Of a stretch of DNA of 31,760 nt, positions 1 through 31,760 are shown one piece after another. The stretch comes from a virus, in the IMG/VR virus record IMGVR_UViG_3300034112_001625, positions 1 through 31,760 of that record; one strand, given 5' to 3'. The notes under the pieces are model-generated. The model saw only the letters and a list, made by a program, of their open reading frames with translations. It was not told where the DNA came from and ran no database searches. The translations under genes were made by a program, and so were the position numbers. Position 1 is the first letter of the stretch; each line of letters begins with the position of its first letter.

Positions 1-71
1 TCCCGGGTCATGTCGATGGAAATAAAAAAGTTCTTTTGGAAAATCTGTTCTTGGTCTGGGCATTGAAATAA
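1..71 (+). CDS. possible 3' end of an unidentified gene (partial)
   Basis: An open frame enters from the left edge and ends in TAA at 69-71, two bases before the stop of the minus-strand gene at 74. It would encode about 22 C-terminal residues (PGHVDGNKKVLLENLFLVW, then ALK), so the two genes would converge tail to tail. The minus strand offers an alternative: an ATG at 63 reading leftwards (MPRPRTDFPKELFYF...) with an AAGG ribosome-binding-like stretch, which would continue the minus-strand operon. The sequence available is too short to decide between them or to name a product. Confidence 0.35.
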   Translation, partial: PGHVDGNKKVLLENLFLVWALK

Positions 72-73
72 CC

Positions 74-292
74 TTATTGAATCAATGAATATAATACATT
101 TAAGGCTGCCATAGCATCAGATTTAGTTTGTCCTTTCGTATAACCTTTCAAAATAGTTTCAACTTGATCCAATGCCTTTTTTAATTTTGGAGATTCGTTT
201 ACGCCAATATAATTTTCACGGGTTCCTGCCTCATTCAACACCCGTTTAACAAAATGTTCTGCAATTTGAATTTGTCTTTTTGTTGGTTTCAT
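74..292 (-). CDS. small protein with candidate capsid targeting N-terminus
   Basis: A 72-residue protein directly downstream of the tape measure gene (16 bases apart) and probably co-transcribed with it. Residues 1-21 (MKPTKRQIQIAEHFVKRVLNE) are basic and amphipathic and end in L-N-E, followed by A-G. That is the (L/I)-x-E form cut by T4-type prohead proteases and is shared, in shorter versions, by a dozen other proteins in this window. The rest is a short helical, lysine-rich domain that I do not recognise. Cleavage would leave about 51 residues. The tag here is longer than in the other examples, so membership in the group is somewhat less sure. Confidence 0.75.
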   Translation of the reverse strand: MKPTKRQIQIAEHFVKRVLNEAGTRENYIGVNESPKLKKALDQVETILKGYTKGQTKSDAMAALNVLYSLIQ

Positions 293-308
293 ATTTTTAT
301 CCTTTGTT

Positions 309-3300
309 TTAATTATTTAACTTTGCTTTTATTGTTGCAGTAACTTTTTGAGCATCCATGTATGTATTTGAATCTTTTCGAACCAAAAGTTCCATCAACT
401 GAATCATTTGACGTAATAACATATTGGTTTCTTGGTTATCATTTAAAACATCACCTCCATAAATATCTTCATTTTGCTTGTTTGTAAATCCACCATTAAA
501 TTTCATTTGCGTTTCAGCAACTTCTTTTGGATTTAGAAGTTTATCCTGAGCGACTGAAACTTTATTTGGAGGTTGAGGTTGGGCAACTGGAATCTGGATA
601 GGTGAAATTTTAACATTTGTACTATCTCTCGGAACGGAAGGTGCATTTAAAATTGGTTTAATTTTTTGTTGAACCTTCGTATCCAATGTCACATCTTCAA
701 TTTTTGCTAATTGGGAGAAATCGACATTTGTCAAAGTTTGACCTAATGAAGAAATATTTTCGCCCAACATCCCAATTGCTTTTGCGGCAATATACAACGG
801 ATTTGCTAATTCTGCAAGTTTTTCCAAATCTTTAACAATATCACCGCCAAACATTTTAGAAATTCCATTCATCATCGAACTTCCTGCCAAGGAAGCACTT
901 AGAGCAGTTAACCCAAATGCAACGCTTCCCAAAGCAGGGCCAATTGAAAATAAATGACCTACATCAATCTGGCCCAAGGTTGAAAATATTTTAACAATTC
1001 CAGAAGTTGCAGTTGAAATTACTTGGGAAATTCCTTCAAAAGTTGTCTTAATAACTCCACCAAAAGAATCAATAATTGGACTTATTTTTTCTAACGCTGG
1101 ACTTGCTATTGCTAACGCGGCAGCCAGTGGAATTAAACTTGCACCCAATCCTGCTATCGCAACAGCGCCCAAAGTTAATGCAACAGCGCCAACTCCTGAC
1201 ATCATAATTGCACCCAAAACTCCTGCCGAAACTGCTAATCCAACCAATGCAACGCCAGCCTTACCTAAACTTGACCATTCAATATCATTAAACATTTTTA
1301 GTGCCAAGGCAGCAGGAATTAAACTTGCACCTAAAACAGCAATAGCGGCAGCACCTACAATCATTTGACCAGATGCAGAACCCAACGTTAATGCAACTCC
1401 GGCAAGACCGCCTAATGCAACTCCGGCTTTTGCTAAATCTTCCCATTTAACAGAAGCAAAATTTTGAACTGCTTTTGAAGTAACCCATAACGCTCCAGAT
1501 AAAATTACCAAAGAAGCAGCGCCTTTGATTGCGCCCGTTTTAAATGAATTTAGACCATCACCAATTCCTTTCAAAATATTTTTAATTGTCGTTCCAATTC
1601 CACTTGATAATGTTTTCATTGAATCTGAAACAAATTTGACTAAATCATTTAAAACCGTTTTAATTCCATTCCATACTGATTTAAACATTGATGTCAATCC
1701 ATCAAAACTACTTCCAACTTTTTTAGTCGTTTCTTTAACTGGTTTTGAAGGTTCAACATCGATAGCGGTTTCAGTTTTTTTAGTTTTTTTAACCTTTTCA
1801 ACAACTTCTGAAACCATTTCTGCTTTTGGTATAACTTTATCAACACTTGACGCCATTGCGTCAAATGAACCAGTTACACTCGGAACTCCACTTAATTTTT
1901 TACTGAAATTTCCTAAACTTGAAAATACGGACTTACCTTTATCTAAAATTCTTTTAAATACACTACCACTTTCACTATCCATACTTCCAAATGCTTTTGA
2001 TGCCTTTTTAATCGGATTTTCAAGCGAACCTTCTAATTTTTTTTCCATCCGTTTGGTAAATGTTCTCTCTAAACCCTCTTGTAAAGAACCCATTAACATA
2101 GGAGCCAAAGATAAGGCCAAGGAACCAAACATTGACCCCATATTTGAAGTCAATTCACTGGTTTGTTGTTCACCCTCTTTTTTCATAAATAAAAATGAAC
2201 TTGCACTATGAATAGCCAACGCAGTTAACGATTTGGAAGCAATATCACCAAATAACTTAAATCCTTTTTTGGCTCCATCTGCTGAAATTCCAAGTGTAGT
2301 TGGCTTCGAAATTTCGTCTTTGGTTTTCTTAACAGTAGTTTCAACGTCTTTACTCATTTTAGTAGTTGAACCTTTGACTGCATTTGCAGTTTGTTCCAAC
2401 GTTTGTTTTGCAGTTTGAGCGGTTTGGACTTGGGCGGAAACACTACTTTGAACTGATTGTTGAACGTTGGCCGAAACTTCCTGACTTTTGATTTCAACTT
2501 CTTTACTTGTTTTAGAAAAAATGGAACCAATATTAGGAATCATTTTAACTAAATCCCATGCATTCATTTTTATTAAACCGAACGATTTTAAAATAGCAGT
2601 ACCGGCAAATACTTCAACTAAACCAATCGCGGCTTTCATTACTTCACCTAATGTTCCTCCTATTTCATCAATTCCACTTGCAATTTTTTCAATATCATTT
2701 GAACCCATTCCAAATAGTCCAAAAAACGCATCAGTTAATTGAATAATGGATTTAAGAGCAAGACCAACTATTTTAATAATTGGAGCGATTCCTTTAAAAG
2801 CCAATAAAAGAATATCCAAAATAGGACTAATTGCATCAATTGCTTCTCCGAACGCCTCAGCCAACGGAATAAGCGCTTTAAATAAAACTCCTTTAATTTT
2901 TTCCCAAGCAACTCCTAACCTATCTGTTGACATTCCCTGAGCAATTCTATTTTGTAATTCCTTTTTACTTAATTGTGAAATATCACCCATCGTACCATAG
3001 TTTTTTTCTAACCACTTTTGTTGGTCTGAACCTAAACTTCCCATTTCTTCGTTCATTCTCACCATGTTTGCAAGTTCGTTGGTTTCAATGCCCATTGTTT
3101 TTGCAATTTTCATTCTTAAATGCGGCGACATTGCATTTAAATCATTCATTGTACCAATTTGCTTAACCATTGATTTTGCCATATTTTCAACGTCGCCACT
3201 CAGCCCAAATTCAAATGCTTCACTAAAATCAATTCCTCTACCCGACATTGCATAAAGTTCATACATATCAGTCATAAATCCTTCCAAATCAAGCATTTTT

Positions 3301-5267
3301 TGCGCGATTGAACCTGCTTGTTTTAGCGACATACCTACTTTTCGAACTTCAATAGCGGCTTGTGCGGCTTTATCAGGCATTCCTGCAAAATAAGTTGCTA
3401 CCGTATCTGCACTCTCAATTAAATCTTTGGTTATAACAGTTGCACTTAAACCAGCCATTTCAGCAAAATAACCAACGTTTTTCTGCAATGTCAATGAAAG
3501 TTTATCGTCAGCACCTAACATTTTAAATGTTTTATGCAATTCTACTGCCTGTTCATTTCCGTAACCAAAATATTTACCAATTTCAATCAAATCAATAGTC
3601 AATTCTTTGGCATCTTTTTTAGTCAAAGAAAATACTTTACCACTACTTCCAATAATAGCAGTTTGAACCTCTTGAATATCTTTCATGGTTCCAAATTGAT
3701 TTTTTTGACTTGTGAGGGTGTCAAGTTGGACATTTAAAATTTCCTTCGCTTGGTTCAAACTTACACCCATTTCTTTTTGCATATCTTTGTATTTGTTGAC
3801 CAAACTATCGACAAAGCCATACAATAATGCAAAACCAGCAACTAAAATAGTCGTCGGGTTCAATAATGAAACAATTGAAGGTCGTAACGCAGACATATAA
3901 CCTTTCATTGCTTCTGAATAAGTTACCCCATCTTTTAATTTTGAAGTAAATGCTTCTACGCCTCTACGATGCCCCATCAACATTTGCTCACTTGCTTGAC
4001 CTAACCCCAAGAAGTCACTTATCCCGGCAGGTAAAAGAGCATTTACATAATCAAATCCTCGTCCAACTCGCTGAATTACCTGTTCAACTCCTTTCATCTT
4101 ACCCATATATTTACCAGTCAACTCAACGGCTTCTTTTTGCTTCATTAACATGGCAGCATCAGTATCTAAACTTATCCGTTTTGATTCAACTTGTTTAACT
4201 AACATCTCGGTAGCCATTCCGAGAGGTTTCAATAATTGGTTCAATCGTTGACTTTGTTCTTCTGTCCTATCAGTTCCTATTTTTACTAAATTAGTTATCT
4301 CTTCAAATTGTCCCGAAAGTTGTGACATTAATCCAGTTTTTTCAACCACTTTGTCCAACGAATCTATCATTTTTTGATATTCGACAGAACCTCGTTTTAA
4401 TATCCCATTTATAGTTTCAACTTCACCAGTATCTACATTTATTTTTATATCCAAACCTTTACTTTGTGCAGCAAGTTGTCTGGATAATTGAGTTTGGAGA
4501 TATTTATTTTTTTCAAAATATTCACTTAATCCTGCTATTCTGGCATTTTTTTCTTCCTCAATTACACCTAATACATTTTTAATTTCGTTGTCAAGTTCGC
4601 CGGTCAATGGATTGAAATTCAAATCCATATTAAAATAATTCCCCGAAACATTATGAATCATTCCTTCAATGTCTTGGTTCATTTTTGCAAGTGAACTTTG
4701 AACTTTATCGGCACTTGAAAACGAATCGTCAAACATTCCGGTAAAATCAACCTTCTTAGCAACCATATCTCGCAATGCTTCATCCATATTATTGAATTGG
4801 CTACTTAATTTAGTTGCGGCGGATTTCCCTTCGCGAATGGCTTTGATTATTTCATTATGATTTTTTAATAAAGATTTACCTAAATCAACTTCATCATCCA
4901 GATATTCATGCCGCTCCTTTAATAAATCAATATAATCTTTACTTCCTTCAATTATATCGTCATTTATATCATCAATTTCACGAAACTTTTTACGAATTGT
5001 TTCTAAATCTTGCTTAGTTGCGCCACGCTGTTTTGCCCATTTTTGGAAAAATTTATCAGCATCTTCCACGCCATCGGTAACGTCGGCAATTAAATCTTGG
5101 GCATCTTGGGCATTTTTAGCAAATCCATCATTCAACAAAGACATCACCTTTAACAAGTCGCGATTGATTTTGACTTGTTCTCTGGAAAATTCACTCGTCG
5201 TTTTAATGGCCGCGAATAATTTTTCCAACATTTTTTTCACATCAGTCTCTTGTTGTTGCTTTGCCAA
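309..5267 (-). CDS. tail tape measure-like protein
   Basis: At 1652 residues this is the longest complete gene in the window. Residues 1-430 are charged and mostly helical or coiled-coil. A hydrophobic segment lies near residues 472-490, and a glycine/alanine-rich hydrophobic stretch spans about 1250-1395. Within that stretch two tandem copies of a ~60-residue unit are visible, each with KAGVAL near the start and GASLIP near the end. A long helical protein with hydrophobic membrane-inserting regions is the usual make-up of a tape measure protein, which sets tail length and leaves through the tail at infection. No lysozyme or peptidase motif was seen. It is transcribed opposite to the baseplate genes. 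The name rests on size and architecture, not on a diagnostic motif. Confidence 0.75.
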   Translation of the reverse strand: MAKQQQETDVKKMLEKLFAAIKTTSEFSREQVKINRDLLKVMSLLNDGFAKNAQDAQDLIADVTDGVEDADKFFQKWAKQRGATKQDLETIRKKFREIDDINDDIIEGSKDYIDLLKERHEYLDDEVDLGKSLLKNHNEIIKAIREGKSAATKLSSQFNNMDEALRDMVAKKVDFTGMFDDSFSSADKVQSSLAKMNQDIEGMIHNVSGNYFNMDLNFNPLTGELDNEIKNVLGVIEEEKNARIAGLSEYFEKNKYLQTQLSRQLAAQSKGLDIKINVDTGEVETINGILKRGSVEYQKMIDSLDKVVEKTGLMSQLSGQFEEITNLVKIGTDRTEEQSQRLNQLLKPLGMATEMLVKQVESKRISLDTDAAMLMKQKEAVELTGKYMGKMKGVEQVIQRVGRGFDYVNALLPAGISDFLGLGQASEQMLMGHRRGVEAFTSKLKDGVTYSEAMKGYMSALRPSIVSLLNPTTILVAGFALLYGFVDSLVNKYKDMQKEMGVSLNQAKEILNVQLDTLTSQKNQFGTMKDIQEVQTAIIGSSGKVFSLTKKDAKELTIDLIEIGKYFGYGNEQAVELHKTFKMLGADDKLSLTLQKNVGYFAEMAGLSATVITKDLIESADTVATYFAGMPDKAAQAAIEVRKVGMSLKQAGSIAQKMLDLEGFMTDMYELYAMSGRGIDFSEAFEFGLSGDVENMAKSMVKQIGTMNDLNAMSPHLRMKIAKTMGIETNELANMVRMNEEMGSLGSDQQKWLEKNYGTMGDISQLSKKELQNRIAQGMSTDRLGVAWEKIKGVLFKALIPLAEAFGEAIDAISPILDILLLAFKGIAPIIKIVGLALKSIIQLTDAFFGLFGMGSNDIEKIASGIDEIGGTLGEVMKAAIGLVEVFAGTAILKSFGLIKMNAWDLVKMIPNIGSIFSKTSKEVEIKSQEVSANVQQSVQSSVSAQVQTAQTAKQTLEQTANAVKGSTTKMSKDVETTVKKTKDEISKPTTLGISADGAKKGFKLFGDIASKSLTALAIHSASSFLFMKKEGEQQTSELTSNMGSMFGSLALSLAPMLMGSLQEGLERTFTKRMEKKLEGSLENPIKKASKAFGSMDSESGSVFKRILDKGKSVFSSLGNFSKKLSGVPSVTGSFDAMASSVDKVIPKAEMVSEVVEKVKKTKKTETAIDVEPSKPVKETTKKVGSSFDGLTSMFKSVWNGIKTVLNDLVKFVSDSMKTLSSGIGTTIKNILKGIGDGLNSFKTGAIKGAASLVILSGALWVTSKAVQNFASVKWEDLAKAGVALGGLAGVALTLGSASGQMIVGAAAIAVLGASLIPAALALKMFNDIEWSSLGKAGVALVGLAVSAGVLGAIMMSGVGAVALTLGAVAIAGLGASLIPLAAALAIASPALEKISPIIDSFGGVIKTTFEGISQVISTATSGIVKIFSTLGQIDVGHLFSIGPALGSVAFGLTALSASLAGSSMMNGISKMFGGDIVKDLEKLAELANPLYIAAKAIGMLGENISSLGQTLTNVDFSQLAKIEDVTLDTKVQQKIKPILNAPSVPRDSTNVKISPIQIPVAQPQPPNKVSVAQDKLLNPKEVAETQMKFNGGFTNKQNEDIYGGDVLNDNQETNMLLRQMIQLMELLVRKDSNTYMDAQKVTATIKAKLNN

Positions 5268-5323
5268 TTTATTTTCCTAACGTTTTGTTAATTCTAATAT
5301 TTAATTTGGTAATTTAATGATTT

Positions 5324-5593
5324 TTACTTAAAATTAGGACTTGAATGTTTTTGTGGGCGATATTCTTTACACCGGAAGTTGGTTGGGTCACGATCACACA
5401 AATCTTTCAAAAGTTTTTCCAGTCTTTGGGTATGAAATTTCAAAGATTCTAATGAAGTTTGAACCTCGGCATCACCTTTGGCTAATTGTTTGGCTGAACC
5501 AATATTACGCTTTATGATATTTAAAGCAAGTAACTTGGCAATAGTTGTGAACAGGTTTTCCTGCATAATCAAAATTTCCTTATTTTTTTCCAT
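5324..5593 (-). CDS. small helical protein upstream of the tape measure gene
   Basis: An 89-residue protein, mainly helical and amphipathic over residues 10-70, with a polar C-terminus containing two cysteines (KDLCDRDP and NFRCKEYRP). It lies 56 bases upstream of the tape measure gene on the same strand, so they are probably one transcript. A tape-measure chaperone is often encoded just upstream in tailed phages, which makes that role possible, but no motif supports it. A second in-frame ATG at residue 10 is an alternative start. Only 35 bases separate it from the divergent gene at 5629. Confidence 0.6.
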   Translation of the reverse strand: MEKNKEILIMQENLFTTIAKLLALNIIKRNIGSAKQLAKGDAEVQTSLESLKFHTQRLEKLLKDLCDRDPTNFRCKEYRPQKHSSPNFK

Positions 5594-5628
5594 ATATATA
5601 AATATCCCTAAACCTTAAAAGTTAAGTA

Positions 5629-6135
5629 ATGAAAGAAGAACCAAAATTATCATCTTTTGAAACAATAATTTTAAATAAATTACAAGAAATTTCAGAAAAA
5701 CACCATTTCAATCCAGTTCAAGTGAATCGTTATTATAAATGGCTGAGAAATCCGAAAACAAATAATCAAATGCAGTTAGATTTCATGGTTTCGATCAAAA
5801 ATACTAATTTGAAATTTGCTATTGAAGTTCAAGGTAAACAACATTATAAATTTATCAAAGAATTTCATAAAAGTAGAAGCGATTTATATAAACAACAACA
5901 GCGAGATACCGATAAATTCAAATTATGTCGAGAACGAAAAATTGTTTTATTTACAATTAAATATTCAGATATAAAATCGACTATGAATTTGGAAGAATAT
6001 CTGGTATCATATTTAACAAAAAAGACTAAAAATAAACCATATAGTCGATTGAATACTCTTTTAAATTATTTTATTCGAGATAAAAAACCCGACATGATAA
6101 CATTAAACGAATGGGTTAGATTTCTTAAAAGTTAA
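5629..6135 (+). CDS. PD-(D/E)XK / Vsr-like endonuclease candidate
   Basis: A 168-residue protein. The core reads QLDFMV at about residues 48-53, then FAIEVQGKQHY at about 64-74, then RDTDKFKLCRERKIVLFTI. An acidic residue, a short spacer, E-x-Q and a following strand with a conserved Cys/basic helix are the usual order in small restriction-like nucleases of the Vsr/DUF559 kind, often found as stand-alone homing or repair nucleases in phages. The E-x-Q in place of E-x-K is common in this group. It is transcribed divergently from the tail-gene block. The family assignment is by motif reading only; the DNA target is unknown. Confidence 0.55.
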   Translation: MKEEPKLSSFETIILNKLQEISEKHHFNPVQVNRYYKWLRNPKTNNQMQLDFMVSIKNTNLKFAIEVQGKQHYKFIKEFHKSRSDLYKQQQRDTDKFKLCRERKIVLFTIKYSDIKSTMNLEEYLVSYLTKKTKNKPYSRLNTLLNYFIRDKKPDMITLNEWVRFLKS

Positions 6136-6151
6136 AGTTATGTTAATGGAC

Positions 6152-6182
6152 TTGAAAATGTCAGAAATTTTTTGTAACTTTG
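6152..6182 (+). promoter_or_regulatory. Bacteroidota-type promoter
   Basis: The -7 box TAACTTTG at 6175-6182 matches TAnnTTTG, and a CTTG/TTG -33 element starts at 6152, 23 bases upstream. It would drive the long structured leader and the membrane protein gene at 6461. It uses TAAC where most promoters in this window use TACC. Confidence 0.6.
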
Positions 6183-6460
6183 TAAAAACGGTTTACTTCC
6201 GTTAAATCAATGTTTTGAAAGTAAAACTGAAAAACTATTTTAAACAGTTCGCGAACAAATTTTTAATTTGGGCGCAAAGAAGTAACCAACGGTTACTCAA
6301 CCGGATTGGTTTGAAAAACCAACGCAAATCGTTAAACAAAGTCACTTGTGAGTAAGAGGATACCTATATTTACTACTCAACTTGAAATTAACACATAACA
6401 GTTCAGGTTTTCAATGAAACCCATTCACTTACGCAAAAAACAAGTTTTTGCATAAAACAG
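6183..6460 (+). ncRNA. structured leader or small RNA region without a gene
   Basis: These 278 bases hold no credible reading frame but many inverted repeats. ACGG/CCGT lies near 6187-6202. The palindrome GTTCGCGAAC lies at 6246-6256. AGTAACC-AAC-GGTTACT spans 6281-6297. AACCAACGGTT at 6284-6294 can instead pair with AACCG at 6299-6303 and TTGGTT at 6306-6311. TTGGTTT at 6306-6312 can also pair with AAACCAA at 6316-6322. Further hairpins are TCAC-TT-GTGA (6342-6351), GAGTA/TACTC (6350-6378), GGTTT/AAACC (about 6405-6420) and GCAAAAA/TTTTTGC (6433-6451), the last ending ten bases before the ATG. Shared arms make some pairings mutually exclusive, as in riboswitches and attenuators. The function is unknown. 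Confidence 0.5.
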
Positions 6461-7633
6461 ATGAAAAAATATTTTCCATATCTAATTCTAATTTCTGCTT
6501 TATTTATTTCAATTACTGGATCATTCTTTTCAATTTATGGTCTTGGTAAATTATTTGGAGGTCATCAAGTAGGTGCTACTATTTTAGCATTTGCATTTGA
6601 GTTTGGTAATATTGTAACTGCTACTGCATTGAAATATTATTGGAAATATTTACCTCCAATACTTAAATATCCATTGATTTTAATTGTCATCACCTTAACC
6701 ATTTTAACCTCAATGGGAATTTATGGTTATCTGTCAGATGGATATCAAAAAACTGCATTAAAGGATGAAATTGTTACTAAACGTTCAAACTTGGTTAAAA
6801 CCAAAAAACAAACGTTTGAAACAAGGATTCAAGACAATAAAAATGAAATTAGTTTAATTTCAAATAACCTAACTGAATTGAGTAAAGGTTACAATCAAAA
6901 TACTCAAACTCAACAAGTAATCAAGGGCCAAGTTGTAACAAATGTATTGGTTTCAAATAAGAAAGGTTTGGAACAACAAATGAATGTTTTAAACCAAAGA
7001 AAATATAAACTTGATTCCCTCAATTCCATGTATTTGGATTCGATTCAAAAGTTAGAACTTTCAATTATTGAAATTGAAAACAGTAATGAAACGAATTCAG
7101 AACTTGGACCACTTAAATATTTGAGTTCATTAACTGGTAAACCAATGAATGAAATTGTTAACTGGTTAATATTATTGATTGTAATTGTTTTTCAACCATT
7201 GGCGTTAATGTTAATTTTAACCTCTATGTTTGCATTTAAAAATAATCATTACTTAAATAGAACCTCAAAACGAAATAGTTCCAAAAGCACTTTGAATTTC
7301 AAAGCACTTTTTGAAAAATTAAAATCGAAAATCAAACCTAAACAAAATCAACCTCAAACACAATCTTCATCAGAGCCTCAAATTTCCCCTACAATCGATT
7401 CTATCCCAGAAGTGGACGTTGAGGTTAAACCAAAAAGAAAACGCAACCAGAGGCAAAAAAATGAGGTTATTTCAAATTCTGTATCAGTTGAAGAAACTAA
7501 ACCCAATGAAGAAGTTTTACCAGTTGAGGAAAATAATCCAACAAAGAGTAGAAGGCGAGTAGTCGATACTCAATTAACTCCTGATATTGCTGATCACATC
7601 AGTAAAAGTTTAGGCAATAAAAAAAAAGTTTAA
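6461..7633 (+). CDS. conserved phage four-helix membrane protein, 3' end possibly frameshifted
   Basis: 390 residues. Hydrophobic segments lie at about 5-27, 36-57 and 70-92, followed by a charged helical/coiled-coil part (about 100-215), a fourth hydrophobic segment (about 232-258) and a basic, low-complexity tail. The N-terminal pattern (small residues, EFGNIVTA, KYYWKYLPP, LTSMGIYGYLS) resembles a membrane protein widespread in marine T4-like phages and of unknown function; this is from memory of the family. The frame ends after an A9 run at 7619-7627. One extra A would extend it through 7700 with a sensible sequence including MPHEAIEAWKRENGN. It probably sits in the host inner membrane. 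Confidence 0.75.
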   Translation: MKKYFPYLILISALFISITGSFFSIYGLGKLFGGHQVGATILAFAFEFGNIVTATALKYYWKYLPPILKYPLILIVITLTILTSMGIYGYLSDGYQKTALKDEIVTKRSNLVKTKKQTFETRIQDNKNEISLISNNLTELSKGYNQNTQTQQVIKGQVVTNVLVSNKKGLEQQMNVLNQRKYKLDSLNSMYLDSIQKLELSIIEIENSNETNSELGPLKYLSSLTGKPMNEIVNWLILLIVIVFQPLALMLILTSMFAFKNNHYLNRTSKRNSSKSTLNFKALFEKLKSKIKPKQNQPQTQSSSEPQISPTIDSIPEVDVEVKPKRKRNQRQKNEVISNSVSVEETKPNEEVLPVEENNPTKSRRRVVDTQLTPDIADHISKSLGNKKKV

Positions 7634-7716
7634 CTCCAACCCAAATTAAAATAATGCCTCACGAGGCAATTGAGGCTTGGAAACGTGAAAATGGAAATTA
7701 AATAAATGTTAAAATG

Positions 7717-7748
7717 TTTGGAAAATTGAAAACTTTTACTTATCTTGG
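7717..7748 (+). promoter_or_regulatory. possible Bacteroidota-type promoter, imperfect
   Basis: TTTGG at 7717-7721 and TATCTTGG at 7741-7748 are 24 bases apart, the same spacing as the better promoters in this window. The -7 box differs from TAnnTTTG at one base. If it is used, transcription would begin at or within a few bases of the ATG at 7754, giving an almost leaderless message. Confidence 0.4.
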
Positions 7749-7753
7749 AATAT

Positions 7754-8269
7754 ATGGAAAAATTTAGTTTATATGATGATGAACCTAAAACAAATGTTCA
7801 AACTTCAACAATACAAGTTGAAGAAAATGAACTTTTAATTACAGTTGATTTTTCACGAGAAACCTTTGGGCAAATGGTTGAAAAGGTTCGACAAATAACT
7901 GAAACTACTCCTGACAACGTTGAAATTAACATTTTCATTTTAAGTGGATATGAACCACATTCAGACGCAGGTTTATTTTTGGAATATGTCAAAAGTTTAG
8001 CCCGTCCTTTTAAATTCTTTTTCAGGGGAATTTTACATTTGGAATTTTTGAAACTGTTATCGTTTTTGAATGTTTGGGTAAATGAAGGTTCAAAACTTAA
8101 ATATGATCCAACTCGATTAAATGAATTTCAAACTCAACTTTTATCTTTCCCGCAAGTATTTAGGAACTTTTTCCAACGTTATATTGACGAATACCACAAA
8201 TACAAAGGTTTAATGTATTTTGATATAACAGAATTAAAAACTTTGGGATTTAACTTTCAAACTTACTAA
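7754..8269 (+). CDS. hypothetical protein, weak ClpP-like look
   Basis: 171 residues from the ATG at 7754. An upstream TTG at 7745 would lie inside the candidate promoter, so I did not use it. The middle (INIFILSGYEPHSDAG, then LFLEYVKSL, then a hydrophobic strand and helix) recalls the strand-turn-helix layout of ClpP/SDH-type serine proteases around their S-P-G-G motif, but no catalytic serine and no clear histidine or aspartate triad is seen. If the fold is right the protein is non-catalytic. Otherwise its function is unknown. The next gene begins three bases after its stop. Confidence 0.6.
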   Translation: MEKFSLYDDEPKTNVQTSTIQVEENELLITVDFSRETFGQMVEKVRQITETTPDNVEINIFILSGYEPHSDAGLFLEYVKSLARPFKFFFRGILHLEFLKLLSFLNVWVNEGSKLKYDPTRLNEFQTQLLSFPQVFRNFFQRYIDEYHKYKGLMYFDITELKTLGFNFQTY

Positions 8270-8272
8270 AAA

Positions 8273-8941
8273 ATGAGGAATATAGATTTGTATTACGCAA
8301 TAAAATGTGATTATGAAAATGGTAGAACTGTTGATGAAATAGCCAAGTCATATAACATTTCAAAACCCATGATTCATAGATCATTGATGGGCGTGACTGG
8401 TAAAGGAATTGGGAAAAGTAATTTGTATTTAAAAAATTGTAATCGACATATACCAACTGAAACAGAACTTGAAATTATCAATGATTATAATTTAAATCAA
8501 CCAATTCCTTATATACTTGAAAAATATAACATTGATAGGGATAGATTATTATATATACGAACAAAATATCAAATTAGTGATAGAAATACAAAAAGATTTG
8601 TTGACAATAAATCAATAACCGTACAACATGGTGGGCAAATTATTACATATCCTCATATTGAAGCTGCTACTAAACACACGGGAATTTCAAGAGAATATCT
8701 AAGAAATTTAAAACTTGGGCAAAATTTTGCAAATAACAAGGCGGCTAATAAAGATGTTTTTATTGTTTGGGATGTCAATAGAATTCAAGCCCTTGAAAAC
8801 GCGTGTGAACTTATGGGTCATATCCTTACCGGCGGAACGACTCGTGAAAATGTTGATAAAGGAGTTCAATTGAAACAATTAATATATGAACTCGGATATG
8901 CCGAAGAAACGGAAGTTGAATTAAATAATCAATTTGAATAA
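8273..8941 (+). CDS. helix-turn-helix DNA-binding protein
   Basis: 222 residues. Two helix-turn-helix-like units are visible: RTVDEIAKSYNISKPMIHRS at about residues 18-37, and PIPYILEKYNIDRDRLLYIR at about 80-99. A third, HIEAATKHTGISREYLRNL, lies at about 125-143 and resembles the IENR1/NUMOD1 DNA-binding modules of homing endonucleases. No nuclease motif is seen. It may be a transcription regulator or the DNA-binding remnant of a homing nuclease. It is translationally linked to its neighbours: three bases after the preceding gene, and its stop overlaps the next ATG by one base. Confidence 0.65.
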   Translation: MRNIDLYYAIKCDYENGRTVDEIAKSYNISKPMIHRSLMGVTGKGIGKSNLYLKNCNRHIPTETELEIINDYNLNQPIPYILEKYNIDRDRLLYIRTKYQISDRNTKRFVDNKSITVQHGGQIITYPHIEAATKHTGISREYLRNLKLGQNFANNKAANKDVFIVWDVNRIQALENACELMGHILTGGTTRENVDKGVQLKQLIYELGYAEETEVELNNQFE

Positions 8942-9159
8942 TGTACTACCAGATAGAATTCACAAAAGAGGGCGTTAAACGTCAAGGTTATGGTAAAAAA
9001 AGTGAATGTGGAAATTACATGACACTTGTTTTTCACGACCACTTAAATAAATGGCAAATTAGTAAAGAAGTAATCAGTCCGCCTTTATTTGAACATGGTA
9101 AACCAATTACGAAAGAAATATTTGATTACGCAATTAACCAAAATTTAAGAAATTTATGA
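8941..9159 (+). CDS. small hypothetical protein
   Basis: 72 residues with mixed strand-rich composition (YYQIEFTKEGVKRQGYGKK, MTLVFHDH). It overlaps the stop of the gene before it by one base and the start of the HD-domain gene by four bases (ATGA), so it is translated as part of the same operon. No domain is recognised. Confidence 0.65.
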   Translation: MYYQIEFTKEGVKRQGYGKKSECGNYMTLVFHDHLNKWQISKEVISPPLFEHGKPITKEIFDYAINQNLRNL

Positions 9160-9845
9160 ATGAACTTAATTATTTAACAGCAGAACAAATTGAAAAAAAC
9201 TGGACAATATTCAGGAAATTAGTTAATACATTATTTCCAACCCGAAAAGATGTTTTAAACCAAATGTATGATGAACTGGAAGAACGTTTGGTAACAATGC
9301 CAGCCTCTGGTGTTGAACATTATCACAATGCGTTTCCCGGAGGATATATTGACCATGTTTTAAGGGTGATTGATTTTTCAAAAAAGGAATACGATCAATG
9401 GAAAACTTTGGGATTGAAAGTTGATAATTTTACCTTGGAAGAACTTTTGTTTTCTGCAATGCACCATGACTTAGGAAAGGCTGGTTTACCGGGCGAATAT
9501 GAAGTTTACAAATTTAATGAAAGTGAATGGCATCGAAAAAATCAAGGTAAAATTTATACTCATGATGAAAGAACGCCATTTGCATTAGTCCAAGATACGA
9601 GTTTGTTTTTATTACAACATTATGGAGTTAAATGTTCTTGGCAAGAACAACTTGCAATTAGAACCCATGACGGACTTTATGATAAAGCAAACGAAGCCTA
9701 TTTTCTTTCAAATCAATTAACCTCAAAAGCAAGAACAAATATTCACCAAATCCTTCACTTTGCTGATATGAAGGCTGCAAGGTTCGAGTTTGAAAGATGG
9801 GTAATTGAAAATAATAAATTGAAGTTTTACGAGGAACAAAAATGA
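9156..9845 (+). CDS. HD-domain phosphohydrolase
   Basis: 229 residues with the full HD signature: H67 in YIDHVLRV, H104-D105 in MHHDLGK, H171 in IRTHDG and D204 in HFADMKAARFE. These residues bind one or two metal ions in HD-family enzymes, which hydrolyse nucleotides or phosphodiester bonds. The length is normal for a single-domain member. The substrate cannot be read from sequence; nucleotide pool or signalling-nucleotide hydrolysis are the usual possibilities in phages. It overlaps both neighbours by four bases. Confidence 0.8.
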   Translation: MNELNYLTAEQIEKNWTIFRKLVNTLFPTRKDVLNQMYDELEERLVTMPASGVEHYHNAFPGGYIDHVLRVIDFSKKEYDQWKTLGLKVDNFTLEELLFSAMHHDLGKAGLPGEYEVYKFNESEWHRKNQGKIYTHDERTPFALVQDTSLFLLQHYGVKCSWQEQLAIRTHDGLYDKANEAYFLSNQLTSKARTNIHQILHFADMKAARFEFERWVIENNKLKFYEEQK

Positions 9846-10177
9846 TCATAACCATTATCATACTTTCATTATTGGTTTTAGCGTTAGGTTGGACAACTTG
9901 GAATTTATATTCACAAGTTTCAGTGATGGAAGAATTTATTAAAAAAACCAACAAACGTGAAGAAAAACTTTACAACGAAGTTGAAAATTACTACAAGATT
10001 TTTTTAGGTTTATTTACAGAAGCATATTCAAATATGCAACGAATTGATAAACGCGGAAGTTTCAGTAGTGATGATGAAGTAGGTTTTGCTTTTAAAGTTA
10101 TTTACAATAGTATTCAAGAAGTTCAAAATAAATTAGAAACCCTAAGAATTGATGACGACCAAGAAGAAGAAAAGTGA
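9842..10177 (+). CDS. single-pass membrane protein with coiled coil
   Basis: 111 residues. Residues 2-23 (IITIIILSLLVLALGWTTW) are one hydrophobic helix, probably a signal anchor. The remainder is a charged helical/coiled-coil domain ending in an acidic tail. The overall shape resembles small phage membrane or spanin-like proteins, but no lysis partner is visible nearby, so the function is open. It overlaps the HD gene by four bases, and its 3' end overlaps the start of the sigma-factor gene by 26 bases. Confidence 0.6.
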   Translation: MIITIIILSLLVLALGWTTWNLYSQVSVMEEFIKKTNKREEKLYNEVENYYKIFLGLFTEAYSNMQRIDKRGSFSSDDEVGFAFKVIYNSIQEVQNKLETLRIDDDQEEEK

Positions 10178-10946
10178 ACCCTACTTTGGGAAAAAAGTTG
10201 AAAACTCGATAGTTGAATATTGTCAAATGCAGGACAGTGTTCAAAAAACTCGTTTGTTTAATGAAGTTATTTATCCGGCGCTGTCAAAGTTGGCTGAAAA
10301 CGTTATTCATAATAAAAATTTCAAAAACTTTGGTATCGAGTCATATTCAGATTCAAAGCAAGATTGTATTTGTTTCATGTATGAAAAGTTAGGTAAATAC
10401 AATCAAGAACGAGGTTCGAGAGCGTTTTCATATTTCAACCGGGTAGCCATTAATTGGGTAAACGCAAGAATGCGTGATGTTGCCGAAAACACCTACGGAA
10501 AGGTTGAGGTTCAGCACATTGATTTTAGTAGAGATGTTGACGATGAGGTTCGATACCAAGAAACACAAGAAGAATTACAAGATTTTTGTTATAAATGGTC
10601 TCAATGGGGAATGGAGCATTTAGATTATTTTTATTTTGTAAAAAATGATAAAATCATTCCGTTTGATGAAAAAGAACGCCAAATATTAGAAGCCGTTTTT
10701 AACTTATTTAAAAATAGTCACTCCATAGATATTTATAGAAAAAAGGCACTCTATATTTTGATTAGAGAACAGATTTACGTGAAAACTCAGATAATTACAA
10801 ATGTCGTAAATGTTTTACGTCCATTATGTCAAAATATGTTTTTAGAATATAAACAAACGGGAACAAAATATTGGCATAGATTCTTGTACTTCCCAGAACA
10901 CATTGAAGGAGAAATTATCAATGAAGAAGAAACAACAGAACAGTGA
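10152..10946 (+). CDS. gp55-like RNA polymerase sigma factor for late transcription
   Basis: 264 residues from the ATG at 10152; a TTG one codon earlier is also possible. The part at about residues 20-110 reads like sigma region 2 of T4 gp55: a helix around YPALSKLAENVI, an acidic DSKQDCICFMYEKLGKYN, then the SRAFSYFNRVAINW motif that matches the P-F-A-Y-F-T-type core-binding/DNA-melting helix. T4 gp55 recruits host RNA polymerase to simple late promoters together with gp33 and the sliding clamp. The C-terminus (HRFLYFPEH) is hydrophobic and could be a clamp- or polymerase-contact segment, which is speculative. It implies that virion genes here have a phage-specific late promoter class besides the host-type promoters. 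Confidence 0.7.
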   Translation: MTTKKKKSEPYFGKKVENSIVEYCQMQDSVQKTRLFNEVIYPALSKLAENVIHNKNFKNFGIESYSDSKQDCICFMYEKLGKYNQERGSRAFSYFNRVAINWVNARMRDVAENTYGKVEVQHIDFSRDVDDEVRYQETQEELQDFCYKWSQWGMEHLDYFYFVKNDKIIPFDEKERQILEAVFNLFKNSHSIDIYRKKALYILIREQIYVKTQIITNVVNVLRPLCQNMFLEYKQTGTKYWHRFLYFPEHIEGEIINEEETTEQ

Positions 10947-11313
10947 TGTTTTATTTATAGGGACGGATGGTGAAGAAGTAACCTACGAAGGTTTACTTCG
11001 TCGTATTTATGAAAATGCCCAAGCCAAACAAGTTCATTTGTTACAAACATCTGAAATTGTCAAACCTATGATTCAAAACATTCAAGATGCAGTTATGTTG
11101 CTACCAATGTTAACTGGACTTCAAAGTGTTTCCGTTAAAAATGATGAACAATTGGTTAAACTCGCTGCCATTGTAACTCGTAAAAACAAAAATACAGGTA
11201 AAGATTCAGAAGACGATTTAGAAGCATTTGGAATAACTGCTGAAATGAGAAAGGAAATAATGGAGGAGGCTCAAAAATTGAGCGTTCGTCCGGGTCATGC
11301 TAAGGGGGATTAA
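10921..11313 (+). CDS. hypothetical protein next to the sigma factor
   Basis: 130 residues from the ATG at 10921, which is preceded by GGAG at a suitable distance inside the sigma gene; an upstream TTG at 10903 was rejected. It overlaps the sigma gene by 26 bases. The protein is helical and slightly basic at both ends, with an acidic stretch (KDSEDDLEAFGITAEM). Small size and adjacency to a gp55-like gene invite comparison with the late co-activator gp33, but no gp33 motif is recognised. Confidence 0.6.
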   Translation: MKKKQQNSDVLFIGTDGEEVTYEGLLRRIYENAQAKQVHLLQTSEIVKPMIQNIQDAVMLLPMLTGLQSVSVKNDEQLVKLAAIVTRKNKNTGKDSEDDLEAFGITAEMRKEIMEEAQKLSVRPGHAKGD

Positions 11314-11377
11314 AACTTTAACTTCTTATTAACTAAATAATTACATTTTTTTACATTATTAAACATACTTATTGTAT

Positions 11378-11536
11378 ATGAAAAAGGACAAAAAGGTTAA
11401 AACAATTAACGTGAGTGAAAAACTTCACATGGAGTTGAAAGATTTTTGTAATCAAAATTCTTATAAAATAAACCTTTTTGTAGAAAAATTAATTTCAAAC
11501 GCAATAAGGAGTTTAAATGAGTCAAAAACAGAATGA
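11378..11536 (+). CDS. ribbon-helix-helix protein
   Basis: A 52-residue protein. KTINVSEKLHMELKDFCNQN forms the strand and first helix, and KINLFVEKLISNAIRSL the second helix, which is the Arc/MetJ ribbon-helix-helix layout of small dimeric DNA-binding regulators. Its last 20 bases overlap the start of the GIY-YIG gene at 11517, so the two are translationally coupled and may travel as a unit. Regulation of the nuclease is a reasonable guess. The 64 bases upstream are AT-rich with no clear promoter. Confidence 0.7.
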   Translation: MKKDKKVKTINVSEKLHMELKDFCNQNSYKINLFVEKLISNAIRSLNESKTE

Positions 11537-12329
11537 AAACAATTCAAATGAAAGTAGAATTGAAAAGAAATACAATTATTTTTACAAGATTACCAATTTG
11601 ATTAACGGTAAATATTATTATGGAATCCATTCTACTGATAATTTAGATGATGGTTATATGGGAGGCGGAACTTTGGTACGCCGGGCACAAAAGAAATACG
11701 GCATTGAAAATTTTAAAAAAGAAATAATTAAACAATTTTCCACGCGAAATGAATTATCTGACTATGAGCAGAAAATCGTGACAATCGAATTAATTGAATC
11801 CGAGGAATGTTATAATGTACGAACTGGTGGAAATAGTGAACAGGTGTATAATAATGAACATCGGATTCGTAGATCACTAAAAAATACCGAATTGATGAGA
11901 AATAAAGATTTGCGAAATAGAATATCAAATACACTTAAAGGTAGAAAAATTTCACCAGAAATAATAAAAAAACGAGTATCGAGTTATACTCGTTGTGTGA
12001 AGGTTATAATTGATAATGTAGTATTTGAAACACTAAAATCGGCAGTTAATAAATTAAATATTAGTGCAAAAATAATTAAAATCCGTTGTTTGTCTAATGA
12101 ACCTGAATGGTCTGAATGGAAATTTATAAACCCAGATATTTTAGTTAATAACAAGAAACCGATGTTTAAATTGTCTTATTATTATGAAATAAACGGGGAA
12201 ACGTTTGTACATCACGACGATATAATTGAGAAATATCCTAATTTGAATTATTTTAATATACGGTATAAATGCAAATCTAATTTAGAAAAATATAAAGATT
12301 GGAAAATGATTTATTATGATTATAGCTGA
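11517..12329 (+). CDS. GIY-YIG homing endonuclease (free-standing)
   Basis: 270 residues. The nuclease domain holds NYFYKITNLINGKYYYGIHS (the GIY...YIG part, residues 20-39), DDGYMGGG, an arginine-rich helix and the likely catalytic E84 in DYEQKIV. A NUMOD3-like stretch follows at about 120-155. Two copies of a DNA-binding module (pattern I-D/N-x-x-x-F ... W-x-x-W/D-W-K-x-I) lie at about 160-204 and 222-265. It sits between the late-regulator genes and the gp5-like gene, and its last 14 bases overlap the gp5-like start. It is free-standing: no split gene or intron is visible around it. Such enzymes cut phage DNA lacking the element and spread by repair. Confidence 0.85.
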   Translation: MSQKQNENNSNESRIEKKYNYFYKITNLINGKYYYGIHSTDNLDDGYMGGGTLVRRAQKKYGIENFKKEIIKQFSTRNELSDYEQKIVTIELIESEECYNVRTGGNSEQVYNNEHRIRRSLKNTELMRNKDLRNRISNTLKGRKISPEIIKKRVSSYTRCVKVIIDNVVFETLKSAVNKLNISAKIIKIRCLSNEPEWSEWKFINPDILVNNKKPMFKLSYYYEINGETFVHHDDIIEKYPNLNYFNIRYKCKSNLEKYKDWKMIYYDYS

Positions 12330-13380
12330 GGTAATCGAGACTAAAAAATCTTTCAAGCCGAATCAAGTTGATGATGAAGGAAATCCTCTTCCACTTGGCT
12401 CAATCGAAGTAAGAATTGGCTCCAATCAAAGTAATTTAGGTCAAGTCAGAAATATATTTGTCCGGCCAGCAACGTTCAATCGGAGAATTCCGCTTATAGG
12501 TGAGCAAGTAATTTTAATTCCGGCCCCAGTAAATGATTGGTCAACCTCTGGTTTGAAAAATATCGGTTATTGTTATTTATCGGTTATAAATGCAACAGAT
12601 GATTTAGTTTTACACGCCTTCCCGAAGTTGTGGAGAAGAAAAGGATTAGTACCGGGAGGAAATAGTGCAGAAAGGAAGAGTGATAAACGCGAATGGGGAT
12701 ACACGTTTGAGCAAAAACCGAAACGAACTCCGAATCTTCAAATATTTGATGGTGACGATTTATACGAAGGAAGGTTTGGTACAAGTATAAGATTTGGCTC
12801 AACTATTAAAGGTGGGGATATGTCCGTTTATGCAGAAAAACCAACTTGGGAAGGTTCTGGAAACGGAGATCCGATAATGATTTTGCGAGTTAAAAAACCA
12901 ACCGCAGGTTCAACTCAAAGCGCACAAACAACCGAAATCAATAATAACAAATACGAAATTGAGGATATTGAAAAAGATGAATCGACTATTGTTTTAACTT
13001 CAAACCAAAAACTTAAAAAATTTAAAGCCGGGTTCGATAAAAATCAGGATGCTAAAAAGTTAGGTCAATATGATGGTAAATCTCAAATTGCAATAAATTC
13101 AAATAGAGTCGTCATAAACGCCAATAAAGATATGGCGTTGATTTTAGGAAAAGAAAAAGTTGTAATAAGTGGAAAAAAGGTTTTATTTCAAACTGAAAAA
13201 CATAAAGTTGATTTGGATGAATTGATGGATTTTTTGAAGAAATGGATGGATGAATTTTCAAAGTTATGCCAAGGTACTGCTTTTTTCAGTTCACCAAGTG
13301 GACCAACTGGTCCCTCGAATAACGTTTCACAGGTGATGCAATTACAAACAAGTGATTTTACCAAATTTAAACAACCATAA
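12316..13380 (+). CDS. gp5-like baseplate hub / central spike protein
   Basis: 354 residues. The N-terminal half has an OB-fold look (SIEVRIGSNQSN, RNIFVRPATFNRRIPLIGEQ, then VILIPAP). The motif YEGRFGTSIRFGST at about residues 148-161, followed by GDPIMILR, is typical of the spike OB domain in T4-like marine phages. After about residue 235 come short beta repeats (SQIAINSNRVVINANKD, ALILGKEKVVISGKK) that fit the start of a gp5C-like triple-stranded helix. No lysozyme domain is present, unlike T4 gp5. The C-terminus is a helix plus a Pro/Gly/Ser tail. It should form the membrane-piercing tip of the tail. Confidence 0.75.
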   Translation: MIIAEVIETKKSFKPNQVDDEGNPLPLGSIEVRIGSNQSNLGQVRNIFVRPATFNRRIPLIGEQVILIPAPVNDWSTSGLKNIGYCYLSVINATDDLVLHAFPKLWRRKGLVPGGNSAERKSDKREWGYTFEQKPKRTPNLQIFDGDDLYEGRFGTSIRFGSTIKGGDMSVYAEKPTWEGSGNGDPIMILRVKKPTAGSTQSAQTTEINNNKYEIEDIEKDESTIVLTSNQKLKKFKAGFDKNQDAKKLGQYDGKSQIAINSNRVVINANKDMALILGKEKVVISGKKVLFQTEKHKVDLDELMDFLKKWMDEFSKLCQGTAFFSSPSGPTGPSNNVSQVMQLQTSDFTKFKQP

Positions 13381-13422
13381 TTGAATTAACATAAAACTAA
13401 AACCAAAAAAAAGAGATTTACA

Positions 13423-13770
13423 ATGAACAAAAAAAAATTGATTGAAATGGTTAGAACAATTCTAACAGAAGTCAAAAAAGTAAATATTTCCCAACCAGTT
13501 TCAAATCTTTACATTAAAGGTTCTGGATTAGATACAAACGGAAATATGCGTATAATTGTAGGATTTCCTAATGATAGAGGATTTCCAATACAAACAAACG
13601 GAACACTGCCTGAGACTGATTATATAATTGGCCGTAAAAAACTAAGCCAACTATCTGATTCTGACTTAGAAACAATTGGTACTGAAATAACTAAATATGT
13701 GTCTAAACACGGGTCACCAAATGTTAAATCAAGATTAACAGTTTATAGTTCATATAAAGATAAATTTTAA
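13423..13770 (+). CDS. small protein with candidate capsid targeting N-terminus
   Basis: 115 residues. Residues 1-16 (MNKKKLIEMVRTILTE) match the tag shared by several unrelated proteins here, ending L-T-E before V-K-K. The body (about 99 residues) is a mixed alpha/beta domain with no recognised motif. It lies 42 bases after the gp5-like gene, and its stop directly abuts the next ATG. There is no TAnnTTTG box in the gap, so it is probably read from the gp5-like transcript. I infer a head-packaged protein. Confidence 0.75.
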   Translation: MNKKKLIEMVRTILTEVKKVNISQPVSNLYIKGSGLDTNGNMRIIVGFPNDRGFPIQTNGTLPETDYIIGRKKLSQLSDSDLETIGTEITKYVSKHGSPNVKSRLTVYSSYKDKF

Positions 13771-14292
13771 ATGACAAACGAACAATTAGTTAAATTAATA
13801 ATGTTAGCAACCAAAAAGGCTGTCAAAGAGGAATTTAAACTCATGAAACAGGAACTTTTGGTTGAAATCAAACGTCAAGGTTCAACTTCAAGACCTGTTG
13901 ATAAACTTACAGAAGTTCAACGTGGTTTTAGACAACAATTTCAGGTTGATCAAAAACCTAAAAAACAAATGTCTAAAAATCCATTATTAAATCAACTTTT
14001 AATGGAAACTGAACCTGCTCCGATGGAATCTAAAACTTATTTAGATGCCTTTGAACGTGAAGACGAAATCATCAACGTTCCTACTTCTGAAAGTGGTCGA
14101 CCAATTAATGCGCCAAAAGCAGTAATTAAAGCGATGAATAGGGATTACGGCCATCTGGTTCAAAAGATGGATAAAGGTTCAAATAACCAAAAAGCAAAAC
14201 AAGATTTTCGTCAACAAGTCCTTTCAGCAATGAATGAAGATTCAAGTTATGAAGATGATGAAGATTTAAGTTGGCTTGATAACGTAAAATAA
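13771..14292 (+). CDS. hypothetical protein, acidic C-terminus
   Basis: 173 residues, hydrophilic and helical, with a long polar linker (residues about 45-75), a middle part NVPTSESGRPINAPKAVIKA and a very acidic end (EDSSYEDDEDLSWLDNV). It starts on the base after the preceding stop. It lacks the basic tag of its neighbours, although LLME occurs internally near residue 75. It may be a virion or assembly protein by location; nothing more is recognised. Confidence 0.6.
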   Translation: MTNEQLVKLIMLATKKAVKEEFKLMKQELLVEIKRQGSTSRPVDKLTEVQRGFRQQFQVDQKPKKQMSKNPLLNQLLMETEPAPMESKTYLDAFEREDEIINVPTSESGRPINAPKAVIKAMNRDYGHLVQKMDKGSNNQKAKQDFRQQVLSAMNEDSSYEDDEDLSWLDNVK

Positions 14293-14304
14293 TGAGGAAT
14301 ATAA

Positions 14305-14733
14305 ATGCTAAACAGACGCAAACTTGAAGAAATGATTCGGAAAATTATTAAAGAATCAGATGAACCCGAGACTGTTAAAATTTCTAATATGAAGCGTAAT
14401 ATCATGGGAACCCTTTCATTTGATATGAAAGTTGAAGGAATGAAACTTCCCCAAGACTTCATTGTTTATCCGATGAATGCAGGAGATACCAGTATTAAAA
14501 TTCAGTCCGATAAACGGTTCGGTCGTTTAAACTTATCTACTGGTGAAGGGATAATGAATAAGAAAAACGTAAATAACGCCAGTTCGATTCATTTAAGTAG
14601 AGGTGATAATATGACCTTTAAACTAACTTCTTCGCAATTATCGTCTTTGAAAAATGCTATTAAAAATACTGGCGGAAAATCGGTTGGCAATGCTGGTATT
14701 TCGAGCGATAATTCAGGCGCGATGGAATTATAA
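14305..14733 (+). CDS. small protein with candidate capsid targeting N-terminus
   Basis: 142 residues. The tag is MLNRRKLEEMIRKIIKE (17 residues, cut predicted after I-K-E, before S-D-E). The body begins with strand-rich sequence (KISNMKRNIMGTLSFDMKVE) and ends in a Ser/Gly/Asn-rich tail. Its stop codon directly abuts the start of the J-domain gene, and the two share tag type, so they were probably expressed and packaged together. The body is not recognised. Confidence 0.75.
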   Translation: MLNRRKLEEMIRKIIKESDEPETVKISNMKRNIMGTLSFDMKVEGMKLPQDFIVYPMNAGDTSIKIQSDKRFGRLNLSTGEGIMNKKNVNNASSIHLSRGDNMTFKLTSSQLSSLKNAIKNTGGKSVGNAGISSDNSGAMEL

Positions 14734-15750
14734 ATGAAACTTAGAAGAATACTTTTAGAAATATCCTTAGACGATGCTTTGCAAGCGTTAAACCTTACTA
14801 AGTCAGACTTAGGTGACGAGAGTAAATTAAAACTTGCATTTAGACAAGCAGCATTAAAAGCGCACCCCGATAAAGGTGGAAGCAATGAAGCCATGCGCGA
14901 TGTAAACGATGCGTATGAACTTTTAAAAAAGCAAACAAATCGTTCAAATTCAATGGATGATTGGAAAAGGGATAGAGAAGAAACAAATAAACTATCCTTG
15001 CAAATTTTAGAAATTCTAAAATCAAAAGTCGACTATTCTTCTTTTGTTAGATATTTTAATTCGGTATATGATGATATTTTTACCCATAAAATTGTTAAAG
15101 AATATCCGACTACAAATGAAAAATATGCATACCATGCTTCATTTGAAGTGCAATTTTCTAATCCTGACAGAAGTATAATATTCGTCCTTCAATTATATTG
15201 CAGCACAACAGATGCCCGAAGAACATCTTCATTAGGTTCCGGAGCAGGAAATATAAGTTTTCCGCTTGGTGTAACTGCTTATGGGTTTTACAACAATAAA
15301 AAATTGAAAATTACCCAACGCGATTGGACAACTACTCAAAATCATGATGTTTTGAATTCACCCGAACTTTCTTTCCCAAAAGCAAAACTAGAAAAATTTA
15401 AAGGAACGTCGGTTTCAAAAGTCTTTAAGAAATCAGATATGATATTATATTTGACTAAAAAACTTGGAATGACGTGGGATGGTCAGCAAGCAAGAGTAAA
15501 GGATGTTCCGAAACCGTTGGCAATTGTATTTAGTAGAATGACGATGCTTAGAACGGCTGCTTGGTCTTTGAATTTATACGAAAACAGCCGTTGGGTAAGA
15601 GAACAACGTACAGTTACATTTCCAGAAACAATCGAAACCGCCCAAAAAATAGAAGATTTGGTTAAAAAGGTTGCAAACGCTGATGATGCTGCTGAAATAA
15701 AATCAATAGTTATCAAATGGTCTAATACCGTAAAAGGATTTGGCGACTAA
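14734..15750 (+). CDS. J-domain protein with candidate capsid targeting N-terminus
   Basis: 338 residues. Residues 1-9 (MKLRRILLE) form a short tag ending L-L-E. A complete J-domain follows at about 10-70: the helix AFRQAALKAHPDKGG with H44-P45-D46, and the later helix DVNDAYELLKK. The H-P-D motif stimulates the ATPase of DnaK/Hsp70. Residues about 80-338 are a large alpha/beta domain without recognised motif. A J-domain delivered into the cell with the DNA could recruit host DnaK at once; T4 and lambda both recruit host chaperones but by other means. It begins right after the preceding stop. Followed by a 78-base gap with a promoter. Confidence 0.8.
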   Translation: MKLRRILLEISLDDALQALNLTKSDLGDESKLKLAFRQAALKAHPDKGGSNEAMRDVNDAYELLKKQTNRSNSMDDWKRDREETNKLSLQILEILKSKVDYSSFVRYFNSVYDDIFTHKIVKEYPTTNEKYAYHASFEVQFSNPDRSIIFVLQLYCSTTDARRTSSLGSGAGNISFPLGVTAYGFYNNKKLKITQRDWTTTQNHDVLNSPELSFPKAKLEKFKGTSVSKVFKKSDMILYLTKKLGMTWDGQQARVKDVPKPLAIVFSRMTMLRTAAWSLNLYENSRWVREQRTVTFPETIETAQKIEDLVKKVANADDAAEIKSIVIKWSNTVKGFGD

Positions 15751-15784
15751 GATGAAGAATAAATCATAATAAGTTGTTAATGAC

Positions 15785-15815
15785 TTTGGAAATATAAAAA
15801 TAACATTTACCTTTG
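15785..15815 (+). promoter_or_regulatory. Bacteroidota-type promoter
   Basis: TTTG at 15785-15788 and TACCTTTG at 15808-15815 are 23 bases apart. The -7 box ends 13 bases before the ATG at 15829, the same distance as at 17906, 21330 and 21608, which gives a leader of roughly ten bases. Confidence 0.7.
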
Positions 15816-15828
15816 GGGAACAAAAAGA

Positions 15829-16179
15829 ATGAAGATTAAACTTTTAAAGCAAATGATCATGGAAAATTTATTAGAAGCAACTCAGACATCAATGACCTTT
15901 CCAGTTTTTGAAACTACTGATTCTTCTATTATAAGAATGTTACCACGAGCAGAAGTTATTGGTATCATTGGGTTGAATAAACAGTTGGATCAGATAAATG
16001 TCGAGGGGCTTCACCATTCGTTTGTATCTCTTACTTATAAACGTCCAAATGTTTATTTTGAATTGAACCAGAAAGGAATTAACTTTTTAAATTTGAACGA
16101 CTCAAAAATAAAAAGTAAATTTCAAAAAACGGTGCAAACATATTTCCAAACCTACTTTCAAAAACAACTTGAAAAATGA
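15829..16179 (+). CDS. small protein with candidate capsid targeting N-terminus
   Basis: 116 residues. The tag is MKIKLLKQMIMENLLE (16 residues), ending L-L-E before A-T-Q. The body mixes strands and helices (EVIGIIGLNKQLDQINVEG, SFVSLTYKRPNVYFELN) and ends in an aromatic/lysine-rich helix. It is transcribed from its own host-type promoter. It overlaps the next gene by four bases. The function is unknown apart from the predicted packaging. Confidence 0.75.
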   Translation: MKIKLLKQMIMENLLEATQTSMTFPVFETTDSSIIRMLPRAEVIGIIGLNKQLDQINVEGLHHSFVSLTYKRPNVYFELNQKGINFLNLNDSKIKSKFQKTVQTYFQTYFQKQLEK

Positions 16180-16409
16180 AATTCATAAAGCCATCAGTAG
16201 AACACATTGTTAAAATAAACTTTGTTCACCCAAAACATGGTGATACATGGTTTAAGTACCAGATAAATAGCTTAAATAACAATGTTATGTTTTGGTTTGG
16301 TTATACCACTTCAATGTTTGTTGGAGCATCCGATGTTAAAAAAATAGCATCCACGATTAAAACAGATAAAAAATTCAAATTTTTATCACAAGAACTTGTA
16401 AAATTTTAG
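16176..16409 (+). CDS. small hypothetical protein
   Basis: 77 residues, basic, with beta-like segments (HIVKINFVHPKHGDTWFKYQ, NVMFWFGYTTSMFVG). The start overlaps the preceding stop as ATGA, so translation is coupled. No tag: the N-terminus MKFIKPSVEHIVKI has no L-x-E site. Not recognised. Confidence 0.6.
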   Translation: MKFIKPSVEHIVKINFVHPKHGDTWFKYQINSLNNNVMFWFGYTTSMFVGASDVKKIASTIKTDKKFKFLSQELVKF

Positions 16410-16411
16410 AT

Positions 16412-16699
16412 ATGAATATTGATTGCATACAAAACCAATTGGATCGAGTGGTTTATATAGAATCCGTCGCAGATTATATAAATAAACGATTTTATTATAC
16501 CAAAGGTCGTCATTTTGTCCACCAACTCTATATTAAATTATCTAAAAAATATTCTAAAATAGATGGATTTGTGTTATTTGATACCAATGGAATCATGAAT
16601 AGAAATCATTATGTAAAACTATTATATGCGAAAAAAATTGAATGTTTTGGTACACAAGCGCAGCAAAAAATACTATCAGGAATGTATTCAAATATATAA
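16412..16699 (+). CDS. small hypothetical protein
   Basis: 95 residues, basic, rich in Tyr, Lys and Ile. It begins two bases after the preceding stop. The base composition is AT-rich even for this window. There is no tag and no recognised motif. It lies between a tagged gene and the gp25-like gene and may be an accessory insertion in the baseplate cluster. Confidence 0.55.
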   Translation: MNIDCIQNQLDRVVYIESVADYINKRFYYTKGRHFVHQLYIKLSKKYSKIDGFVLFDTNGIMNRNHYVKLLYAKKIECFGTQAQQKILSGMYSNI

Positions 16700-16712
16700 G
16701 GAAATATAACCT

Positions 16713-17180
16713 TTGCCAGTAAAATATTATCCAGAAGATCAGGTTGACAGCGGATTTGTAGGAATCAAGTTTCCGACAAACGGCAATGGAACATCGAATG
16801 GTGGCTTTTTTAATATGTCAAGGTCAACAGAAGAACAAGCCGTTACCAATTATATTAATTTGTTGCTAACCAAAAAAGGTGAGCGTTATATGCAGCCTAA
16901 TTATGGTATAGGACTTCAATTTAGATTATTCCAACCAAATACTTTGGCGTTGAGGTCGGAAATCGAATTTGAAATTTATCAACAAGCAGCCATTTGGCTT
17001 CCTTATATTAGAAATCATAATATTCAAGTTTTAGAATCCGCTCGTGGTGTTGGAAATGGTGGAACTGATAGTGAAAATTCAATCCAGATCATCATAACAT
17101 TTTCGGTTACTGAATCTGGCGCAAATAAACAAATAACTCTTTTTCAAAATCAGGGAAGAGTTAGTTATATAATTGAGTAA
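16713..17180 (+). CDS. gp25: gp25-like baseplate wedge protein
   Basis: 155 residues, started at a TTG preceded by AAGGAAATA; no ATG is available near the domain start. The diagnostic part is EEQAVTNYINLLLTKKGERY followed by MQPNYGIGLQFRLFQPN: the L-L-x-T-x-x-G-E-R-x-x-x-P-x-x-G form of the T4 gp25 / phage P2 W family. In T4, gp25 is a sheath-initiating wedge component whose conserved E-P-R-like core contacts gp6 and gp53. The C-terminus ends FQNQGRVSYIIE, a sequence repeated at the end of the next gene. Confidence 0.85.
   Translation: MPVKYYPEDQVDSGFVGIKFPTNGNGTSNGGFFNMSRSTEEQAVTNYINLLLTKKGERYMQPNYGIGLQFRLFQPNTLALRSEIEFEIYQQAAIWLPYIRNHNIQVLESARGVGNGGTDSENSIQIIITFSVTESGANKQITLFQNQGRVSYIIE
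17141..17180 (+). repeat. 3' end of gp25-like gene, copy 1 of a 40-base direct repeat
   Basis: It matches 17801-17840 at 35 of 40 positions in the same register, including the stop codon. Both copies encode FQNQ-x-RVSYI-x-E and stop. Four of the five mismatches that I can place are at third codon positions or are conservative, so both copies look translated and selected. Confidence 0.8.
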
Positions 17181-17183
17181 TAA

Positions 17184-17840
17184 ATGCCTTATTTAAATTC
17201 AAACATCCCGGTCATTGACTGTTTTTTCAGAAATGAATATTTGTACAATCACACCAAAGGACATGGTGAGTTTACAAAATGCAATGCTCATTCTGTCGCA
17301 AGTATAGAATCAAGAACTCTTCTTTTTGAAGTTTTTCTTGAAAATGGTGTCAACTGGACAAGACGACCAATTACATCGTTTTGCTGGAAAGAAGATGCTC
17401 CGGTTCATTCTCTTGAAGAACATATATACTGGGACTGTTTCAGTTATTACATTGATGTAAACATTAGACATAGACTTCAAGGTTTAAGTGCTGATCTATT
17501 GTCAATTAGTAATAAAAAGTATTCCGGTGAATACTTATTTACGATAGACTGGGCGCATGAAAATAATATGATGACAAATGTTTCTTTTGCAGAAACTGCG
17601 GAACATAAATGCGCTCATATATTCAAAGTTGATGACGGAAATTTCTTTGCATATCCTAACAATAGGATAGTTTGGAAAGATCGAGCATTTACTGAAAATC
17701 GAATAACATCAAATCCGGGATATATTATAGATAGTAATCTATATTCCGTTGAAGGGAAAACATATTATGAAACGGATGATAAATATCAAACAAACTATTC
17801 TTTTCAAAATCAAGAAAGAGTTAGTTATATAGTCGAATAA
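17184..17840 (+). CDS. conserved phage protein inserted after gp25, carrying a copied gp25 C-terminus
   Basis: 218 residues. The N-terminal part (VIDCFFRNEYLYNHTKGHGE, ESRTLLFEVFLENG, PITSFCWKED, YWDCFSYYIDV, EYLFTIDWAH) resembles a conserved hypothetical protein that I recall from phages and bacteria; no function is known to me. Several Cys and His residues (C13, C33 and others) could bind metal, but no standard finger is seen. The last 13 residues copy the end of gp25, which is unrelated to the rest of the protein. The gene therefore appears to have been inserted at the 3' end of gp25 with the end of gp25 duplicated. Confidence 0.7.
   Translation: MPYLNSNIPVIDCFFRNEYLYNHTKGHGEFTKCNAHSVASIESRTLLFEVFLENGVNWTRRPITSFCWKEDAPVHSLEEHIYWDCFSYYIDVNIRHRLQGLSADLLSISNKKYSGEYLFTIDWAHENNMMTNVSFAETAEHKCAHIFKVDDGNFFAYPNNRIVWKDRAFTENRITSNPGYIIDSNLYSVEGKTYYETDDKYQTNYSFQNQERVSYIVE
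17801..17840 (+). repeat. copy 2 of the gp25 3'-end direct repeat
   Basis: This is the 3' end of the gene at 17184, in frame and sharing its stop with the repeat. See the copy at 17141-17180. The two copies bound one 660-base unit. Confidence 0.8.
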
Positions 17841-17860
17841 GTTAACCAAGTGTTAATGAA

Positions 17861-17892
17861 TTTGGATAATATTTTTAAACCTTTTACCTTTG
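17861..17892 (+). promoter_or_regulatory. Bacteroidota-type promoter of a tag cassette
   Basis: TTTG at 17861-17864 and TACCTTTG at 17885-17892, 24 bases apart and 13 bases before the ATG at 17906. The stretch from about 17852 through the tag codons is nearly identical to 26487-26560. Confidence 0.75.
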
Positions 17893-17905
17893 TGGAGTAA
17901 AAAAC

Positions 17906-18248
17906 ATGAACAAAAAAAAAACTAACAGAAATGATTAAACAAGTTTTAACTGAATCTCGTAAATATTCTGACTTTGTAAAAAAACTCGGAGTAAATGTAA
18001 ATTCAATCCCAGAAGACGGTCAGTATCATGATATTAAAACTATTGATATTGACCCAAATACGTTGGGATTATTTGCACCCGCAATTGAAAAAATGAGTTT
18101 AAGAGCGAGGGGAGGATGGCATCCAAAACGTTCAATTTTTGAATTAGTTTTGGATTACAAATACGAACATCCGTCAGGTTCAAATGGGTATAGTGCAAAA
18201 TTATATAGTAAAGATAATGGAAAAACTTGGGTTACAAAATATTGGTAG
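17906..18248 (+). CDS. tagged small protein broken by a one-base slip in a poly-A run
   Basis: The ATG at 17906 stands in the conserved promoter/leader cassette, but after AAC a run of ten A (17912-17921) puts the frame out, and it stops after ten codons. With nine A, as in the sister gene at 26542, it reads MNKKKLTEMIKQVLTE and joins the long frame that is open to 18248. The full product would be 113 residues. As the sequence stands, only an internal ATG at 17931 gives the body, without a tag. The body (VNSIPEDGQYHDIKTIDIDP ... YSAKLYSKDNGKTWVTKYW) is not recognised. Sequencing error, slippage at the A run, or a real mutation are all possible. Confidence 0.65.
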
Positions 18249-18257
18249 GAATAAAAC

Positions 18258-20144
18258 TTGGCAAATGTAGGAAACAATTATAAACGGGAAGTTAAATACA
18301 TCCAGCGTGATTTTGCTCAAAACAGACTTGCGTTGGTAAATTTCTTAAAAACATACTTCCCCGATCAATTCGGCGATTTTAATGAATCAAGTCCTCAAAT
18401 GGGGTTGATTGAGGCTGTTTCCTATATAGGAGATAGTCTTTCCTTTTATACGGATGTTCAATTAGCGGAATCGCTTTTGTACCATGCGGAAGAAAGAGTC
18501 AACTTATTGAATTTGGCTCAAAGTTTAGGTTATAAACCAAGAACAACCGTCCCCGCAAGCGTTGAATTGGAAGTATTTCAATTGGTTCCAAGTGTAGGTT
18601 CAGGTAATGCAACTAAACCTGATTTTAGATATGCTCTTTACATTGAACCTCAAATGCAGGTTAGTACAACTGATACTGACGCAATTTACTTTTACACCAA
18701 GGATGCAGTCGATTTTAGATATAGTTCAAGTTATGACCCAACTACGGTAACCGCCTATTCAGTTCTTCCAACAGGTGAAATTGAATATTATCTTTTGAAG
18801 AAAAAGGTTAAAGCAGTTTCAGGTCAAATCCAAACAAGAACTTTTTCGTTTACTGAACCCAAGCAATACGATAAAATTGTCATTCCTGAAACCAATATAA
18901 CTGAAATTGTATCAGTTAGGGATTCAGATAATAACGTTTGGACTGAGGTTCCTTATTTAGCACAAGATACAATTCCAGTAGCAATTAGAAATACGCCTTA
19001 TAACGACCAAGTTCTAAGTCAATATAGGGATTCGACTCCATATATTCTTGCCTACAAGCAAACGGAACATAGGTTTGTAACACGACTTCGTAAAGATGAT
19101 TTCTTGGAAATTCAATTTGGCGGAGGTATGAGTTCGGAGGCTGATGAAGAAATACTTCCAAATCCAATGAATGTTGGGTTAGGGTTAGATTATTTTGAAA
19201 GAGTTGGAGATTTATCAATCGATCCGATGAATTTCCTATATACGAAAACGTATGGTTCAGCACCTCAAAATACAACTTTAACAATCCAATATTCCACTTC
19301 AAATGGTTTGGCTGAAAACGTCAATGCAAATACCCTAACGAGAATCGTTTCAAATACCATTGCAAATCCATTTGATATTGTCGACCAAACTGTTTATCAA
19401 ACAATAGTTGATTCCTTAACTGTAAACAATCCAAATGGAGCCTACGGGGGATTAAACCGTAAACCACTTGAAAATATACGTCAAGAGGCTCTTGCTAACT
19501 TTGCAGCCCAAAATAGAGCCGTTACAAAGGAAGATTATATTCTAAGATGCTTCACAATGCCAGCCAAGTTTGGAAGTGTTTGTAAAGCATACGTTGAAAA
19601 TGATACCCAACTTGCAAATTGGGATGATTCCCGAATTCCTAATCCGTTTGCATTGAACCTTTATGTTCTTTCTTATGACGCAAATAAAAATTTTGTTACT
19701 TGTAATGAAGCCGTGAAAGAAAATTTGCGCCAATATTTGAGGCAATATCGTATATTATCTGATTCGTTGAATATTCAAGATATTTTTATTATCAATATAT
19801 CGATAGATATTGAAATTATTACTTATCCGGGAGAAAATTCCAATGAAATTAATTTGCGAGTATTGAATAAGGCCATTGAATTATTTGATAACGATAAAAT
19901 GCAAGTTAATGCCCCGATTATTATTGGTAAAATTACATCGGAACTTGATAAAATAGAGGGAGTTCAGAGCATCGCATCCATTACATTTAATAACGAAATT
20001 GATACAAATCTCGGATATAGCGGAATAGTTTATCCCATCCAAAATGCGATTAGGTCGGGAGTTTTGTATCCAAGTGTAGACGTTTGTATATTTGAAGTAA
20101 AATATCCCCGTTCAGATATTAGAGTTAGAACAATTGATATATAA
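18258..20144 (+). CDS. gp6: gp6-like baseplate wedge protein
   Basis: 628 residues from a TTG start (LANVGNNYKREVKYIQRDF). The start region YIQRDFAQNRLALVNFLKTY, FPDQFGDFNESSPQMGLIEA, SYIGDSLSFYTD and ERVNLLNLAQSLGYKPR matches the N-terminus of T4-like gp6 proteins very closely. Later parts (DFLEIQFGGGMSS, NFAAQNRAVTKEDYILRC, IEIITYPGENSNEINLRV) fit the J-like baseplate family. Gp6 dimers form the iris-like ring that links wedges and is the core of the baseplate. The gene ends KYPRSDIRVRTIDI. A diverged copy of that end lies at 21230-21274, beyond the endonuclease gene. Confidence 0.9.
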   Translation: MANVGNNYKREVKYIQRDFAQNRLALVNFLKTYFPDQFGDFNESSPQMGLIEAVSYIGDSLSFYTDVQLAESLLYHAEERVNLLNLAQSLGYKPRTTVPASVELEVFQLVPSVGSGNATKPDFRYALYIEPQMQVSTTDTDAIYFYTKDAVDFRYSSSYDPTTVTAYSVLPTGEIEYYLLKKKVKAVSGQIQTRTFSFTEPKQYDKIVIPETNITEIVSVRDSDNNVWTEVPYLAQDTIPVAIRNTPYNDQVLSQYRDSTPYILAYKQTEHRFVTRLRKDDFLEIQFGGGMSSEADEEILPNPMNVGLGLDYFERVGDLSIDPMNFLYTKTYGSAPQNTTLTIQYSTSNGLAENVNANTLTRIVSNTIANPFDIVDQTVYQTIVDSLTVNNPNGAYGGLNRKPLENIRQEALANFAAQNRAVTKEDYILRCFTMPAKFGSVCKAYVENDTQLANWDDSRIPNPFALNLYVLSYDANKNFVTCNEAVKENLRQYLRQYRILSDSLNIQDIFIINISIDIEIITYPGENSNEINLRVLNKAIELFDNDKMQVNAPIIIGKITSELDKIEGVQSIASITFNNEIDTNLGYSGIVYPIQNAIRSGVLYPSVDVCIFEVKYPRSDIRVRTIDI

Positions 20145-20157
20145 AGGGAAAAATCTA

Positions 20158-21222
20158 ATGGCAAACAAAAAGTATCATTATGTTTATAAAACTATCAACA
20201 TGATAAATGAAAAATTTTATTATGGTGTTCATTCTACAAATAAAATTGACGATAAATATATTGGCTCCGGAAAAATATTAAAAACTGCTATTAAAAAATA
20301 CGGAAGAAAATCATTTAAGAAGGAGATAATTCAAATGTTTGAATCCAGAGAAGAGGCGTTTAATTTTGAAGCAGATATCATTAAAATGGAGATGATTTCA
20401 GATGATCGTTGTTATAATTTGAAGTCGGGAGGAAGCGGTCATTCAAATTATCGCCCAATGACCGACGAACTTAAACAATATTTTAGTGAATTAAATAGAA
20501 AATACAAACATACTCCTGAAGCTATTGAAAAGATTAGAGAAGCAGGTTTGGGTAGAAAAATGTCAGAACAATGTATGATTAAACGGAAAGAATATTGGAA
20601 AAATAATCCAGATAAACTTAAAGAGCGTGGAATTAAAGTAGCTAATACCAGACGTAAAAATGGAAGTTATGGGCATAGTGAAGAAACTCGTAAATTGATA
20701 TCGCAACGAGAATTTGAATATGTGTCCAGTGGCGGCGTAAAAGCAAGACATTATGAATGTGAAATTGATGGGGTCTTTTATAAAACGATTAAACATATTT
20801 GCGAGGCGTTTAAAATAAATCGTAGAGAATGTAATAAACGACTATTATCAAATGAATACCCGAATTGGAAAATTATTAACAACCAAAAATTGAAACCTCT
20901 ATTAAAAAAAGCGGATAAACGATTTAACAAATGTATTATAGAAAATATCGAATATCAAAACATTTACGAAGCGTCAATTAAATTGAATATTGAAGCAAAT
21001 ATAATAAAAATGAGATTAAAGTCGACTGATTTTCCGGATTGGATACATATAAAACCAGAAAACGCAAGACGTGCGACCAATGGAAAACAATGTTCAATTG
21101 ATGGCGAAATATTCGAATCTGCTACATCCGCAGGTATAATATACGAAATACCCGGTTCGACAGTATTATCAAGAATAAAATCTAAAAAACTGAAATGGGA
21201 ATCTTGGAAATTTTTAGAGTAA
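20158..21222 (+). CDS. GIY-YIG homing endonuclease with three DNA-binding modules
   Basis: 354 residues from the ATG at 20158, which follows AAAGGGAAAAA; an upstream TTG inside gp6 was rejected. The nuclease domain has HYVYKTINMINEKFYYGVHS (residues 7-26), DDKYIGSGK and the likely catalytic E71 in FEADII. NUMOD3-like stretches lie at about 118-138 and 170-184. Three copies of one module (I-D/E-G/N-x-x-F/Y ... I-x-x-R-L-x-S ... P/K-x-W-x-x-I/L) lie at about 200-240, 259-298 and 311-353, matching the two modules of the enzyme at 11517. It sits 13 bases after gp6 and is followed by a copy of the gp6 3' end. Confidence 0.88.
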   Translation: MANKKYHYVYKTINMINEKFYYGVHSTNKIDDKYIGSGKILKTAIKKYGRKSFKKEIIQMFESREEAFNFEADIIKMEMISDDRCYNLKSGGSGHSNYRPMTDELKQYFSELNRKYKHTPEAIEKIREAGLGRKMSEQCMIKRKEYWKNNPDKLKERGIKVANTRRKNGSYGHSEETRKLISQREFEYVSSGGVKARHYECEIDGVFYKTIKHICEAFKINRRECNKRLLSNEYPNWKIINNQKLKPLLKKADKRFNKCIIENIEYQNIYEASIKLNIEANIIKMRLKSTDFPDWIHIKPENARRATNGKQCSIDGEIFESATSAGIIYEIPGSTVLSRIKSKKLKWESWKFLE

Positions 21223-21229
21223 TAAATTT

Positions 21230-21274
21230 AAATATCCAAAAGTAGATTTGCAGATTCGCACAATTGATGTTTAA
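21230..21274 (+). pseudogene. relic of a displaced gp6 3' end
   Basis: Fifteen codons, KYPKVDLQIRTIDV plus stop, align without gaps to the end of the intact gp6-like gene, KYPRSDIRVRTIDI plus stop (20100-20144). Eight of 14 residues are identical and most others conservative; about 29 of 45 bases match. There is no start codon or longer frame. It looks like the original 3' end of gp6, left behind when the endonuclease gene and a different allele of the gp6 end were inserted. Confidence 0.75.
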
Positions 21275-21280
21275 CAACTT

Positions 21281-21356
21281 ATTAACAACAACCAAATAAA
21301 CAACCATTTACCTTTGTGGAGTAAAAAACATGAACAAAACAAAATTATTCGAGATG
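21281..21356 (+). repeat. promoter-leader-tag cassette, copy A
   Basis: 76 bases that match 21559-21634 with three differences, all in the first 28 bases. It contains TACCTTTG (21309-21316), the leader TGGAGTAAAAAAC, the ATG at 21330 and the first nine codons (MNKTKLFEM). The upstream -33 TTTG is not present here (TTAAC occurs instead), so promoter strength may differ from the 17861 and 26497 copies. Confidence 0.8.
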
Positions 21357-21563
21357 ATTGAATCTATTCGAAAAGAACAGTCCATTAAATCTGGTTTTAC
21401 TACTCAACGTGAAGAAATTTTGAAAATTTTAAAAGATAATAATATTATCGCCAAAGTTCGTGATAATCGTGTTGACCTGAAACATGATAAAGATTTTCAG
21501 AAGACTGTTAATTTAATTCAAAAAATATATCCAAGTATCGGTATTACTTACGGATATTATTAA
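21330..21563 (+). CDS. small protein with an atypical tag
   Basis: 77 residues. The N-terminus MNKTKLFEMIESIRKE is homologous to the shared tag through residue 9, but its predicted cut site reads R-K-E instead of L-x-E, so processing is doubtful. The body (EEILKILKDNNIIAKVRDNR, VDLKHDKDFQKTVNLIQKI) looks like a small alpha/beta domain, not recognised. It may be a duplicate that has lost its cut site, or one cut at another position. Confidence 0.7.
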   Translation: MNKTKLFEMIESIRKEQSIKSGFTTQREEILKILKDNNIIAKVRDNRVDLKHDKDFQKTVNLIQKIYPSIGITYGYY

Positions 21564-21634
21564 CAATAACTAAATAAATAACCATTTACCTTTGTGGAGT
21601 AAAAAACATGAACAAAACAAAATTATTCGAGATG
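21559..21634 (+). repeat. promoter-leader-tag cassette, copy B
   Basis: The second copy of the 76-base cassette, with TACCTTTG at 21587-21594 and the ATG at 21608. It follows the end of the previous gene immediately, overlapping its last codons. Sequence similarity to copy A ends in the tag codons, and the bodies of the two proteins are unrelated. Confidence 0.8.
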
Positions 21635-21907
21635 GTTACTAAAATTTTGAATGAAACTCATAAGCCGTCAGTTGAACCGACGTTAATTTCGGACACTAAT
21701 ACGTTCAAATTTAAACCCGTCCCAAGTATGGGATATGGATTTACTGACGTTTATTATAAAGGTCAGCGGATCGCCATTATTAATGGTAGATCATCTGCTT
21801 TACAATGGGTAGCCAAAAACGGAAGTAATATTCCCAATAAGATAATTGATAAATTGGAAAATACGGTAAAACGTTGGGTTGTTCAAACATATAAAATGAA
21901 TAAATAA
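21608..21907 (+). CDS. small protein with candidate capsid targeting N-terminus
   Basis: 99 residues. The tag is MNKTKLFEMVTKILNE, ending L-N-E before T-H-K. The body begins with a proline-rich link and contains GYGFTDVYYKGQRIAIINGR, a beta-rich stretch, followed by a helical end. Not recognised. The tag is nearly identical at the DNA level to the gene before it, whereas the body is not. Confidence 0.75.
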   Translation: MNKTKLFEMVTKILNETHKPSVEPTLISDTNTFKFKPVPSMGYGFTDVYYKGQRIAIINGRSSALQWVAKNGSNIPNKIIDKLENTVKRWVVQTYKMNK

Positions 21908-21908
21908 A

Positions 21909-21940
21909 TTTGGACATTTGAAATAAACTCCTTACCTTTG
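21909..21940 (+). promoter_or_regulatory. Bacteroidota-type promoter
   Basis: TTTGG at 21909-21913 and TACCTTTG at 21933-21940 are 24 bases apart; the ATG at 21961 is 20 bases after the box. It serves the untagged operon 21961-23345, so these promoters are not limited to tagged genes. Confidence 0.7.
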
Positions 21941-21960
21941 TAACATAAAAATTCAATAAC

Positions 21961-22200
21961 ATGGCAACGGTAAAAATTCAGGTTTTTCAAAACAGTCGCG
22001 AAATCAACGAACCAAGCATCGATTGTTTTTTCGATCACCGAGAGTTCGAGTTTATCAAAAGGACGGTAAAACGTCAACTTGAATCTTATCCTCCTGTAAA
22101 AGGGAAGGTTTATTGGGCAAGTTTTTCAGTTTTGAACGAAATGACTGGGAAATACGAAGAAACTGATGAAATGTTCAAACAACGAGTTAAAATTCAGTAA
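21961..22200 (+). CDS. small hypothetical protein
   Basis: 79 residues, first gene after its own promoter. The N-terminus ATVKIQVFQNSREINEPSID is strand-like, followed by a helical segment and KVYWASFSVLNEMTGKYEET. There is no tag or known motif. The stop is one base before the ATG of the kinase-like gene, so the two are probably co-translated. Confidence 0.65.
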   Translation: MATVKIQVFQNSREINEPSIDCFFDHREFEFIKRTVKRQLESYPPVKGKVYWASFSVLNEMTGKYEETDEMFKQRVKIQ

Positions 22201-22201
22201 A

Positions 22202-22972
22202 ATGAAGACTTACGAAATTTTACAACTTCAAAACTTTATTGATCCGGGAGGTTATGAAAAACTTCAATTGAGAGGTTCCAAACTTCAATATTTGGATCAA
22301 GAATGGTCATATCTTGCTTCCGGTTTAAGTCGAGATGTTTTCCGTTCAGAATGTGGGACAAAAGTTTTAAAAATTCCGCAGAGAGTTTGGAAAACTGATA
22401 ATACTGAATGGGAATTGAGTTTGAATGATCAGTGGGAATATGATCATAATCGTTTGGAATTTCAAGTTTATGATGAATCGCCAGAATGGTGTAAAAAACA
22501 TATTGCTAAAACTGAATTGACTGACGAACATTTAGTTATTCAAGAATATGTCGATGTTCATTATATTGGGGATGCGTATTGGCGTGAAATTGGTTATCGT
22601 GAAGATGGAACTACGGTGATTTTTGATTGTGATATTTTTTTAGATTTTTCTATGAAAAAACCAAATTCTGGATTCAAATATGAAGAGGTGTTTGGTCATA
22701 AAAACATATTTCCCGAATGTTATCAAACAATTGAACATAATAAAAAAGAACGTCGGAAAAAGGAAAAAGAAAATATTGCAAAGTATTTTCCCGGAATTTT
22801 GGATGGAACTCAAATTTTTTCATCTCAATCTGGATACGGTGGTCAAAAAGTTTGGATTAAAAATTTAATTTCCAGAGATGAAAATGGTCGCGGTACATTT
22901 GACGATGGAGTTGAGATTTCACTTGAACTTGCGCTTGAGTGCGGGTTTATAACTGAAATTTATAAAGATTGA
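22202..22972 (+). CDS. protein-kinase-like protein (N-lobe features only)
   Basis: 256 residues from the ATG at 22202. An upstream ATG at 22166 inside the preceding gene would add 12 unlikely residues. The segment SYLASGLSRDVFRSECGTK followed by VLKIP resembles the glycine-rich loop and the strand with the ATP-binding lysine (K57). E86 in NRLEFQVYDE could be the helix-C partner, and HLVIQEYVD the hinge. A catalytic-loop H-R-D and a D-F-G are not seen, so it may be a pseudokinase, a distant relative or a coincidence. The C-terminal part, with KKERRKKEKENIAKYFPG, is unrecognised. Confidence 0.6.
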   Translation: MKTYEILQLQNFIDPGGYEKLQLRGSKLQYLDQEWSYLASGLSRDVFRSECGTKVLKIPQRVWKTDNTEWELSLNDQWEYDHNRLEFQVYDESPEWCKKHIAKTELTDEHLVIQEYVDVHYIGDAYWREIGYREDGTTVIFDCDIFLDFSMKKPNSGFKYEEVFGHKNIFPECYQTIEHNKKERRKKEKENIAKYFPGILDGTQIFSSQSGYGGQKVWIKNLISRDENGRGTFDDGVEISLELALECGFITEIYKD

Positions 22973-22976
22973 AATT

Positions 22977-23345
22977 ATGAACCAATTATTTGCAACCTGC
23001 GTTTATGAAGAATTGAACCCGAGTTCGACATTGAAAATTGTTCTATCGAAAGATAGTGAAGAATTTAAAGTATTTGAACATTCCGATCCGTTAGTTGCTT
23101 GGTTTGAATATTCAAAATGGTTGAATACTGAAAATGAATATTATATTGTTTGGTCGTCGACCAGAGATCATTGGTTTATGGATACGAATGATTATTTTGA
23201 AAAATATTTTGATTCAGAAACAGGTGATTTTGTTGATTGGAAAAACCTTGAACTGTATGACGTTGAAATTCGATATCCTTCATGTGTAGTTAATTCTAAT
23301 ATGAAAAACTTTTGGGATTTAAAAGAATATGTAAAGGGAAAATGA
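22977..23345 (+). CDS. hypothetical protein
   Basis: 122 residues, acidic and rich in aromatic residues (WFEYSKWL, EYYIVWSSTRDHWFMD, NDYFEKYFDSE). It begins four bases after the kinase-like gene and ends the small operon. No domain recognised and no tag. Confidence 0.6.
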   Translation: MNQLFATCVYEELNPSSTLKIVLSKDSEEFKVFEHSDPLVAWFEYSKWLNTENEYYIVWSSTRDHWFMDTNDYFEKYFDSETGDFVDWKNLELYDVEIRYPSCVVNSNMKNFWDLKEYVKGK

Positions 23346-23363
23346 CATTTGAACCTTAGGTAA

Positions 23364-23394
23364 TTTGGAATAAAGCAAACCCGAGATATTTATG
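23364..23394 (+). promoter_or_regulatory. possible promoter upstream of the acetyltransferase-like gene
   Basis: TTTGG at 23364-23368 and TATTTATG at 23387-23394, 23 bases apart; the -7 box has one mismatch to TAnnTTTG. The leader to the ATG at 23468 would be about 70 bases, longer than in the tag cassettes, and contains a hairpin. Confidence 0.35.
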
Positions 23395-23407
23395 TAAAAG
23401 TGAGAGC

Positions 23408-23428
23408 CTTTCCAAACGTGAAGGAAAG
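23408..23428 (+). terminator. hairpin followed by TTTT, weak terminator or leader structure
   Basis: CTTTCC at 23408-23413 pairs with GGAAAG at 23423-23428, and TTTTG follows. The six-pair stem and short T run make a weak terminator at best; it could end the operon 21961-23345 or be part of the leader of the next gene. Confidence 0.35.
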
Positions 23429-23467
23429 TTTTGATGTAATAAGTTACTTAATTGAAATGGAAATGTT

Positions 23468-23872
23468 ATGAAAATTAGAAAGATAATGGAAGAACTTTCA
23501 ATTCCTAAAATTATTAAGATTCTCGACTTCTCTACTTCGGAAGGTAAATTTTCGGTTTATGATTATGAAAAGAATCCAGTTCGTCGTCCGGATATGTTTA
23601 CGGTACTAAAAGATAAAAACGGGTATATAATTAGAAATGCGGTCGTTCCTGTCGAACTTCAAAATAAAGGAATTGCTACTGAATTTTATAAAACAATGAA
23701 TCGGGAGAGTTTACAAAAAACAAAAAAACCGTTACGTTCAACCAGACCGAGAAAATTATTAAGCGGTGAAGTTGTTCATGAATTGAGTTCAGATGGGATA
23801 CGATTGTGGGATAGTTTGGTATCGAAAGGTTTAGCAAAGAAATTAGGAGAAAAGGATTATGTCTTTATTTAA
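23468..23872 (+). CDS. GNAT acetyltransferase-like protein with candidate capsid targeting N-terminus
   Basis: 134 residues. The tag MKIRKIMEE is the short form; the cut could follow I-M-E or M-E-E. AVVPVELQNKGIATEFYKTM (residues 58-77) fits the GNAT motif A, where Q/R-x-x-G-x-G/A binds the acetyl-CoA pyrophosphate (here Q65-N-K-G68-I-A70). The end, ELSSDGIRLWDSLVSKGLAK, resembles the last part of small phage acetyltransferases. Acetylation of a host or phage protein soon after injection is the natural hypothesis. It is followed two bases later by the ADP-ribosyltransferase-like gene. Confidence 0.7.
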   Translation: MKIRKIMEELSIPKIIKILDFSTSEGKFSVYDYEKNPVRRPDMFTVLKDKNGYIIRNAVVPVELQNKGIATEFYKTMNRESLQKTKKPLRSTRPRKLLSGEVVHELSSDGIRLWDSLVSKGLAKKLGEKDYVFI

Positions 23873-23873
23873 T

Positions 23874-24278
23874 ATGAAAATAAAAACTATCTTATTGGAA
23901 ATGGAATCTGATTATAGAGGACAACATCGCGCTCCAAACAAAGATGATGCTCCGCTAACCGATTTGACAATGGTTTATGGTGATGATATTTATTCAAGGA
24001 ACGCAATTCGGTATTATGGTACTGGATTAGATGACGATTTTAATTATTCAATCATTCAAAAAGCCAAAGACAATCCTAACCTTTCAGTAGTTATTTACAG
24101 AGCCGTTCCCGGCGAAGTATCCGAAATAAACGATGGTGATTGGGTAACACTTTCAAAAAAATATGCAAAAACTCACGCCAAGGGAGAAAAAGGTTGGAAA
24201 ATTTTAAGTAAAAAAGTAAAAGCGTCTGAATTATATACTGATGGTAATAGTTGGGACGAATGGGGTTGGAATCCTTAA
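23874..24278 (+). CDS. ADP-ribosyltransferase-like protein with candidate capsid targeting N-terminus
   Basis: 134 residues from the ATG at 23874. The upstream ATG at 23859 lies inside the preceding gene and would bury the tag. The tag is MKIKTILLE, ending L-L-E. The fold-defining residues of an R-S-E ADP-ribosyltransferase are all placeable: R76 in VVIYRAVPGE, the T-x-S strand in GDWVTLSKKYAKTH (S94), and E129 in the end motif SWDEWGWNP. This domain type occurs in phage effector and polyvalent proteins. T4 Alt is also an ADP-ribosyltransferase that is packaged through a capsid targeting sequence and modifies host RNA polymerase, but it is much larger. Confidence 0.72.
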   Translation: MKIKTILLEMESDYRGQHRAPNKDDAPLTDLTMVYGDDIYSRNAIRYYGTGLDDDFNYSIIQKAKDNPNLSVVIYRAVPGEVSEINDGDWVTLSKKYAKTHAKGEKGWKILSKKVKASELYTDGNSWDEWGWNP

Positions 24279-24307
24279 TATGAAAATAAAATAAAACCGG
24301 ATTATCT

Positions 24308-25417
24308 ATGTTCAAAACCATATACCCCACAGCCGATGCAGTCCTTTATTCGCAGTTTCCTGAAAAGAATACTGGCGGGGATCAGGTATTAGACCTTCTA
24401 AAAGCAGCAACAGGGGAACCAAGCATTCTTGGTGATGATTCTGTTTTTTACAGTACAACCTATAATAGCAGAATTTTATTGAAGTTTGATTTAAATGAAC
24501 TTCAACCTACACAATCAAATGCTGAATATTTCTTGACTTTAAGAAATACTGATGCTTTGAACCTTCCTACTGAATTTACCATTTACGCTTACCCAGTTTC
24601 AGGTTCTTGGACGGTAGGACGCGGTTTTGTAAATTCTAATCCGAGCATTGTTGATGGGGTTAGTTGGAAATACCGTCATGGAAAAAATGATGGTCGTTTA
24701 TGGGAAACTTCAAGTTTAGGTTCAACCGTTACAGCAAGTTATGGAACCGTAGCGCATGGCGGAACTTGGTTTACCAGTTCGGTTGCAAGTCAAAGTTTTA
24801 ATTATCAAATTCCTGATATTCGGATGAACGTCACTTCCATTGTTCGTCAATGGTTGTCAGGTTCAATTCCAAATAATGGATTTATAATCAAATATAGTGA
24901 CAATGATGAATTTGATACTTCGCAAAGAACCTTGATACAATGGTTTTCTCAAAACAGTCATACCATTTACTTACCAAGGTTGGAAGCATATTGGTTGGAT
25001 CAAGATTTAAGCGGAACTGGAAGTTTTAGTGAAATTGGAAGCGATGATTATGTTTTGAATTGTTCTAATTTAAGAGAAAGTTATTCAATGAACGAAAAAC
25101 CTAAAATGAAGGTTTCAGTCAGGGATAAATTTCCAACTCAAACCTATGCAACAAGTTCAGTATATTTAAACCAAAAACGATTACCCAATAATTCATATTT
25201 TCAGATTCAAGATGTTGTGACCGATGAAGTAATAATTCCATTTCACCCATCCGGAACCTTAATGAGTTGCGATTCAAATGGTAATTACTTTAAGGCTGAT
25301 ATGTCAAGTCTCATGCCCGAGCGGTATTATAAATTTGTTTTTAAAAGTCAACACGAAAATGGTGACGTAATCAGAGTAATTGATGATAATTATATTTTTA
25401 AGATTAAACGAGTATAA
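24308..25417 (+). CDS. DNRLRE-like virion structural protein
   Basis: 369 residues. The N-terminus MFKTIYPTADAVLYSQFP, followed by a beta-rich domain with SRILLKFDLNEL, MNVTSIVRQWLSG and GFIIKYSDNDE, fits the DNRLRE-type beta-sandwich (phage and cell-surface stalk domain). The C-terminal part (about 250-369) has a second beta domain (MKVSVRDKFPTQ, YYKFVFKSQHENG). It is expected on the outer baseplate or a tail appendage, since it lies between gp6 and the very large virion protein. No catalytic motif was seen. Confidence 0.65.
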   Translation: MFKTIYPTADAVLYSQFPEKNTGGDQVLDLLKAATGEPSILGDDSVFYSTTYNSRILLKFDLNELQPTQSNAEYFLTLRNTDALNLPTEFTIYAYPVSGSWTVGRGFVNSNPSIVDGVSWKYRHGKNDGRLWETSSLGSTVTASYGTVAHGGTWFTSSVASQSFNYQIPDIRMNVTSIVRQWLSGSIPNNGFIIKYSDNDEFDTSQRTLIQWFSQNSHTIYLPRLEAYWLDQDLSGTGSFSEIGSDDYVLNCSNLRESYSMNEKPKMKVSVRDKFPTQTYATSSVYLNQKRLPNNSYFQIQDVVTDEVIIPFHPSGTLMSCDSNGNYFKADMSSLMPERYYKFVFKSQHENGDVIRVIDDNYIFKIKRV

Positions 25418-25419
25418 CA

Positions 25420-25659
25420 ATGAAAATAAAGAATATTATGAATGAATCTACGCAAAAATATTTAAAAGATAAAATCGAAAACCAGATATTTGAATTTGAA
25501 AATAATTTAAACCGATTTAAGAAAGCGTATGAACAAAATTCAAATAAGTATGAAAATGATCCGGAGTTTTATAAGTCGTTGATTAACGATTTCAGTATCA
25601 TGAATGTTCAAATAAAGTCATCTTTAAAACATATAGAATGGTTTATAAATAACGAATAA
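25420..25659 (+). CDS. small helical protein with candidate capsid targeting N-terminus
   Basis: 79 residues. The tag MKIKNIMNE has M at the P3 position (M-N-E). The body is entirely helical and charged (KYLKDKIENQIFEFENNLNR ... SLKHIEWFINNE), like a two-helix bundle. It starts two bases after the structural gene and has no promoter of its own. Confidence 0.7.
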   Translation: MKIKNIMNESTQKYLKDKIENQIFEFENNLNRFKKAYEQNSNKYENDPEFYKSLINDFSIMNVQIKSSLKHIEWFINNE

Positions 25660-25667
25660 TATAATAT

Positions 25668-26480
25668 ATGACAACCAAACTTGCAAATATTCAATACAGT
25701 GATTTAGCCAATAGTAACGCTACTTTGGTGAAATATGTTGTCCCCAAAGAAGGACAAACTTTTGTGTACCAACCTCAATCGCAATTGGATGCAATGTCAT
25801 ACCCACTTTCAGAAAGAAACGGGGGCGGAGCCTATGTAGTTCCAATTCAGGAAGAAAAACTTTATTTGAATTTTATCCCAAATAAAACCGTAATTTCAGA
25901 TATCAGTTTAAACAACTATTTGGAAACTGTATTTACTTATTTCATTCCTGTCGAAATTATTCCTCCTGACCCATTTTCACTTCCGGATGGAACTATTTTC
26001 AGATGCGTTTCCCAAGATTCAGTTCCAGAACCAAAAGAAAGTTATGTTTATTGGATAATTGAAGAAGGTAAAAAGAAAGTTATTCCAAATTACAAAACGT
26101 TGGAAGTGATGTTGTTTGAAAGAAACCAAAACTTACTTTCAGTCAGGATTGTTCAAGAAAATCAATGTATGGAAATTGAAGAAAACGGAGCCGTTCCTGA
26201 TAAAACTTCAAGTTGGAATGAAGATTATAAAGACCAAACCAACTTTGAATTATTGAAAGGATTAGAAAGTTCGGTTAAAAGTGGCGCGGCAATTGCAAAT
26301 GACGCAAAAGCAGCCGCAGGTGAACAAATTGCAGCCGTTAAAGCAGAAGCGGAAGCAAATAAAGCAGCCGCAGAAGCGGCAAAGGCCGAAGCGGAGGCAG
26401 CCAAAGCAGCAAGTGAACAAGCAATTGTAGAAGCGCAAGCGCAAATTGCAGCAATTCAAGCACAACAAAATAATTCATAA
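25668..26480 (+). CDS. virion protein with alanine-rich coiled-coil tail
   Basis: 270 residues. The N-terminal part (ATLVKYVVPKEGQTFVYQPQ, SYPLSERNGGGAYVVPIQEE) is beta-rich. Residues about 205-265 are built of A-E-A-x-K-A-A-type heptad-like repeats, a long alanine-rich helix or coiled coil, ending AQQNNS. Phage structural proteins with similar tails act as stalk or trimerisation elements. The low-complexity DNA (26280-26470) could allow repeat-number change. No family recognised. Confidence 0.6.
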   Translation: MTTKLANIQYSDLANSNATLVKYVVPKEGQTFVYQPQSQLDAMSYPLSERNGGGAYVVPIQEEKLYLNFIPNKTVISDISLNNYLETVFTYFIPVEIIPPDPFSLPDGTIFRCVSQDSVPEPKESYVYWIIEEGKKKVIPNYKTLEVMLFERNQNLLSVRIVQENQCMEIEENGAVPDKTSSWNEDYKDQTNFELLKGLESSVKSGAAIANDAKAAAGEQIAAVKAEAEANKAAAEAAKAEAEAAKAASEQAIVEAQAQIAAIQAQQNNS

Positions 26481-26496
26481 CAATATGTTAATGAAT

Positions 26497-26527
26497 TTTG
26501 AAAATAATTTTAAACCTTTTACCTTTG
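26497..26527 (+). promoter_or_regulatory. Bacteroidota-type promoter of a tag cassette
   Basis: TTTG at 26497-26500 and TACCTTTG at 26520-26527, 23 bases apart; the ATG at 26542 is 14 bases after the box. The region about 26487-26560 repeats 17852-17925 almost exactly. Confidence 0.75.
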
Positions 26528-26541
26528 TGGAGTAAAAAACA

Positions 26542-26838
26542 ATGAACAAAAAAAAACTAACAGAAATGATTACTAAAATTTTGAACGAAGATATTTCGGT
26601 GGGAAAATTTTATTATGACAACAGAAAAGATAAAACATTTCGAATTATATCAGTCGACGGGACTGATAGGAATGGAAATAGAAGGTTGGATAAAAAAACT
26701 GATATTGGAATTCAATATTATGATTTTAAAACAAAAAGACCTATTGGTAATATAGAAACCGTGGACAAGAGTGAATTTGATTATATGGTCAGTAAAGGTC
26801 AATGGTCTGAATGGAAACAAGATTTTTTTAGCAAGTAA
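26542..26838 (+). CDS. small protein with candidate capsid targeting N-terminus
   Basis: 98 residues. The tag is MNKKKLTEMITKILNE, ending L-N-E before D-I-S. Its A run is nine bases, which keeps the frame open, in contrast to the sister gene at 17906. The body (VGKFYYDNRKDKTFRIISVD, DIGIQYYDFKTKRPIG) is a small beta-rich domain, perhaps SH3-like, not recognised. Confidence 0.75.
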   Translation: MNKKKLTEMITKILNEDISVGKFYYDNRKDKTFRIISVDGTDRNGNRRLDKKTDIGIQYYDFKTKRPIGNIETVDKSEFDYMVSKGQWSEWKQDFFSK

Positions 26839-26842
26839 GGCT

Positions 26843-27034
26843 ATGAACGAATCATATTCATCCGATACAGTCAAAATAACAGTGCATGATGACGTTGGTA
26901 CTGATATTTGGTATATTACAAAGGGCGAAGATTCTACTCATTTTGAGATGGTAAACGATCCTAAATACATTGGTAAATTCGGTGCAGGAAAACATATAAA
27001 CCATTTTAGAAATGTCACACTGGTATTTAAATAA
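26843..27034 (+). CDS. small hypothetical protein
   Basis: 63 residues from the ATG at 26843; an earlier start at 26771 would lie in the preceding gene and is unlikely. Beta-rich (TVKITVHDDVGTDIWYIT) with a basic end. No tag or motif. Confidence 0.5.
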   Translation: MNESYSSDTVKITVHDDVGTDIWYITKGEDSTHFEMVNDPKYIGKFGAGKHINHFRNVTLVFK

Positions 27035-27040
27035 AAAAAT

Positions 27041-27256
27041 ATGACCGGACAATATTTTTCAGAAACATTTACACCAACCAAATTCAAAGGTTTTGAGTTT
27101 GAAATTGACCAAGATTTTGAACACATCAGAATGTTATCACCAAATGGAACGTTATTTGAACTTCCAATTGAGTTTGATGATAATAATGACAGGCAAAAAA
27201 ACCCATTTGTAGAAATTGGGTTATATAAATTAGATTTAACTGAACTTTTATGGTAA
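27041..27256 (+). CDS. small hypothetical protein
   Basis: 71 residues, acidic, beta-rich (KFKGFEFEIDQDFEHIRML, GTLFELPIEFDDN). It lies between short unknown genes and eight bases before the kinase gene. No tag and no recognised domain. Confidence 0.6.
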   Translation: MTGQYFSETFTPTKFKGFEFEIDQDFEHIRMLSPNGTLFELPIEFDDNNDRQKNPFVEIGLYKLDLTELLW

Positions 27257-27263
27257 AGGAATT

Positions 27264-28223
27264 ATGAAAATCAAACATCTATGGAACCTACTCAAAGAAG
27301 GTTCAACTCAGGAAGAACAATTTGGTAAAAATCTTATAGCCTCCGGGTGGACTATCAAGATTAATTATTACATTCCGTTGATTAAAATTAAAAATCCAGA
27401 AGGAAAAGAGACTGAAATTGACGGCAATGATGCGGATAAAATTTTATCTAAAATTAAGATGGGTCAAGACGAAAAGACTTGGGTACTTGGATATTTACAT
27501 AAAACAAATGCGTTGAACGAACATACGTTGACCGAGGGAGTTTATGATAAAGGAATTTTAAAGGCTATATTTTTAATTGGGGGGCCGGGAAGTGGTAAAT
27601 CTTACGTTATCAACCAGTTATTCGGAATTTCATCCAAGACCACATTTTCAAGGCATGGTCTTAAATTAGTAAACCCCGATCCGGTATTTGAAAAATTATT
27701 ACGACAAGCCTCAATTAATCCCTCTGATTTAGATTCAATTTCAAAGGAAGACCCGGAAAGATATTCAAAAGTTATTGATCCTATCCGAACAAGAGCAAAA
27801 GAAGTTGAAACTGAAATTGAAAAGAATTACATTTCGGGTAGAATTGGGATGGTTTTGGAAGGAACTGGTAAAAACGTGACTTCTATAAAAAATTTGAAAA
27901 ACCGTCTTGAAGATATTGGTTACGATTGTATGATGATTTATGTCAACACTGACCTTGAAACAGCAAAAAAGCGGAATCAAATGCGAGATAGAACTATTCC
28001 GGAAGATTTACTTGTAAGTATGTGGAATAACTCGCAAAAAAACCTTGGCGATTTGCAACGATTGTTTGGTCCGATGAATACTTTGATTATCGATAACTCA
28101 AATAATTCAAAAATTGGTTCAGATATATCAAAGGCAATAGAAAGATTTATGCAAAAGCCTGTAACGAATCCTGCCGGAAAAATGTGGATTAAACAAGAAC
28201 TTATGAAAAAGAGTCGAAAATAG
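27264..28223 (+). CDS. P-loop kinase (zeta-toxin-like) with candidate capsid targeting N-terminus
   Basis: 319 residues. The tag MKIKHLWNLLKE ends L-K-E. Residues about 13-90 are a small separate domain (LIASGWTIKINYYIPLIKIK). Then come two more L-x-E sites, A-L-N-E86 and T-L-T-E91, directly before the kinase domain. Walker A is IGGPGSGKSYV (106-116); VNPDPVFEKLL could be the substrate-side D; GMVLEGTGKN is a second strand; DLETAKKRNQMRDRTI is the arginine-rich lid. The layout fits zeta-toxin/polynucleotide-kinase-type enzymes. The substrate is unknown. Processing at E91 would release the bare kinase (about 228 residues). Confidence 0.75.
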   Translation: MKIKHLWNLLKEGSTQEEQFGKNLIASGWTIKINYYIPLIKIKNPEGKETEIDGNDADKILSKIKMGQDEKTWVLGYLHKTNALNEHTLTEGVYDKGILKAIFLIGGPGSGKSYVINQLFGISSKTTFSRHGLKLVNPDPVFEKLLRQASINPSDLDSISKEDPERYSKVIDPIRTRAKEVETEIEKNYISGRIGMVLEGTGKNVTSIKNLKNRLEDIGYDCMMIYVNTDLETAKKRNQMRDRTIPEDLLVSMWNNSQKNLGDLQRLFGPMNTLIIDNSNNSKIGSDISKAIERFMQKPVTNPAGKMWIKQELMKKSRK

Positions 28224-28234
28224 GAGAATAAACC

Positions 28235-31200
28235 ATTTCACTTGAAAGATATATAAATAGGGCATCAATTTTAGCCAATAATCGTTCTACAACTGGACAG
28301 TTGTGGACAAATGAAGATTTGGCCTTATTTGATGCTCAAATTTTAGTTCCTATTGACCCGAACATAACCACAGAGCAAATAAGTGAAGTTCACATTTATT
28401 CGTTCTACGGGGATTATATTGTCGGGAATCATAATGCTGGTTATACCTTTCATGACCAATATACGAATTCACTTTTAATTGATATTGGTAAGGTTTTTAA
28501 AGAAGCCAATATTCAACGTGGTTCTTATGTTATTGCGTTGAACCTGTTTAAGGAACTTTGGGGCAAACAAACTGATCCGAAGTTAATTGTTAAGGAAATT
28601 AGTCCTGACAGAACAGAGGTTCATTTTCAAGTAGATAAAAAATTTATCGGTGAAACTGACATTTTCAAGTCCAAAATTGATACTTTTATCAGTGACGGAA
28701 CCTTGAACAATGTCGTTTTTAATTTTGGTTTTAACCGTATTCAAAAAATTGTCAATATAAGATTTGAAGGCGAAGATATTTATGTCAAGTTTTACCTTCC
28801 TTTATTTGATGATGTATTTGGGAAGGAAAAATCTTGGGTTCAATTTGAATTAATTGATCCTTATATTGATACAATTGTCTTGGCTCAACCTCAAAGTCAA
28901 GGCAATTTGACGTATATGCGCGGTCCGAACTTTGATTTGGATACCTCCATGTACGCTTCCAACGCAACTGATTTCAAAAACTGGAATCAGTTATTGGATA
29001 CAACCTTAAATTCCCGCCAACGAATTATTGAGGATACGATTTCGGGTTCCGGCTTAGTAAAATTAAATATTGATTATACTGACTTTAATAATTTTATATT
29101 TTACAGTAGTGCTGAAACTCGCGTTAGAAATTTTGGTTATAAGGTTGGAAAAATAGAAGAATACAGCAGTTCCATTGCCATTCTTTTAAATTCAACTGCA
29201 TCAAATACAGTTTTCATCAGTCAATCTATTGATATTAATCAAAAAAGAATTGACGAAGTTACTTCAAACTTTGATCCTTGGGAACGTTGGTTATATTTTA
29301 ACTCAACTGCAAGTATATTTACTCATGACATAACGGGTTCAATTTCTCCCTATCCTAAACGTATTGTTTCTGGAAGTTGGCAGAATTATACATTCAATTC
29401 AAGTATTTCTCAAACTTGGTATAACAATCTTGTTACAAGTGCAAGTGCTTATGACGAAGAGAACTTAAATCGGTTATGGTGGGCTATTCCTGAGCATATT
29501 ATAATGGAAAACGGGAATAGTGATTTTATCAAGTTTGTTGACATGGTTGGGCATCATTTTGATGTTATTTATAGTTATGTAAATGCTCTGACCCAAATGC
29601 ATGAACGTGATGAACATCCAGAACGTGGAACTCCAAATCAGTTATTATGGTCAATTGCTAAATCCTTTGGTTGGGAACTTCAAAATACCCGCCAATTAAG
29701 TGATTTATGGCAATATAAACTTGGTAAAACTCAAACAGGAACCTATCAAAGTTCAGGTTCCATGTTTTCAATTTCTACTGAAAACCAAACTCATCAGATT
29801 TGGCGTAGAATTGTAAATAATCTTCCCTATCTATATAAAACCAAAGGAACTCAAAGATCGCTTAAATCTTTGATGTCCATTTATGGTATTCCCCAAACTT
29901 TAATTTCAATTAAGGAATATGGCGGACCGAGTCCCTTTGAAGGGAAACCTACTTTAATTGAAGATAGGTTCATTTACAAAGCAAACTTTACTGGAAGTAA
30001 CTGGGTCGAATTACCTCGAAGAACCATCCCACCAACAAGTGGAAGTTGGGGAGGAAGTGAACGAGTTCCGGATACGATTGTATTTAGGTTTAATACTGAA
30101 TACAGTTCCAGCGTTTCTCAATCTTTATGGGCTATTGAACAAGGAAGTAACCGTTCTCGGGTTCTTTCTAATTTGGAATTAATTCATTCCAGAGCGCATC
30201 AAACATCCAGTTACAGTGGTAGTTGGGCTTATGGTTATTTACGTTTAACACAAGCCCAATTAAGCGGCTCTACGTTCATTTCAAGTTCAGTTCAAACTGG
30301 ATACTTGCCTTTATTTGATGATGATTCATGGTCAGTAAGAATGTGGACTACAAGTTCAATCCAAACCAGTGGTTCAATTTTCTTACAAGTTAAACGCGCA
30401 AACGATTCCCTTTACGGAAGGTTCAGTCATTCAAGTAGTTTAGAATGGAGCGGAAGTTTCAATGTTGCAAATGCATGGGCTACTGGAAGTCAAAATATCA
30501 TCTTATTAGGCGGAACAACGGGTTCGAATAGTTCAAGGTTTGTTGGTCAAATAGATGGATATAAAGAATATTTTGAAGTATTAGAAGGTAGTACATTTGA
30601 TAGTCATGTATTGAACCCGAGTGCCTATCATTCAAATACTGAAACCGGAAGTTATTACAAACTTTTCCGGTATTTTCCTTTGGGTTTAGACCAACAACGT
30701 TGGGATCATTCCGCTTATTTACAAGTTTCAAGTTCGCATCCGAATCGAGTAGCAAGTTTTGATACAACGGCTTCGTTTAAAGGTTGGACAGGAACACAAG
30801 CCCAACAATATATTTCCAAGAATGAAACTTTCTATATCTATACGCCAACATTGGGCGGAAATGTACTTAGAAGTGAAAAAATTAGATTTGAAGATTCTGT
30901 TTTAACCAGAGATTTAAATCCAAGTACAAAAGTTTCAAAAGGTTCGTTTGATAAAAAAGGATTCGATTCCAATCGTTTAGCAGTTGTATTTGCCCCATCA
31001 GATCAAGTAAATAATGAAATTTTCAATCATACTGGTTATGCCGAACTTGATAGTTGGATTGGAGACCCGGAATACGAATTTGATGAAGGTTATCACGAAT
31101 TAAGACGATTTTCGCATGAATATTTCCGTAAATATCAACAAAGATATGACGTAAACGCCTTAATTCGTTTATTGGCGTTATACGATTATACCTTCTTTGA

Positions 31201-31760
31201 ACAAATAAAACAATTAGTTCCGGGTAGAAGTGATTTAATTGCTGGTGTTTTATTAGAAGGTGACTTTTTAAGTACCCCGAAGGTTCGAGTAACAAAACGT
31301 CCAGTTATTGAAAACTTAGGACATGAAACCAGTGCCTCTATTGATAGAACACTAACGGGTGAAAATTTATATTATGAAACCAGTGCAAGTGCAGCACCAA
31401 GAGCGGAAGCAAGGTACAAATATGTCACAGGTTCGTTAAAACAAAAGATTTGGATGACTGGAAGTAGTTGTCATCAGACAAGTTCCAAAGGTGGTTACAA
31501 GGCTGATATACCAGTCATTCCAAATCCTTATTCTGGAAGTCAATGCCCAACTCAAAGTTATATTGACAAATATAGATTAAATTGCTGTTATAAAAAAGTA
31601 ATTTACCATTATTCAAGTTCAGGAACCTTTCAAAACAGGTATGAGCAAGATTGGTACACTGCCGTTTCAATGTCATATGGATGGTATTATTCCAGAAGTT
31701 TAGAATGTACCAGTTATCAATATAGCGAAGAATGCGGAGCAGTTGAAAATCGGTCAAGGT
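28235..31760 (+). CDS. very large baseplate/tail virion protein with LamG-like domain (3' end outside window)
   Basis: The frame is open from just after TAA at 28229-28231 to the right edge, about 1175 codons. No ATG, GTG or TTG occurs at the proper start; ATT at 28235, ten bases after AGGAG, is the best choice (then SLERYINRASILANN). The N-terminal part (LLIDIGKVFKEANIQRGSYV, IVKEISPDRTEVHF) and the later NLPYLYKTKGTQRSLKSLMS and YGIPQTLISIKEYGGP match large virion structural proteins of T4-like marine phages. A concanavalin/LamG-like beta-sandwich follows at about residues 575-795. Ser/Gly/Thr-rich linkers and a Cys-rich stretch come near the edge. It probably belongs to the baseplate periphery or a fibre network. 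Confidence 0.8.
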   Translation, partial: MSLERYINRASILANNRSTTGQLWTNEDLALFDAQILVPIDPNITTEQISEVHIYSFYGDYIVGNHNAGYTFHDQYTNSLLIDIGKVFKEANIQRGSYVIALNLFKELWGKQTDPKLIVKEISPDRTEVHFQVDKKFIGETDIFKSKIDTFISDGTLNNVVFNFGFNRIQKIVNIRFEGEDIYVKFYLPLFDDVFGKEKSWVQFELIDPYIDTIVLAQPQSQGNLTYMRGPNFDLDTSMYASNATDFKNWNQLLDTTLNSRQRIIEDTISGSGLVKLNIDYTDFNNFIFYSSAETRVRNFGYKVGKIEEYSSSIAILLNSTASNTVFISQSIDINQKRIDEVTSNFDPWERWLYFNSTASIFTHDITGSISPYPKRIVSGSWQNYTFNSSISQTWYNNLVTSASAYDEENLNRLWWAIPEHIIMENGNSDFIKFVDMVGHHFDVIYSYVNALTQMHERDEHPERGTPNQLLWSIAKSFGWELQNTRQLSDLWQYKLGKTQTGTYQSSGSMFSISTENQTHQIWRRIVNNLPYLYKTKGTQRSLKSLMSIYGIPQTLISIKEYGGPSPFEGKPTLIEDRFIYKANFTGSNWVELPRRTIPPTSGSWGGSERVPDTIVFRFNTEYSSSVSQSLWAIEQGSNRSRVLSNLELIHSRAHQTSSYSGSWAYGYLRLTQAQLSGSTFISSSVQTGYLPLFDDDSWSVRMWTTSSIQTSGSIFLQVKRANDSLYGRFSHSSSLEWSGSFNVANAWATGSQNIILLGGTTGSNSSRFVGQIDGYKEYFEVLEGSTFDSHVLNPSAYHSNTETGSYYKLFRYFPLGLDQQRWDHSAYLQVSSSHPNRVASFDTTASFKGWTGTQAQQYISKNETFYIYTPTLGGNVLRSEKIRFEDSVLTRDLNPSTKVSKGSFDKKGFDSNRLAVVFAPSDQVNNEIFNHTGYAELDSWIGDPEYEFDEGYHELRRFSHEYFRKYQQRYDVNALIRLLALYDYTFFEQIKQLVPGRSDLIAGVLLEGDFLSTPKVRVTKRPVIENLGHETSASIDRTLTGENLYYETSASAAPRAEARYKYVTGSLKQKIWMTGSSCHQTSSKGGYKADIPVIPNPYSGSQCPTQSYIDKYRLNCCYKKVIYHYSSSGTFQNRYEQDWYTAVSMSYGWYYSRSLECTSYQYSEECGAVENRSR

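Follow-up and report, generated by a model that had tools for sequence, protein, structure and literature searches.

What does it mean when the last codons of a phage structural gene occur twice, once in frame at the end of the gene and once, in altered form, on the far side of a homing endonuclease gene? This arrangement is found in an uncultured phage with a contractile tail and T4-like baseplate genes gp25 and gp6, in the 31.8-kb stretch of DNA that was analyzed here as a whole (hereafter the window). The parts of the gp6 and gp25 loci of the window described below all lie on the + strand.

The end of gp6 occurs twice

The gp6-like baseplate wedge gene (18258–20144; 628 aa) is complete and ends in KYPRSDIRVRTIDI-stop. 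It matches PHROG 219 (baseplate wedge subunit) with an E-value of 6e-21, and its homologues are annotated as baseplate wedge protein. The functional 3′ end, as delimited by a codon-level alignment with the remnant, comprises 14 codons plus the stop (20100–20144) and stands, complete and in frame, 5′ of the endonuclease gene, so the original prediction correctly assigned the intact end to the copy beside the endonuclease.

The second copy, KYPKVDLQIRTIDV-stop (21230–21274; DNA AAATATCCAAAAGTAGATTTGCAGATTCGCACAATTGATGTTTAA), starts 7 bases past the stop of the endonuclease gene, has no ATG or GTG start, and is untranslated. Its existence had been predicted with a length of 15 codons; the piece is there, but it has 14 codons plus the stop. 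It is identical to the gp6 end at eight of 14 residues and 29 of 45 bases, and the BLOSUM62 score of the pair is 54. Across 300 random sequences with matching dinucleotide composition, the best match to the gp6 end scored 13 on average and 27 at most. When stop-ended peptides within 5 kb 3′ of gp6 were scored against the gp6 end of their own locus (105 loci), none outside this phage exceeded 22. Chance as the source of the match is thereby ruled out, and the predicted displaced gp6-like end beyond the GIY-YIG gene is borne out. The prediction would have been undermined by relatives that carry the remnant without the element, and none of the 102 other gp6 loci does. A search for the exact remnant peptide across IMG/VR returned only the same phage. 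Two sequences, each taken from another metagenome assembly, match the window at 100% identity, and one of them covers both junctions of the insertion, which rules out an assembly artifact.

The two ends are xenologous rather than one being a decayed version of the other. The 16 differing bases (of 45) change two codons synonymously and six others mostly to conservative replacements, and they introduce neither a frameshift nor an inner stop. Such conservative, undecayed differences point to two functional gp6 genes as the source, not to a tandem copy that has decayed.

The intervening endonuclease gene

Between the two ends lies a gene of 354 codons from its ATG (20158–21222), with an intact reading frame that is open from a TTG at 20134. 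Its product matches PHROG 314 (homing endonuclease, E 6e-46) and the I-TevI DNA-binding domain of Pfam (PF20987, E 7e-14), and it is 32%–36% identical to three other phage GIY-YIG genes; Y10, Y21-Y22-G23, E71, and N87 are conserved in all four. The gene occupies its own frame past the gp6 stop, outside any intron or intein, and the window has no Rfam matches. As judged from its sequence, the enzyme is a free-standing GIY-YIG homing endonuclease. No recombinase or integrase was found in the insert, nor any identical core repeats (the two ends agree at 29 of 45 bases), and a scan for relatives of this exact gene recovered only the same phage.

Which of the two ends is old

The region just beyond the remnant (21275–21316), which includes a promoter-like TAnnTTTG box at 21309–21316, is the old right flank of gp6; it is common to L003, a close relative with a gp6 gene that is 96% identical in DNA to that of the window, and partly to L004, the nearest endonuclease-free relative. 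The last codon of the remnant, its stop, and the right flank (GTT TAA CAACTTATTAACAAC) recur exactly in L003, where the stop and flank GTTTAACAACTTATTAACAAC are equal. In L004, the gp6 stop and flank match those of the remnant at 17 of 21 bases, the best value among 101 loci (P ~3e-5 without counting the stop), and the TAnnTTTG box is as far from the gp6 stop there as it is from the remnant stop in the window. By comparison, the flank past the upstream gp6 copy matches L004 at seven of 21 bases. Given the flank match to L003 and L004, and the lack of one for the upstream flank, the remnant occupies the former position of the gp6 stop. In other words, a displaced, homologous gp6 end sits downstream at the old gene junction.

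The bodies of the two ends give a different impression. The motif DIRVRT of the upstream end is common to L003 and close to L004 and L006, and the DLQIRTID of the remnant is unusual; overall, the upstream end is closer than the remnant to 90 of 102 relatives. The gp6 end of L003 likewise resembles the upstream copy and not the remnant, barring the last codon, stop, and flank. Because the upstream end is typical of the family and shared with L003, it may be the resident one. The remnant would then have traveled with the endonuclease: the duplication would have arisen in another phage, from which the cassette homed into a phage with the present upstream end, the right-hand crossover falling within the last codon, stop, and flank. 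That L003 links a DIRVRT-type gp6 to the same right flank fits such a history as well. It would, however, only shift the same event to an earlier host and would require a further exchange within very little shared sequence, and the remnant directly adjoins the old flank; we consider it unlikely. The upstream end probably came in with the endonuclease, and the remnant is probably the old end. Because no endonuclease-free allele was found in the close group searched, the sequence before insertion can only be inferred, and the 14 codons of the remnant are too few to name a donor.

It should be noted that codons ~496–628 of gp6 are far more diverged than the rest of the gene in most, although not all, pairs of relatives, which suggests frequent exchange at this end of the gene. 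Segment identities that might mark the whole 3′ third of the window gene as foreign must be read with this in mind, as the same segment is the more diverged one in most pairs.

Endonucleases recur at the end of gp6

At the same gp6 end, L003 carries a 347-aa HNH-type gene instead of the GIY-YIG gene, and no remnant. The HNH-type product has a zinc-finger-like N-terminus and the motif LDHIYSI, and belongs to PHROG 5104, for which no function is given there; a scan for relatives, as done for the GIY-YIG gene, recovered only itself. The gp6 gene of L003 matches the window up to AGAGTTAGAAC and differs thereafter (TCTTGAAATTTAA), and its HNH gene ends in ...GAT ATG GTT TAA CAACTTATTAAC, so that it now finishes on what used to be the final codon, stop, and flank of gp6.

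Directly past gp6, two further phages (L010 and L011) carry related HNH genes, 53%–57% identical over their length. These are short (L010, 6949–7296; L011, 6884–7174; 96–115 aa), match only the C-terminal third of the 347-aa gene, and are perhaps degraded. Both end in ATA TGA, followed by AACTAAAA or AATTAAAA, and at that exact position gp6 itself ends in ATA TGA in the endonuclease-free L009 and L013, a match that could be kept solely because the stop in L010 and L011 overlaps the start of the next gene. Altogether, the last codons of gp6 contain an endonuclease gene in four phages (window, L003, L010, and L011), and these genes are of two unrelated kinds.

Upstream of the insertion, the window and L003 are almost free of differences. 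Only two of 401 bases (19731–20131) differ up to the insertion, versus 71 of 1467 in the part of gp6 before this tract (hypergeometric p 3e-6; longest mismatch-free run, p 1e-4). Such a tract is expected from co-conversion, which may well be its source. Because the window and L003 carry different endonucleases, such an exchange must have predated or accompanied the replacement of one by the other.

A second duplicated end, at gp25

The gp25-like baseplate wedge gene of the window (16713–17180; Pfam GPW_gp25, E 1e-10) ends in TLFQNQGRVSYIIE-stop and has a second rebuilt 3′ end. It is followed by o218 (17184–17840), an inserted gene of the PHROG 3704 family, whose last 13–14 codons (17796–17840; YSFQNQERVSYIVE-stop) correspond to the displaced gp25 end. 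The gp25 end (17136–17180) and this tail agree at 36 of 45 bases (duplication score 48), and here the displaced end is fused in frame to the inserted gene. The 15 aligned o218 homologues from other phages end near residue 208 and lack the tail, and o218 is absent from the other gp25–gp6 loci (e.g., L004 and L005), which together indicate that o218 was inserted at the gp25 end and acquired the former end as a tail. The window and L003 have zero mismatches from ~16900 to 18042, so this stretch moved recently. No likeness of o218 to known nucleases was found; its fold model, with a pLDDT of 51 and no match in the PDB at an E-value under 0.1, is too poor to support any claim. That gp25 was duplicated without a recognized nuclease either weakens the need for endonuclease cutting or points to cargo that was co-repaired.

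The gp25 case bears directly on a second alternative, namely that general illegitimate recombination produced the gp6 arrangement. Mosaic insertions often duplicate a few codons, and the endonuclease gene would then be a passenger, just as o218 produced a like duplication in the same genome, in a tract that moved recently. What this leaves aside is that the inserts at gp6 are endonucleases of two unrelated kinds in four phages, with HNH and GIY-YIG genes marking both kinds of insertion, and that the homogenized tract abuts the site. We rate this possibility a little below that of a remnant that traveled with the endonuclease.

Many small, unrelated genes of the window share a similar leader, either MKIKxILxE or MNKxKLxEMxxxILNE (genes at 13423, 14305, 14734, 15829, 17931, 21330, 21608, 23468, 23859, 25420, 26542, and 27264). 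These leaders are reminiscent of the T4 capsid-targeting leaders cut by gp21. A promoter-plus-leader stretch of ~80 bases (AACCATTTACCTTTGTGGAGTAAAAAACATGAACAAAA...) occurs in near-identical copies at 17843–17935, 21269–21362, 21557–21663, and 26478–26589. Such repeats are perhaps a seam for the gain and loss of small genes, of which L003 lacks the two at 21330–21907.

Duplicated ends at other phage endonucleases

To place the window among other loci, we surveyed 121 places (77 distinct flanks) at which related endonuclease genes occur in the fetched loci. Clear duplicated ends were seen in three of the distinct flanks: the window, L212, and L195. The latter two are distant phages with shorter duplicated ends, at genes other than gp6.

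In L212 (IMGVR_UViG_3300044546_001199), nrdB ends in ...DEEDIF-stop (~460–480) and is followed by a GIY-YIG gene, a remnant NEDDIF-stop (~1250–1270), and nrdA; the remnant matches at 18 of 21 bases and lies a few bases past the GIY-YIG stop. An endonuclease gene also occupies this nrdB–nrdA position in L211 and L213, where no remnant accompanies it; the isolate Flavobacterium phage immuto has none there. In L195 (IMGVR_UViG_3300025889_015605), a direct repeat (24 of 25 bases; ~1754–1780 and ~2264–2290) flanks a GIY-YIG gene and contains the last codons of the upstream gene (LESKIL-stop) together with the first codons of the next gene. The endonuclease itself terminates in LESKIL-stop.

Seven named T4-like isolates with related endonucleases show no duplicated end. 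Neither does the second GIY-YIG gene of the window (11517–12329), which is intergenic, by the gp5-like gene. This second gene lies 5′ of the gp5-like gene and behind a short frame, MKKDKKVKTINVSEKLHMELKDF... (11380–12329 in all), and L003 has a different GIY-YIG gene at this site, past the same short frame. Other strong 3′-end repeats in the 1.8 Mb of fetched loci included several at endonuclease or tRNA repeats. The duplicated-end layout is real but uncommon.

Proposed mechanism

That a rebuilt gp6 end precedes the endonuclease gene and an old end was left behind it is well supported. As to how this came about, we think it likely that repair of a double-strand break brought a free-standing GIY-YIG gene into the 3′ end of gp6 and stranded the old end. 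The break in the recipient genome would have fallen within, or close to, the final codons of gp6. On the left side, repair by homology within gp6 would have copied in the endonuclease gene along with a complete gp6 end; on the right side, the incoming DNA would have been joined just 5′ of the recipient's own last 14 codons. These codons would have stayed as an untranslated remnant before the old intergenic flank, and gp6 would have emerged as a hybrid but intact gene, followed by the endonuclease gene and the stranded former end. In this sequence of events, the transfer would run from an endonuclease-bearing phage into the window lineage, and the rebuilt end may have lost the cut site.

Duplication of the gp6 end in place, with later divergence and still later insertion of the endonuclease gene, would give the same order of parts, but we regard it as very improbable and reject it, given that the two ends are only 64% identical in DNA when the gp6 genes of the window and L003 are 96% identical, and that an untranslated copy would have decayed, whereas the protein sequence of the remnant is conservative and undecayed.

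Implications

A wider generalization, that phage endonuclease genes, as well as some passenger genes, travel as cassettes that combine a gene end with the inserted gene, is possible, but we offer it only tentatively. If it were true, entry would extend to the coding ends of essential genes (gp6, gp25, and nrdB) and not be confined to spacers, and each entry would replace the final codons of a host protein with those of another phage. Cargo genes may take the same route, as the gp25 case suggests. Free-standing endonuclease genes of phages are usually described as lying between genes or splitting them. An end-restoring form would explain how the coding end of an essential gene can be entered without cost, and it predicts immunity to cutting by way of the swapped codons. 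The flanks of endonuclease genes would then be a record of the past ends of structural proteins. Two phages that are nearly identical but carry different endonucleases at the gp6 end make a ready pair for studying homing-site turnover.

Comparison with known systems

Some integrases have their attachment sites in the 3′ ends of tRNA or protein genes (e.g., e14 in icd). As in the window, the incoming DNA restores the interrupted 3′ end and a fragment is left at the far side. Unlike those systems, the window has no integrase and no att-type identical repeat, and its two ends are only 64% identical. The likeness to elements that restore tRNA 3′ ends, which had been drawn for this locus, holds as an analogy, and the mobile ORFs of fungal mitochondria discussed below are the closer match (PMC3630166).

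Among phages, the seg and mob genes of T4 are close counterparts, being GIY-YIG (seg-type) or HNH genes that lie in phage gene clusters and belong to no intron or intein (PMC2988022). The free-standing homing endonucleases of T4 spread with co-conversion of their flanks, and their sites are reviewed as intergenic or as splitting a coding region (nrdA of Aeh1, gene 60 of T4, and gene 43); duplicated or restored gene ends such as those of the window are not mentioned in that review (PMC2988022). In ICP1 and other phages, homing endonuclease genes mark the edges of recently exchanged DNA, as in the window, and in the parts of that account consulted we did not find restored gene ends described at such boundaries (PMC10448857). 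More generally, we found no description of restored gene ends in phages in the open-licence literature; one may exist elsewhere.

The nearest parallels are mitochondrial. In cob and atp6 of Endoconidiophora resinifera, as in the window, a gene is followed by endonuclease ORFs and a stray, partial C-terminal copy, with the differences that the setting is mitochondrial and the endonuclease ORFs are degenerate (PMC6279837). Mobile ORFs that bring a C-terminal end with them are known from atp6 of Allomyces macrogynus and from atp6, atp9, cox2, and nad3 of Glomus sp., with biochemical proof of mobility only for Allomyces (PMC3630166). In these, as in the window, an endonuclease ORF lies in the 3′ end of a gene, a complete in-frame gene end stands upstream of it, and a displaced end is found downstream; in the fungi, the gene is a hybrid with an inserted C-terminus and the displaced end is the native one. 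The DNA identity of the two ends is 64%–81% in the fungi and 64% in the window, and one Glomus case likewise involves a GIY-YIG endonuclease (PMC3630166). In the fungi, endonuclease-free relatives reveal which end is native (PMC3630166); in the window, the remnant is only probably so. The window further differs in being from a double-stranded DNA phage, in the involvement of a baseplate gene, and in the shortness of the duplicated end (only 14 codons). The layout is well known from fungal mitochondria, and its phage form appears, within the open-licence literature, to be newly described here.

Follow-up and report, generated by a model that had tools for sequence, protein, structure and literature searches.

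Our data indicate that a family of short N-terminal peptides very probably acts as a set of packaging labels on cargo genes, much as the CTS does in T4, with the labels also serving as recombination sites through which cargo is exchanged. In the window, by which we mean the whole stretch of 31,760 nucleotides analyzed, we observed copies of these tags in front of unrelated bodies, exchange points in or beside the tag, and constraint on the tag's amino acids; elsewhere, one of the bodies stands behind a T4-type CTS. The source record, a 31.8-kb virus fragment, comes from a T4-like phage whose host is probably a member of the Bacteroidetes. A tape measure gene and baseplate genes of gp25-like and gp6-like type were identified in it, and a gp6 comparison puts Microcystis phage Mel-JY01 (49%) first among cultured relatives, followed by the Flavobacterium immuto phages (39%), which have a T4-type portal, an S77 prohead protease, and a gp23 capsid protein. 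We found 29 related IMG/VR loci, and one relative, G004, shares about 94% identity with the window. Two baseplate genes frame the slots discussed below:

16713..17180, plus strand: gp25-like baseplate wedge gene (phrog_43, E 9e-10), conserved frame between slots
18258..20144, plus strand: gp6-like baseplate wedge gene (phrog_219, E 6e-21), conserved frame between slots

The initial annotation had reported that positions 21281-21356 and 21559-21634 match at 73/76 bases, and this count proved exact, with both flanks at chance level; the best match to the 21281 76-mer in 50 Markov-shuffled windows was 44/76. The full copies, beginning at 21279 and spanning 21557-21637, are 95% identical over 81 nt. 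A second pair, placed by the annotation at about 17852-17925 and 26487-26560, is likewise real and extends to 17843-17954 and 26478-26589 as an ungapped match of 84% identity; this pair differs by two single-base A indels. The sequence said to be common to all copies before the ATG, the 20-mer ACCTTTGTGGAGTAAAAAAC, occurs exactly four times ahead of a start codon, with 0 occurrences expected from shuffles. The copied unit has a promoter of the Bacteroidetes type, followed by a leader and by part of an N-terminal tag that spans 16 codons and ends in (I/L)xE; the promoter box TACCTTTG agrees with the Bacteroidetes -7 consensus TANNTTTG (PMC6847099). The nine shared codons of the annotation do give way to unrelated bodies, but the shared peptide is longer, running to Glu16. 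The 21608 tag is a mosaic, with 0/27 differences to 21330 in codons 1 to 9 and 1/18 to 26542 in codons 11 to 16; therefore, the DNA identity of the 21281/21559 pair ends inside the tag, short of the tag/body border. The features of these cassettes, and of a related one, are as follows:

15764..15828, plus strand: related promoter and leader TACCTTTGGGGAACAAAAAGA, from the repeat search; 91% identical to G004
15829..15864, plus strand: tag MKIKLLKQMIME, 12 codons; G004 DNA identity stops at its last codon
15865..16179, plus strand: body of the 15829 gene; G004 46008 has an unrelated 75-aa body instead
17843..17905, plus strand: promoter and leader, copy A1 (repeat match), identical to the orthologous G004 slot
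17906..17954, plus strand: tag MNKKKLTEMIKQVLTE, out of frame in the window (A10 run)
17955..18248, plus strand: body 3; 30 codons identical to G004, then replaced
21279..21329, plus strand: promoter and leader, copy B1, with the -7 box TACCTTTG at 21309-21316; 95% identical to 21557-21637
21330..21377, plus strand: tag MNKTKLFEMIESIRKE, 16 codons, first gene of the pair (shared N-terminus), ending in RKE
21378..21563, plus strand: body 1, no family match (Pfam none), unrelated to the 21608 body
21557..21607, plus strand: promoter and leader, copy B2 (repeat match to B1), overlapping the stop of the gene before
21608..21655, plus strand: tag MNKTKLFEMVTKILNE, mosaic (codons 1-9 like 21330, codons 11-16 like 26542)
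21656..21907, plus strand: body 2, no family match (Pfam, PHROGs none)
21933..21940, plus strand: -7 box of the following untagged gene, fusion point of the upstream part of the B promoter in G004
26478..26541, plus strand: promoter and leader, copy A2 (repeat match to A1)
26542..26589, plus strand: tag MNKKKLTEMITKILNE, recombinant, with a crossover between codons 10 and 11
26590..26838, plus strand: body 4, with orthologs in G004 (56079) and L006

The annotation's tag is present in both pairs, but the 17906 copy is out of frame because its A-run is A10 (A9 in G004). This run, at 17912-17921, is A9 and in frame in G004 47482, A10 in the window and L007, and A11 in L005, in contigs that are otherwise almost identical; it is either a phase-variable tract that slips or an artifact of assembly. 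Translation from a second ATG inside the same gene, at 17931, would still yield MIKQVLTE.

The tag is not confined to the four genes of these two pairs. At least 12 tagged genes lie between 13.4 and 28.2 kb, among the baseplate genes, so that at least 8 are additional to those four, 7 of them without a TACCTTTG-type promoter. A long tag, MNKxKLxEMxxxILxE, begins genes 13423, 14305, 17906, 21330, 21608, and 26542, and a short one, MK[IL][KR]xI[LM]xE (9 codons) or a 12-codon form, begins genes 14734, 15829, 23468, 23874, 25420, and 27264. Tagged genes without their own cassette, together with one probable remnant, are the following:

13423..13770, plus strand: tagged gene MNKKKLIEMVRTILTE, no promoter of TACCTTTG type; absent in G004
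14305..14733, plus strand: tagged gene MLNRRKLEEMIRKIIKE (shared N-terminus)
14734..15750, plus strand: tagged gene MKLRRILLE with a J-domain body (DnaJ PF00226, E 8.7e-8)
23468..23872, plus strand: tagged gene MKIRKIMEE; absent in G004, joint in ATGAAAAT
23874..24278, plus strand: tagged gene MKIKTILLE; its body recurs in many phages, either after other tags or within giant proteins
24280..24294, plus strand: probable tag remnant ATG AAA ATA AAA TAA; G004 has two tagged genes there
25420..25659, plus strand: tagged gene MKIKNIMNE; a different gene in G004
27264..28223, plus strand: tagged gene MKIKHLWNLLKE with a Zeta-toxin-like kinase body (PF06414, E 4.6e-8)

A pattern-free scan of the window for shared N-termini returned 9 pairs versus 0.0 in shuffles, and the tag pattern occurs at only 2/3810 internal Met positions. 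The residue preceding the final xE is I, L, V, or M in 11/12 window tags, a test that is partly circular because the search pattern itself demanded an (I/L)xE-like ending, with the strict I/L rule looser in a few tags; the exception, 21330, fits (I/L)xE poorly because it ends in RKE (IRKE). Independently of this ending rule, all long tags end at E16. Tagged proteins have 77 to 338 residues and are mostly single-domain. A regular expression found 76 tagged proteins in relatives, a few of them spurious matches, in 45 body families; its strict form found few tags in G001, G006, G009, and G010, which may use other tags. Relaxing the DNA pattern of the promoter-tag cassette gave no matches beyond the already known close relatives.

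Comparison with relatives shows exchange of tags and bodies by recombination. In the 15829 slot, the window and G004 46008 share promoter, leader, and tag, the identity stops at codon 12 (the GAA of MIME), and the bodies behind this common tag are unrelated. Such a perfect swap at the tag/body border was seen as one event only. The other joints fall elsewhere. G004 lacks both the 21330 and the 21608 gene, and its positions 51043-51091, the upstream part of the 21279 promoter, are joined to window sequence from 21921 onward, which is the leader of the untagged gene that follows, across a 10-bp microhomology (TTACCTTTGT); half of a tagged gene's promoter thus drives an untagged gene in G004. Within tags, 26542 has 0/30 differences to G004 47482, the occupant of the 17906 slot, over codons 1 to 10 and 6/30 to its own ortholog, while over codons 11 to 40 it has 59/90 and 0/90, respectively; at 2.2% divergence, 6/30 mismatches to the ortholog have a P of 4e-5. 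In the 17906 slot itself, DNA identity to G004 runs to 18042. Whole genes also come and go: 23468 is missing from G004, L006 lacks the entire gene 27264, which in G013 stands in another slot with another N-terminus, and the window keeps ATGAAAATAAAATAA at the place of G004 tagged genes 52950 and 53423. More-distant relatives carry other tagged genes in the same gaps between conserved baseplate genes. Between the window and G004, tagged genes were variable in 12/22 cases and other genes in 9/55 (Fisher OR 6.1, p 0.0014), a count that takes genes of both genomes, so that its rows are non-independent. A candidate G004 homolog of the 23468 body was rejected, as the match, to an ART gene, had 28% identity and an E of 0.002 and included the tag.

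The exchange points are therefore the -7 box, the tag start, the tag interior, and the tag Glu codon. The prediction that DNA identity in relatives would end at the tag/body border holds at the 15829 slot, but joints also lie at the -7 box, the tag start, and inside the tag. Similarly, the ready-made promoter-plus-tag unit that had been proposed exists as copies, but the promoter is no fixed part of what moves, since most tagged genes have none (5 do: 15829, 17906, 21330, 21608, and 26542) and half of the 21279 promoter precedes an untagged gene in G004.

A simpler history would be duplication of whole genes followed by fast divergence of the bodies, with the tag merely the slowest part. The tandem 278-bp layout of 21330 and 21608 resembles a tandem duplication, and the tags are under constraint, as this scenario would have it. 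However, we found no homology between bodies behind the cassette copies (blastp; phmmer at E<=10), a homology that the initial annotation had named as evidence for duplication, while flanking synonymous sites of the 21281/21559 copies are unchanged. Together with the abrupt edge at 15829, behind which a 94%-identical relative has a wholly different body, and with the recombinant tags, this makes duplication and divergence very unlikely and bears out the annotation's preference for recombination.

What recombination leaves intact is a peptide. Identity drops to background directly past the last Glu codon of the tag; within tags, pS is 0.54 to 0.63 and pN 0.20 to 0.25 (0.16 in the MTAFDxAW tags of G019, described below), and in the codons downstream pS and pN are similar, both about 0.65 to 0.79. 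Constraint on the tag (pS > pN) with equal rates behind it therefore argues that selection keeps the peptide. Were the shared start an A-rich initiation region acting in translation or expression, with no role as a protein address, the preference of Bacteroidetes initiation for A-rich starts with A at -3 (PMC6847099) and the matching leader AAAAAACATGAACAAAA would be accounted for. Such an element would not explain why synonymous positions change while residues are kept up to Glu9, Glu12, or Glu16, after which constraint ends, nor why GC-richer tags (MTAFDxAW) in other lineages, and a T4-type CTS in Vibrio phage VH7D, occupy the same place; we regard it as highly improbable.

The body of gene 23874 links these tags to a characterized signal. 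It has 231 relatives in IMG/VR, often as a domain of proteins with hundreds to thousands of residues and elsewhere as a small protein straight behind a short N-terminus, which neighboring genes often share. In VH7D, a cultured member of the Straboviridae, this body follows the T4-type CTS MKTYTEFLSE, and aligning MKTYTEFLSE/YHMQHRAP with the window's MKIKTILLE/MESDYRGQHRAP (the slash marking the border) places the tag at the CTS position before the same body. Further lineages have it behind MKSFQQHITEA (L110), MQAHEFIFE/MRAYQFTTE (L096, L100), MRLNQLWLE (L103, L122), and other tags, and in L096 and L100 the neighbors carry an M[KR]xxEFITE-type N-terminus. An AlphaFold model of 23874, built with 50 sequences, has a mean pLDDT of 88.9, with residues 1-13 below 50. 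PDB searches found nothing with the family's sequences and no significant fold match with the model; we do not claim an ART fold for this body, for which there were weak matches only (ART2.2, KptA-like 7kw8, CNFy).

In G018 and G019, the neighbors of the 23874-type gene share the N-terminus MTAFDxAWxIVK, which in G019 stands on 11 adjacent genes with no related bodies among them. The G019 terminase, portal, capsid, and head protease belong to other families, and a search for an S77 protease there gave no match, so this arrangement may reach beyond T4-type phages, its tag being a putative packaging signal. At L173 (73-8844) and L172, MTAFDxAWxIVK stands on tandem unrelated genes in a phage whose head genes are non-T4. 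Other shared N-termini were seen in further phages. Flavobacterium phage immuto (L074 2294-23576) has two tag families of its own, MKKSQLRxIIKEEL on 4 genes (one of which belongs to the head operon) and MENFDLKKFLVENKLT on 3 genes. On the reverse strand of G013 (L072), genes 8013 and 8735 of the reversed contig carry MN[KR]KIKILENMIRxE in tandem with similar leader and tag DNA and unrelated bodies, of which the first contains many WxxGxW repeats. Seven proteins of G014 (L175-L181) start with MEEKLKYKIRSxVEKLGLxQSxxxFG and form either a paralogous family or another shared N-terminus, and 3 genes of Mel-JY01 (L075 26583-28842) start with MNTEEIDFKFN.

The connection to the phage head is indirect because the window has no head genes, and the protease is known only from relatives because the window and G004 contigs are fragments without them. 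In the relative G002, a gp21-type S77 protease (E 2e-31) is followed by a gene starting with MKVTQFRQLIREEIKKVLNE, similar to the window tag, and the capsid protein propeptides of immuto, G002, and G014 have a common (V/I)xE-A site. Although every tagged gene of the window sits between baseplate genes, targeting to another virion part such as the tail or baseplate is hardly credible given the (I/L)xE ending of the tags, the tagged gene in the head operon of both G002 and immuto, the CTS equivalence in VH7D, and the predicted injection from the head of related polyvalent proteins (PMC5512222).

Packaging into the head thus remains our preferred function for the tag. In this scenario, the short, basic, amphipathic tag would recruit its protein into the prohead core like the T4 CTS, a gp21-type protease would cleave behind its last Glu, and the freed body would leave the head along with the DNA, to act early as an effector or in anti-defense. 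The annotation had already called these proteins packaged, which fits, above all with a T4-type CTS before the same body in VH7D, but packaging, cleavage, and injection are steps that we infer. Tag, leader, and in some cases promoter are nearly the same from gene to gene and could thus provide short recombination homology, by which promoter and half a tag may be moved before another gene, bodies may be swapped behind one tag, and whole cargo genes may be gained or lost.

Analogous features are well established in T4, where the CTS has been experimentally proven to direct packaging and was proposed as a means of incorporating various proteins (PMC9026906). The T4 internal proteins have only the leader in common and inhibit different restriction enzymes (PMC12373910), their bodies being anti-restriction proteins (PMC12373910, PMC3012670). 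As in the window, IPI, IPII, and IPIII have a short N-terminal propeptide ending in (I/L)xE on unrelated bodies, and their gene content varies between close phages. We found that ipII and ipIII DNA is identical from ~16 bases upstream of the start through the CTS end and then unrelated; because this pattern of equal leader and CTS before unrelated bodies is alike, the window system is a variant of an already known arrangement. It differs in its tag sequence, which bears no resemblance to the T4 CTS past MK...xE, in its Bacteroidetes-type promoters, in its body families (a Pfam search of window bodies gave no IPI/II/III match), in the crossovers within its tag, and in its 12 or more genes set within the baseplate cluster. 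The cluster is best read as a version of the T4 CTS/internal-protein system in Bacteroidetes phages, with recombination sites provided by promoter, leader, and tag.

Two other T4-type elements invite comparison. T4 Alt is a packaged, cleaved ADP-ribosyltransferase, and 3 tagged genes of relatives similarly have an ART body behind a predicted cleavable N-terminus; these bodies (G004 42841, E 2e-22; G004 21456, E 4e-13; L021, E 2.5e-9) are of the ART-PolyVal rather than the Alt family, and their packaging is only predicted. PeSLs, reportedly described by Arbiol et al. in 2010 as mobile regulatory cassettes of T4-type phages, resemble the window cassettes as promoter-bearing repeats mediating gene shuffling. 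Unlike PeSLs, the window cassettes have no conserved stem-loop, with none found beside the promoter and folding no better than shuffles in 5 cassettes, and the part they have in common is coding, with the tag as a component. A further comparison is with polyvalent proteins, which occur in phages and conjugative elements and whose injection with the DNA from the head is predicted (PMC5512222). They share the 23874 body and ART domains with the tagged set; there the domains are fused in one giant protein, with >=2 effector domains per polypeptide, whereas the window has separate small proteins, mostly of a single domain and each with its own tag. Most tagged bodies have no assigned family; the ART-PolyVal, Zeta-like kinase, and DnaJ domains among the others would suit injected host-modifying proteins.

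Most phage genes have no known function, and a tag marking injected cargo would allow candidate effectors and anti-defense proteins of uncultured phages to be listed from sequence alone. As one body is re-tagged in several lineages, which genes are injected becomes directly testable. It is possible, if not quite probable, that tailed phages in general have lineage-specific packaging tags before effector bodies that can be exchanged, a trait that would have arisen more than once, including in G019 with its non-T4 protease, with bodies hopping between lineages and being locally re-tagged. The window and its relatives add DNA-level evidence on cargo exchange, an idea put forward for T4 (PMC9026906).

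Finally, some further features of the window were noted. A GIY-YIG homing endonuclease gene (20134-21273) stands behind the gp6-like gene; after it comes KFKYPKVDLQIRTIDV*, which duplicates the gp6 C-terminus, and in G004 this site is taken by a different gene (50035-51048). A second GIY-YIG-like gene lies at 11517-12329, with a G004 counterpart that is only partly similar. The end of the gp25-like gene (17141-17180) is repeated (88%) at 17801-17840, the end of the next gene, 17184-17840 (phrog_3704), a layout that would fit insertion of this next gene along with a duplicate of the gp25-like gene end.
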